Assembly: GCA_017622925.1 (NCBI GenBank)
Contig: JAGAQC010000036.1
Span: forward strand, 1-47,523
DNA from: Ruminococcus sp.
GTDB lineage: Bacteria > Bacillota > Clostridia > Oscillospirales > Ruminococcaceae
Direction of reading: 5' to 3'
DNA: 47,523 nucleotides
A model generated the notes under the pieces. It saw only the letters and a program-made list of their open reading frames with translations. It had not been told where the DNA came from and made no database searches. Below are positions 1 through 47,523 of this stretch, one piece after another (within the stretch, counting starts at the first letter, position 1; each line of letters opens with the position of its first letter). Made by a program: the position numbers and the translations under genes.

Positions 1-133
1 CGACAACAGAGATTCCAAAGGGGTCACCCCTTTGGCAGGGGGTGTGGGGTGACTCCCTACAGTGTAGGGAGATGTCACGAAGTGACAGAGGGTACGGGGC
101 GGTTAGCCAGCGTCCCCCACTAAAGTTGTAGGC
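1..133 (+). repeat. Family B palindromic repeat, copy B1, carrying a nested hairpin module
   Basis: Begins with CGACAACAGAGATTCC and the hairpin AAAGGGG/CCCCTTT, as in copies at 5485 and 40843 (reverse). The end, TCCCCCACTAAAGTTG, also matches the 40.8 kb copy. Between about 50 and 112 it carries extra hairpins (CTCCCTAC/GTAGGGAG at 53-71; TGTCAC/GTGACA at 73-87) that the other B copies lack. The left part of the element lies outside the window. Confidence 0.8.
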
Positions 134-148
134 GGTGCTTTTAAAATA

Positions 149-889
149 TCATTCTGCAATTCCGCTGATCGTGAAGTCCACCTCAACGGTCGTCCATGCG
201 GAAAAATCGTCGGGAGAAACTACCTGCGGAGAGTAGTTTTTACAAATATCAAGAGCGTTGCCGTCAGCATCGTAAAGCGCGCCCTCTGCGGAACGTCCGT
301 CGGCGGACGGCTCGTTTACCCATGTATTGAGGATATTTGCGCGGGTCTCCTTTCCGTCGTCGGAGGACGTATAGGGCTTCGAGGTCATCTCAACAGCCTT
401 GCCGTCAACTCTGATCTCGTTGACCGTGATAACAGCTCCGGGGAACATAGTCTCGCCGTCGGGTATCATTACCGCCATAAACGAAAGACCGCCCGGAATA
501 CAGGAGGTATCGTTCGCATCGCCTGTCGTATCGAAACGGAAACCGTTTGTATCTGCGGTTACGCTTACGGTATAATCGCCGTTGCCTGTGATCGGAACAA
601 CGCCTGCGTCATAAGAGAGCATTGACGTATTCGGATCGTCGTTCTTGCCCCAGTATTGTATCCACCACTGTCCGTCAACGATAGCAAGGTAGGCTTCGCC
701 CGACTTAGCCGCAATGGAATCCTCAAATTCAACGTCGTTTGCGTTTGCGGCAACGGGAACGCTGCTCTCGGGATCAGAAGCTTCGGAAGAACTTTCCGAG
801 CTTGACGACGACTTGTCGGAATCGCCGCAGGACGTTAAACAGCCGCATATCATCGCTGAGAGGAGCAGGCATGAGATCAATTTTTTCAT
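149..889 (-). CDS. Secreted lipoprotein with a predicted beta-sandwich (carbohydrate-binding-like) domain
   Basis: 246 aa. The N-terminus is a lipoprotein signal peptide with lipobox LTSC around residues 18-21, followed by a Ser/Asp/Glu-rich linker to about residue 45, so the product should be anchored on the outer face of the membrane. The rest (about 50-246) alternates short beta-strand-like segments rich in Gly, Thr, Val and Trp, with a Trp pair near residue 75 and the C-terminal pattern TTVEVDFTISG. This resembles non-catalytic carbohydrate-binding modules of ruminococcal enzymes, but I cannot name a family. The ATG has GAGG 8 nt upstream, and a promoter is visible at 960-988. It is monocistronic, divergent from the sugar-transport operon at 1427, and could bind a related glycan. 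Lipoprotein call is firm; the binding role is inference. Confidence 0.75.
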   Translation of the reverse strand: MKKLISCLLLSAMICGCLTSCGDSDKSSSSSESSSEASDPESSVPVAANANDVEFEDSIAAKSGEAYLAIVDGQWWIQYWGKNDDPNTSMLSYDAGVVPITGNGDYTVSVTADTNGFRFDTTGDANDTSCIPGGLSFMAVMIPDGETMFPGAVITVNEIRVDGKAVEMTSKPYTSSDDGKETRANILNTWVNEPSADGRSAEGALYDADGNALDICKNYSPQVVSPDDFSAWTTVEVDFTISGIAE

Positions 890-959
890 TGAGAAAACCT
901 CGTTTCTTTATTTTGCGCAAACGCCTGTAGAGGGTGATACGGCGTCTGCTGTTAATATT

Positions 960-988
960 ATAATACAAGATTTTCGGCTTAATTTCAA
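960..988 (-). promoter_or_regulatory. Sigma-A-type promoter for the lipoprotein gene at 889
   Basis: On the minus strand TTGAAA (983-988), a 17-bp spacer and TATTAT (960-965). It would start transcription near 953 and leave a leader of about 65 nt before the ATG at 889. Confidence 0.5.
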
Positions 989-1122
989 GATACTTAATAA
1001 ACAAACTTTATTATTTTTAAAATTCACGGTTTGTGCAAAACAGCGGAAATTCACCTTTTTGAAACACTTCTGTTATATATTTAGTACAGTTTTTGTGATT
1101 TTATTTCCTTTATAAAAACATT

Positions 1123-1320
1123 ATGTACCGTGTTCTTAATAAGGGAACGCCCTCTCTTGCAGGGCGTTCCCTCTCCCAAATCGGTTCACTGAACCGATTT
1201 GGGATTCACCCTTTGCGGAGCGCTTAAACGCTTTACGGGGCTTTGCCCCGCACCCCACCAGAGGCGCTGCCTCTGGACTCCGCCAAAGGGACACCGTCCC
1301 TTTGGAATCCCAATGTTAGA
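1123..1320 (+). repeat. Family A palindromic repeat, copy A1
   Basis: Starts ATGTACCGTGTTCTTAATAA and ends GGAATCCCAATGTTAG. It contains consecutive hairpins: GGGAACGCCCT/AGGGCGTTCCC (1143-1171), a variable stem CCCAAATCGGTTC/GAACCGATTTGGG (1175-1203), CGGGGC/GCCCCG, CCAGAGG/CCTCTGG and CCAAAGGGAC/GTCCCTTTGG. Related copies lie at 16522, 28748, 43470 (inverted) and 47393. With the two promoters it fills the 537-bp gap 890-1426; no gene is visible there. Confidence 0.9.
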
Positions 1321-1338
1321 TTCCTTATTACAACGGTC

Positions 1339-1367
1339 TTGACAATCAGCAGGAAATTTGTTATAAT
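1339..1367 (+). promoter_or_regulatory. Near-consensus promoter of the sugar-transport operon
   Basis: TTGACA (1339-1344), a 17-bp spacer and TATAAT (1362-1367), followed about 60 bp later by the GGGAGGTGG ribosome binding site of the first gene. This is a perfect sigma-A hexamer pair. No operator palindrome was recognised next to it. Confidence 0.85.
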
Positions 1368-1426
1368 TGTTAGTAAAGAATTATGCAGTTTAACCGACTT
1401 TTTTCTGTGAGGGAGGTGGGAATTTA

Positions 1427-4369
1427 TTGAAAATCAAAGAATTTTTCAGCCGTGCAGCATCGGTAATTCTTACAAGCCTGACAGCCTTATCCTGCCTGAC
1501 GGCTTATTCCGCTTATGCCGAGGACAGCGACACGGCTCTCAACAGCTCCGATTACTACTTTATAGAACCTATAGACACGGGAATCCCCACCTACAGCGAA
1601 TACTACGATAAATATGTCTCAGAAAACCGTCCCGATACGGAAATACTTATCGGCGGCGCAGAGCATGTCCTTGCGGAAAACGGCGAATTTTCCACAGGCA
1701 GCTACGGCGCAGACGGCATTATCCGAGAAAACGTCCTTATCTGGGAGAGCAGCGGCGGCGACCTCGCTTATGAGATAAACGTCCCCGAAACAGGTATATA
1801 CTGCCTTGGCATGAGCTATTTCCCCATTGAATCAAACAGCAGTCACATCGAGCTGTCAATGAAAATAGACGGTCTCACGCCTTACGATACGGCTTCACGC
1901 ATAACTCTCAATCGGGTATGGGTCAACGAGAACGATATTTATACCGATTCACGGGGAAATCAGGTTCGCCCCTCTCAGGTGCAAAAGGGCATGTGGCTGG
2001 AGACCGTTGTCGGAGATGTTGACGGTCTTTTCGGCGACCCCCTGTTCTTCTACCTTGAAAAGGGAACTCATGAAATAAGCTTTTCCTCCGAGCGTGCCGA
2101 ATTTGCCATAGAGTATCTGAAATTCTTCAATCCAAAGGAGCTGCCCTCTTACAGCGAATATAAAAATGCCGTAAACGCTCCCGTTTCCGTTGAAAATACG
2201 GCTTCAAGGCTTATCCGTATCGAGGGGGAAGCGGCAGACTACAAGTCCGATTCGACACTCTGCCCTGCCTCCGACAATTCAAGCTATCTGACTTCGCCCT
2301 CCGACCCCGTAAAGGTAGTCTACAACACCTTGGGCAGCGGAAACTGGAAAAAAGCCCTCCAATCTGCCGCATGGACGATTTCGGCTGAGGAAGTCGGCGA
2401 GGGCGGCTGGTTCAGACTTGGTATCAAGTCACGTCAGAATCAAATGAGAGGATTCTATTCAAACAGACGTATCTATATTGACGGCGAAGTTCCCTGCAAG
2501 GAGCTTGATCAGGTACGCTTTTTCTACGATAACGACTGGAACGTTGTTACGCCGCAGACTGCGGACGGCGAGGATATTTATGTCTACCTCGAGGGCGGAA
2601 AGGAATATACGATAACTATGGAATGCGTCCCCGGCGAGATAGGGAACTCCCTCCGCAGGCTGAACGATGTCATTAACGACCTTAACACGTACTACCGCAA
2701 AATACTTATGATAACAGGTCCGTCCCCCGACAAATACACCGATTACTACGTACACGAAAAAATACCAGACCTTGTTGAGGAGTTCGACCGCATTTCAAAC
2801 GAGCTTACCGCTATTCAGGACGAAATAGAGGGCTTGTCAGGCACGGCAGGCTCGGAGGCGGCTGCTCTTGAAACTATGGCGGTCATTCTTGACAAATGCG
2901 TTAAAAAGCCGCTGAAAATACCGTCGTATCTCTCGCAGATAAAGAACAACATCGCCTCTGTTTCCGCATGGATGCGCGATTACAGAGATCAGCCCTTAGA
3001 GCTTGACTACATTGAGCTTGCTTCTGCCGACATGAAATTTGCGGACTGCAAGGAAAAGCTCGGCAGCTCCATAAGCTTCAGCTTAAAGAGCTTTTTCGGC
3101 TCTTTCTTCGAGGATTACACCACCCTCTCGGACGTAAGCGGAGAGGAGTCGATAGACGTATGGGTCGCCCTCGGACGAGATCAGGCGCAGGTCGTCAAAG
3201 AAATGACCGAAAACGACTTCATGCAGGAATACAATATCCCCATTTCCGTAAATCTTGTTACAGGCGGCGTTGTTGAGGCTACTTTAGCAGGAAAAGGTCC
3301 TGATGTTGCTCTTTTCCTCGGCGGAGAATTTCCCGTGAACCTTGCAGCGCGCGATCTGCTTGTCGATATTTCCCAACACCCCGATTTTGGCGAAGTAACG
3401 TCCCGTTTCCGTGAGACTGCGATGACTCCCTATGAGTACAACGGCGGCACATACGGTCTGCCCGTAAGTCAGACGTTCCCCATGATGTTCTACCGCACTG
3501 ACGTTCTTTCGGAACTGGGGTTCACGTCCCCTCCCGAAACGTGGGACGACCTTATAGACATGCTGCCTGCATTGCAGCGAAACTACATGTCCGTGGGACT
3601 TATCCTGCCGCCTGCAAACATCGCTCCGTCTACGGAGGCAGGTCACACCTTTGCCATGCTCCTGCTCCAGAAAGGCAAAAACTACTACAACGACGATCTT
3701 TCGGCTTCGACCTTTGATTCTATAGAAGCCGTACAGTCTTTCGAGGAATGGACGGACTTCTACACAAAATACAGCTTCTCTCAGACTTATGACGCGTTCA
3801 GCCGTTTCAGAACGGGCGAATATCCTATAGTTATCGCAAATTATACGTTTTACAATCAGCTTACCGCAGCGTCCCCCGAGATAAAGGGTCTGTGGAACTT
3901 CTGTCAAGTCCCCGGAACTGAAAGGGCGGACGGTACTATCTCCCACGCCGCAAATTCTACAGGCGCAGGAGCGGTCATCTTCAAGCAGGTCAAAAACAAG
4001 GAAAATGCGTGGAAGTTTATCAAATGGTTCACGGAAACCGAAACTCAGGCAGAATACGGCGCACAAACAGAGGGACTTCTCGGAACTATGGGACGATTCG
4101 ACACGGCAAACGTTGAAGCGTTGTCCCGTCTTTCATGGTCTGCCGACGAGCTTGAACGTCTGTACGATCAGCAGGAGGAGCTTGCGGAAATACCCGTAAT
4201 TCCGTCCTCCTACGCAGTCACAAGAAATATCATGAACGCTTTCAGAGAAACGGTAAACGAGCTTCAAAACCCTCGCGATACTCTGATATGGTACAACCGT
4301 GACATAAACGACGAAATTGCGAGAAAGCGTAAAGACCTCGGTCTCGATACCGAAAATGAGGAGGGATAA
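1427..4369 (+). CDS. Large carbohydrate ABC transporter solute-binding protein with N-terminal beta-sandwich extension
   Basis: 980 aa, secreted. A signal peptide ends near AYA-ED (residues 29-33); no convincing lipobox follows. Residues about 575-960 are a family 1 extracellular solute-binding domain: SIDVWVALGRDQ, then GPDVALFLGG, YGLPVSQTFPMMFYRTDVL and a C-terminal WKFIKWFTE segment. The first 570 residues are not part of a normal binding protein (usually about 400-450 aa). They hold two beta-rich, carbohydrate-binding-like stretches (about 50-240 and 260-400) and a helical stretch (about 400-560). The start is TTG at 1427, chosen because GGGAGGTGG ends 7 nt upstream and no ATG fits. It is the first gene of the operon. 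The substrate is presumably an oligosaccharide; its identity cannot be read. Confidence 0.88.
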   Translation: MKIKEFFSRAASVILTSLTALSCLTAYSAYAEDSDTALNSSDYYFIEPIDTGIPTYSEYYDKYVSENRPDTEILIGGAEHVLAENGEFSTGSYGADGIIRENVLIWESSGGDLAYEINVPETGIYCLGMSYFPIESNSSHIELSMKIDGLTPYDTASRITLNRVWVNENDIYTDSRGNQVRPSQVQKGMWLETVVGDVDGLFGDPLFFYLEKGTHEISFSSERAEFAIEYLKFFNPKELPSYSEYKNAVNAPVSVENTASRLIRIEGEAADYKSDSTLCPASDNSSYLTSPSDPVKVVYNTLGSGNWKKALQSAAWTISAEEVGEGGWFRLGIKSRQNQMRGFYSNRRIYIDGEVPCKELDQVRFFYDNDWNVVTPQTADGEDIYVYLEGGKEYTITMECVPGEIGNSLRRLNDVINDLNTYYRKILMITGPSPDKYTDYYVHEKIPDLVEEFDRISNELTAIQDEIEGLSGTAGSEAAALETMAVILDKCVKKPLKIPSYLSQIKNNIASVSAWMRDYRDQPLELDYIELASADMKFADCKEKLGSSISFSLKSFFGSFFEDYTTLSDVSGEESIDVWVALGRDQAQVVKEMTENDFMQEYNIPISVNLVTGGVVEATLAGKGPDVALFLGGEFPVNLAARDLLVDISQHPDFGEVTSRFRETAMTPYEYNGGTYGLPVSQTFPMMFYRTDVLSELGFTSPPETWDDLIDMLPALQRNYMSVGLILPPANIAPSTEAGHTFAMLLLQKGKNYYNDDLSASTFDSIEAVQSFEEWTDFYTKYSFSQTYDAFSRFRTGEYPIVIANYTFYNQLTAASPEIKGLWNFCQVPGTERADGTISHAANSTGAGAVIFKQVKNKENAWKFIKWFTETETQAEYGAQTEGLLGTMGRFDTANVEALSRLSWSADELERLYDQQEELAEIPVIPSSYAVTRNIMNAFRETVNELQNPRDTLIWYNRDINDEIARKRKDLGLDTENEEG

Positions 4370-4370
4370 T

Positions 4371-5312
4371 ATGGCTCGTATCGCAGACGAGGACATCGGC
4401 AAGCGTACTAAAAAAGAGGAACGAGCCATGCTGTGGCGTTCCGTAAAAAAGAACAAGGCGTGTTATGCCATGCTCGCTCCTTTCATGATATTTTTTATCG
4501 TTTTTACGGTGATTCCCGTTGTAATGTCCCTGCCTATGGGATTCACGGACTTCAACATGGCGCAAACTCCGAAATTTGTGGGACTTTCAAATTATACAAC
4601 CCTTTTCCTTTCGGATAAGATATTTATAGAATCCATAAGAGTTACGATAGTTTTCGCTCTTTTTACAGGTCCTGTCAGCTATGTGCTGTGTTTCCTGCTT
4701 GCATGGCTCATAAACGAGCTTCACCCGAAGCTTAAAACTATCTTTACCCTGATATTTTACGCCCCCTCTATGGCGAACGTTTACACGGTATGGCAGATAA
4801 TTTTCAGCGGCGATATGAACGGTTATGTAAACTCTTTCCTTTTTAATCTGGGACTTATCAACGCTCCCGTTCAATGGCTCACCGACGGAAAATATATCTT
4901 GGGCGTATGTATCGTCGTTCAGCTTTGGATCTCCCTCGGAGCAGGCTTTCTTGCGCTCCGTGCAGGCTTTCAGAACATCGACCGCTCCATGTACGAGGCA
5001 GGAGCTATCGAGGGCATTAGAACTCGCTGGCAGGAGCTTATCTACATCGTTATCCCCTCTATGAGACCGCAGCTCATGTTCGCCGCAGTTATGCAGATAG
5101 TAAGCTCCTTTACAGCAGGAACGGTCGCGCAGAATTTAGTCGGCTTTCCAAGTACCGACTACAAGGCGCATACCATAATGACCCACGCCTATGACTACGG
5201 CTGGGTCCGCTACGAAATGGGCTACGCTTCGGCAATATGTATGGTTCTTTTCGTTGTAATGTTCCTGTGCAGCAGGCTGATAAGCAAAGTTCTCGGCAAA
5301 TATACGGACTAA
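4371..5312 (+). CDS. Sugar ABC transporter permease (MalF/LplB-type), first pair
   Basis: 313 aa. Start ATG 4371 follows the stop of the binding-protein gene by 1 nt and has GAGGAGGG upstream. A basic cytoplasmic N-terminus precedes about six membrane segments (first near residues 35-57, APFMIFFIVFTVIPVVMS). The EAA loop that docks on the ATPase is EAGAIEGIRTRWQELIYIVI around residue 210. It belongs to the inner-membrane channel for the sugar captured by the upstream protein and should pair with the permease at 5606. No ATP-binding subunit is encoded nearby. Confidence 0.93.
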   Translation: MARIADEDIGKRTKKEERAMLWRSVKKNKACYAMLAPFMIFFIVFTVIPVVMSLPMGFTDFNMAQTPKFVGLSNYTTLFLSDKIFIESIRVTIVFALFTGPVSYVLCFLLAWLINELHPKLKTIFTLIFYAPSMANVYTVWQIIFSGDMNGYVNSFLFNLGLINAPVQWLTDGKYILGVCIVVQLWISLGAGFLALRAGFQNIDRSMYEAGAIEGIRTRWQELIYIVIPSMRPQLMFAAVMQIVSSFTAGTVAQNLVGFPSTDYKAHTIMTHAYDYGWVRYEMGYASAICMVLFVVMFLCSRLISKVLGKYTD

Positions 5313-5320
5313 AAAGCACG

Positions 5321-5585
5321 AAAATCAATTTTAAGGTTTACAGTAAATTTATACAGAGGATTTTGTTATCCTTTATTTTCTGTTAAAGATGTAACTCTTG
5401 GTGTCCATTCTCGTGAATTGGACTGTGAAAATCATGGAAACTAACAGCATCGTGCTGATTTGGGGATTTTCACAGCCCAATTCACGACAACAGAGATTCC
5501 AAAGGGGTCACCCCTTTGGCAGGGGGTCAGGGGGACAGAGTCCCCCTGCGTAAGTTTCCCGTAAAAACTTTAAAAATTGATTTTA
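5321..5585 (+). repeat. Family B palindromic repeat, copy B2, between two permease genes
   Basis: Outer imperfect inverted repeat AAAATCAATTTT (5321-5338 against 5564-5584). Inside is a 23-bp hairpin with one mismatch at position 12 (5411-5433 against 5465-5487, TCGTGAATTGG.../...CCAATTCACGA), then the family core CGACAACAGAGATTCC (from 5485), the hairpin CCAAAGGGG/CCCCTTTGG and AGGGGGAC/GTCCCCCT. It fills almost all of the 293-bp gap 5313-5605, which has no gene. Being inside an operon, it must be transcribed. Confidence 0.85.
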
Positions 5586-5605
5586 CTGACTAAGGAGGCG
5601 GAATA

Positions 5606-6484
5606 ATGGCTGAAGTAAATACCTCGGAGCTAAAGGCTTCAAACAGACAGGCAGGCAGAAAAACAGGCGGAACTGTCGCTATCTTTGTATTTCTCCTTAT
5701 CGCAGGTATCTTCATGCTCCTGCCCATATATCTTACTGTTGTAATGTCCGTGAAGCCTGTCGAGGAACTGTTTATTTTTCCTCCTAAGCTCTATGCAATG
5801 CGCCCTACCCTCTCCAACTTCGGCGATATGTTCGACGCGCTCAAAAGTAACCGTGTGCCGTTTTCAAGATACGTGTTCAACTCCGTTGCCGTCACGGTTT
5901 CGGTAACAGCGCTGCAATGCGTTTTCGCTTCAATGGCGGCGTTCGTGCTTGCAAAATGCAGATTCCCCGGCGGAAAGCTTATCAACAGCGTTATCGTTGT
6001 TTCCCTGCTTTATCAGAGCAACGTCATTTACATAATGCAGTACATGGTAATGTCGAAGCTGGGACTTATAGACAACCCCCTTGCGCTGATCCTTCCCTCC
6101 GTAGCCTCTCCTATGGGTCTTTTCCTCATGAGACAATCTATAAGTCAGATTCCCGATTCCATGATAGAAGCGGCTAAGGTGGACGGCGCAGGACTTTTCC
6201 GCATCTGCTGGCAGATAGTCATGCCCAATCAGAAGCCTGCCCTTATGACACTTATTATTTTCGCATTTCAGTCTGCATGGAATATCCAGTCGGGTACTAT
6301 GGTATTTCAGGAGCAGTACAAAATGCTTCCGACCGTTGTTACTCAGGCGGCGGCTTCGGGACTTGCACGAGCAGGCGTTGCTATGGCGGCGGCTGTATTC
6401 ATGCTCGTTCCCCCGATAGTCGTATTCATGCTCGCTCAGAGACAGGTCATCGAGACTATGGCTCACTCGGGTATCAAGGATTAA
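5606..6484 (+). CDS. Sugar ABC transporter permease (MalG-type), first pair
   Basis: 292 aa. The ATG has AGGAGG 7 nt upstream. About six membrane segments, the first near residues 24-48, and an EAA loop EAAKVDGAGLFRICWQIVMP around residue 190; the C-terminus ETMAHSGIKD is typical of MalG-like proteins. Partner of the permease at 4371 in the inner membrane. The 293-bp repeat-filled gap before it is unusual within such an operon. Confidence 0.93.
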   Translation: MAEVNTSELKASNRQAGRKTGGTVAIFVFLLIAGIFMLLPIYLTVVMSVKPVEELFIFPPKLYAMRPTLSNFGDMFDALKSNRVPFSRYVFNSVAVTVSVTALQCVFASMAAFVLAKCRFPGGKLINSVIVVSLLYQSNVIYIMQYMVMSKLGLIDNPLALILPSVASPMGLFLMRQSISQIPDSMIEAAKVDGAGLFRICWQIVMPNQKPALMTLIIFAFQSAWNIQSGTMVFQEQYKMLPTVVTQAAASGLARAGVAMAAAVFMLVPPIVVFMLAQRQVIETMAHSGIKD

Positions 6485-6496
6485 GGGGGGGCGGCA

Positions 6497-7993
6497 ATGA
6501 AAAGGAATCTTATAAAACTTGCGTTCTCCGCTGTTTCGGCTGTGCTGCTGTGCGGCAGTTTAACGGCTTTTGCCGTTTCCGCAGCCGAACCATATGACGT
6601 TTACAACTACGACCGCTGGGGCGACGCTATCCCCTCTCAGGCAGGCTACATTGCGGAACGCGCCGTTTCGGGCTACGATCTGGGGATAGGCGCAATGGAT
6701 ACCCCGTCGGATATTTTCTATGCCTTTGACGACAATTTCTATATAGTCGATACGGGAAATAACCGCATTATTGCCGTAAACGGCGAGTTTAACGAAGTTG
6801 TGAGGGTCTATGACGGCTTTAAAATGCCCGACGGCTCGGAAACTGCTCTGAAAAAGCCGATGGGAGTCTATATTTCGGCGGAAAATCAGCTTATGTATAT
6901 CGCCGACAACGAAAATTCCCGTGTTCTCGTAAGCGACCTTGACGGAAATGTGGTAAACGAAATAACAAAGCCCTCCTCTGAGGTCTACGACAGCAAGCGG
7001 ACGTTTCTCCCTCAGCGCGTCATCGCTGATAAGGCAGGGAACGTGTACGTAGTTCTCAACAATATCACAACAGGCGCGGCAATGTTTAATTCAGACGGCG
7101 AATTTACGGGATTCTACGGAGCGAACCGAGTTCAGCCTACAGCCGAGATAATCGGCGATTACTTCTCAAATCTCTTTATGTCGGAAAAAAAACGTGCAAG
7201 GCGTGTCAGAAACGTCCCCACAGGCATCACAAGCTTTGATATTGACGGCGATTTTATTTTCACCTGCACTTCCTCGTCAACTCAGACTACCGACACCGTT
7301 AAGAAGCTCAACGCAGCAGGAAAAAACATTTTCGCCAAAATGGAACTTGCTTTCGGGGACTATACGCCCGTGTACGACACCTCGCAGAATAAGCTCCTTG
7401 CCCCTGCTATCGTTGATATTGACATTGCGGAGGACGGCAATATAAACTGTCTCGACCTCACTACGGGACGTATTTTCCAGTATGACGAGGACTGCAATCT
7501 GCTGTTTATCGCAGGCACGAAAGCTAATCAGGTAGGCGGCTTCAAGCAGGCTGCCGCCCTTGAATCGAGGGGCGATAAGCTGTACGTGACAGACGCTTTA
7601 AAAGACACCGTAACGATTTTCGCAGAGACTGAGTTCGGCAAAATAGTCCACGAAGCCTCTGCGCTCCATAACGGCGGCTACTATGAAGAAGCTCTCGAAC
7701 CGTGGCTGGAAGTGCTGAAACGTGACGGAAATTACCGCCGCGCATATCTCGGCGTTGCGGCGGCTAAACTGCGTTCGGGCGAATACAAGGAAGCCATGAA
7801 GTACGCCAAGCTTGCGGACGCAGGCGGCATTTACAACAAGGCGTTCGAGGGTTATCGAATGGAATTTATCAAAGAAAACTTCGAGCTTATCGTTTTAGCC
7901 GTAATTATTCTTGCAATTGCACTGTTTGTATCGAGCCGCAAATCGAAAAAACGCCGCAGCCGAGGTTCGGCAGGAAAGCGAAAGGAGGGATAG
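6497..7993 (+). CDS. Membrane-anchored extracytoplasmic NHL beta-propeller protein with TPR repeats
   Basis: 498 aa. A signal peptide (residues 1-30, cleavage near VSA-AEP) is followed by NHL-type propeller repeats (about 55-390) with motifs such as FYIVDTGNNRIIAVN and LMYIADNENSRVLV. Residues about 390-455 form one or two tetratricopeptide repeats (YYEEALEPWLEVLKRDGNYR). A single membrane helix (about 462-482) and a basic tail follow, so the propeller should face outside. It lies 12 nt after the permease gene and 3 nt before the Yip1 gene. Its role is unknown; binding to glycan or to the transporter complex is inferred from the setting only. Confidence 0.8.
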   Translation: MKRNLIKLAFSAVSAVLLCGSLTAFAVSAAEPYDVYNYDRWGDAIPSQAGYIAERAVSGYDLGIGAMDTPSDIFYAFDDNFYIVDTGNNRIIAVNGEFNEVVRVYDGFKMPDGSETALKKPMGVYISAENQLMYIADNENSRVLVSDLDGNVVNEITKPSSEVYDSKRTFLPQRVIADKAGNVYVVLNNITTGAAMFNSDGEFTGFYGANRVQPTAEIIGDYFSNLFMSEKKRARRVRNVPTGITSFDIDGDFIFTCTSSSTQTTDTVKKLNAAGKNIFAKMELAFGDYTPVYDTSQNKLLAPAIVDIDIAEDGNINCLDLTTGRIFQYDEDCNLLFIAGTKANQVGGFKQAAALESRGDKLYVTDALKDTVTIFAETEFGKIVHEASALHNGGYYEEALEPWLEVLKRDGNYRRAYLGVAAAKLRSGEYKEAMKYAKLADAGGIYNKAFEGYRMEFIKENFELIVLAVIILAIALFVSSRKSKKRRSRGSAGKRKEG

Positions 7994-7996
7994 CTT

Positions 7997-8626
7997 ATGA
8001 TGGAGCTTAGTCCCGTACAATGGGTAAAACACGCCGTTACTCACCCCGTAGAGGGCTTTGAGGACATGCGCTGGAAAAAATCAGGTTCGCTGAAAATAGC
8101 CTTTTTCATAGTATTTCTGCTGTTCCTCGCGCTGATAGCCACCGACAGACTTTTCGGCTTTCAGTTTTATGTGACCTATGATAAAATATTAAATATAATT
8201 CCATACATAATTCGGAGCTTCGTGCTTTTCGGCGCATGGGTGGTCGGCAACTGGGCGGTATGCACGTTGCTTGACGGCGAGGGTACGATGAGAAATATCT
8301 GCATTTACAGTGCCTACGCGCTTGTACCGTACATTTCGCAAATGCTGCTGAACACTTTCCTTTCGCACTTTCTTATTCGGGACGAAGTTGTATTCATGCA
8401 GGCAATACAAATGATCGGCACAGGTTGGACCGTCATACTGCTTTTCTCGGCAATAAGATCGGTACACCAGTATTCTTTCGGAAAGACCGTTCTCGCCGTA
8501 ATACTGACCATTGCGGCAATGCTTATCATGCTGTTTCTGCTCGTTCTGCTGCTGTCCCTGATACAGCAGGTGTATATTTTCTTCTCGACCATATTCACCG
8601 AAATATCCTATCGGTTAAGGACATGA
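7997..8626 (+). CDS. Yip1-family integral membrane protein
   Basis: 209 aa with five predicted membrane segments (about residues 33-51, 70-90, 99-117, 135-155, 165-190). The N-terminal [26 protein letters not shown], interrupted before the first helix, is typical of bacterial Yip1-domain (YIP1 family) proteins. Start ATG 7997 has AAAGGAGGG with 8-nt spacing; a second ATG at 8000 is possible. Genes of this kind recur next to DUF5696 and sugar-permease genes in Firmicutes. The function is not known. Confidence 0.72.
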
Positions 8627-8642
8627 ACGGGAGGTGTGGATC

Positions 8643-11453
8643 ATGGGAAACAAGATAAAACGATTCCTGCTTTGCTCTCTTGCCGTGTCAATGCTGAGCA
8701 TTTCGGCAAGCTCCTTCGCCGACAATGAAAATGCTCCCGAAAAAGCAGCCGATACCTCCGCCGAAGAAAGCTCCAATACGGCAAAGCTGAGGGAATCCGA
8801 AGAAAAAGTACGCGCGGAATATGCGGACATTACGAAATATCTGCAAAAAATAGGCACTGTAGATGGATCAGACATATACTTCAAGGACAAAGATATTGAC
8901 GACATAATATGGGAGAAAAACGGCGGAAAACCCGATAAAAAGTCCGACTACACCGAGAAACAGGAGGCTCTTAAAGATAAAATAGACGACCTGAAAAAGC
9001 TGGGCGACTTCGTTGCCGTTGACCCCGAAATTAAAGCTCCCGTTGCGAATTTTGACGACAACAGCAGCTCCGATGAGGGGAAAATATACGTCAGTGACGG
9101 CGGTCGCTATCTGCTTTATACCGATAAGGAGCTTACTAAGGCTATTCGTATCAGGCACGTTGTCTCGACTGTTGATAACCCGTTTCTTTTCAGTTCGGCA
9201 GACGGCAAGACCCTTGAACTCATGGATTCCGACTACAAGAAAATAATTTACACATATACCGAAAGCGGCAGCGAGGACGGAAAAAGGGTTTTCCTCACAG
9301 ACGATAAAAGCGGTTTTGCATGGCTCTCCGAGGACGGAACGCAGGTCATCGGAACGTACAGGATATGCGCCGAAAACGACAGCTTCAAGCTCCTTGTGGA
9401 CGACCGCCTCGGAAATATCGGCATTGAAAACAAGAAAACAGGCTATATCTGGTGGTCGTCCCCTCTCGGCGCGACCCGTGACAGGATAGCAACTCCGCTT
9501 CTTGCAGACGAACTTCGTTCCTCCAACATCGTGACCTACGGCATTCCCTCCAAACGCTCCGTAAGCACTCTGCGCTCGGCTTCGGACGACTGCAAGCTCT
9601 CGGTCAAGGACATTCAAAACGGCGTAAAAATCACCTACAAATACGCAAAGGGATTTGAGTTCCCCGTTGAATATACCCTCGAAGAAGATCACGTCAAGGC
9701 AAGTCTCAGGGTAAGCGAAATAAAAGAGACTGCCCCCGAAAATATCGTTACCGAAATAACTCTTATGAAAAGCTTCGGCGCGGCTGACGATACGGAGGAC
9801 GGCTATTTTATCATTCCCGACGGCAGCGGCGCGCTCGTCCGCTTCAACAACAACAAAACGACCGATGCGAACGCTTACTCCCAAAGCGTTTACGGAAAAG
9901 ACATTACCGCTGTCCCCACAAACAAGGGAGCTGTGACAGAACAGATATACCTCCCCATGTACGGAATCGTCAAGGAGGACAACGCTATGCTGGTCGTTGC
10001 TTCAAAGGGTGATTCAAACGCCTATATTTCGGCGTATGTGTCGGGACAATCCAACAGCAGCTACAACATGTGCAATTTCACCTTTGTGCTGAGGGAAAGC
10101 GACAACTTCTACATGTCAGGCAAAAACAACGACAAGTTCACCGTTTTTGAAAGCGGCGGCATAAAGTCGGACGACATCGAACTGCTTTACTACCCTATCG
10201 CCAAGGAAAATGCGGATTACGTTGACGTTGCGGAGCGATACAGAAATTACCTCATGGAAAACGAGGGACTTACCAAAAAAACTACGGCAGACAGCTCCCA
10301 AATGTATGTTTCGCTCTACGGCGGAACTCAGAAGAAAAAGCCTGTACTGGGTGTCCCCGTGACTATAAAGCAGACTGCGACCACGTATGACGAAGCGGTC
10401 GAGATACTCTCGGAACTCAAAGACGGCGGCGCAGACGACCTTGTAGTCGCCTACAAAAACTGGACGGACGACGGCATTTGTAACAAGATAGACACGTCCG
10501 CCAAACCCTCGGGAAAACTCGGCGGAAAAAGCGGATTCTCCGAGCTTACCGACTATATAAGCGAAAACTGCTTTGAGCTTTACCCCGTTTCCGACAACAG
10601 AGATTTCTACTCGGGAAACGGCTACGGCTCTTTCAGCGATACCAGCGTCAGAGTTTCAGGCTCGTACTCCCGTATAGTCAGCTACGACCGCGCTTACGGC
10701 ATTCCCGACGGCTTCAAGAAAAACATGTCCTTGCTTTCGCCGAGCCGTTTTACCGAGATATGCGGCGAAATTGCCGAAAACTACGGCGATGCGGGTCTGA
10801 ACGGCGTATCGGTCGGCAGTCTGACTACCTCGCTTTACGGCGACTACGGCAAAAAAAGTATCTCACGCTTTAAGGCTATGGAACTTGCGGAGGAGAGCTT
10901 CAAAAAGCTTTCGGACAGTCTGGAAAACGGCGTTCTTGCCGATTCCGCCAACGCCTACGCCCTCCCATATGTAAGCCATATCATCAATGTGCCGATGTCC
11001 TCCGGCAGATTTGATATTTTTAACGAGGATATTCCTTTCTATCAAATGGTCATGCACGGTATCGTGCCGTACTCGACCACATCGGTCAATGCGGACGCCG
11101 ACTCCGAAACGCTGCTCCTTATGGCGGCGGCTACGGGAAGTCTGCTAAGCTACGATATGCTCTACGAGGAAACAAGCGAACTTAAAGACACCGAATTTGA
11201 CGTATATTTCTACGCAAACTACGAAAACTGGACGGAAACTGCGGCGGCTGAATACAAGCTGCTCAAACCGATATATAAGGACGTCGCCGAAGCCGTTATA
11301 ACAGGCTACGATGTTGAAAACGACGGAAACAATATAACGACGACTTATTCCAACGGGTCGGTCGTGAAGGTCGATTTTACGGCGAGAACCATAGATTTTA
11401 ACGGTCGGGTCATTGACCTTGCCGAAGCCGAGAAAGGAGGTATCAGATTCTGA
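8643..11453 (+). CDS. DUF5696-type secreted protein
   Basis: 936 aa. The ATG at 8643 follows GGGAGGTG, which makes an earlier in-frame GTG at 8634 unlikely because that codon is part of the ribosome binding site. A signal peptide (cleavage about ASSFA-DN) is followed by an acidic coiled stretch (25-130), a beta-rich region (about 130-545) and a C-terminal region (about 550-890) with alternating helices and strands like a TIM barrel (LYGGTQ, DDLVVAYKNW, LYPVSDNRDFYS, GLNGVSVGSL, NVPMSSGRF, ANYENW). The fold of a glycoside hydrolase is suggested, but catalytic residues are not proven. Its stop codon overlaps the next ATG (TGATG), so translation is coupled to the second permease pair. Confidence 0.78.
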   Translation: MGNKIKRFLLCSLAVSMLSISASSFADNENAPEKAADTSAEESSNTAKLRESEEKVRAEYADITKYLQKIGTVDGSDIYFKDKDIDDIIWEKNGGKPDKKSDYTEKQEALKDKIDDLKKLGDFVAVDPEIKAPVANFDDNSSSDEGKIYVSDGGRYLLYTDKELTKAIRIRHVVSTVDNPFLFSSADGKTLELMDSDYKKIIYTYTESGSEDGKRVFLTDDKSGFAWLSEDGTQVIGTYRICAENDSFKLLVDDRLGNIGIENKKTGYIWWSSPLGATRDRIATPLLADELRSSNIVTYGIPSKRSVSTLRSASDDCKLSVKDIQNGVKITYKYAKGFEFPVEYTLEEDHVKASLRVSEIKETAPENIVTEITLMKSFGAADDTEDGYFIIPDGSGALVRFNNNKTTDANAYSQSVYGKDITAVPTNKGAVTEQIYLPMYGIVKEDNAMLVVASKGDSNAYISAYVSGQSNSSYNMCNFTFVLRESDNFYMSGKNNDKFTVFESGGIKSDDIELLYYPIAKENADYVDVAERYRNYLMENEGLTKKTTADSSQMYVSLYGGTQKKKPVLGVPVTIKQTATTYDEAVEILSELKDGGADDLVVAYKNWTDDGICNKIDTSAKPSGKLGGKSGFSELTDYISENCFELYPVSDNRDFYSGNGYGSFSDTSVRVSGSYSRIVSYDRAYGIPDGFKKNMSLLSPSRFTEICGEIAENYGDAGLNGVSVGSLTTSLYGDYGKKSISRFKAMELAEESFKKLSDSLENGVLADSANAYALPYVSHIINVPMSSGRFDIFNEDIPFYQMVMHGIVPYSTTSVNADADSETLLLMAAATGSLLSYDMLYEETSELKDTEFDVYFYANYENWTETAAAEYKLLKPIYKDVAEAVITGYDVENDGNNITTTYSNGSVVKVDFTARTIDFNGRVIDLAEAEKGGIRF

Positions 11454-12373
11454 TGACTGAAAAAAATTCCGCAAAGCGTTCACGGCTTTCCTTTGAAAAG
11501 AGAAAGGGTCTTTACGGCTACGGATTCTTGGGACTTTGGATGATCGGCACGCTGATATTCTTCCTTATTCCGCTGATAAAATCCCTTATATGGTCTTTCT
11601 GCGAGGTCACGATCAACACGGGCAGCACCTCCCTGAAATGGGTCGGTCTGAAAAACTTTGACTACGCTCTCACCACCGACCCAAACTATACGGATCACCT
11701 TTGCGACATGCTGTTTGAAACCTTGTGGAAAACTCCCCTCGTTGTGATCTTCTCGCTGTTTATCGCAGTTATCCTCAATCAGAAATTCAAGGGACGAACG
11801 CTTGCAAGAGCAATTTTCTTCCTCCCCGTTATCATTGCAACAGGTCCTGTATACGCTATTATCAACGGCGATATGAGTTCTACGGGCAACACGGGCGCGG
11901 CTCAGTTTTCCACCATGTTCTCAACGGATATGGTCGGCGAACTGCTGCAATTCTTGGGAATTTACGGTCTCAGCGACGATATGGGGACAATGATCTCAAC
12001 CATATCCGACAACATCTTCGGTATCGTATGGGCAAGCGGCATTCAGATACTCCTTTTCCTTGCCGCCTTGCAGAACATTCCGCCCTCGGCAAAGGAAGCA
12101 GCTCAGATAGAGGGCGCAACGGCTTGGGAATATTTCTGGAAGATAACCTTCCCGAACGTCAGCCCGTTTATCCTTGCAAACCTTATTTTCACGGTCATAG
12201 ACTCATTTACAAGCCCCACAAATACGGTTATGAAGCGTATCCTCGCTCTCCGTGACGACTGGCAGTTCGGCGTAATTTCGTCAATGGCGTGGATATATTT
12301 CGGCATTATCCTTGCATCTATCGGCATTATTACATTCATAGCAAATAAATTTATTTACTATGAGGTCGATTAA
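11453..12373 (+). CDS. Sugar ABC transporter permease (MalF-type), second pair
   Basis: 306 aa. The ATG overlaps the TGA of the DUF5696 gene by one base, with AGGAGG upstream. Six membrane segments are predicted, the first near residues 25-48, and the EAA loop is EAAQIEGATAWEYFWKITFP around residue 220. It carries an inserted polar loop (about 137-175) after the third helix. Inner-membrane channel half that pairs with the product at 12389. Only one binding-protein gene exists in the operon, so the two permease pairs either share it or use another one elsewhere. Confidence 0.92.
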   Translation: MTEKNSAKRSRLSFEKRKGLYGYGFLGLWMIGTLIFFLIPLIKSLIWSFCEVTINTGSTSLKWVGLKNFDYALTTDPNYTDHLCDMLFETLWKTPLVVIFSLFIAVILNQKFKGRTLARAIFFLPVIIATGPVYAIINGDMSSTGNTGAAQFSTMFSTDMVGELLQFLGIYGLSDDMGTMISTISDNIFGIVWASGIQILLFLAALQNIPPSAKEAAQIEGATAWEYFWKITFPNVSPFILANLIFTVIDSFTSPTNTVMKRILALRDDWQFGVISSMAWIYFGIILASIGIITFIANKFIYYEVD

Positions 12374-12388
12374 GGAGGTGCGGCTCAA

Positions 12389-13414
12389 ATGACTGATACA
12401 ACGGACGCTGTTGTCAAGTCCGATAAGGAGATCGGCAGCGGCATAACCCCCAAAGATGCAAAGCGTATACGCATGGAAAACATGAGCCATGAAGAAAAAT
12501 CCTATCTCAGGCGAAGATCCCTTATGGAAATGGTGTGGCGCTTCTTCCGCTTCGTAATACTTTTCGGACTGGGCTTCGTTATTATGTACCCACTTCTCTA
12601 CATGATAAGCTGCGCTTTCAGAGACAGAAGCGATATGACCGACCCCACGGTCATGTGGATTCCCCGACATTTCACCCTTGAAATAATGAAAGAGACCCTC
12701 GATGCAATGGATTTTTGGAATACTCTGAAAACCACCCTTATTCTCAACGTGGGGTGCGCTTTCGTGCAGGTGCTTTCATGCGCCGTAACAGGATACGGTT
12801 TCGCAAGATTCAGATTCAAGGGAAAAAATCTCATGTTCGCTATCGTTATCATGATGATACTTATACCGCCGCAGGTCATCTCCCTGCCGCTTTACACGCA
12901 GTTCAGACACTTCGGTATCGGCGAATTTTCTGTAAATCTTATTGACAACATGCTTACCATGTATCTGCCTGCAATGACGGGCAACGGCATTCGCGCAGGA
13001 CTTATGATACTGATTTTCCGTCAGTTTTTCAGAGGACTTCCCAAAGAACTCGAGGACGCCGCATACATCGACGGCTGCGGACCGTTCAGGACATTTATAC
13101 AAGTCATGATACCGAACGCTGCCTCGGCTTTCCTTACAGTGTTCCTGTTCTCGGTGGTGTGGTACTGGAACGATTACTATGTCAGCGCATCATTCTTCAA
13201 CAATACCCGAACAATTGCGCTTATGCTTCAGAATCTCGACACGGAACTCAAACAAAGGCTCTTTAACTCGGTAACGGTCGAGCTTTCTTCGAGAGAACAA
13301 ATAGTCTGGAAAGAAGCAGGCTGTCTGCTGTCCATAACGCCTATACTCCTCCTGTACGTATGCTTGCAGAAATACTTTACGGAGGGAATCGAACGCTCGG
13401 GTCTCGTCGGATAA
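12389..13414 (+). CDS. Sugar ABC transporter permease (MalG-type), second pair
   Basis: 341 aa. Start ATG 12389 follows AAGGAGGTG. A long charged N-terminus (about 50 residues, longer than the usual 20-30) precedes six membrane segments. The EAA loop reads EDAAYIDGCGPFRTFIQVMI around residue 225. The C-terminus LQKYFTEGIERSGLVG is typical of CUT1-type MalG permeases. Last gene of the operon; the terminator follows 6 bp downstream. Confidence 0.92.
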   Translation: MTDTTDAVVKSDKEIGSGITPKDAKRIRMENMSHEEKSYLRRRSLMEMVWRFFRFVILFGLGFVIMYPLLYMISCAFRDRSDMTDPTVMWIPRHFTLEIMKETLDAMDFWNTLKTTLILNVGCAFVQVLSCAVTGYGFARFRFKGKNLMFAIVIMMILIPPQVISLPLYTQFRHFGIGEFSVNLIDNMLTMYLPAMTGNGIRAGLMILIFRQFFRGLPKELEDAAYIDGCGPFRTFIQVMIPNAASAFLTVFLFSVVWYWNDYYVSASFFNNTRTIALMLQNLDTELKQRLFNSVTVELSSREQIVWKEAGCLLSITPILLLYVCLQKYFTEGIERSGLVG

Positions 13415-13420
13415 CGTCAA

Positions 13421-13466
13421 AATCCCGTCAAAGCTGCGGTAAACCGTGGCTTGACGGGATTAATTT
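13421..13466 (+). terminator. Strong intrinsic terminator closing the transport operon, possibly bidirectional
   Basis: Arms 13421-13439 (AATCCCGTCAAAGCTGCGG) and 13444-13461 pair over about 18 bp with two wobbles and one bulge around a TAAA loop. TAATTTTAT follows on the plus strand and the minus strand continues into TTTT. It sits between convergent genes, so it can serve both. Confidence 0.85.
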
Positions 13467-13491
13467 TATAAAAATTCTTCAAACCTCACCA

Positions 13492-13785
13492 TCAATACAA
13501 TGGTAATTGACACTCAGGTACTCCAATAACTGCTCCGATTATTATTGCAATTGCTGCTATAAGCATTATTGATAAAGGAATAATAGTAATAATAAATTTT
13601 GTGCGTTTTTCCTTGCTCCGTTTTATATTAAAAATTGTTGAAATAAAAGAAATTGTTATTATTACAGTAAGCCATATAAATGCCCACCATGTATTTGACG
13701 ACTTAAATTTAAAAACAATTGACAATACTTGAAAAATAACAAAAAGAATTATTGATAAAAAATATCCAATATTATATTTATTCAA
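13492..13785 (-). CDS. Small three-helix membrane protein, unknown
   Basis: 97 aa if translation begins at the TTG at 13785, which has GGAG 11-12 nt upstream. Longer readings into glyQS are possible in frame but would overlap that gene. Three hydrophobic segments are visible (about 8-25, 34-53, 65-90), with a basic loop RSKEKRTKF between the second and third. The DNA is clearly more AT-rich than its neighbours, with many ATT/ATA codons, which hints at different ancestry or weak selection. It lies 19 bp after glyQS on the same strand. No family recognised. Confidence 0.5.
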   Translation of the reverse strand: MNKYNIGYFLSIILFVIFQVLSIVFKFKSSNTWWAFIWLTVIITISFISTIFNIKRSKEKRTKFIITIIPLSIMLIAAIAIIIGAVIGVPECQLPLY

Positions 13786-13804
13786 TAATATCAATTCTCC
13801 TCTA

Positions 13805-15211
13805 TCAGATCGTTGTTTTTTCTTCAAGGAAAGCCACAAGCTCGTCAATGGCAACTCTCTGCTGTTCCATTGTGTCACGGTCACGGACTGTCACGCAGTT
13901 GTCCTTCTCGATAGTGTCAAAGTCAACCGTAATGCAGAAAGGCGTGCCGATCTCGTCCTCACGGCGGTATCTCTTGCCGATAGTACCCGTTTCGTCAAAA
14001 TCGCACATAAACTTCTTTGACAGCATCTCGTAAACCTCCTCAGCCTTGGGGGTGAGTTTCTTTACGAGAGGAAGTACGGCGCATTTATAGGGAGCAAGGG
14101 CAGGGTGCAAACGCATAACTGTGCGGACTTCTCTCTTTTCCTTGCCGTTCTTGTCAACAGAAACAAGCTCCTCCTCATCGTAAGCCTCTGTAACGATCGA
14201 AAGGAACAGACGCTCAACGCCGAGGGACGGCTCGATAACGTAGGGGATATACTTCTCATTCGTCTCGGGGTCAAAGTATTCGAGGGACTTGCCGCTTGTC
14301 TTGATATGCTGAGTGAGGTCGTAGTCGGTTCTGTCCGCAACGCCCCAAAGCTCTCCCCAGCCGAACGGGAAAAGGTACTCGAAGTCGGTCGTAGCCTTTG
14401 AGTAGAAGCAAAGCTCCTCGGGGTCGTGATCGCGAAGACGGATATTTTCCTCTTTAAGACCGAGGGTCAGCAGGAAGTCCTTGCAGAAGCTTCTCCAGTA
14501 GTTGAACCATTCAAGGTCTGTGCCGGGCTTGCAGAAAAATTCAAGCTCCATCTGCTCGAACTCACGTACACGGAAAATGAAGTTTCCGGGAGTTATCTCG
14601 TTACGGAAAGATTTACCCACCTGAGCAACGCCAAAGGGTACTTTTTTACGAGTGGTACGCTGGATATTGGCAAAGTTTACGAAAATTCCCTGAGCAGTCT
14701 CGGGACGGAGATAAAGCTCGCTCTTGCTGTCCTCGGTAACACCCTGAAACGTCTTGAACATCAGGTTAAACTGACGTATATCCGTAAAATTACGCTTTCC
14801 GCAGTTGGGGCAGACGATGTTCTTTTCATTGATGTAATCGGTCATCTGCTGATTAGTCCAGCCTGCAACGTTAGTGCCGTCAAAGTCCTCGATAAGGTTA
14901 TCGGCACGGTGACGAGTTTTACACTCCTTACAGTCCATAAGGGGGTCGGAAAATCCGCCGATGTGACCCGACGCTACCCATGTCTGCGGATTCATGAGGA
15001 TAGCTGAATCAAGTCCCACATTGTACTTGTTTTCCTGCACGAATTTTTTCAGCCATGCGTTCTTTATATTATTTTTCAGCAGAACTCCGAGAGGACCGTA
15101 ATCCCATGTGTTGGCAAGTCCGCCGTAGATCTCCGAGCCGGGGTAAACGTAGCCCTTTGATTTGCACAAGTCAACTATTTTATCCATAACTTTTTCGGTA
15201 TTTTTCAGCAT
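13805..15211 (-). CDS. glyQS: Glycyl-tRNA synthetase, alpha2 (eukaryote/archaea-like) type
   Basis: 468 aa. It charges tRNA-Gly with glycine in the cytosol. It is class [14 protein letters not shown] and FRNEITP mark motif 2, and GVERLF in the C-terminal catalytic part marks motif 3. Paired cysteines CKEC (about residue 95) and CPNC (about 135) fit a zinc-binding insertion. A C-terminal anticodon-binding domain starts near residue 370 ([10 protein letters not shown]). The start at 15211 is chosen for AAAAGGAG with 8-nt spacing; a longer in-frame reading from 15256 has no ribosome binding site. The upstream leader is too short for a full T-box. Confidence 0.96.
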
Positions 15212-15238
15212 TTTTAAAACTCCTTTTATAAGAGCCTG

Positions 15239-15272
15239 TTTAGTATTTCTTCGCACACGCCGAGATACTAAA
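15239..15272 (-). other. Stem-loop in the glyQS leader
   Basis: TTTAGTAT.TC and GA.ATACTAAA pair with one mismatch around a 12-nt loop, about 28 nt upstream of the glyQS ATG. It is a transcribed leader hairpin; no T-box sequence (TGGN bulge or terminator) is visible. Confidence 0.45.
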
Positions 15273-15297
15273 TATTCTCTAAATAATTATCTATTAT

Positions 15298-15326
15298 ATT
15301 TTACTTCATTTTCCTTTATTTGTCAA
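15298..15326 (-). promoter_or_regulatory. Promoter of glyQS
   Basis: Minus strand TTGACA (15321-15326), 17-bp spacer, TAAAAT (15298-15303). Gives a leader of about 80 nt containing the stem-loop at 15239-15272. Confidence 0.65.
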
Positions 15327-15357
15327 GCCTGCAAATTTTCAAAATTTGATTTTCCCG

Positions 15358-15741
15358 TTATTCAAAAAATATAAGGTCGAACAATTGGTCGGAAATGCCG
15401 TATTGTGCAAAAAACGCTCTCATTTCGTCCTTTATTTCGGCATAGCTTATATTATTTTCGGCAAGAATATCATCGTCCAAAGAACAAAGATGAGAGAAAA
15501 AATTAAATCCTATGAACAGGTCGTCTTTGGTTTGATTTTCAGTCGCGCCGCGGAACTCCAATATGGCTTCCCTGATATTTCCGCTGTCGAGTTCTTCAAT
15601 GAGCCAGTCGGACTTCGCCTTTTTCGCCAGATCAAGAATTGCTATTGTTTCCGTATCTGCCGTGTCAATACCAAAAACCACTTTCATGATAATTGCTATC
15701 ATCTGTCTTATCTGCCTCATGATGTAATCCTGTTCAAGCAT
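15358..15741 (-). CDS. DUF6483-like small protein
   Basis: 127 aa, soluble and mostly helical. Starts MLEQDYIMRQIRQMIAIIMK, a pattern I associate with the DUF6483 family of clostridia. The ATG at 15741 has AAGGAAGG with 6-nt spacing and is preferred over the ATG six codons earlier, which would itself overlap that site. The mid part is acidic (DLAKKAKSDWLIEELDSG). Function unknown. It lies between a fold-back element and glyQS on the same strand. Confidence 0.6.
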   Translation of the reverse strand: MLEQDYIMRQIRQMIAIIMKVVFGIDTADTETIAILDLAKKAKSDWLIEELDSGNIREAILEFRGATENQTKDDLFIGFNFFSHLCSLDDDILAENNISYAEIKDEMRAFFAQYGISDQLFDLIFFE

Positions 15742-15798
15742 ATTCTGCCTTCCTTTCAAGGTATTACGGCATCAGAATCTGCCGTATTGGTTGTACTG

Positions 15799-15958
15799 AT
15801 ACTAATCTCTGATCGGTTCGATGAAAAGATTCGCCGACAGGCACTTGCTGATTTAGGAAAAAGCTCGAAGGCGGGCTGTCGCCCTCTGAGAGGTTTTGAC
15901 GACAAGCAGCGAGTGGATGGCGATGAAGATTTTCATCGGTTCGGTCAGAGATTAGTAT
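15799..15958. repeat. 160-bp fold-back element (MITE-like) with long terminal inverted repeats
   Basis: Ends ATACTAATCTCTGA.CG and CG.TCAGAGATTAGTAT pair, and similarity continues inward for about 49 bp on each side (GATGAAAA/TTTTCATC, CACT.GCTG/CAGC.AGTG). A GC-rich inner hairpin GGCG/CGCC lies near 15872. No transposase and no clear target duplication are visible. The right end overlaps the 3' end of the DUF5684 gene. Confidence 0.75.
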
Positions 15959-16466
15959 AAGGCACGCCCTTTGGTCCAACATAACAGGTATTCTTATCAA
16001 AGCCCATTATGAGTATCATTATTTGTGAAAAGAATATCGACAGCACGCAGAATGCCGTTGACTTGCCATAGGATTTTGCGAACATGTAGCTTGTATAGCC
16101 TGCAATAATATACAGCGGAACTATCATAAGGAACGCCATACACATCGCAGCTATCTGAATTACGACCAGTTCATCTGACTGTTCTCCGAGAACGTTTATC
16201 ATGCTGCCTGCTATGGCAAACACCATATAACCTCCGCAGAAGATCAGATATATCCACGCTAATTTATAGCTGCCCAAAGCTATTTTTATCATCTGCATAT
16301 AATTGTAGATCGGTACTATTGCCGACCAGCCGGGTTCGCCTGCCTTTTCATAGAGTTTCCATGAAGCGATTATCTGAAGAACCGCCATACCAATTGATAC
16401 TAAAAGTATAACGCCGTAAATAAGCACAAAAAACAGCGCAAAACCTGCCACAAACGTACTATCCAT
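15945..16466 (-). CDS. DUF5684-like four-helix membrane protein
   Basis: 173 aa. The hydrophobic N-terminus (12-36) is followed by the signature KLYEKAGEPGWSAIVPIYN (about 37-55), typical of DUF5684 proteins of Firmicutes. Three more membrane segments follow (about 66-88, 101-122, 131-152). ATG 16466 follows GGAGG with 8-nt spacing. The last codons and the TGA lie inside the terminal inverted repeat of the fold-back element at 15799-15958, so the C-terminus VPYTNL is partly element-encoded. Function unknown. Confidence 0.72.
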   Translation of the reverse strand: MDSTFVAGFALFFVLIYGVILLVSIGMAVLQIIASWKLYEKAGEPGWSAIVPIYNYMQMIKIALGSYKLAWIYLIFCGGYMVFAIAGSMINVLGEQSDELVVIQIAAMCMAFLMIVPLYIIAGYTSYMFAKSYGKSTAFCVLSIFFSQIMILIMGFDKNTCYVGPKGVPYTNL

Positions 16467-16521
16467 AAAAAAACCTCCAAATTTCCTATTTCATTATTTG
16501 TGTCTGCAACTTAAAGGAACG

Positions 16522-16731
16522 ATGTACCGTGTTCCTAATAAGGGAACGCCCTCTCTTGCAGGGCGTTCCCTCTTTCCAAACAGTCATGCTGACTGTTTGG
16601 AAATTCACCCTTTGCGGAGCGCTTAAACGCTATGCAGGGCTTCGCCCCGCACCCCACCAGAGGCGCTGCCTCTGGACTCCGCCAAAGGGACACTGTCCCT
16701 TTGGAATCCCGATATTAGTTTACTTAAATTA
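16522..16731 (+). repeat. Family A palindromic repeat, copy A2
   Basis: Same order of hairpins as copy A1. The variable stem here is TCCAAACAGTCA/TGACTGTTTGGA (16575-16601). It is flanked by an inverted pair GTCTGCAACTTAAA (16502-16515) and TTTAAGTTGTAGAC (16743-16756), the second of which runs into the 3' end of cysS. The gap 16467-16744 contains no gene. Confidence 0.9.
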
Positions 16732-16744
16732 ATGATGTACCTAT

Positions 16745-18166
16745 TTAAGTTGTAGACAACGGCTTTATCTCCGTACCCTGTCTCGTTTCCTTGATCTCAT
16801 AGCCGAGAGCCGCTATCTTATCACGAAGCTCGTCGGCAAGGGCAAAGTTCTTCTCCTTACGTGCAGCCTTGCGCTGTTCCGCAAGCTCCATGACCTCGGC
16901 AGGGATTTCGGGAGCTTCCGCCGCTTCAAGAGACTTTTCAGCCGCCCCGATAAGGTCAAGTCCCAGCACCTTATCAAATTCTTTCAGCAAAGCAAGCTTT
17001 GTAGCGGCGTTGGACTGCGATTTCAGAACATCGTAAACCGCCGTCACCGCAAGAGCCGTGTTAAGGTCGTTGTCCAAAGCGGACGTAAATCCGCCCATAA
17101 GACGTTCAAACTCGGGTTTGTCTATGTCTCCGCCCTTATCGGAAAGAAGCGTAGCAATTTTTGCTATAAGCTTTCCGTAGGTCACTTTTGCGTTATCGAG
17201 GTTCTCCCAAGAGAAAACAAGATTCTTCCTGTAGTGCGATTGCAGGCAGAAAAAGCGGTATACCAACGGGTCATAGCCTTTTTCCTCCAAAAGCGAAACT
17301 GTAAGGAACTCTCCGCTCGATTTGCTCATCTTGCCGCTGTTGGTGTTCAGGTGGTGAACGTGAAACCAGTAATTGCACCACTCATGACCGAGATACGCCT
17401 CACTCTGCGCTATTTCGTTGGTGTGGTGGGGGAAAGCATTATCTATTCCGCCGCAGTGCAGGTCAAGATATTCGCCGAGGTTCTTCATGCTTATGCAGGA
17501 GCATTCGATATGCCAGCCGGGATAGCCTACTCCCCATGGAGAATCCCATTTAAGCTCCTGATCGTCAAACTTTGATTTGGTGAACCACAGCACAAAGTCC
17601 GCCTTGTTGCGCTTGTTTGAGTCCTCCTCAACGCCCTCACGAACGCCGACCGCCAAGTCCTCCTCCTTGAAATCGTTGAAAACATAGTATTTATCAAGCT
17701 TTCCCGTGTCAAAGTAAATATTGCCGCCCGCCTCGTAAGCGTACCCCTTATCCATAAGCGACGATATTACACGGATAAACTCGTCAATATAGGACGTTGC
17801 AGGAACTACGGCGTCGGGAGTTTTTATATTGAGCTTTGCGCAGTCGGCGAAAAACGCGTCCGTGTAAAACTTCGCTATCTCCATGACCGTCTTATGCTCG
17901 CGCTTCGCACCTTTCAGCATTTTGTCGTCGCCCGTATCGCCGTCGCTTGTGAGGTGTCCCACGTCCGTGATGTTCATAACTCGCTTAACGTCAAGTCCTG
18001 TAAAGCGCAGGTACTTTTCCAGCACATCCTCCATTATATAGCTTCTAAGATTGCCGATATGGGCATAGTGATACACCGTAGGTCCGCAGGTGTACATGCT
18101 GACCTTTCCTGCCTCACGGGGGATAAATTCCTCTTTTTTTCTCGATAATGAATTGTATATCTGCAT
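16745..18166 (-). CDS. cysS: Cysteinyl-tRNA synthetase
   Basis: 473 aa, the normal length. It attaches cysteine to tRNA-Cys. Class I signatures: HIGN (residues 36-39, the HIGH motif) and KMSKS (in GKMSKSSGEFL, about 270). The zinc ligands that recognise cysteine are visible as C27 (TCGPTVYHY), a cysteine in GWHIECS near 211, and the HHTNEIAQSEA segment. ATG 18166 follows AAAGGA with 9-nt spacing. It has its own promoter at 18221-18249. Confidence 0.97.
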   Translation of the reverse strand: MQIYNSLSRKKEEFIPREAGKVSMYTCGPTVYHYAHIGNLRSYIMEDVLEKYLRFTGLDVKRVMNITDVGHLTSDGDTGDDKMLKGAKREHKTVMEIAKFYTDAFFADCAKLNIKTPDAVVPATSYIDEFIRVISSLMDKGYAYEAGGNIYFDTGKLDKYYVFNDFKEEDLAVGVREGVEEDSNKRNKADFVLWFTKSKFDDQELKWDSPWGVGYPGWHIECSCISMKNLGEYLDLHCGGIDNAFPHHTNEIAQSEAYLGHEWCNYWFHVHHLNTNSGKMSKSSGEFLTVSLLEEKGYDPLVYRFFCLQSHYRKNLVFSWENLDNAKVTYGKLIAKIATLLSDKGGDIDKPEFERLMGGFTSALDNDLNTALAVTAVYDVLKSQSNAATKLALLKEFDKVLGLDLIGAAEKSLEAAEAPEIPAEVMELAEQRKAARKEKNFALADELRDKIAALGYEIKETRQGTEIKPLSTT

Positions 18167-18220
18167 CGGAAAGTTCCTTTCTCATTTGTTGAATCTGTGA
18201 ACGTTTTTTTCTATGTTATT

Positions 18221-18249
18221 ATTATATCATGGGCGCATTTCTTTGTCAA
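18221..18249 (-). promoter_or_regulatory. Promoter of cysS with extended -10
   Basis: Minus strand TTGACA (18244-18249), 17-bp spacer, TATAAT (18221-18226) preceded by TGA, giving an extended -10. The leader would be about 47 nt, too short for a T-box. Confidence 0.82.
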
Positions 18250-18325
18250 TACGGCATAGCGATGATTGTATGTGTAAATACAAATTGTATTTACATGCCT
18301 AAAAAAATTTTGCACATGAAAATAC

Positions 18326-18483
18326 CCCGATGTAGGGACACGGCGTGCCGTGTCCGCACGTATTATCATGTGCAACTGTAAAAATATGGACATATTGTTA
18401 TTTCGGCTGTACACTTCTACCTATAATTATATGTTCCTGTAACTTATTTGAACGGACACGGCACGCCGTGTCCCTACATCGGG
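18326..18483. repeat. Fold-back element with perfect 31-bp terminal inverted repeats
   Basis: Left arm 18326-18356 and right arm 18453-18483 are exact reverse complements (CCCGATGTAGGGACACGG.../...CCGTGTCCCTACATCGGG) around 96 bp of AT-rich sequence. Each arm is itself a hairpin (GGACACGGC-GT-GCCGTGTCC). Lies in the 464-bp gap 18167-18630, which otherwise holds only the cysS promoter; nothing else is recognised there. Confidence 0.85.
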
Positions 18484-18630
18484 AAGTTATAGCAAAAATA
18501 AAATTTTTTGAGTGAATTGGCTGCGGCGACACACTGTTTTGTTATTTGCCTTTTCCTGAGAATTGCGGCTACGGGGACGCATATCCCTTTCGTAAGAATA
18601 CGGTCGGCAATGCCTGCGGCGGCTCGCCGC

Positions 18631-19032
18631 TTAACCCACAGGCACAGGGGCGATTTCGGGGATAAAATTTCTTGCGACAAAATAAACTCCGAAAAATCCG
18701 AGGACTATCCACCAAACAAGGGGCTTACGGGGAAGAATTTTTATCGGTTTCCCGAAAATATCGAACAAAAGCTCGATATACAGGCAAAGAAGCAACACTC
18801 CCAAAAAAGGCAGAGAAGCGTTGTTTCTGACGGCAAGCAGGAAGTCCCCGTGGAGCAGAGCGGTCATACAGCGCGTATTACCGCAGCCGGGGCAGTACAG
18901 TCCCGTCAGAATGTTAAAGGTGCATACGCCGAGATGATGCCCTAAGAAGATCAACTGTTCGTTAAATATGTACATTAAAATAACTGCCGTGGGAGCTGCT
19001 GCTGCCACGGCAATTTTTGTTGACCTTTTCAT
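18631..19032 (-). CDS. DUF2752 membrane protein
   Basis: 133 aa with three predicted membrane segments (about 8-30, 71-92, 106-123). The signature CPGCGNTRC near residues 48-56, followed by HGDF, is diagnostic of DUF2752. Its ATG shares one base with the stop of the upstream gene (TAATG), so the two are translationally coupled. Members of this family often accompany DUF4190-like proteins. Biochemical role unknown. Confidence 0.85.
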   Translation of the reverse strand: MKRSTKIAVAAAAPTAVILMYIFNEQLIFLGHHLGVCTFNILTGLYCPGCGNTRCMTALLHGDFLLAVRNNASLPFLGVLLLCLYIELLFDIFGKPIKILPRKPLVWWIVLGFFGVYFVARNFIPEIAPVPVG

Positions 19033-19472
19033 TATCTGATAATGAAGCTTATCGCGCCCGACATCTGGTCAAGAATATCTTGCAGGGGATTGTTGCCGTT
19101 TGCCATGTTTACTATATTGATTATCGTAGTAACAACTCCGATCACAAAGCCGACAGCTCCGCAAATAATGCCTGCAAGAGCCATTGATGCTCCCTCACGC
19201 TGCTGCTTCTTGCTGATGATACCGAGAACTACTGCAATAATTCCGCAGATGATTCCCACGTAAGTACAGCAGCATGCGCCAACGACAGCCACGATACCGA
19301 GTACCATAGCTGCTACGGACATACCCTTGCCGCCCTGCGGCTGCTGACCGCCCATGGGGTCGTACTGCTGATAGGGCTGCTGATTAAAGCTCTGATTATT
19401 CTGAGCGTCGTTCACAGGCTCGGCAGGAACGTTCTGAAAGTCCTGATTATTTGTGTTGTTGAAATCGTCCAT
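19032..19472 (-). CDS. DUF4190-like membrane protein with Gln/Asn-rich N-terminus
   Basis: 146 aa. The cytoplasmic N-terminus (1-50) is rich in Asn, Gln and Pro. Two membrane helices follow (about 54-87 and 98-124) with the pattern KGMSVAAMVLGIVAVV and GASMALAGIICGAVG, typical of DUF4190, separated by KKQQRE. Start ATG 19472 has GGAGG with 8-nt spacing; the longer in-frame reading includes that site and is rejected. First gene of a two-gene operon with DUF2752. Confidence 0.8.
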   Translation of the reverse strand: MDDFNNTNNQDFQNVPAEPVNDAQNNQSFNQQPYQQYDPMGGQQPQGGKGMSVAAMVLGIVAVVGACCCTYVGIICGIIAVVLGIISKKQQREGASMALAGIICGAVGFVIGVVTTIINIVNMANGNNPLQDILDQMSGAISFIIR

Positions 19473-19538
19473 TTGTTGAATCCTCCACATATTTTTTGCA
19501 TAAAACCAATTATATACTTATTTTATGACGTTATTACC

Positions 19539-19567
19539 ATTTTATCACACTTTTTTCACAATGTCAA
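19539..19567 (-). promoter_or_regulatory. Promoter of the DUF4190-DUF2752 operon
   Basis: Minus strand TTGACA (19562-19567), 17-bp spacer, TGA-TAAAAT (19539-19544), an extended -10. It is about 65 bp upstream of the ATG at 19472. Confidence 0.72.
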
Positions 19568-19587
19568 CAGGAAATATAAATTTCTTT

Positions 19588-19614
19588 AAAATCCGCTAAA
19601 TCAGAGGGGATTTT
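19588..19614 (-). terminator. Possible weak terminator after the cohesin-like lipoprotein gene
   Basis: AAAATCC and GGATTTT pair over 7 bp around a 13-nt loop, 38 bp after the stop. The T run is only four bases and part of the stem, so this is tentative. Confidence 0.3.
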
Positions 19615-19651
19615 GCCGCGCTTATTTATCGTACCTGTTCAATAATATCGC

Positions 19652-20317
19652 CTATTTTACCGTGATCTTTCCGCCCTTCCAGTTTTCAAAGACGTATTTT
19701 TCCATAGCCTTATCCTTTGCCACGTTTTCAAACAGATCGCCGTCAAGGTAGAAGAAGTTCACGGGGTACTCCGTTCCGCTTTTCGCATCTTCGGGTATTT
19801 TCAGGAAAAACGTCACAACGTCGCCGTCAAGACCGTGATCCTTTTCAAACATTTCAGCAAAGAATATGCTTCCCAAATTATTCGATGTAAGCTCCTCGGG
19901 CAGATTCTCCTGCCATTCCATCGCAACTGAGCCGTTATTGTATTCAGAAGCTTCGCCGAGCTCCCTCTCGACCATGCGTTCCTCAGCGTCTGCCATTTCG
20001 GGTTTGAGAACGTTGGGGTACGTTATATGAAAGCCGCACATGTTCCACTTTGCCTCGGCGTTTTCTACTGCGACCGTGACCTCCGCAACCTCTCCGGGAG
20101 CGGCGGTGGTGTCCTTGATAAAAAGTCTCGGACCGTCCTCAGCCGCCTTTATTTCCTCCGTGGGCGCGGCTGTGGGAGCCTCTGTAGTATTATTGCTGTA
20201 GGTAATTATACTGTTTTCGCCGCTGCTTGAACTATTATTCTTCTTATCGCCGCACGCCGCCATTGACATTAACGCCGCCAAAGCTGCGGCTGCGGCAATA
20301 ATTCTGACTGTTTTCAT
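19652..20317 (-). CDS. Lipoprotein with a cohesin-like domain
   Basis: 221 aa. Signal peptide with lipobox MAAC (Cys about residue 22), then a Ser/Asn/Thr/Pro linker (25-65). Residues about 70-221 match the cohesin pattern: PRLFIKDTTAAPGEVAEVTV, then CGFHITYPNVLKPEM (compare the usual GFQ..L.YDP..L), a middle strand GSVAMEWQE, GDVVTFFLKIPEDAKSGTEY and the final strand GGKITVK. It should be lipid-anchored outside the membrane and could hold dockerin proteins, four of which are encoded at 30673-39334. The ATG 20317 follows GGGGA, which is inside the end of clpE; the genes are 4 nt apart. Cohesin assignment is by pattern only. Confidence 0.68.
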   Translation of the reverse strand: MKTVRIIAAAAALAALMSMAACGDKKNNSSSSGENSIITYSNNTTEAPTAAPTEEIKAAEDGPRLFIKDTTAAPGEVAEVTVAVENAEAKWNMCGFHITYPNVLKPEMADAEERMVERELGEASEYNNGSVAMEWQENLPEELTSNNLGSIFFAEMFEKDHGLDGDVVTFFLKIPEDAKSGTEYPVNFFYLDGDLFENVAKDKAMEKYVFENWKGGKITVK

Positions 20318-20321
20318 TTTT

Positions 20322-22634
20322 TCAGTTCCCCTTTCTCTGTCCAACGGCGTCTATTTTGCCGTCCTTTTCACATATGAGTATTTCGTCTATTTCCGATGCG
20401 CTGCCGATTATTATATCCGCTATCTTATCTTCTATCTCCTGACGGATAACACGGCGAATATCTCTTGCGCCATAAGGCTTTCCGTAAGCCTCCTCGGCAA
20501 TAAGTTTAAGAACCTCGTCATCGTATCTGAGAGAGATGTTCTTTTCGCTCAGCGGCTCTTTCATCTCGTCAAGCATAAGCGCGGCAATATCCGCAAAGTC
20601 CGCCTTTGTAAGCTGCTTGAACACTACCACCTCGTCGATACGGCTGATAAACTCGGGACGCAGGAACTCCCTGAGTCCTTTCATAGCCTTATCCTTGGAA
20701 ATCTCGTTCTCGGTGCGGTTGAAGCCTACGCCGATGCTCTTATCGGTAGAGCCTGCGTTTGAAGTCATACAGATTATAGTGTTCTCAAAGTTGACCGTTC
20801 TTCCGTGAGCGTCGTCTATTTTGCCCTCGTCAAGTATCTGCATGAGAATATTCATAACATCGGGGTGCGCCTTTTCTATCTCGTCAAAGAGAATTACCGA
20901 ATACGGCTTGCGGCGAACCTTTTCCGTAAGCTGACCGGCTTCGTCATAGCCGACATATCCGGGAGGCGAGCCTATCATTCTCGCAACGGAATGCTTTTCC
21001 ATGTATTCCGTCATATCAAGGCGGATAAGCGGTTCAGTGGAATCAAAAAGCTCCTCGGAAATAGCCTTGACAAGCTCCGTCTTGCCCACGCCCGTAGGTC
21101 CTACAAATATAAATGACGCAGGTCTGCGGCGTTTACTGAGCTGAACTCTTGTACGCTTTATAGCCTTTGTAAGCACGGAAACAGCTTCGTCCTGACCGAG
21201 AACACGCTTTTTCAGAGCGTCCTCCAGACGAGCGATCTTCAAAAACTCTGTCTCGGCTATCTTGCTCGCAGGAATACCCGTCCAAAGCTCCACCACCTTT
21301 GTGACGTCACCCTCCGTGACCTGAATGTTGTTCACCTTTTCGCGCAGCTCCTGTTCATGAGCGTTTGCCTGCACAAGTCGGCTTCTCATTTCGGCGATAG
21401 CCTCGTAATCGGGTTCGGGATCTTCCGACATGTTCTTTACCATATCGTCCAGAACCTTGACTTCTTTCAGCACCTTTGAATGCTCCGCCAGTTCGGGCGA
21501 ACGTATGCTTGCATAGGCGCAGCTCTCGTCCATAAGGTCGATAGCCTTATCGGGCAGGAAACGGTCGGTAATATATCTTTCCGAAAGAACTGCGCACACA
21601 CGGATAAGATAATCCGAAATATGCACCTTATGGTAATCCTCGTAATACTTCTTTATGCCGAGAAGTACGCTTACCGTGTCCTCTATGGTCGGCTCGGCAA
21701 CGGTAACAGGCTGAAAACGTCTTTCAAGGGCGGAATCCTTTTCGATATACTTTCGGTATTCGCCGAACGTAGTCGCGCCTATCACCTGCACCTCGCCCCG
21801 TGAAAGAGCAGGCTTGAGGATATTAGCCGCATTCATCGAGCCTTCCGAATCGCCTGCGCCCACAAGGTTATGCACCTCGTCAATAAAGAGGATAATGTTT
21901 CCCTCACGCTTGACCTCGTCTACCAGACCCTTTACACGACTTTCAAACTGTCCTCTGAACTGAGTTCCTGCCACAAGAGCGGTAAGGTCGAGGAGGTACA
22001 CTTTCTTATCGGCAAGGTTGAACGGAACGTCGCCCGAATCAATACGCTGAGCTATTCCCTCGGCAATAGCGGTCTTGCCCACGCCCGGTTCGCCGATAAG
22101 ACAAGGATTGTTCTTTGTACGGCGTGAAAGTATCTGAACTACTCTCGCTATCTCCTTATCTCTGCCGATGATATTGTCAAGCTCGCCGTCAGCCGCCTTT
22201 TTGGAAAGGTTGGTGCAATAGCTGTTAAGGAAACGAAGTTCCTTTTTCTTTTTATCCTTTTTTTCCTTGTCCTTTTCACGCGTTCTGCCGAAAAATCCCT
22301 TGCCGGCAGGCTCGCTGTTCTTTTCCTCCTTGACGGCTTCGGGTTCTTTAAACTCCTTGTTTGCTCCGCCAAACATGTTCGACAGAAATTCGGGCATAAG
22401 TCCCGAACCGCCCATCTCGAACGAGTCGCCGTCCAGCATATCCATCATCTGCTCGGAGAGGTGATCTATCTCCTCGTCGGAAATGCCCAAACGCTCCATG
22501 TATTCCGCTACCTGCGGCACGTTTTTCTCTCTTGCACAGTTCAGGCAGAGACCCTCGTTTTTCTTTTCGTTTCCCTTAATCGAGGTAATAAATACGACCG
22601 CCGGACGTTTTTTGCAGTTACTGCACATTATCAT
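20322..22634 (-). CDS. clpE: ClpE-type AAA+ unfoldase with N-terminal zinc finger
   Basis: 770 aa. The N-terminal zinc module is CX2C-X22-CX2C (C4, C7, C30, C33), the hallmark of ClpE. A charged linker (about 90-135) precedes two ATPase modules: Walker A GEPGVGKTA near 182 with Walker B ILFIDEVH, and Walker A GPTGVGKTE near 511 with VILFDEIEKAHPDV. A short middle region with a UVR-like helix lies around 410-440. VGF in SIGVGFNR is the loop that engages ClpP. It unfolds protein substrates for ClpP in the cytosol. No CtsR operator tandem repeat (AGGTCAAA) was seen upstream. It is followed directly by the cohesin-like lipoprotein gene. Confidence 0.9.
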   Translation of the reverse strand: MIMCSNCKKRPAVVFITSIKGNEKKNEGLCLNCAREKNVPQVAEYMERLGISDEEIDHLSEQMMDMLDGDSFEMGGSGLMPEFLSNMFGGANKEFKEPEAVKEEKNSEPAGKGFFGRTREKDKEKKDKKKKELRFLNSYCTNLSKKAADGELDNIIGRDKEIARVVQILSRRTKNNPCLIGEPGVGKTAIAEGIAQRIDSGDVPFNLADKKVYLLDLTALVAGTQFRGQFESRVKGLVDEVKREGNIILFIDEVHNLVGAGDSEGSMNAANILKPALSRGEVQVIGATTFGEYRKYIEKDSALERRFQPVTVAEPTIEDTVSVLLGIKKYYEDYHKVHISDYLIRVCAVLSERYITDRFLPDKAIDLMDESCAYASIRSPELAEHSKVLKEVKVLDDMVKNMSEDPEPDYEAIAEMRSRLVQANAHEQELREKVNNIQVTEGDVTKVVELWTGIPASKIAETEFLKIARLEDALKKRVLGQDEAVSVLTKAIKRTRVQLSKRRRPASFIFVGPTGVGKTELVKAISEELFDSTEPLIRLDMTEYMEKHSVARMIGSPPGYVGYDEAGQLTEKVRRKPYSVILFDEIEKAHPDVMNILMQILDEGKIDDAHGRTVNFENTIICMTSNAGSTDKSIGVGFNRTENEISKDKAMKGLREFLRPEFISRIDEVVVFKQLTKADFADIAALMLDEMKEPLSEKNISLRYDDEVLKLIAEEAYGKPYGARDIRRVIRQEIEDKIADIIIGSASEIDEILICEKDGKIDAVGQRKGN

Positions 22635-22712
22635 TTAAAATTTTCCTCCAAAACAGTAATATATTTATCGTTATATCTATAAATGAGCATTGTACGACAA
22701 CTTGCACAATAA

Positions 22713-22848
22713 AGCCGTTAGCTATTAGCTGTTAGCCGTTAGCTAAGGTGTTCGCTTCGCTCACATTATTTAAAAATAGCGTATATCTTCTTTAAATCTC
22801 TCCGCCGTAAGGCGGACACCATAAGCTAATGGCTAAAGGCTAACGGCT
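22713..22848. repeat. 136-bp fold-back element with TTAGC micro-repeats
   Basis: AGCCGTTAGC at 22713 pairs with GCTAACGGCT ending at 22848, and pairing continues inward to GGTGT.CGC/GCG.ACACC. The left arm is longer by one extra TTAGC-type unit. It fills much of the 258-bp gap 22635-22892 between clpE and the CvpA-like gene. No gene is visible in that gap. Confidence 0.7.
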
Positions 22849-22892
22849 ATCAGTTTTTGTGATTTGTGCCAAATTTGCTCATTATATCGCCT

Positions 22893-23795
22893 TTACAGAT
22901 TCATAGCAAACTCGTAAAAATATTTGAACACATACGATTTTTCAACAGCCTCGTTGTTGAAGAAAAGCATCTCGTCGCTTCCCATAACAGCCCACAAACG
23001 GACTACCACGGCTATTGCAAGTATGACAGTACCTGCCACAACGATGCCTGCAATTCCTCCGATCATATTTGAGGAAACGCTTGTCGGAGATGTCTCGCGT
23101 CCTCCGAGGAATGCGTTCGCGCTGAACACTATAAGCGCGCCCAAAACTATAAACACTGTCAGATACGCGATAAGCGATATAAGCGTTTCGTATGCCGCCG
23201 ATGTATAATGTTCCGCAATATACCCTGCCGCAGGACGCATGTTCTCCTGATCTCTCAAAAGAGGGATAAGCTCCTGCATTCCGCTGCTGTCGCTGCGTAT
23301 AGTCTCGGCAGCCGTTTCAGCCGCAAATTTATTAAGGGCTTCCTCCGCAATATCGCCTATAACAACTGCATAGCCCTCATGTATCTTTTCAAGAAGAATT
23401 TCGTCATTCTCCTCGACCTTTCGCGCGTTGATATTGTTGACGTATTTTGCGATCGCTTCATCGTATTGTACGTCCGAGTCCAAAATATTCTCCAGCTTGC
23501 TTTTATCGACTTTTATGGTGTATCCCATGCTTTCAAGATACGCTGAATACCTGTCGGTAAAGGTACTGCTGTCAATACATTTTTCAAGCTTTTTGGCATT
23601 GCCGTTTTTTATTGCGCTGCCGCCGATACTGTCCGCGACTGCTCCGCTTATGCCGAACGCCGCCGCAGCCGCTATGACCAAGCCGAGCGCAGCTACAAGC
23701 CCTTTCATAAAGCCTTTTCTTCCGCTCAGGAAAATGCACACCAACAGTACAGCTCCCACCATAACGTCATAAAACCACCAGAATTGTGTTCCCAT
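22893..23795 (-). CDS. CvpA-family membrane protein
   Basis: 300 aa. The N-terminus FYDVMVGAVLLVCIFLSGRKG and the following helix KGLVAALGLVIAAAAAFGIS match the CvpA (colicin V production) family. A long charged central segment (about 65-190) and two more hydrophobic segments (about 204-225, 247-268) follow. It is longer than E. coli CvpA (about 160 aa), as is common in Firmicutes. ATG 23795 follows AAAGGAGG with 6-nt spacing. Role in the envelope uncertain. Same strand as DUF5711, 71 bp downstream of it. Confidence 0.78.
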   Translation of the reverse strand: MGTQFWWFYDVMVGAVLLVCIFLSGRKGFMKGLVAALGLVIAAAAAFGISGAVADSIGGSAIKNGNAKKLEKCIDSSTFTDRYSAYLESMGYTIKVDKSKLENILDSDVQYDEAIAKYVNNINARKVEENDEILLEKIHEGYAVVIGDIAEEALNKFAAETAAETIRSDSSGMQELIPLLRDQENMRPAAGYIAEHYTSAAYETLISLIAYLTVFIVLGALIVFSANAFLGGRETSPTSVSSNMIGGIAGIVVAGTVILAIAVVVRLWAVMGSDEMLFFNNEAVEKSYVFKYFYEFAMNL

Positions 23796-23825
23796 TACAT
23801 GCCTCCTTTATGGCGACCTCTAAAA

Positions 23826-23855
23826 ACCTCTTTTGACAAAAATCAAACAGGTTTT
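23826..23855. other. Short imperfect inverted repeat between the DUF5711 and CvpA-like genes
   Basis: AAACCTC..TTTG and CAAAC.AGGTTTT pair around a short loop. It could be a weak transcription stop or a mRNA hairpin; no long T run follows. Confidence 0.35.
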
Positions 23856-23866
23856 AAAGATCGACT

Positions 23867-25033
23867 TTAACTTTCATAATTTATTCGGTCTATCTTGTCG
23901 AAGCTTTTCAGAAATACGTATCCGCCGCATCTGACAAAGCCCGTATAAGAATCGTTTACCTGCGCCGTCGATCTGAGACTGCCCTCAAAATCATAGGCAA
24001 GGACGGAATTTTTCGTCATTACATATGCAAGACCTCCGCTTACAGTCACATCTATAAGCGGACTGTCGAAACTCAGCTCCAAAGGTTCTTTCCCTATGCC
24101 GTCGAAAAGCGTCATAACGTATTTTCGCGTATCATCGCTGTTGATTATAACGGCTGTTCTGCCGTTTTCGCACGAACCTCCTGCAAATTCGCCGTCATAG
24201 CGGTAAAGCGAGCTTATCTGACCGCTTCCGTCAACGTATCCGCAGGCGTCTATGCCGATGACCGCCGCTCCGTTCCCGAAGCCGCAGACCTCCACGCCGA
24301 GGGTATCAAGTCCCGGCGAAGTCCATTTTTCGCTGCTTTCCGTAAACGTAGTCTCCTGAACGGACGTTACAAGAGAACCGTTCTCCGCATATATGTAGCT
24401 GATAACGCAGCCCTTGCTGTCCTTGGTGAAGCTTATGTCGTTCACACGCTCAACGCATTTTCTTTCATAGATAAACTTTCCGTCACGGTCGTAAACGTTT
24501 ATCTCGCAGTCATAATCCGCCGAAGTCGTCACGACCGCCGTGTATCCGTCGGGACTCAGGCGGACGAACATGATATTCTCCTCCGACTCCTTTGAGTAGA
24601 GAACACCGTTTCTGTCCTCTACGCTGAAACGGCTGCCGCCGCTTTCGTAGATAAGCGCCCTGCCGTTGACGGCATTCATCACTGCATTAGTATATGCGTG
24701 CTGACGGCGTTTGATAAGTCCGCCCTCATCGCTGTAGATGTAAACGCTCGAATCGCTGAGGACGAAAAGCATGTTATCCGAGCATTCAAGCTGATAGGCT
24801 TCTCCGCCGCTTACCTCGATAGGGAAGTTCCCCTGCGCAAGACGTCCGTCGTTTACTATGGTGGTGTACTGCTTTCCTATGCCCCGCAGCTTCGGCAGCC
24901 ACAGCTCCTGCGTTATGAATATTACCGCCCCTATCACCAGTATGATAAGAAATACTGCAAATCTGACAAGGCGTTTCTTTCGTTTTTCTTTATTCTGTTT
25001 TTCTATAGCGTCATTCTCATCATACATTGACAT
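23867..25033 (-). CDS. DUF5711 single-pass membrane protein with beta-propeller-like exterior
   Basis: 388 aa. A charged cytoplasmic N-terminus (1-22) precedes one membrane helix (about 23-43), then an extracytoplasmic domain (50-388) of repeated beta strands with propeller-like units (MLFVLSDSSVYIYSDEG, FVRLSPDGYTAVVTT, YVMTKNSVLAYDFEG). This architecture fits the DUF5711 family. ATG 25033 has GGAGG with 9-nt spacing. It lies 15 nt after truA and 71 nt before the CvpA-like gene, so the three may be co-transcribed. Function unknown. Confidence 0.7.
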   Translation of the reverse strand: MSMYDENDAIEKQNKEKRKKRLVRFAVFLIILVIGAVIFITQELWLPKLRGIGKQYTTIVNDGRLAQGNFPIEVSGGEAYQLECSDNMLFVLSDSSVYIYSDEGGLIKRRQHAYTNAVMNAVNGRALIYESGGSRFSVEDRNGVLYSKESEENIMFVRLSPDGYTAVVTTSADYDCEINVYDRDGKFIYERKCVERVNDISFTKDSKGCVISYIYAENGSLVTSVQETTFTESSEKWTSPGLDTLGVEVCGFGNGAAVIGIDACGYVDGSGQISSLYRYDGEFAGGSCENGRTAVIINSDDTRKYVMTLFDGIGKEPLELSFDSPLIDVTVSGGLAYVMTKNSVLAYDFEGSLRSTAQVNDSYTGFVRCGGYVFLKSFDKIDRINYES

Positions 25034-25048
25034 GAAAAAAATCCTCCG

Positions 25049-25783
25049 TCAATAATAAACTTTATTAAGATACAATCCGTGAGCCATTGCCGTCCTGCCT
25101 GCTTTAAGCCTGTCCCTTGCGGCAAGAATTGCAGGCATATCGTTCGGCGAAAACCGTCCCTCGCTGACGTCCATAAGCGTCCCTGCAATTATCCTAATCA
25201 TATTATACAGAAAACCGTCGCCTTTTACAAGCATTATCACAGAAGTTCCACTATTTTCTATTTCAAGTGAATAAATCGTCCTCACCGTTGTTGAAACAGT
25301 TGTGCAGTCCGCACAAAAGGATGCGAAGTCATGAGTCCCCACAAGATAGGCTGCCGCCTTTCTTGCCGCTTCAACGTCAAATTTTCTGCGGTAGTGAAAG
25401 GCAAGATCCGAGCCGAAAGGGTCTTTCGATTCGCTGCAATGAATTTTATAGATGTACTCCTTGCCCTTGCAGTCAAACCTCGCATGAAAATCCAGTGGAA
25501 CGTCCTCGCAGCTCAGTATGGAAATATCGTCGGGGAGTTCGCCGTTTACGCCCCTGCAAAAGCCGATGTTCCGTATCGTACTTTCGGTTTTCACGTTAAA
25601 GCAGAACTCATTTGCATGAACGCCCGTATCAGTCCTCGAACAGCCGATTATAGCCGCTTTCTCGTTCAATACCTTTGATACCGCCCTTTCAAGCACCTCC
25701 TGAACGGTGATTGCATTGCTCTGCCGCTGGAACCCGTGATACTTAGTCCCCCGATACGCCGTCATTACTTTCAGATTTCTCAT
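25049..25783 (-). CDS. truA: tRNA pseudouridine synthase A
   Basis: 244 aa, the family's usual length. It converts uridines 38-40 of the anticodon stem-loop to pseudouridine. The catalytic Asp is D52 in CSRTDTGVHA. Other family patterns include MTAYRGTKYHGFQ at the start and the C-terminal FLYNMIRIIAGTLMDV. ATG 25783 has AAGGTG with 8-nt spacing and lies inside the yfhO reading frame (41-bp overlap), so the two are translationally coupled. In many Firmicutes truA follows ecfT directly; here yfhO and a repeat separate them. Confidence 0.96.
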   Translation of the reverse strand: MRNLKVMTAYRGTKYHGFQRQSNAITVQEVLERAVSKVLNEKAAIIGCSRTDTGVHANEFCFNVKTESTIRNIGFCRGVNGELPDDISILSCEDVPLDFHARFDCKGKEYIYKIHCSESKDPFGSDLAFHYRRKFDVEAARKAAAYLVGTHDFASFCADCTTVSTTVRTIYSLEIENSGTSVIMLVKGDGFLYNMIRIIAGTLMDVSEGRFSPNDMPAILAARDRLKAGRTAMAHGLYLNKVYY

Positions 25784-28658
25784 TGCCGCTCACCTTTTCC
25801 TGTTCAGTCTCTTTTTCTGCGCCGCTTTCGGGTTCGGGAACGTCCGCTTCATCGCCCGAAACTTCCGCAGTCTCGTCCGATTCTTTTTCGTCCGCCGATA
25901 CGGGAACGCTCTCGGCAGCCGCTTCGGACTTTTTCTTTTTCCTTGAATCGAGATATGCGAAAAGGATAAACAGCAGAAGCGAACCGCCGCTTACGATAAG
26001 TCCCACGGCAAAACCGTCGGGAGAATATTTCAGAACTATCTCATGCCGACCTGCGTCCGCCTTGATTCCGAGCATTGCGTCAAGTACGGGGAAGGTCTCG
26101 GTCTTTTTGCCGTCAACGTACACGCTCCAGCCCTTTTCGTAGGGTATCGAGAAGTACATCACGCCGTAGTCCTTGACGTTTATATCGCCCTTTATCTCAG
26201 TATCGGAAAACTCCGTGATATTGAGCTGTTCGTCGGCAAGTCGGCTGTATGCAGCCGTAAACGCCTCTTTATCGAGCGCGTACACCACAAAAGAATAATT
26301 TCCCGACTTTGTGTCCGACGAGTATTTCAGTTCGGCAGAAGCGACCGAGCCGCCCTGTCCCTCGCCCATTGGAAATGCGATAGAATAGCCGTTGGACGAA
26401 ACAGAAGCGTCCGCCGATACGCCGTCGCAGGTAACATTGATAGAATCAACGCCGTTGCCCCTTACGTAGCCGTAAAGGTACGCTCCGTCAACTCCGTCGA
26501 AGTCATAAGTCGCCTTAGCCTCCGACCCTGCGTCCACAACGCCGAAGAAATATTCGCCGTAGCTGGATTTCTGAACCTCAACGTTGTCGTAGGAGACCAT
26601 TTTCACGGGCTGCGCGGTGAAAAGGCTCGTATCGAGACCGCTTGCCTTTTTCATAACGATGTTTTGGTACTCAAAGGGATTTACTCCCGAAGAATTGTCA
26701 ACATCGAGTACCGAGGAGTCCATCATAAAACCGAGCGAAAGGCTGTATTTGTTTTCGTAGAGATTTACGGGGTCAACCGAACATACAGGCTCAAGGAAAG
26801 CGGAGCTGTTTTTCAGAGGTCCGAGCTTTGACACGACGTATTTAAGTCCGAGAAGCGAATTTGCCACGGGAGTTCCCGTGCGGTAGTAGAAACGGTTTCC
26901 CGCCTCGGAAGCGTACAGTCCGAGCCGCTGGAAGTACCTCGTAACGGACACGTTCGCCGACGAAGAAAACTGCGAAAGTCCGTTGTAGCCGTAAAGCGAA
27001 CTGTCGTTGAGAGTATATGTGCCTGTCATTTCCGTGCGGTAGAACTTTGAACGATCGCGTTCCCTCATTACATCGAGAACTTTCTGGACTTCAACGTTGT
27101 ACGAGGGAAAGCTGTTGTAATCAGACGTACCTACGGTATGAACGCCGATAACTGCGTTTTTGGACATTTCCGTAATGACCGCCGCCGCAACCGCCACGTT
27201 TATAACGGCTCTGAATACGTTCTTGTCTTTAAGCGGCATGAGCTTCACGCAAATAAAGATAAGGATATAGACCGCCGTTATTATCAGGGAGCTTTTCAGC
27301 GCAGCATCGCCGAACGAAAAGCCCTCCTCCGTATCCTTGTCCGAAAGATAGCACATGTAAAATACCGCGCAAGGCGCAAGTACAAGCATGGGTAACTGAT
27401 ACAGCTTAATGCCCTTTTCCGTCATAACGTCATACGCGCGGTAAGCCGCCGCCGCAAGTACAAAGCTGAAAATAAAGGCATATCTGTACGGCAACTGATT
27501 CGTTACATGGAAACCGTGCCATATGAAATTAAGCTGATTCATGTTGCAGCTTACGGCAATAAGCGCAAGCATAAGCACGGAAGCAACTTTTTCCCGAATT
27601 TTTATCCCCGGCGAGAAAAGGAAAACTCCGAAAAGGGTCACTGCAAGCATTCCGCACGCGAAATTAGGCAGACCCTCCTTGAATGTCGGTTCGCTGTAGG
27701 AAATGAGGTTCGCAAAAATATCCTGCCACTTTTCAGCCCACTCTACATTCGCAGGGAACGTGTTGTTTGCGCTGTAGGTAAGCTTCAAAGCAAGGTACGA
27801 GGGCAGCAGCATGAAAGCTCCCAGTCCGATACCGATAACGGAAGAACGGACGATAAGCCAAATCTTTATAAAGAACTTCTTGAAGCCGTCCCACTCGATA
27901 ATTGCGGCGGCGGCAAACATGAATATAGTGAAAATACAGGTGAAAAAGCCTATATAGTAGTTCGATAAGAGCGAGAGCGCAAGAGCCGCCGTGTAAAGCT
28001 TCCACTTTCCCTCTCTGCACATAGCCGTAACGCCCAGCATAACAAGCGGAAACAGCGCGATCGTATCGAACCACATAACGTTCCAGTAATATCCCAGACT
28101 GTAGCTGCAAAGCGCAAATATTACGGAAAAAATAACTATCGAGAGATCGCGGCGTTTGTAGGTGTATCTGAGAAAACAACTGAAAAACGCTCCGCAGAAG
28201 CCTATCTTTGCGGCAAGGAGATACATCAGGCATTCACGGATATGCTCCTCGTCAAAGAACACCGATATCCAGTTGAGCGGACTTGCGGCGTAATAGGAAA
28301 TGAGCGAGAGGAAATTCGTGCCTATGCCGTTCTGCCATGAATAGAGGAACGAACCGCCCGTAAGCAATTTTTCCCTCAGCACACGGAAAAACGGATAATA
28401 CTGATGCCAGAGATCAACTACAAGGAACTGTTTGTCGCCGCTCTCCTGAAACTTGCCGTCCGTGAACCACAGAATATGGATCCCCTCTTTCTGAAACGCT
28501 ATCAGCATTATTATGAAAGGGATAAAAAACGACAACAGAAAATAAAGCGCGCCCTTTTCGTACATTATATTGGCAAATTTGCTCTTTCTGAAACGCTCTG
28601 CGCCGTCTTTCCACGATCTTACGCTTTTTTTCACATTACTCTTTGTCTTGTTTTCCAT
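25743..28658 (-). CDS. yfhO: YfhO-family polytopic membrane protein with acidic C-terminal tail
   Basis: 971 aa. A short basic N-terminus leads into about 13 membrane segments (35-500) in the GT-C-like arrangement of YfhO, with the conserved DLWHQYYPFF and SWQNGIGTNFLSL loop near 90-125. A large extracytoplasmic domain (about 510-885) and a last membrane helix (about 893-912) follow. Residues about 913-971 form a very acidic Glu/Ser/Asp/Pro tail that I infer to be cytoplasmic. YfhO proteins are implicated in glycosylation of lipoteichoic acid or similar polymers (B. subtilis, Listeria). ATG 28658 follows GGAGAGG. Confidence 0.9.
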   Translation of the reverse strand: MENKTKSNVKKSVRSWKDGAERFRKSKFANIMYEKGALYFLLSFFIPFIIMLIAFQKEGIHILWFTDGKFQESGDKQFLVVDLWHQYYPFFRVLREKLLTGGSFLYSWQNGIGTNFLSLISYYAASPLNWISVFFDEEHIRECLMYLLAAKIGFCGAFFSCFLRYTYKRRDLSIVIFSVIFALCSYSLGYYWNVMWFDTIALFPLVMLGVTAMCREGKWKLYTAALALSLLSNYYIGFFTCIFTIFMFAAAAIIEWDGFKKFFIKIWLIVRSSVIGIGLGAFMLLPSYLALKLTYSANNTFPANVEWAEKWQDIFANLISYSEPTFKEGLPNFACGMLAVTLFGVFLFSPGIKIREKVASVLMLALIAVSCNMNQLNFIWHGFHVTNQLPYRYAFIFSFVLAAAAYRAYDVMTEKGIKLYQLPMLVLAPCAVFYMCYLSDKDTEEGFSFGDAALKSSLIITAVYILIFICVKLMPLKDKNVFRAVINVAVAAAVITEMSKNAVIGVHTVGTSDYNSFPSYNVEVQKVLDVMRERDRSKFYRTEMTGTYTLNDSSLYGYNGLSQFSSSANVSVTRYFQRLGLYASEAGNRFYYRTGTPVANSLLGLKYVVSKLGPLKNSSAFLEPVCSVDPVNLYENKYSLSLGFMMDSSVLDVDNSSGVNPFEYQNIVMKKASGLDTSLFTAQPVKMVSYDNVEVQKSSYGEYFFGVVDAGSEAKATYDFDGVDGAYLYGYVRGNGVDSINVTCDGVSADASVSSNGYSIAFPMGEGQGGSVASAELKYSSDTKSGNYSFVVYALDKEAFTAAYSRLADEQLNITEFSDTEIKGDINVKDYGVMYFSIPYEKGWSVYVDGKKTETFPVLDAMLGIKADAGRHEIVLKYSPDGFAVGLIVSGGSLLLFILFAYLDSRKKKKSEAAAESVPVSADEKESDETAEVSGDEADVPEPESGAEKETEQEKVSGNEKSESNDGVSGD

Positions 28659-28747
28659 TTTGCTACCTCTCCGATCAACTTCTACGATATAAAATATCTC
28701 GATATGACGTTACTCAGTCTGCCGAACAAATCTATTTTAAAGTCACG

Positions 28748-28979
28748 ATGTACCGTGTTCTTACCGTGTTCTTACCGTATTCTTAATAAGGGAACGCCCT
28801 CTCTTGCAGGGCGTTCCCTCTTTCCAAACAGTCCTACGGACTGTTTGGAAATTCACCCTTTGCGGAGCGCTTAAACGCTTTTGTGGGACGCTGTCCCACA
28901 CCCTGCCAGAGGCGCTGCCTCTGGACTCCGCCAAAGGGACACCGTCCCTTTGGAATCCCTATGTTAGTTCGCTTAAATT
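28748..28979 (+). repeat. Family A palindromic repeat, copy A3, with an 11-bp triplication
   Basis: Same layout as copy A1. The variable stem is TCCAAACAGTCC/GGACTGTTTGGA (28823-28849), and the GGGGC/GCCCC hairpin of other copies is here GTGGGAC/GTCCCAC. The 5' end carries ACCGTGTTCTT three times in tandem (28752-28784, last unit with one change). It fills most of the 329-bp gap 28659-28987 between yfhO and ecfT; no gene or clear promoter was seen there. Confidence 0.9.
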
Positions 28980-28987
28980 GTTAACAT

Positions 28988-29794
28988 TTATTTTAATACA
29001 ATGCCAAGTGCTACCGCTCCGCCGTAAAACATGATCGTTACCGCAAGAGCCGCATAGTCTCTCGGTGCAGAACATAGCTGTCTGAGCCTTGTTCTTCCCT
29101 CGCCGCCCCGATAACAGCGGCACTCCATTGCCGTTGCAAGCTCGTCCGCTCGTCTGAACGCCGATATGAACAGCGGCACAAGTATTGCTACCATGTTTTT
29201 TGCCCGTGTCATAAAACTTCCGCTGTCTATCTCCGCACCTCTTGCTTTCTGCGCAGCCATTATCTTATCTGTCTCCTCGATAAGGGTCGGTATGAATCTC
29301 AATGCGATAGACATCATCATAGCAAGCTCATGCACGGGGACTTTTAATTTTTTCAGCGGCGACAAAAGCCGTTCTATTGCGTCTGTAAGCGTTATGGGGG
29401 ACGTCGTATAGGTCAGCAGAGAACTCCCCATAATAAGCAGCGTTATCCTAATAAGCATGAATACGCTTACATTAATGCCCTCCGAAGTTATCTTTATGAA
29501 CTTCCACTGAAAGTACACTTCTCCGCTGCTGATAAACAGAAGATTCAGCACCGCAGTCAGAATAAGAAACGGCATCAGCGGCTTTACCGACTTAACGAAC
29601 ATTTTAAACGGTATACGGGATAAAATTATCGCCGCCGCAGTAAACACAGCTCCTACGCTCAGGCAGACGATATGATCACCTGCAAAAAGCATCATGATAT
29701 ATATAAACGTTATAACTATCTTGAATCTTGGGTCGAGCCGATGTATCAGGCTGTTCCCCGGGAAGTACTGTCCTATGGTAATATCCCTCAGCAA
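28988..29794 (-). CDS. ecfT: ECF transporter transmembrane protein EcfT
   Basis: 268 aa. It couples ATP hydrolysis by EcfA1/EcfA2 to vitamin- or metal-binding S components in the membrane. The start GNSLIHRLDPRFKI is typical, with about five membrane segments. The coupling helices show KARGAEIDSG (about 191-200) and MECRCYRGGEGRTR (about 230-243); the second usually reads ARG and here has CR-CYRG. Its ATG (29794) overlaps the end of ecfA2 by 7 bp. No S component is encoded in the window, as expected for a shared (group II) module. Confidence 0.94.
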   Translation of the reverse strand: MLRDITIGQYFPGNSLIHRLDPRFKIVITFIYIMMLFAGDHIVCLSVGAVFTAAAIILSRIPFKMFVKSVKPLMPFLILTAVLNLLFISSGEVYFQWKFIKITSEGINVSVFMLIRITLLIMGSSLLTYTTSPITLTDAIERLLSPLKKLKVPVHELAMMMSIALRFIPTLIEETDKIMAAQKARGAEIDSGSFMTRAKNMVAILVPLFISAFRRADELATAMECRCYRGGEGRTRLRQLCSAPRDYAALAVTIMFYGGAVALGIVLK

Positions 29795-30660
29795 TTTTTT
29801 GTACCCCCTTTTTCGGCAAGCTTTTTCAGCAGTAGTTTTTTTGCGTATTCCATTGTATACACGTCCTTGCCGAAATCCAACCCTTGCTTTTTAAGTCCGA
29901 TAAAGACCTTTGTTATCTGCGGCACGTCAAGTCCTATTTCCGCTATTTCCTCCGCTCGGGCGAACACCCTCTCGGTATCGTCATAACAAAAAAGCTTTGC
30001 CTTGTTCATAACGAGTATCTTATCCGCAAATCCTGCAATGTCCTCCATACTGTGGGAAACTATGAGGATAGTATTTTTCGTTCTTTGGTGGTACGCCTTT
30101 ATATGCCCGAGTATCTTGTCTCTGCCGGCAGGGTCAAGACCGGCGGTAGGCTCGTCAAGTATAAGGACTTTCGGATTCATCGCCATAACTCCCGCTATGG
30201 CAACTCGCCTTTTCTGCCCTCCCGAAAGCTCAAAGGGCGAACGCTCCAGAAGCTCCTCGCTAAGTCCTATATCGTGTGCCGTTTCGAGAACTCTTTTCTT
30301 TATCTCGGCTTCGTCAAGTCCCATGTTTTTCGGTCCGAAAGCTATGTCCTTGAACACGGTTTCCTCAAATATCTGATATTCGGGATACTGAAAAACAAGT
30401 CCGACTTTAAAACGAACGTCGCGGATATTTTTTTTATCCGCCCATATATCCTCGCCGTCAAGAAGAACCTTTCCCGACGTAGGCTTCAAAAGACCGTTGA
30501 AATGCTGTATCAGCGTGGATTTTCCCGAGCCTGTATGTCCCATTACGCCTACCATTTCACCCTCGTCTATTTTCAGGTCAACATGATCGACAGCGGTTTT
30601 CTGAAAGGGCGAACCCTCGCTGTAAACATATGTCAGTCCCCGTGTTTCAAGTATTGCCAA
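29788..30660 (-). CDS. ecfA2: ECF transporter ATPase EcfA2
   Basis: 290 aa. ABC ATPase with Walker A GHTGSGKST (41-49), Q-loop FQYPEYQIFEETV, signature LSGGQKRR and Walker B VLILDEPTAGLDP. The YPE..IFE form of the Q-loop is typical of EcfA2. The start is TTG at 30660, preceded by AGGAGAGG with 5-nt spacing; it begins 12 nt after the stop of the LRR-dockerin gene upstream, which occupies the place normally held by ecfA1. Confidence 0.95.
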   Translation of the reverse strand: MAILETRGLTYVYSEGSPFQKTAVDHVDLKIDEGEMVGVMGHTGSGKSTLIQHFNGLLKPTSGKVLLDGEDIWADKKNIRDVRFKVGLVFQYPEYQIFEETVFKDIAFGPKNMGLDEAEIKKRVLETAHDIGLSEELLERSPFELSGGQKRRVAIAGVMAMNPKVLILDEPTAGLDPAGRDKILGHIKAYHQRTKNTILIVSHSMEDIAGFADKILVMNKAKLFCYDDTERVFARAEEIAEIGLDVPQITKVFIGLKKQGLDFGKDVYTMEYAKKLLLKKLAEKGGTKNC

Positions 30661-30672
30661 TTTTACCTCTCC

Positions 30673-32277
30673 TTACTGCTTTCCCAAAAAATCCTCGATA
30701 CTGTCGGTTCCGCCCGTTGATACGTAGGAGTAATATGCCAAAATAAGCGAAGCGTCCGAAGAATCTATCGTTCCGTCTTTGTCAAGGTCGGCAAGCTTTT
30801 TCACGCTTTCCGAGAAATTGCCGTTTCCACCCGTGGAAAGCATCGCATACTCTGCCAGCACAAGGGACGCGTCGGAAGAATCGACCATGCCGTCGCCGTT
30901 GACGTCGCCGCAGCTCGCTTCTGTTATTGGCGTAGTGGTGGGCGTTGTTGTTGTGGGCGTAGTAGTAGTTGTTGTTGTTGTTGTCGTAGTTGTAGTAGTT
31001 GTAGTCGTAGTCGTAGTTGTTGTTGTCGTTGTTGGCGGCGTTCCCTCAATTACAGCAAACTTATAACCGTATTTTTCGGCGTATGCTTGCGCGGTGGAGT
31101 TTTGGCAGCCGCGGATAGTACCGTTTAAGTAAGCTTGCCCGTTTACATCATAACCGGCGAAGATCGTAGTCGGAGCATCAAGAATTTGACATTCGGGGTT
31201 TTTTATTGTTATTGATGTTAAGCCCTCACAGCTATAAAACGCGTCCCCACCAATACTTTTAACGCTGTAAGGAATTGTTATTGATGTTAAACGTTTACAG
31301 AGGGAAAATGTACCCTGCTCAATACTTGTAACGTTGTTGGAGAGAGTTACCGACGTTAATTGTGAACAGAGAGAAAACGCCATACTGCCAATACTTGTAA
31401 CACTGTCGGGTATCGTTATTGACGTTAAGCTCGAACAGCCGCTGAATGCACTTCGACCAATACTTTTAACGCTGTTCGGGATCGTTATTGACGTTAAGTT
31501 TTCACAGACGTTAAATGTACCCGTTTCAATACTTGTAATGCTGTTGGGAAGTTCTGCCGATGTTAAGCTTCTGCATTGATCAAATGTATAACTGCCGATA
31601 CTTGTAACGCTGTCGGGTATCATTATTGATCTTAACATAGTTTTATGAAACGCGTAACTGCCAATACTTGTGACGCTGTTAGGAATATTTATTGATATAA
31701 ACGGACAGCCGGAAAAAGCATAAGCGCCAATACTTGTGACGCTGTTGGGTATCCTTACTGACCCTAAGCTTATACAGTTCTCGAACGCATTCCAACCGAT
31801 ACTTGTAACGCTGTCGGGAATATCTATTGTTTCTAAACGAGAACAGCCATTAAATGCTTCATCGCTAATACTTGTAACGCCGTCGGGTATCCTTATTGAT
31901 CTTAATTCTGCACAATCACGAAATGCGCCCTTACCGATATTTGTGACGGTCTCGGGGATAATTATTCTATTTAAACCTCTACAGCCTGAAAATGCCTCGT
32001 CACCAATACTTGTAATGGGTAAATCGCCGAGTTCGTCAGAAAAACCGTAAACTTCGCTTTCTATATCAACTTCGGATGCGGATCTATTACAGCCTATTAT
32101 TTCAATATGATCGCTGTATTTCCTGATCGTAAGCTCCTTAAATGTATAATCGCGATCTTCTTCCGCGCTTGCGTTTGCGGTTACGGAAGCGTTCGGGATA
32201 ACCGCCGAAAAGGTCGGAACACCTGCGCCTATTACCGTCATTGCAAGAACTCCTGCAACAATTTTCTTGATACTCAT
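30673..32277 (-). CDS. Secreted LRR_5 (BspA-like) protein with poly-Thr linker and dockerin, LRR1
   Basis: 534 aa. Signal peptide with cleavage after the Ala-rich ANASA. About thirteen LRR_5 repeats of 23 residues (pattern SVTSIGxxAFxxCxxLTSITIPD) span about 75-385. A linker with 25 uninterrupted Thr codons plus PTTTTPTTTP follows (30928-31032). The C-terminal dockerin (about 460-534) has two calcium loops, DVNGDGMVDSSD and DLDKDGTIDSSD, so the protein should attach to a cohesin. Start ATG 32277 is chosen because AAAGG precedes it by 10 nt; seven in-frame codons upstream include that site. Third gene of an LRR cassette and 12 nt upstream of ecfA2. Confidence 0.88.
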   Translation of the reverse strand: MSIKKIVAGVLAMTVIGAGVPTFSAVIPNASVTANASAEEDRDYTFKELTIRKYSDHIEIIGCNRSASEVDIESEVYGFSDELGDLPITSIGDEAFSGCRGLNRIIIPETVTNIGKGAFRDCAELRSIRIPDGVTSISDEAFNGCSRLETIDIPDSVTSIGWNAFENCISLGSVRIPNSVTSIGAYAFSGCPFISINIPNSVTSIGSYAFHKTMLRSIMIPDSVTSIGSYTFDQCRSLTSAELPNSITSIETGTFNVCENLTSITIPNSVKSIGRSAFSGCSSLTSITIPDSVTSIGSMAFSLCSQLTSVTLSNNVTSIEQGTFSLCKRLTSITIPYSVKSIGGDAFYSCEGLTSITIKNPECQILDAPTTIFAGYDVNGQAYLNGTIRGCQNSTAQAYAEKYGYKFAVIEGTPPTTTTTTTTTTTTTTTTTTTTTTTTTPTTTTPTTTPITEASCGDVNGDGMVDSSDASLVLAEYAMLSTGGNGNFSESVKKLADLDKDGTIDSSDASLILAYYSYVSTGGTDSIEDFLGKQ

Positions 32278-32343
32278 AATAAACCAACCTTTCAACATAA
32301 GGTAACTCTTTGACCCCGTTAGCGTAAATTTAATCGGGAAAAC

Positions 32344-33660
32344 TCACTTTCCGCCCGTTGATACGTGTGCATAGTATGCCAAAATAAGCGAAGCGTCCGA
32401 GGAATCTATCGTTCCGTCTTTGTCAAAGTCGGCAAGCTTTTTCACGCTTTCCGAGAAATTGCCGTTCCCGCCCGTGGAAATCAGCGCATACTCTGTCAGC
32501 ACAAGGGACGCGTCAGAAGAATCCACCATGCCGTCGCCGTTGACGTCGCCGAGTATATCTTTTGTGGGAGCTGCGCCGAGGGACTCAAATTTATAGCCGT
32601 ACTTATTGGCGTAAGATTCGGCAGTCGAACCGCTGTAGCCCTTTATCACACCGTCATACATATGTAACCTGTTATCGTTATCAAACGAATTAGAAATAGT
32701 ACCTCTATGGTCTGCGATCTTGCAGTTGGGGTTCATAATGGTTATTGAGGTCAGGTTATAGCAGAATTCAAACGCATAATCTTCAAGACTTGTAATGAAA
32801 TAGGGAATTATAACGTCTCCTGAACAAGCTGTTCCGTCAACAAGAATGCCGTTTACAATTACTAACGGATCTTCCTTTTGTTTATTTTCAAGCCATGGAG
32901 TAGCATAAAACGCCTTGCCGCCGATATGTGTAACAGAATCGGGGATCGTTACTGAGACAAGGTTTGTGCAGAAATAAAATGCACAATTATCAATGGTCTT
33001 AACGGAATCAGAGATCGTTACCGAAGTAAGGCTTGTGCAAGTGTCAAACGCATCATAGGCGATACTTGTGACAGAATCGGGTATCGTAATATCTCCTGAA
33101 CAAGCTGTACCGTCAATAAGAATACCGTTTACAACTACTAACGGATTTTCCTTTTGCATATTTTTAAGCCATGGAGTAGCATAAAATGCCTTACCACCGA
33201 TATATGTAACAGAATCGGGGAGCGTTACGCTTGTAAGACCCAAACAACTTTCAAACGCACCATAGCCGATACTTGTGACAGAATCGGGGATCGTTACCGA
33301 GGTAAGACCATCGCAGCAGGAAAACGCTTCATTTTCAATACTTGTAACAGAATTCGGAATTATTATTGAGGTAAGACCCTTGTTATGAAAAAACGCAACT
33401 TTGCCAATACTTGTAACGGGCAGACCGCCTATTTTTGACGGAATTTCAACTTTCGCCGCGTTGCCGTTATATTTGATTATTTCAACATGATCGCTGTATT
33501 TATTAATTGCAAAATCGCCGTATGTTTCCATGGTGTAATTTTCCTCCGCGCTTGCGCTTGCGGTTACGGAAGCGTTCGGGATAACCGCCGAAAAGGTCGG
33601 AACACCCAAGCCTATTAACGTCATTGCAAGAACTCCTGCAATAATCCTCTTGATACTCAT
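32344..33660 (-). CDS. Secreted LRR_5 protein with dockerin, LRR2
   Basis: 438 aa. The signal peptide is almost identical to LRR1 (GVPTFSAVIPNASVTA). LRR_5 repeats fill about 60-345. They include an internal duplication: a segment starting IGGKAFYATPWL and ending IDGTACSGD occurs twice (around 160-205 and 255-300) with small changes. A dockerin closes the protein (DVNGDGMVDSSD, DFDKDGTIDSSD); it ends earlier than in LRR1 and LRR4, at VSTGGK. No poly-Thr linker. Start ATG 33660 has AAAGGA upstream. Likely exported and cohesin-bound; ligand unknown. Confidence 0.87.
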   Translation of the reverse strand: MSIKRIIAGVLAMTLIGLGVPTFSAVIPNASVTASASAEENYTMETYGDFAINKYSDHVEIIKYNGNAAKVEIPSKIGGLPVTSIGKVAFFHNKGLTSIIIPNSVTSIENEAFSCCDGLTSVTIPDSVTSIGYGAFESCLGLTSVTLPDSVTYIGGKAFYATPWLKNMQKENPLVVVNGILIDGTACSGDITIPDSVTSIAYDAFDTCTSLTSVTISDSVKTIDNCAFYFCTNLVSVTIPDSVTHIGGKAFYATPWLENKQKEDPLVIVNGILVDGTACSGDVIIPYFITSLEDYAFEFCYNLTSITIMNPNCKIADHRGTISNSFDNDNRLHMYDGVIKGYSGSTAESYANKYGYKFESLGAAPTKDILGDVNGDGMVDSSDASLVLTEYALISTGGNGNFSESVKKLADFDKDGTIDSSDASLILAYYAHVSTGGK

Positions 33661-33736
33661 GATAAATCGTCCTTTCAATATAAGGTAACTCGTTGCCCCC
33701 GTTACCGTAAATTTAAGCCGTGAATATTTGGAAAAC

Positions 33737-34804
33737 TCACTTTCCGCCCGTTGATACGTGGGCGTAATATGCCAAAATAAGCGAAGCGTCCGAGGAATCT
33801 ATCGTTCCGTCTTTGTCAAAGTCGGCAAGCTTTTTCACGCTTTCTGAGAAATTGCCGTTTCCACCCGTGGAAAGCATCGCATACTCTGTCAGCACAAGGG
33901 ACGCGTCGGAAGAATCAACCATGCCGTCGCCGTTGACGTCGCCGAGTATATCTTTTTTCGGAGCTTCGCCGAGGGAGACAAATTTTCTGCCGTATTTTTC
34001 GGCGTATGATTGGGCGGTCGAGTTGTCGTAGCCGTAAATTGCAGCGATCTCGCCGAGCGTACCGTCTAAATCAAAAATTGTGCAATCGGGGTTGAGAACT
34101 GTAATTTCTTGCAGTTCCGCACAATTACCAAACGCACCCAACCCAATTCTTTCAACGCTGTCGGGAATAGTAATTTTCGTCAGTCCTTTGCATTCATAAA
34201 ATGCGCTCTCGCTGATACTTACGACGCTATCGGGAATAACAACATCGCCCGAACATGTCGTGCCGTCAATTAAAATGCCATTTGCGATAACAAGCGGATC
34301 GTCTGCTTGTTTCGCTTTAAGCCACGGAGTACCGATAAAGGCGTTTTCCCCAATTTCGGTAACGCTGTCGGGAATGGTAATTTCTGTCAGATTAGTGTCC
34401 TCAAACGCATAACCCTCAATGATCGTAACGCTGTTCGGTATGGTTATCTGCGTAAGCCACTCACATCTGCAAAACGCACTGCTTCCAATACTTGTAACGC
34501 TGTTTGGTATGGTGACGTTCATCAGATTCTGACAGTCGCCAAATGCAAAAACACCGATACCCGTAACAGGCAAACCGTTGATCTCGGCAGGGATATCGAC
34601 CTCCGTTACCCCTCGTTCACAGTCCGTTATCTTGATGAAGTCCCCATAATTTCTGTAAGTAAGCACGCCCTCTGTATCCTCTGTGTAATCAGCCGCAGAA
34701 GCCGTAATCGCCGCATTATCCGCAGTTTTTCCATAGGCACAGGGCAAAACAGTTCCCATAACGCAAACCGCCGTAACGCCTGCAACAATTCTCTTGATAC
34801 TCAT
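33737..34804 (-). CDS. Secreted LRR_5 protein with dockerin, LRR3
   Basis: 355 aa. The signal peptide belongs to a second subtype shared with LRR4 (AGVTAVCVMGT, KTADNAAITASA). LRR_5 repeats span about 55-265, with one TPWLKAKQADDPLVIANG insert, then a dockerin (DVNGDGMVDSSD, DFDKDGTIDSSD) ending at STGGK. The start is ATG 34804; its ribosome binding site TGAAAGG contains the TGA of ecfA1, so the gap is only 14 nt and the gene is tightly coupled to the transporter ATPase gene. Confidence 0.87.
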   Translation of the reverse strand: MSIKRIVAGVTAVCVMGTVLPCAYGKTADNAAITASAADYTEDTEGVLTYRNYGDFIKITDCERGVTEVDIPAEINGLPVTGIGVFAFGDCQNLMNVTIPNSVTSIGSSAFCRCEWLTQITIPNSVTIIEGYAFEDTNLTEITIPDSVTEIGENAFIGTPWLKAKQADDPLVIANGILIDGTTCSGDVVIPDSVVSISESAFYECKGLTKITIPDSVERIGLGAFGNCAELQEITVLNPDCTIFDLDGTLGEIAAIYGYDNSTAQSYAEKYGRKFVSLGEAPKKDILGDVNGDGMVDSSDASLVLTEYAMLSTGGNGNFSESVKKLADFDKDGTIDSSDASLILAYYAHVSTGGK

Positions 34805-34818
34805 AATAAACCAACCTT

Positions 34819-35664
34819 TCAATTAAATAAATTCATAATAGCCGATACGCATTCTTCCTCTGTTATTATCTCGTTTGATATGTCATAGCCTGCCTTTTTA
34901 AGCTCGTAGGCAAGCTCCGTGACCTGCGGAACGTCAAGACCTATTTTCTTGACCTGCTCCACCTGCGAAAACACAGCTCTCGGGGTATCGTCAAGGATAA
35001 CTCTGCCCTTATCCATTACGACTACCCGTCCGCATTGAGCCGCTTCGTCCATATAGTGAGTTATAAGCACTATTGTAATGCCGTACTCACGGTTCATACG
35101 CTTTATGACCGCCATGACCTCGCGCCGTCCTTGGGGGTCGAGCATGGCTGTAGGCTCGTCAAGAATTATGCACTTCGGCTTCATTGCGATAATTCCGGCA
35201 ATAGCCACCCTCTGCTTCTGTCCGCCCGAAAGCTGCGACGGAGAATGCAGGCGATAATCGTACATATTTACGTCTTTCAGGGCATCGTCAACACGTCTGC
35301 GCATTTCCTCGTATGGAACTCCGAGATTTTCAAGGGCAAACGCCACGTCCTCCTCAACGATAGACGATACTATCTGATTATCGGGATTCTGAAAAACCAT
35401 TCCTGCACGGCAGCGAAGCTCGAAAATCTTATCCTCATCGGCGGTATTTATGCCGTCCACCGTGACTGTACCCGACGTGGGAACAAGTATTCCGTTGATA
35501 TGCTTTGCAAGGGTCGATTTTCCCGAGCCGTTATGCCCGAGTATCGCCGTAAACTCCCCTTCTTTTATAGTAAGGTCGATACCTTTCAGCACTTCGGCAG
35601 GTTCGCTTTCTTCCTCTGTCGGATAGCTGAAATGCAGATTTTTTATTTCAATTATATTGCTCAT
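34819..35664 (-). CDS. ecfA1: ECF transporter ATPase EcfA1
   Basis: 281 aa, full length. Walker [10 protein letters not shown] (43-51), Q-loop [17 protein letters not shown] (the N-P-D form typical of EcfA1), signature LSGGQKQR and Walker [14 protein letters not shown]. With EcfA2 and EcfT it powers uptake of vitamins or metals by S components encoded elsewhere. In most Firmicutes ecfA2 follows directly; here three LRR-dockerin genes (about 4.1 kb) come between. It lies 39 bp after the methyltransferase gene. Confidence 0.95.
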
Positions 35665-35703
35665 TTATTTCCTTTCAAGCGGCAGGCGTTCTGAAATATC
35701 AGT

Positions 35704-36567
35704 TTACTTTTCCCATATCGCCGTTGAACCGCACGGCAGGGTCATTCCCGTTGATCTTACGGGCAGACCTATCTCGTCAAAGGTAACGTTTCCGCCGAAT
35801 CTGTCGGTCAGCACGCTGCCGAGGATATAACCCATAACAGACGGCGAAAGTCCCGTTGTATAGCTGTTTATCAGAAAAAACAGCGGCTCGTCCGAAAGAA
35901 CTCCCGAACACAGCTTTACAAGGTCGTAAACGCAGTTTTCAAGCTTCCAGACCTCTCCGCCCGGACCTCTGCCGTAGCTCGGTGGGTCCATTACAACGGC
36001 GTCGTACCTGCGACCTCTGCGTATCTCACGGGCAATGAATTTTTCGCAATCGTCCACTATCCAGCGGATAGGCTTGTCGGAAAGTCCCGAAGCTGCGGCG
36101 TTTTCTCTTGCCCACTGAACCATGCCCTTTGAAGCGTCCACATGGCACACGGAAGCTCCTGCTTCGGCGCATGCAAGAGTAGCTCCGCCCGTGTAAGCGA
36201 ACAGGTTCAGCACGTTTATCTCACGTCCCGAACTGCGTATTTTTTCCGCCATGTAGTCCCAGTTTACCGCCTGTTCGGGGAAAAGTCCCGTATGCTTGAA
36301 GCCCGTGGGCTTTATGTTAAAAGTAAGATTTTTATAATTTACAGTCCAGCCGTCGGGAAGTCTCCTGCGGAACTCCCATTTTCCGCCGCCCTGATTTGAA
36401 CGGTGATAGTGACCGTCGGCTTTGTTCCACAAGGGGTCGGTTCTCTCGGTTTTCCAGATTATCTGCGGATCGGGGCGGACAAGGCTTATATCGCCCCATT
36501 TTTCGAGCTTTTCCCCGTCCGAGGTATCTATTATTCTGTAATCGCGCCAGTTTTCAGCAGTTCTCAA
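35704..36567 (-). CDS. Class I SAM-dependent methyltransferase (RlmI/RlmK-like)
   Basis: 287 aa. The C-terminal Rossmann domain has the SAM-binding motif VLNLFAYTGGATLACAEAGA (about 120-139), DASKGMVQWAREN for the ribose-binding acid, and the catalytic VMDPPSYGRG (about 193-202), a pattern of the rRNA methyltransferase-like family near RlmI. It lacks an N-terminal PUA domain; residues 1-110 are a beta-rich domain with WEFRRRLPDGW. The substrate is probably rRNA but is not proven. It sits 34 bp after the largest LRR gene and 39 bp before ecfA1. Confidence 0.82.
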   Translation of the reverse strand: MRTAENWRDYRIIDTSDGEKLEKWGDISLVRPDPQIIWKTERTDPLWNKADGHYHRSNQGGGKWEFRRRLPDGWTVNYKNLTFNIKPTGFKHTGLFPEQAVNWDYMAEKIRSSGREINVLNLFAYTGGATLACAEAGASVCHVDASKGMVQWARENAAASGLSDKPIRWIVDDCEKFIAREIRRGRRYDAVVMDPPSYGRGPGGEVWKLENCVYDLVKLCSGVLSDEPLFFLINSYTTGLSPSVMGYILGSVLTDRFGGNVTFDEIGLPVRSTGMTLPCGSTAIWEK

Positions 36568-36601
36568 AGTTACAACATCCTTTTTGATAAATCGACATTT
36601 G

Positions 36602-39334
36602 TCAATTATTTTTATTTAAAAAATCCTCGATACTGTCAGTTCCGCCCGTTGATACGTGGGCGTAATATGCCAAGATTAGCGAAGCGTCCGAGGAATCTGT
36701 CATTCCGTCTTTGTTAAGGTCGGCAAGCTTTTTCACGCTTTCCGAGAAATTGCCGTTTTTGCCCGTGGAAAGCATCGCATACTCTACAAGCACAAGCGAT
36801 GCGTCGGAAGAATCCACCATGCTGTCGCCGTTGACGTCGCCGAGCATATCGTTTGTGGAAGTTTCTGAAAACTCATTCAAATCAACCGTATAGAAGTTTA
36901 CGCACTGGTTTTCCTTGTCCGCAACCGCCCATTTAAGCGTATATCCCTCAACTATCGGCTGAACCGAGGTGTCGGAAAGTCTTGCGCCGTAAATAGCCGT
37001 TTCGTGTCTGAGAATGTTTCCGCACTCGTCTGTAACAACATATCTTATGCTGTCGAATTTGCCGTTCCCGAATTTTTCCCAAAGCACGCAGTAAGAGCCG
37101 TCAGCAAGCGTAACGACCTTTGTTTGTCCCGCCTTTTCAGTCTCGTTACATTCAGTGAGCCATATTATGTTATAGTCGGCAGTTTCTCCTGTTTCAACGT
37201 CAACTCGTTCAACGCCTGCAAGGTCCGACGCTGTATCAAATAACGTTTGATCTGTTATTTTTAAAAACACGTCATAATTATTTGTTCTTAAATCCGAGTC
37301 TCCGTAATATTCCATAGACGAGTAAACGCGTTCGGATTTTCCAACTATAGCATAAGTAGTTGCGCTTTTCGCCAAACCGCCCATATGCAGATATGTAGCG
37401 TTTCCGTCTGTTCCGTATGTTCCGCTTGCACTAATAAATATTTTTTCTCCATTACGTGCAATATAATCTGATTCTACTTTATTATCCGATACAAGATAGC
37501 TGTTGAAGTTAATTCCTCTTGGATAGCAGTCTCCTTTTTGAAGTCCTGCAAATCCATAATCTGTTGGAATAAGCGAAACGCCGAACGAATGCGAACCCTC
37601 CCAGTCACTGAATTTTAACAATTTCATAGTATCTTTATTTATTGCAGCAAATTCAGAACCCTGATGATTAAGACCGTCGCCGGAATAAGATTTTGTCCAT
37701 TCTGTATTGAAAAAACAGCCGACTACATTGTCTTTTACAGCCATACTTGCGTTACCGGCATCAAACGGGTACTGCGCGCTTGAAGTTGTTATTGGGATTC
37801 CACATCGTCCGAGAATTTTTCCGTTCAGGTCATATTTCATAATAACAAGATTTTCAGTATTCTTTTCCTTTTCTTCTTCAATAATATCCTCAGAAATACT
37901 ATATCCCCAAAGGACATATAAATTATCGTTCTCGTCAATTGTTGCAGCACCAAACGTAAAGCCGTCGTTTTCAATTTTAACGGGCTTTCTATCCGTATTT
38001 TCGGAAAACAAAGTAATTGAATTTTCTTCTCCGACTATAGCAAAAATGTTTCCTTTACTGTCCTTGCATTCCTGCAATCTATCAACAACGCCCCATGTGT
38101 AGCATGAAGTAGTGTTATCTATTGTGCTGTAGTCAATTTTCGCCTCTACAGATTTTCTTTTAGCAATATTGGATTTATCGGGTTCTGATTCCGTAATGGT
38201 GTAATTCAGTTGTGGTCTTGCCGAGTCCAACGTCACCATTTTTCTGTTGTACTTATTTGCATATTCATGTGCGGTTGAATTTTCGTAGCCGTAAATTGTA
38301 GCGGTATCGCTGATCGTGTATTCTGAATCGTCAATTTTACATATCGGATTCTTAAAGGTGATTTTTGTCAATCCTGTGCAGTCATAAAACGCAAAGTCGT
38401 CAACGTTTTTAACATTGTCCGATACAGTGATCCCTGTCAATCCTGTGCAGCCAAAAAATGCACTCCAACCAATACTTGTAACGCTGTCGGGAATAACAAC
38501 ATTACCCGAGCAGGTTTTACCGTCAATTAACATACCGTTTACGATAACAAGCGGATCATCTGCACGTTTGGCTTTAAGCCATGGAGTATTATAAAACACA
38601 TTACCGCTAATACTTGTAACACTGTCGGGTATGATAATTTCTGTCAAGCTTGTGCAGCCGCTAAACGCACCATTGCATATACTTGTAACGCTGTTGGGAA
38701 TAATAATTCCCGTCATTGCTGTGCAGTCCCGAAATGCACTATCTCCAATACTGGTAACGCTATCGGGAATTACAACATCACCCGAGCATGTCGTGCCGTC
38801 GATTAAAATTCCGTTTACGACAACAATCGGATCTTCTGCCTGTTTCGCTTTAAGCCACGGAGTATCTTTAAATACATTTTGAGCAAAATTTGTAACGCTG
38901 TCGGGTATAGTGATCTTTGTCAGGCTTGTGCAGCCCCCAAATGTATTATTTCCGATACTTGTAACGCCGTTTGGTATATTTATTTCTGTCAGGCTTTTGC
39001 AGCCATAAAACGTTTCAATACCAAAATTTTTAATACTGTCAGGAATAACAATCTCTGTCAGGCTTTCGCAATTTAAAAAAGCCCTACTCCCAATGCTTAT
39101 AACAGGAAGTCCGTCAATCTCGGCAGGAATAACGACTGATGTCGCCGATTCATCACAGTCCGAAATCACAATAGAGCCAATAAATTTTTCGTAGGTAAGC
39201 TGTTCGTATGTTCCCTCTGTATAAGCAGAAGCCGTAACAGCCGCATTATCCGCAGTTTTTACGCCAACATAGGGCAAAAAAGTCCCCATAACGCAAGCCG
39301 CCGTAACGCCTGCAATAATTTTCTTCAAATTCAT
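36602..39334 (-). CDS. Large secreted LRR_5 / beta-propeller-like / dockerin protein, LRR4
   Basis: 910 aa. The signal peptide is like LRR3. LRR_5 repeats (about 60-360) contain two TPWLKAK inserts of the kind seen in LRR2 and LRR3. Residues about 385-830 are different: repeated beta units (NIFAIVGEENSITLFSE, NLYVLWGYSISE, TTYAIVGKSERVYSS, SYCVLWEKFG) suggest a propeller or similar beta fold. A dockerin (DVNGDSMVDSSD, DLNKDGMTDSSD) ends the protein. Start ATG 39334 follows AAGGGTGG. It lies 42 bp after the GlmM-like gene. Function beyond surface display is unknown. Confidence 0.85.
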   Translation of the reverse strand: MNLKKIIAGVTAACVMGTFLPYVGVKTADNAAVTASAYTEGTYEQLTYEKFIGSIVISDCDESATSVVIPAEIDGLPVISIGSRAFLNCESLTEIVIPDSIKNFGIETFYGCKSLTEINIPNGVTSIGNNTFGGCTSLTKITIPDSVTNFAQNVFKDTPWLKAKQAEDPIVVVNGILIDGTTCSGDVVIPDSVTSIGDSAFRDCTAMTGIIIPNSVTSICNGAFSGCTSLTEIIIPDSVTSISGNVFYNTPWLKAKRADDPLVIVNGMLIDGKTCSGNVVIPDSVTSIGWSAFFGCTGLTGITVSDNVKNVDDFAFYDCTGLTKITFKNPICKIDDSEYTISDTATIYGYENSTAHEYANKYNRKMVTLDSARPQLNYTITESEPDKSNIAKRKSVEAKIDYSTIDNTTSCYTWGVVDRLQECKDSKGNIFAIVGEENSITLFSENTDRKPVKIENDGFTFGAATIDENDNLYVLWGYSISEDIIEEEKEKNTENLVIMKYDLNGKILGRCGIPITTSSAQYPFDAGNASMAVKDNVVGCFFNTEWTKSYSGDGLNHQGSEFAAINKDTMKLLKFSDWEGSHSFGVSLIPTDYGFAGLQKGDCYPRGINFNSYLVSDNKVESDYIARNGEKIFISASGTYGTDGNATYLHMGGLAKSATTYAIVGKSERVYSSMEYYGDSDLRTNNYDVFLKITDQTLFDTASDLAGVERVDVETGETADYNIIWLTECNETEKAGQTKVVTLADGSYCVLWEKFGNGKFDSIRYVVTDECGNILRHETAIYGARLSDTSVQPIVEGYTLKWAVADKENQCVNFYTVDLNEFSETSTNDMLGDVNGDSMVDSSDASLVLVEYAMLSTGKNGNFSESVKKLADLNKDGMTDSSDASLILAYYAHVSTGGTDSIEDFLNKNN

Positions 39335-39376
39335 AATAAACCACCCTTTTTTTAATAAATCCGCAAACATATCAAA

Positions 39377-40735
39377 TCAGTCATCGGGAGTATAAAGTCT
39401 TTCGCGTATCGTATCGGCAATATGGAGAGCCATTTTATTTATGGCGGAAAAATCCCTGCCCTCTATGCGTATGCGGATAACAGGCTCTTTCCCTGTCTCA
39501 CGGACGACAACTCGTCCCTCGTCCCCGAGAATGCTCTCGAACTCGTCAATAACGCTTGTTATGGCACGGTCGTTTTTCCAGACCTCACGGTGCTTTTTCT
39601 CTATAGGCACATTTATCATTACCTGTGGAGACTTTTCTATGACAGACGCAAGTCCGCTCATTTTTTTGCCCGAAGCCTTCATAGCCTCCAGCAGACGTAT
39701 TCCCGTAAGCTGACCGTCCGCAGAGGGCGCGTCGTCGGGAAAAATTATATGCCCCGACGGGTCGCCGCCGATACTGAAACCGCATTCGAGCATACGCCGC
39801 ATCATGCTCCGCTCGCCCGTAGGAGCGGACGCCGTACCTATCCCGTTTTCACGGGCAAAACGCAGCAAGCCGAGATTGTTCGCCTGCGTTACAAGAATGG
39901 AATTGTTGCGGAGCGTTCCCTGCTCTCTCATATATCCTGCGCAGGCGGCGATTATCACATCTCCGTCAACCAGCGAGCCTTCCTCATCGATTGCAAGACA
40001 GCGTTCGCCGCCGCCGTCAAAGGCTATACCGCATTGGCATTCGTTCTCCGTCACAAAGGTCATAAGGGAATCTATTCTTGTACTTCCGCTTGAATTTATA
40101 TTAAGTCCGTCGGGAGTATTTCCCATCATCACGACCTCTGCGCCGAGGTCGGAAAAAATGCGTTCCGCTGTCAGCGAGGTACTGCCGTTTGCGCAGTCCA
40201 CAGCCACTTTTATGCCGCTCAAATCGGCAGGAGCGATTTTTTTCAAATGGTCTGTATACTCGTCAAGAGCCGTTTCACAGCGTATCACTCTGCCGTATCT
40301 TCTGCGCTGCTCGGGTTCAAGCTCGTCGGGAGCGTCAAGGATAAGACGTTCCATTTCCTCCTCACGGTCGTCCCCAAGACGGTAGCCGTATGAAGAAAAA
40401 AGCTTTATACCGTTAAATTCCGCGCCCACATGAGAAGCCGTTATCATGATACCGCCGCACGCTTCACGCTGCTTTATATGCCATGCAAGGGCAGGAACAG
40501 GCACTTCCCCCAAAAGCTCCGCGTCAGCTCCTGCCGAACAGATACCTGCGCAGAGAGCCGCTTCGATAGTGTCGGACGAACTGCGCATATCCTTGCCTAT
40601 AAGTATTTTCGTGCGTTTGTCCTTATGCGCCGCAAGTACCTTTGCCGCCGCGCGTCCTATCTGCATTGCAAGCTCGCAGGTAAACTCCGTTACCGCAAGT
40701 CCCCTCATGCCGTTTTTACCGAATATTCGTCCCAT
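39377..40735 (-). CDS. Divergent phosphoglucosamine mutase (GlmM-like) with altered active-site loops
   Basis: 452 aa, close to GlmM (about 450), with the family start MGRIFGKNGMRG. The phosphorylated Ser is kept (S101 in TASHVGAEFNG, usually TASHNP). The metal loop is DGGGER (240-245) where the family has DGDGDR, so the second and third Asp are Gly and Glu. The sugar loop is GGDPSGH instead of GGEQSGH, and the phosphate loop is RETGKEP instead of RPSGTEP. It may be a paralogue with changed or lost mutase activity. The ATG at 40735 is preferred (AGGTG, 8-nt spacing) over 40741; longer readings run through a family B repeat and are rejected. Confidence 0.82.
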   Translation of the reverse strand: MGRIFGKNGMRGLAVTEFTCELAMQIGRAAAKVLAAHKDKRTKILIGKDMRSSSDTIEAALCAGICSAGADAELLGEVPVPALAWHIKQREACGGIMITASHVGAEFNGIKLFSSYGYRLGDDREEEMERLILDAPDELEPEQRRRYGRVIRCETALDEYTDHLKKIAPADLSGIKVAVDCANGSTSLTAERIFSDLGAEVVMMGNTPDGLNINSSGSTRIDSLMTFVTENECQCGIAFDGGGERCLAIDEEGSLVDGDVIIAACAGYMREQGTLRNNSILVTQANNLGLLRFARENGIGTASAPTGERSMMRRMLECGFSIGGDPSGHIIFPDDAPSADGQLTGIRLLEAMKASGKKMSGLASVIEKSPQVMINVPIEKKHREVWKNDRAITSVIDEFESILGDEGRVVVRETGKEPVIRIRIEGRDFSAINKMALHIADTIRERLYTPDD

Positions 40736-40764
40736 AGCCATTACACCTGCCTGTTTTTTTGTCA

Positions 40765-40985
40765 CTGTCTGCAACTTTAGTGGGGGACTCTGTCCCCCAC
40801 ACCCCCTGCCAAAGGGGTGACCCCTTTGGAATCTCTGTTGTCGTAAATTTTCCTGCATAAAGCCTTCTGTGTACATCAAAATCCGAATTCTTATAGCTTT
40901 ATGCAGAAAAATTTACGATATAGGGTTCAAAGAATAACCTTTTGACAAAAGTTATAGGAAACAATATCCACTAAGTTATAGACAG
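40765..40985 (-). repeat. Family B palindromic repeat, copy B3, in the leader of the GlmM-like gene
   Basis: Outer inverted pair CTGTCTGCAACTTTAGTGG (40765-40783) and CCACTAAGTTATAGACAG (40968-40985). On the minus strand it holds a 23-bp hairpin with one mismatch at position 12 (40896-40918 and 40841-40863, TCGTAAATTTT.../...AAAATTTACGA), then the core CGACAACAGAGATTCC (ending 40843) and hairpins AAAGGGG/CCCCTTT and GTGGGGGAC/GTCCCCCAC. It fills the 253-bp gap 40736-40988, where no gene is visible. Confidence 0.85.
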
Positions 40986-40988
40986 TGG

Positions 40989-41441
40989 TTATTTTATTTT
41001 ATATACTGTAAGAACTCTGCAATTCTCAAAAATCTTTTCAGCCGAATCGTAATACTTCTCGGTCGGACAACTGTTGTACCTGTTGTAGACACGTACACGC
41101 TCCCCCTCGTTCACACAGAAAACGGTGTGTATCGAGGATAAAAACGGTCTCCCCGTCCATGAAGAAATAATGAAAGCCTTTGAAGCAGCTGCCGACTTTA
41201 TCCGCATACAGTCAACACCGAAATGCTTCAAGGCTCTCCCGACACAGTAAACGTTGCACCCGAAAAGTCCCAGCAATACGCAGTACCTTCGCATGTACCG
41301 AAGAACGCTCTCAACAGGTCTTTTTATACCGAGGTATTCAAGCGCATTGCATACCGCAATGACCTCGCAGCCGTTGAAGCTCATGGGGAAAAGTCCGTAT
41401 TTAAGCTTTGCTACCTCCCCTAATGCCTGTCCGTTTATCAT
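40989..41441 (-). CDS. Papain/C39-like small protein, possible cysteine peptidase
   Basis: 150 aa, no signal peptide. The pattern FNGCEVIAVCNALEYLG (about 22-38) places a Cys at the start of a helix after an Asn-Gly, as in C39-like and other papain-fold peptidases. SSIHTVFCVNEGERVRVYN (about 105-123) supplies the His strand and a following Asn/Asp turn. These are the expected catalytic elements, but the match is by eye. ATG 41441 has GGAGAG upstream; a longer TTG-started reading overlaps that site. It follows ruvB by 75 bp. It could process a peptide or be a non-catalytic relative. Confidence 0.5.
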   Translation of the reverse strand: MINGQALGEVAKLKYGLFPMSFNGCEVIAVCNALEYLGIKRPVESVLRYMRRYCVLLGLFGCNVYCVGRALKHFGVDCMRIKSAAASKAFIISSWTGRPFLSSIHTVFCVNEGERVRVYNRYNSCPTEKYYDSAEKIFENCRVLTVYKIK

Positions 41442-41467
41442 ACCGCTCTCCAACTCCGTTTACGCAG

Positions 41468-41497
41468 AGGGGACGGGGCGATAAGCCGACGTCCCCT
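41468..41497. repeat. Solo hairpin related to the nested module of repeat B1
   Basis: AGGGGACG (41468-41475) pairs with CGTCCCCT (41490-41497). The loop GGGCGATAAGCCGA resembles GGGCGGTTAGCCAG in copy B1 (97-110). It lies between ruvB and the C39-like gene and has no following T run, so it is not an obvious terminator. Confidence 0.5.
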
Positions 41498-41516
41498 TAA
41501 AAGATTTTCGTGCGAT

Positions 41517-42575
41517 TCAAAAAGTAAGCTGCCCGTCGTCCTTGGGCGTACCCTGCTCGGGAGCTTTTATCCCGAGATGTTCGTATGCAAGACGTGTGGC
41601 GACACGTCCCCTCGGAGTACGTCCCAGAAAACCGAGCTGCATAAGAAACGGCTCGCATATATCTTCGAGCGTTACCGATTCTTCGCCTATCGCCGCCGCA
41701 AGCGTTTCAAGACCGACAGGACCTCCGCCGTAGCCCTTGATTATCATTGTGAGCATACGCCTGTCAAGGCTGTCAAGTCCCAGTCCGTCTATTTCAAGGC
41801 GGCTAAGAGCTATCGAGGCTATCTCCTTTGTAATACAGCCGTTGCCCATAACGTCGGCAAAATCTCGCACACGCTTCAAAAGTCTGTTGGCAATTCGTGG
41901 CGTACCTCTTGCACGTCCGGCGATCTCCTCAGCTCCGTCGCCCTCGCAGGGAATACCGAGTATCATCGCGCTCCTGCGGATAATATCCGTAAGCTGCTCC
42001 TTATTGTAAAGCTCCAGACGTTCGATAACGCCGAAACGGTCTCTTAAAGGCGCGGAAAGCTGTCCTGCGCGGGTAGTCGCTCCGATAAGCGTAAACGGCT
42101 TCAGATCCATGCGTATCGACCGCGCGGACGGACCTTTTCCTATGATTATATCTATCACCCTGTCCTCGAGAGCAGGATACAAAAGTTCCTCGACAGGACG
42201 TGAAAGACGGTGTATCTCGTCAATGAAAAGCACGTCGTTGTCGTTAAGACCTGTCAGGAGCGAAACAAGGTCGCCCGGCTTTTCAATGGCAGGTCCTGTA
42301 GTTACTCGGAGATTCACTCCCAGTTCATGAGCAATTATGGAAGAAAGCGTGGTCTTTCCCAGACCGGGAGGTCCGTAAAGCAAAACGTGATCGAGAGGTT
42401 CTCCCCTGCCCTTTGCCGCCTTGATGTATATGGCTATTTTCTCCTTGACCTTCTCCTGACCGATGTATTCATGAAGGCTTTGAGGGCGCAGGCTGACCTC
42501 GGCGTCCCCGTCCTCAACGGTATTCTCGGGAGAAACGACCCTCGGTGCAAACTCCATTTCTTCTGTGTGTATCAT
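41517..42575 (-). CDS. ruvB: Holliday junction branch-migration ATPase RuvB
   Basis: 352 aa. AAA+ motor that drives branch migration on the RuvA-bound junction. Walker [10 protein letters not shown] (about residue 60), Walker [12 protein letters not shown], sensor 1 [18 protein letters not shown] and the C-terminal winged helix with FLGRTPRGR. Start ATG 42575 follows GGGGG with 6-nt spacing; an earlier in-frame TTG overlaps that site. It is separated from ruvC-ruvA by a family A repeat and sseB, but remains on the same strand. Confidence 0.97.
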
Positions 42576-42607
42576 AAATGCCCCCAAACTTCAAAATATT
42601 TTACAAA

Positions 42608-43342
42608 TTATCTTTCAAAGTACCTCTTTTTTCTCACATAGAACGGGTCAACGGTTGCCGCCGCTTTTTTGCCCATATCCTGTTCGTATGTAATAAAGCA
42701 GAGATGATCGCCTGCCTTTGAATACTTCGCAAGATACTTTGACAGCGGTACGAACACTTTTCTTGTATTTCCCAGCATGTCGATGACCATTAGAAGCTGC
42801 GGCTTTTCGCAGCCCTTTATCATTTCCATAATAAAGGCTCGGTCAACGTTTTCCTGCTTTGCAAGGAACTTTGACGCCGCCTTGGTAAGGTGTCCCACCG
42901 ATCTTTCACACGGGCGGTAATTTATTATCTCCTCCTCATTGTAGGAGATAGCCTTTATTTTGAGATTTCGGGCTATCATGAGGATACTTTTTATCTCCTG
43001 AGAGGAAAATTCCTTACCGTAGGAATTCGGATTAAGAACCGCCGACGCCGACTGTATAAGGTCGAACAGTCGCAGGCAGTTTATCTTGTAGTGTTCAACA
43101 TAACGTTTTGCAAACTGCTGTAAGGCTCTGTGACTGGTGAAAAAAGGGATAAAAATATCGCCGTGAGGGTTTTTTATCGTTATCAGTTCAAGCTGAACGC
43201 CGCCCTCCTCTCGTCCCCGTTCATACCTTACGGGATTTTTGCAGATTACGTAAACATCGCTTTTTATTAGCGTCTGCAAAAAAAGCGAACGTTTTGACGG
43301 ATCTGTTATAGCCGCTTTCAGCAGCTCGTCAAGATTCATCAT
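42608..43342 (-). CDS. SseB-family protein
   Basis: 244 aa, cytoplasmic. The N-terminal half has the SseB pattern (MNLDELLKAAITDPSKRSLF, a strand block with DIFIPFFTSHRALQQFA) and the C-terminal half fits the SseB C-terminal domain (KPQLLMVIDMLGNTRKVF). In E. coli SseB affects serine sensitivity; the molecular role is not settled. Two starts are possible: ATG 43342 (AAAGGA, 9-nt spacing) or ATG 43381 (GAGGAGG, 4-nt spacing, inside a hairpin), which adds 13 basic residues. It lies 32 bp upstream of ruvB. Confidence 0.8.
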   Translation of the reverse strand: MMNLDELLKAAITDPSKRSLFLQTLIKSDVYVICKNPVRYERGREEGGVQLELITIKNPHGDIFIPFFTSHRALQQFAKRYVEHYKINCLRLFDLIQSASAVLNPNSYGKEFSSQEIKSILMIARNLKIKAISYNEEEIINYRPCERSVGHLTKAASKFLAKQENVDRAFIMEMIKGCEKPQLLMVIDMLGNTRKVFVPLSKYLAKYSKAGDHLCFITYEQDMGKKAAATVDPFYVRKKRYFER

Positions 43343-43366
43343 GAAAAATCGTCCTTTCCTATATAT

Positions 43367-43429
43367 ACCGAACTTTCGCATTAGACCTCCTCGGGAACTG
43401 AGTAGGTCTATTCTGCAATTCCGTTCGGT
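43367..43429 (-). promoter_or_regulatory. Structured leader of sseB-ruvB that can hide a ribosome binding site
   Basis: Outer stem ACCGAAC/GTTCGGT (43367-43373, 43423-43429) encloses a stem TAGACCT.CTC/GAG.AGGTCTA (43382-43410). On the minus strand the second arm contains GAGGAGG, the ribosome binding site for the alternative ATG at 43381. This is visible pairing; regulation is inferred. Confidence 0.5.
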
Positions 43430-43469
43430 AAATTAAAATTTAATACATAAATTGTTGCTATCCACAACT

Positions 43470-43727
43470 TAAGCAAACTAACATCGGGATTCCAAAGGGA
43501 CGGTGTCCCTTTGGCGGAGTCCATAGGCAGCGCCTCTGGTGGGGTGTGGGGCAACGCCCCGCAAAGCGTTAAGCGCTCCGCAAAGGGTGAATTTCCAAAC
43601 AGTCCGTCGGACTGTTTGGAAAGAGGTGACTCCCCACGGGTGGGGAGATGCCCGAAGGGCAGAGGGGACGGCACGAAGTGCGCCCTGCAAGAGAGGGCGT
43701 TCCCTTATTAAGAACACGGTACACCAT
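43470..43727 (-). repeat. Family A palindromic repeat, copy A4 (inverted), with nested hairpin module
   Basis: Inverted relative to the other A copies. The variable stem is TCCAAACAGTCC/GGACTGTTTGGA (43594-43620). At 43627-43680 an extra block interrupts the GGGAACGCCCT hairpin: CTCCCCAC/GTGGGGAG (43630-43647), TGCCC/GGGCA (43649-43661) and GCAC/GTGC. The same kind of block interrupts repeat B1. With the leader at 43367-43429 it fills the gap 43343-43778; no gene is visible. Confidence 0.9.
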
Positions 43728-43778
43728 GCTTTTAATAAAGGAAAAGAATCCCGTAAGCTGCGGACAGTTTAAAAATTA

Positions 43779-44390
43779 TTATTGAGCCATGATCCTTAAA
43801 GTCTCTTTTATAAGTTCCTGCGTATCGAGGGAGGGGTCGAGCTTTCGGAGTATGGGAGCGATCTCCCCCTGAGAATAGCCGAGAACCTGCAAAGCCTCCA
43901 AAGCTTCCCCAATAGCGGAGTTTCCGCCGTCAGACTGCATGGGACTTCCGCCGCTTTCAAGCGTCATGGACTTGCCGCCCAACGCCTCAGAGGAAATTTT
44001 ATCTTTAAGCTCCAAAACTATACGCTGCGCCGTTTTTGCGCCGATACCCTTAGTCCTCGTTATCGACTTGCTGTCCCCCGAAGCTACGACAAAGGCAAAC
44101 TGCTCGGGTGTCATGTCGGAAAGTATCGCCGTAGCCGCTTTCGGTCCTACGCCCGAAACGGAAATAAGCTGTTTGAAGCAGTTAAGCTCCTGCATATCTG
44201 CGAACCCGAAAAGCTCCACGCTGTCGTCACGAACGGCAAGATATGTATACAATGTGACCTCGCTGCCCGTTTCGCCGAGCTTCGTGATCGTACTGTACGA
44301 GGTCTTGCAGCCGTAGCCGACTCCGCCGCATTCCACGACCGCAAACCCGATCTCTTTAAGTATAAGCTTTCCTCGCAAACTGTATATCAT
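43779..44390 (-). CDS. ruvA: Holliday junction-binding protein RuvA
   Basis: 203 aa, normal length. It binds the four-way junction as a tetramer and recruits RuvB. An N-terminal OB-fold (MIYSLRGKLILKE...) is followed by two helix-hairpin-helix motifs (LISVSGVGPKAA near 75, TKGIGAKTAQRIV near 113) and the C-terminal RuvB-binding domain (about 155-203, EALEALQVLGYSQGEI). It lies 21 bp downstream of ruvC on the same strand. Confidence 0.97.
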   Translation of the reverse strand: MIYSLRGKLILKEIGFAVVECGGVGYGCKTSYSTITKLGETGSEVTLYTYLAVRDDSVELFGFADMQELNCFKQLISVSGVGPKAATAILSDMTPEQFAFVVASGDSKSITRTKGIGAKTAQRIVLELKDKISSEALGGKSMTLESGGSPMQSDGGNSAIGEALEALQVLGYSQGEIAPILRKLDPSLDTQELIKETLRIMAQ

Positions 44391-44411
44391 GATTACCTCC
44401 GTATATTATCC

Positions 44412-44900
44412 TCACATATCCCAGCGTATAGTGTGACCGTGGCATATAGCTATAGCAAGGGCGTCGGCTGCATCGTCGGGCTTGGGTATCTGTGAAAGGT
44501 TCAGAAGCTGCCTTGTCATTTCCATGACCTGCTGCTTTTCCGCCTTTCCGTATCCGACTACCGCCGATTTCACCTGTAGCGGCGTGTACTCAAACACGGG
44601 AACGTCCCTTACCGCTGCGGAAAGGACTGTTATCCCTCTCGCCTGCGCAACGTCGATCGCGGTTTTCTGATTGGTGGTGAAAAAGAGCTTTTCCACCGCC
44701 ATACAGTCGGGACGGAACTTCTCAAATATAAACTCCATGTCCGTGTGTATCGACCGAAGCCGCTGTGTAAACGGGGTATGCGCTTCGGTAAGTATCGCGC
44801 CGTATTCTATGGGCGAAAAACGCCGCCCGTCATAATCGACCACGCCGAATCCCACGATAGCATAGCCGGGATCAATGCCCAGTATCCTGATTTTTTTCAT
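44412..44900 (-). CDS. ruvC: Holliday junction resolvase RuvC
   Basis: 162 aa. Endonuclease that cuts the junction. Acidic catalytic residues are visible: D10 in ILGIDPG, Glu in MAVEKLFF (about 69), and the Asp pair in KPDDAADALAIAICH (about 140). The start ATG 44900 (AGG, 8 nt upstream) is chosen; a longer in-frame reading lacks family similarity and runs through the promoter. First gene of the ruvC-ruvA unit. Confidence 0.96.
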   Translation of the reverse strand: MKKIRILGIDPGYAIVGFGVVDYDGRRFSPIEYGAILTEAHTPFTQRLRSIHTDMEFIFEKFRPDCMAVEKLFFTTNQKTAIDVAQARGITVLSAAVRDVPVFEYTPLQVKSAVVGYGKAEKQQVMEMTRQLLNLSQIPKPDDAADALAIAICHGHTIRWDM

Positions 44901-44963
44901 TATTTTAACCTGATGTCCGTGCCACCGCACACTTCTCCATAATATTTCATAGTATTCCTTATT

Positions 44964-44993
44964 ATTATAACACAATTCCTCTCCACTTTGCAA
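44964..44993 (-). promoter_or_regulatory. Promoter of ruvC-ruvA
   Basis: Minus strand TTGCAA (44988-44993), 18-bp spacer, TATAAT (44964-44969). No SOS (LexA) box such as GAAC.N4.GTTC was recognised beside it. Confidence 0.6.
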
Positions 44994-45082
44994 CATTTTA
45001 TTCATATAAATATCATATAAAAGCCATTGCTTTTTTTGTGAAAATTGCAGTCAATTTTTATAGTCCGCCTTAGTCATACTGT

Positions 45083-45102
45083 CTTTGGAATCCCAATGTT
45101 AT
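45083..45102 (+). repeat. Solo terminal fragment of a family A repeat
   Basis: CTTTGGAATCCCAATGTTA is identical to the right end of copy A1 (about 1298-1317) but the rest of the element is missing. It lies between ruvC and the zinc-ribbon gene. Confidence 0.6.
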
Positions 45103-45184
45103 TCTACCCTAACTTAACCATTGTTTAAACTACACAAATAATAAACGGCAAAAAAAACAATGTGTACAAATTTTTAGAAAGGTA

Positions 45185-45213
45185 TTGCAAATTTGAACGG
45201 GAAATGATATAAT
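45185..45213 (+). promoter_or_regulatory. Promoter with extended -10 for the zinc-ribbon gene and mscL
   Basis: TTGCAA (45185-45190), 17-bp spacer, TGA-TATAAT (45208-45213). About 30 bp before the ATG at 45243. Confidence 0.72.
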
Positions 45214-45242
45214 TATCTTAAATGAATGAGGGAGGGCGCTTC

Positions 45243-46640
45243 ATGATTTGCACCGTATGCGGAACCGAAAACGAAAAAGGATTTAAATTCTGCGTAAAAT
45301 GCGGAAGCAATCTTGAAAACCCTGACGAAACAAATTACGAACAGGTCGATATGGGCAACTACCACTCCGAGGAGGAGGGCGAAAACAGCGGTTTTACCAT
45401 GGATACGGGTACTTTCGTCATCAGGGATACCGCGCCGCCGCCCGAGCAGAACATCTATACCGCCGACGAGCTTAATCAGTCGGAGGAGGACTTCGATTTC
45501 AGCATTTACGACGAGCCGTCAATGGCGTCGCTTACTCCGCCAACTCCGCAGCCTACAGCTCCGCAGCAGGTCTACGCCCAGCCTCAGCCGCCCGTACAAG
45601 GCATGAACCAGTTTATGACGCAGCAGCCTATGATGTACGCTCAGCCGCAGATAATCGGCTATGACCCCACAGGAATGCCGATATACGGTCAGCCGCAGGG
45701 TATGATGTTCCCTCAGCCGCAGATAATCGGCTACGACCCCAACGGTATGCCTATTTACGGTCAGCCGCAGGGCATGATGTTCCCCCAACCGCAGATAATC
45801 GGCTACGATGCAAACGGCGTGCCGATCTACGGTCAGCCGCAGGGTATGATGTTCCCCCAACCGCAGATAATCGGATACGACCCCAACGGCATACCTATTT
45901 ACGGTCAGCCGAATTTCCAGCCTATGGGCGGAATACCTGTCCCGAATCAGGGAGCTGCGCCCAATATGCAGGGTACGGCTAATTTTGCGGCTCAGAACGT
46001 CGCGCAGGCGGCAGAACCTCCCAAAAGAAAAGAATACAGCGATTTTTGGTCGTTTTTTGACAATGGTAGCGGCGAACGTCACGAAAGCTCGGACGATGAT
46101 TTTTTTTGCAAGGCAAAGTCCGAACCGATTATTTCCGACGATCCGTTCGCAGATATTGACAACAGGCGGAAAAAACGTCTGCAAGCCGAAAATGCAGCGC
46201 AGGGCTTTATGAGCGATACCCCCATAGTGGACGGCGACCAACTGGCGAAAAACGATTCCGACCGCATAAACAAGCTTTATATGAGACAGACGGGTAACTC
46301 GGTCTCCTCCGATCTGACAGTCGGCGGAGGACGGCACAAAAACGGTACAATGGCAGCCGCCGGAGAAGTCAACGCGGATATGCTTGCGGAAAAGCTTAAC
46401 GTCCGTTCGAGGGTCTCCATGCAGTACGCCGACGAAATTAACGCGGACGGGATTGAAGCTTATGTTCCCGAACATCGCGAGGCGATAATGGCTCAGGCAG
46501 ACCATGCCGTTGAAGCTATGCCGAAAAAGATCGACCCGTATCAAAGCGAGCTTGATAAGATCGAGCTGCCTGAGTATATGCAGGCGAAAAAGACGGCGCA
46601 TGAGGATACTGCCGAAATTCCGTCTTTGCCAGAAGTGTAA
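45243..46640 (+). CDS. Zinc-ribbon protein with tandem 24-residue Pro/Gln/Tyr repeats
   Basis: 465 aa, no signal peptide or membrane helix. The N-terminus is a zinc ribbon with two CxxC pairs (CTVCGTENEKGFKFCVKCGS, C3 to C19). An acidic linker and a Pro/Gln-rich part follow, then four near-identical 24-residue units (PQPQIIGYDPNGMPIYGQ, DNA 45639-45909). The remainder (about 255-465) is charged and shows no known domain. Start ATG 45243 has GGGAGG with 7-nt spacing. It shares a promoter with mscL, 52 bp downstream. Function unknown; similar zinc-ribbon proteins with disordered Pro/Gln tails are common in clostridia. Confidence 0.75.
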   Translation: MICTVCGTENEKGFKFCVKCGSNLENPDETNYEQVDMGNYHSEEEGENSGFTMDTGTFVIRDTAPPPEQNIYTADELNQSEEDFDFSIYDEPSMASLTPPTPQPTAPQQVYAQPQPPVQGMNQFMTQQPMMYAQPQIIGYDPTGMPIYGQPQGMMFPQPQIIGYDPNGMPIYGQPQGMMFPQPQIIGYDANGVPIYGQPQGMMFPQPQIIGYDPNGIPIYGQPNFQPMGGIPVPNQGAAPNMQGTANFAAQNVAQAAEPPKRKEYSDFWSFFDNGSGERHESSDDDFFCKAKSEPIISDDPFADIDNRRKKRLQAENAAQGFMSDTPIVDGDQLAKNDSDRINKLYMRQTGNSVSSDLTVGGGRHKNGTMAAAGEVNADMLAEKLNVRSRVSMQYADEINADGIEAYVPEHREAIMAQADHAVEAMPKKIDPYQSELDKIELPEYMQAKKTAHEDTAEIPSLPEV

Positions 46641-46642
46641 GC

Positions 46643-46667
46643 TTATAACAAGGTTTTCTTGTTGTAA
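46643..46667 (+). other. Hairpin between the zinc-ribbon gene and mscL
   Basis: TTATAACAAG and CTTGTTGTAA pair over 10 bp with one wobble around GTTTT. An A-rich, not T-rich, stretch follows, so it is more likely an mRNA-stability or partial-termination hairpin than a full terminator. Confidence 0.4.
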
Positions 46668-46692
46668 ATAAAAATAAAAAGGAGATAAAAAA

Positions 46693-47112
46693 ATGAAGAA
46701 GTTACTGGAAGAATTCAAGGCGTTTATTATGAGGGGCAATATCATTGATATGGCTATCGGTGTTATCATCGGCGGCGCGTTCTCGGGTCTCGTGACCTCG
46801 CTGCTCGACAATATTATTTCCCCTATACTCGGATTTTTCAGCGTGGGCGGACTTAACGGTCTTTCCATAAGAATACTCAATGCCGACCTCAGATTCGGCG
46901 CGTTCTTTATGGACATCGTTAATTTCGTTATCATGGCGGCTGTCGTATTCCTTATCATGAAGGCTGTCACAGGTATCATGAACAAGTTCAAGAAGAAGGA
47001 AGAAGCCGCTCCCCCCAAGCCCTCCAAGGAAGAAGAACTTCTCACTGAGATAAGAGACCTTCTCAAGGCTCAGGCAGGTGCTTCCGAAGCTGCTGAGAAA
47101 AATGCTGAATAA
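46693..47112 (+). CDS. mscL: Large-conductance mechanosensitive channel MscL
   Basis: 139 aa. It opens under membrane tension to release solutes on osmotic downshock. The amphipathic N-terminus and first helix (LLEEFKAFIMRGNIIDMAIGVIIGGAF) are classical, the periplasmic loop is short, the second helix lies at about 75-97 and a cytoplasmic helix (EEELLTEIRDLLKAQ) is followed by an Ala/Glu-rich end. ATG 46693 follows AAGGAG. Last gene before the terminator at 47137. Confidence 0.96.
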   Translation: MKKLLEEFKAFIMRGNIIDMAIGVIIGGAFSGLVTSLLDNIISPILGFFSVGGLNGLSIRILNADLRFGAFFMDIVNFVIMAAVVFLIMKAVTGIMNKFKKKEEAAPPKPSKEEELLTEIRDLLKAQAGASEAAEKNAE

Positions 47113-47136
47113 TTATTTAATAATTACATAACGAAC

Positions 47137-47179
47137 AAACGCCTTAGAGCCGATTTTAATACGGTTCTAAGGCGTTTTT
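47137..47179 (+). terminator. Intrinsic terminator of mscL
   Basis: AAACGCCTTAGAGCCG (47137-47152) pairs with CGGTTCTAAGGCGTTT (47162-47177) around a 9-nt AT loop and is followed by a T run. Confidence 0.9.
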
Positions 47180-47221
47180 CTGCTGAATGGGTATATTAGT
47201 CTGTTCAATAACCACTATTTA

Positions 47222-47382
47222 TATACTTGCCTCTATTACAAAATATACAATATCTTTCGGAATAAATTCCGTCTGTCTGCGTTGTCCTCCTCATCGTGCG
47301 ACAGCACGCTTTCGTCGTCCGCCTTGACAGACAAAATTTCTTCTCGAAATCTTTTGTACATTTTGCAATAGAGTCAAGTATA
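47222..47382. repeat. 161-bp fold-back element (MITE-like)
   Basis: TATACTTG.CTCTATT.CAAAAT at 47222 pairs with the reverse complement ending at 47382, and pairing continues inward to GTCTGTC/GACAGAC, with several mismatches. An inner short hairpin GTGCGACAGCAC lies at the centre. No coding sequence is visible. It lies directly beside repeat A5. Confidence 0.75.
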
Positions 47383-47392
47383 ACTTAATGAA

Positions 47393-47523
47393 TTATGTTC
47401 CTATTAAGTGAACGCCCTCTCTTGCAGGGCGTTCCCTCTTTCAAAACAGTCCGCAGGACTGTTTTGAAATTCGCCCTTTGCGGAGCGCTTAAACGCTATG
47501 CAGGGCTTTGCCCCGCACCCCAC
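47393..47523 (+). repeat. Family A palindromic repeat, copy A5, cut by the window end
   Basis: Contains GAACGCCCT/AGGGCGTTC and the variable stem TCAAAACAGTCC/GGACTGTTTTGA (47441-47467), followed by TTTGCGGAGCGCTTAAACGC and the start of the GGGC/GCCC hairpin. The right part lies beyond the window. Together with the terminator and the fold-back element it fills 47113-47523; no gene is seen. Confidence 0.85.

Follow-up and report, generated by a model that had tools for sequence, protein, structure and literature searches.

Family A, an interspersed repeat with five copies in the analysed stretch of 47,523 bp of a Ruminococcus sp. genome (the window), is a genus-wide, non-autonomous, MITE-like mobile DNA element. 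That it is a mobile element with a covarying, probably selected structure of three segments is well supported. These segments are best read as touching in a DNA triplex. The complete explanation, which combines a mobile element, an intrastrand triplex fold and selection on the element's own spread, is assigned a probability of about 0.5.

Copies and distribution

The window genome consists of 2.5 Mb in 76 contigs and is about 88% complete. The neighbouring RuvA gene places it in Ruminococcus, its closest relatives in a named collection being records of Ruminococcus sp. and R. flavefaciens. A sequence-only reading of the window had listed five copies of family A and a solo end, all of which were found at their positions:

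1123..1320, plus strand: copy A1, without a copy at the orthologous site of the close relative G064
16522..16731, plus strand: copy A2, with a conserved core at 16540-16710 and decayed ends outside the core
28748..28979, plus strand: copy A3, with an empty site in G064 and a 10-bp A+T-rich near-duplication
43470..43727, minus strand: copy A4, inverted, with extra hairpins within the 3' arm of stem 1
45083..45107, plus strand: solo right end; the orthologous G064 site has a full copy
47393..47523, plus strand: copy A5, cut by the window end; its left end is like that of the subfamily with IS4-type ends

The hairpin arms quoted in that reading were recovered as well, as CCCAAATCGGTTC/GAACCGATTTGGG and CGGGGC/GCCCCG in A1, TCCAAACAGTCA/TGACTGTTTGGA in A2, GTGGGAC/GTCCCAC in A3 and TCAAAAC/GTTTTGA in A5. 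Its statement that the repeat is not decayed junk was borne out by empty sites, duplications and ends that adjoin stem-loops, which identify family A as a mobile element. The comparison of occupied and empty sites that it had proposed was made with G064, where A3 and other copies are absent at the orthologous sites. The A3 site in G064 is uninterrupted sequence, and the near-duplication at A3 is identical at 8 of 10 positions in a register picked by eye. Other copy-less sites are without a clean duplication; among the own-versus-G064 sites displayed, a clear target duplication was present at 1 of 15 (A3). The G064 site that corresponds to the solo end contains both this end and the full copy, so that the solo end may have been left by a deletion or be an older end.

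A core hairpin pattern of 29 nt, with up to 3 mismatches, was found 81 times in the window genome (44 forward, 37 reverse); the reversed-pattern control gave 0. Of 82 family A copies, 72 overlap no open reading frame of at least 100 aa, the repeat being short, non-coding and repeated, as MITEs are. BLAST matches to A2 were obtained in 66 of 100 same-genus genomes and none in plasmids. Family A looks genus-restricted at the stringency of a search with the stem 4 module, because among 391 genomes of the class this module matched only the window's own. The core hairpin alone, with the remainder of the element missing, is present at L040, L042, L058 and G064:C1:14102; these hairpins are perhaps ordinary terminators that resemble stem 1, and a possible origin of it. 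A 31-bp inverted repeat with GGGACACGGCGTGCCGTGTCC is located at 18326-18483, and several family A copies have similar hairpins at their left end.

Anatomy of copy A2

The elements of A2 are arranged 5' to 3' on the plus strand as stem 1, stem 2, T1, stem 3 with T3, stem 4 with T4, and stem 5 with T5. Window positions are given by 16539 plus the alignment column.

16542..16552, plus strand: stem 1 5' arm (GGGAACGCCCT), covaries with 16560-16570 and T1
16560..16570, plus strand: stem 1 3' arm (AGGGCGTTCCC), supported by covariation
16573..16603, plus strand: stem 2, a 13-bp palindrome with hypervariable loop, whose alleles swap sequence with pairing kept
16608..16618, plus strand: T1 (CCCTTTGCGGA), mirror of the stem 1 3' arm
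16634..16650, plus strand: stem 3 (GCAGGGC TTC GCCCCGC)
16652..16656, plus strand: T3, the pyrimidine tail of stem 3 (CCCCA; CCCT if the arm is GGGA)
16657..16675, plus strand: stem 4 (CCAGAGGC GCT GCCTCTGG)
16677..16681, plus strand: T4, the tail of stem 4 (CTCCG)
16682..16704, plus strand: stem 5 (CCAAAGGGAC ACT GTCCCTTTGG)
16707..16710, plus strand: T5, the tail of stem 5 (TCCC), assigned from the sequence alone

In stems 1, 3, 4 and 5 a purine-rich 5' arm is followed by a pyrimidine 3' arm and then by a segment that mirrors the 3' arm. T1 is the parallel complement of the stem 1 5' arm save at 3 central positions. Folded as single-stranded DNA, the plus strand of the A2 core reaches -56.9 kcal/mol (z -10.8 versus shuffles).

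Covariation of stem 1 and T1

The T1 segment was first seen by eye in the copies and was then ranked by a covariation scan to which no structure was supplied. The scan covered 82 rows, of which 58 were from relatives and 24 were randomly chosen own or G064 copies. Column pairs 6-72 and 28-72 were within the eight best pairs, followed by 12-78 and 22-78. Against 400 phylogenetic nulls, the E values were about 0.005 for 6-28 and 6-72, 0.0125 for 28-72, 0.015 for 12-22, and 0.13 for both 12-78 and 22-78. T1 lies at a constant offset of +66 columns from the stem 1 5' arm and is therefore the parallel complement of that arm and the mirror image of the 3' arm.

At level 6 (columns 6-28-72) the 57 ungapped rows of the relatives read G-C-C 29 times and A-T-T 26 times, with 2 exceptions; one of the 58 relative rows is gapped at levels 3-8. 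At level 12 (columns 12-22-78) C-G-G was counted 38 times and T-A-A 19 times with 1 exception (n=58). The same rule is followed at level 5 (GCC 53, ATT 3, 1 exception in the relatives) and level 11 (CGG 45, TAA 9, 4 exceptions in 58 relatives), which are not significant alone (E at least 60 and about 24, respectively); nor are the ordinary stem pairs at these levels. Central levels 8-10 (columns 74-76) break the mirror rule, and these breaks are ascribed to a strand switch of the purine tract. Eleven levels with three breaks are a short pattern.

A pattern search of 125 genus genomes found the arrangement in 56 and the reversed pattern in 0, and listed 150 rows, from which 109 distinct rows from 23 genomes were taken. 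The mirror rule holds in 102 of the 109 between columns 28,29 and 71,72 (shuffle maximum 62) and in 98 between columns 22,23 and 77,78 (shuffle maximum 68); a hand count of all 150 listed rows, repeats included, gave 143 and 130. Exceptions at the second pair of positions come mostly from one genome, G032. The mirror order is fixed because asymmetric alleles follow it: CT is matched by TC in 9 of 9 cases (5 genomes), AG by GA in 37 of 38 (11 genomes) and GA by AG in 7 of 9 (4 genomes). Where the arms disagree at the outer end (e.g. L018, L021, L024), T1 matches the 3' arm, and in L233 and L238 one base has been lost in each stem 1 arm and in T1. The sequence-only reading had claimed a selected structure from paired stems; the stronger evidence for it is this third, mirror-oriented segment, which was absent from that reading.

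Two other partners for T1 were rejected. Antiparallel pairing with the flanking AAGGG is contradicted by the asymmetric alleles GGAGA/CCTCT and GGAAA/CCTTT. As for the stretch between stems 4 and 5, with which T1 pairs in the minus-strand RNA fold, columns 72-147 are outside the best 70 covarying pairs.

Tails T3 and T4

T3 and T4 have the same design as T1 and are less strict. Among 124 parsed copies the variable end base of T3 fits in 112 and does not fit in 12 (24 of 148 copies were unparsed). In the window genome GGGA arms have CCCT tails and GGGG or GGG arms have CCCC tails, as is the case in the relatives with exceptions. A frequent CTCTG variant of T4 breaks the mirror rule. Strong covariation was also detected between columns 103 and 117 (window 16642 and 16656; T-A 56 and C-G 23 of 81), a loop base of stem 3 and the base just after the tail, for which the triplex model offers no explanation.

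Pairing in stem 2

Stem 2 was parsed in 80 copies from the own genome and the part of G064 compared, excluding 9 of 90 rows in which no stem 2 could be recognised and one 25-nt copy of the remaining 81; L025 was trimmed by one base to fit. Counts for own copies were taken from this per-copy parse; alignment-based own-copy counts include misaligned rows. Of 1040 pair cells, 1028 are Watson-Crick, 4 are A.C, 8 are other mismatches and 0 are G.T. A perfect 13-bp stem is present in 68 of the 80 copies (mean 17, maximum 27 when the arms are dealt at random), with 18 different left arms. The 109 rows from 23 genomes include 93 stems that are perfect over 12 pairs, and their non-Watson-Crick cells are 2 G.T, 8 A.C and 12 other of 1308. 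Pairs 36-62 and 37-61 exceed 400 of 400 phylogenetic nulls and pair 38-60 exceeds all save one.

Proposed triple helix in DNA and alternative explanations

Watson-Crick pairing between any two of the segments, or between their complements, does not produce the mirror relation, which is how a third strand in the major groove relates to a duplex. Mirror covariation would follow from a triple helix, and we know of no mutational process or antiparallel pairing that yields it. Levels 3-7 have their purines in the 5' arm, with a pyrimidine T1 that runs parallel to them (C.G-C, T.A-T). In levels 11-12, and more loosely in level 13, it is the 3' arm that carries the purines, and T1, here purine itself, runs antiparallel to them (G.G-C, A.A-T). 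With T-A arms at level 13 the third base in the 58 relatives is A 38 times, G 18 times and T 2 times, A being predicted, and the misfit recurs in 21 of the 109 rows; because the base is often G instead of the predicted A, the purine-motif half rests on levels 11-12. Both motifs can be joined where a purine tract changes strand, as in designed oligonucleotides, and C+.G-C triplets need protonation. The pyrimidine and purine motifs are the two triplex motifs given in the introduction of PMC4666352.

In the proposed mechanism, single-stranded family A DNA would fold into a chain of hairpins, in which stem 2 would act as a turn between stem 1 and T1. T1 would occupy the major groove of stem 1, forming an intrastrand triplex whose first half obeys the pyrimidine-motif code and whose second half, the purine tract having switched strands, obeys the purine-motif code. 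Selection would act on how well the element itself spreads, with only copies that fold correctly being mobilised or surviving, possibly because the mobilising enzyme reads DNA hairpins and the third strand marks or shields the element's own.

The sequence-only reading had offered structure in RNA or in DNA cruciforms as alternatives. DNA is favoured on two counts: T1 would use both triplex motifs, and RNA is said to be unable to form the purine one (PMC4666352, introduction); and stem 2 has few wobble pairs (0 of 1040 cells here, 2 of 1308 in the 109 rows from 23 genomes). A structured RNA from the minus strand (e.g. a 3'-UTR or a small RNA), with hairpins and T1 kept for RNA function, would accommodate several findings and is nevertheless rather unlikely. 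The non-Watson-Crick cells of the relatives contain 61 A.C versus 13 G.T (distinct kinds 18 versus 12), an excess that would represent G.U tolerated on the minus strand. Both flanking genes are antisense to the element, and thus run with its minus strand, 31 times versus 15 times, with the gene stop at a median distance of 41 bp, and the minus-strand RNA fold reaches -101.4 kcal/mol (z -8.9). However, half of the T1 contacts would be triplets of the purine motif, which RNA is said to be unable to form; stem 2 contains few wobble cells; and copies in other species often adjoin terminator-like stem-loops, some on both sides, where read-through is unlikely. The Rfam search that the earlier reading had suggested returned 0 matches to family A at the gathering threshold; the best minus-strand hint was a sub-threshold likeness to Clostridiales-2 RNA at window 16639-16718 on the minus strand (14.9 bits versus 58.6).

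It is improbable that T1 tracks stem 1 merely through descent from a shared few ancestral haplotypes. The copies within a genome are related and recombining, few alleles exist, levels 5 and 11 lack significance alone and 12-78 reaches only E 0.13, all of which would suit such descent. Against it, stem 2 swaps between stem 1 and T1, which lie on either side of it. Joint changes on the tree outnumber separate ones at columns 6/72 (6:1), columns 12/78 (5:1) and level 5 (3:1); at level 11 the balance is the opposite (2:4). Among the 109 rows most combinations of alleles at the two triples are represented, and asymmetric alleles keep the mirror order in up to 11 genomes.

Exchange within stem 2 is visible at orthologous sites. 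For 21 of the 77 own copies, both flanks had a counterpart in the part of G064 compared, and 3 of these 21 sites have a copy in both genomes; stem 2 differs at all 3 shared sites (G000/G064). In L055 the stem 2 arms are wholly different from those in G064 and the rest, stem 1 included, is nearly identical, with complete identity over some 40 bases upstream and 60 downstream of stem 2. L032 differs by one compensated pair plus the loop, and L033 in the loop and one pair of stem 2. The L033 loop reads CCTGCG(A) versus CCGCAGG at G064:C9:37994, near its reverse complement, as if the hairpin tip were inverted relative to G064. Because the whole stem changes in L055 while its neighbours stay, stem 2 cannot alone prove selection, and it could be explained by gene conversion or template switching without selection. 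The earlier argument that both arms change together is upheld in that the covariation is real and several stem pairs beat the phylogenetic null, but in stem 2 such changes can be whole-stem allele swaps, which by themselves are weak proof. That template switching at palindromes and gene conversion between copies keep all arms symmetrical with no selected structure would fit L055, L032 and L033, the hypervariable loops, and the gradual decay of element ends around alike cores, but is highly improbable, as template switching makes inverted and not mirror repeats and leaves the tracking of stem 1 by T1 unaccounted for.

Terminal repeats and mobility

The terminal repeats are decayed in most family A copies of the window genome and present in many copies of some other species. 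A young subfamily of about 254 bp in the window genome has ends like CACTATYYACAACTTAAG, and terminal inverted repeats are present in its copies L036, L038, L063, L072 and L076. IS4-type ends with up to 2 mismatches were counted 150 times in the window genome (control 2). With up to 1 mismatch they were found in 8 of 60 genus genomes and are abundant only in the window's own. Duplications of 10 bp, A+T-rich and recognised by eye, flank some of these ends, e.g. L038:6313. A 1413-bp insertion sequence with IS4-type ends in a same-genus genome (L185:1018-2430) encodes a 445-aa IS4-family transposase, and apparent fragments of a relative lie at contig ends in the window genome. Its terminal repeats, CACTATCCACAACTTAA(G/C), are common to the young subfamily and to family B; in contrast, the ends of most family A copies here have decayed, and those found in other species are different.

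40763..40987, plus strand: family B MITE with the same IS4-type terminal repeats (CACTGTCTGCAACTTTAG)

Family B repeats with IS4-type ends are also located at window 1-137 and 5408-5546, and pairs of family B terminal inverted repeats about 228 bp apart recur in the window genome. A family B hairpin of GTGGGGGAC and GTCCCCCAC, followed by ACCCCCTG (L194), again shows a parallel complement.

Two candidate sources of mobility were discarded. The sole pair of IS4-type ends more than 500 bp apart in the initial loci, separated by 2468 bp, spans a helicase-like open reading frame and is not a transposon. A system driven by a Y1 transposase (REP/RAYT) was rejected as no Y1_Tnp was found in the window genome, about 88% complete; this transposase was found in 23 of 60 same-genus genomes searched.

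Insertion at stem-loop feet in other species

In several other species family A copies end in CAGYYTGTCRAAAAA. Exact ends of this kind were counted 79 times in G096 (control 0), 11 in G094 (1), 10 in G066 (0), 9 in G032 (2), 5 in G043 (0) and 5 in G012 (0). They are not enriched in G035, where 23 were found with up to 1 mismatch versus 26 for the reversed control. Of 40 CAGYYTGTCRAAAAA ends with flank, 36 adjoin a stem-loop, mostly with zero bases between (random 36-mers 0.5%). A duplication of 18-29 bp, usually the stem-loop itself, flanks 14 of 52 other-species copies and 0 of 624 mismatched flank pairs. The insertion point of family A in these species is the foot of a terminator-like stem-loop, and at some copies the stem-loop has been duplicated. 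The target may be chosen by shape, and the adjoining stem-loops are probably working terminators. Copies at stem-loop feet include L260-L279 (G096), L018, L216, L227, L230 and others. No autonomous element with CAGYYTGTCRAAAAA ends was found in 20 G096 stretches.

Comparison with known systems

The earlier statement that no named element has this form agrees with the lack of an Rfam match, but its closest known counterparts are MITEs and intrastrand triplex motifs. The latter (PIT/BoxC, TM_ECO; ITxF classes I-IV), as described in PMC4666352, have the same purine, pyrimidine and mirror third block on one strand and, like family A, are repeated in many copies per genome. Family A corresponds to class III on the plus strand; the block order of this class (R, Y, mirror Y) is found in stem 1/T1 at levels 3-7 and, with exceptions, in stem 3/T3 and stem 4/T4. 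Family A lies outside the ITxF search rule of 6-15 triplets, at most 1 mismatch and loops of 1-6 nt, as stem 1/T1 spans 11 levels, of which 3 are broken, its second loop measures 37 nt, and stems 3 and 4 have 4-5 levels. It differs from the motifs described there in having both triplex motifs in one stem, a whole hairpin as second loop, several modules per element and natural three-way covariation. The main text of that paper contains neither 'covari' nor 'compensatory' nor Ruminococcus.

MITEs such as BOX and RUP of pneumococcus are, like family A, short, non-coding, strongly folded and interspersed, and BOX has modules in variable number (PMC3049150; PMC10969869). Relative to their description in these sources, family A adds the three-segment covariation and, in other species, the duplication of the stem-loop target. 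The IS1202 group is described in PMC10132070 with target duplications of 16-28 bp and unknown targets; those of family A are similar (18-29 bp). Ends of the ISAjo2 type begin with 5'-TGT according to the same source, whereas in family A CAG precedes TGTC. The end of the element appears to be CAG and not TGT because the stem-loop stops directly before CAG, as it does in most of the 40 sites. REP-targeting insertion sequences, by the account in PMC1525189, cut inside palindromes and make short or no duplications. No terminator-targeting element that matches family A was found among the literature titles listed, and the combination of a mobile repeat, three-segment covariation and stem-loop targeting was not found in print in literature listings.

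Whether intrastrand DNA triplexes act in living bacteria is an open question. According to PMC4666352 the motifs are abundant in bacteria and one folds stably in vitro, but its footprinting in vivo detected no stable triplex (section 17). The three-way covariation is evolutionary evidence that the three segments stay matched, and it provides defined single, double and triple exchanges for testing. The stem-loop duplications would define a target rule by shape and not by sequence, and the stem-loop foot would be a harmless landing site because both terminator copies survive. We propose, tentatively, that selection maintains an alternate-strand DNA triple helix in family A, which would make it the first such case in a natural nucleic acid to be revealed through covariation. 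Family A would also be a mobile element whose enzyme picks its targets by DNA shape, cutting both feet of a terminator stem-loop so that the whole loop is duplicated, and the element's own third strands would mark its hairpins or protect them from that enzyme.

Elsewhere in the window, many 69-bp repeats (23-residue units) are contained within large minus-strand open reading frames at 30673-39370. We take these units to resemble those of leucine-rich surface proteins.
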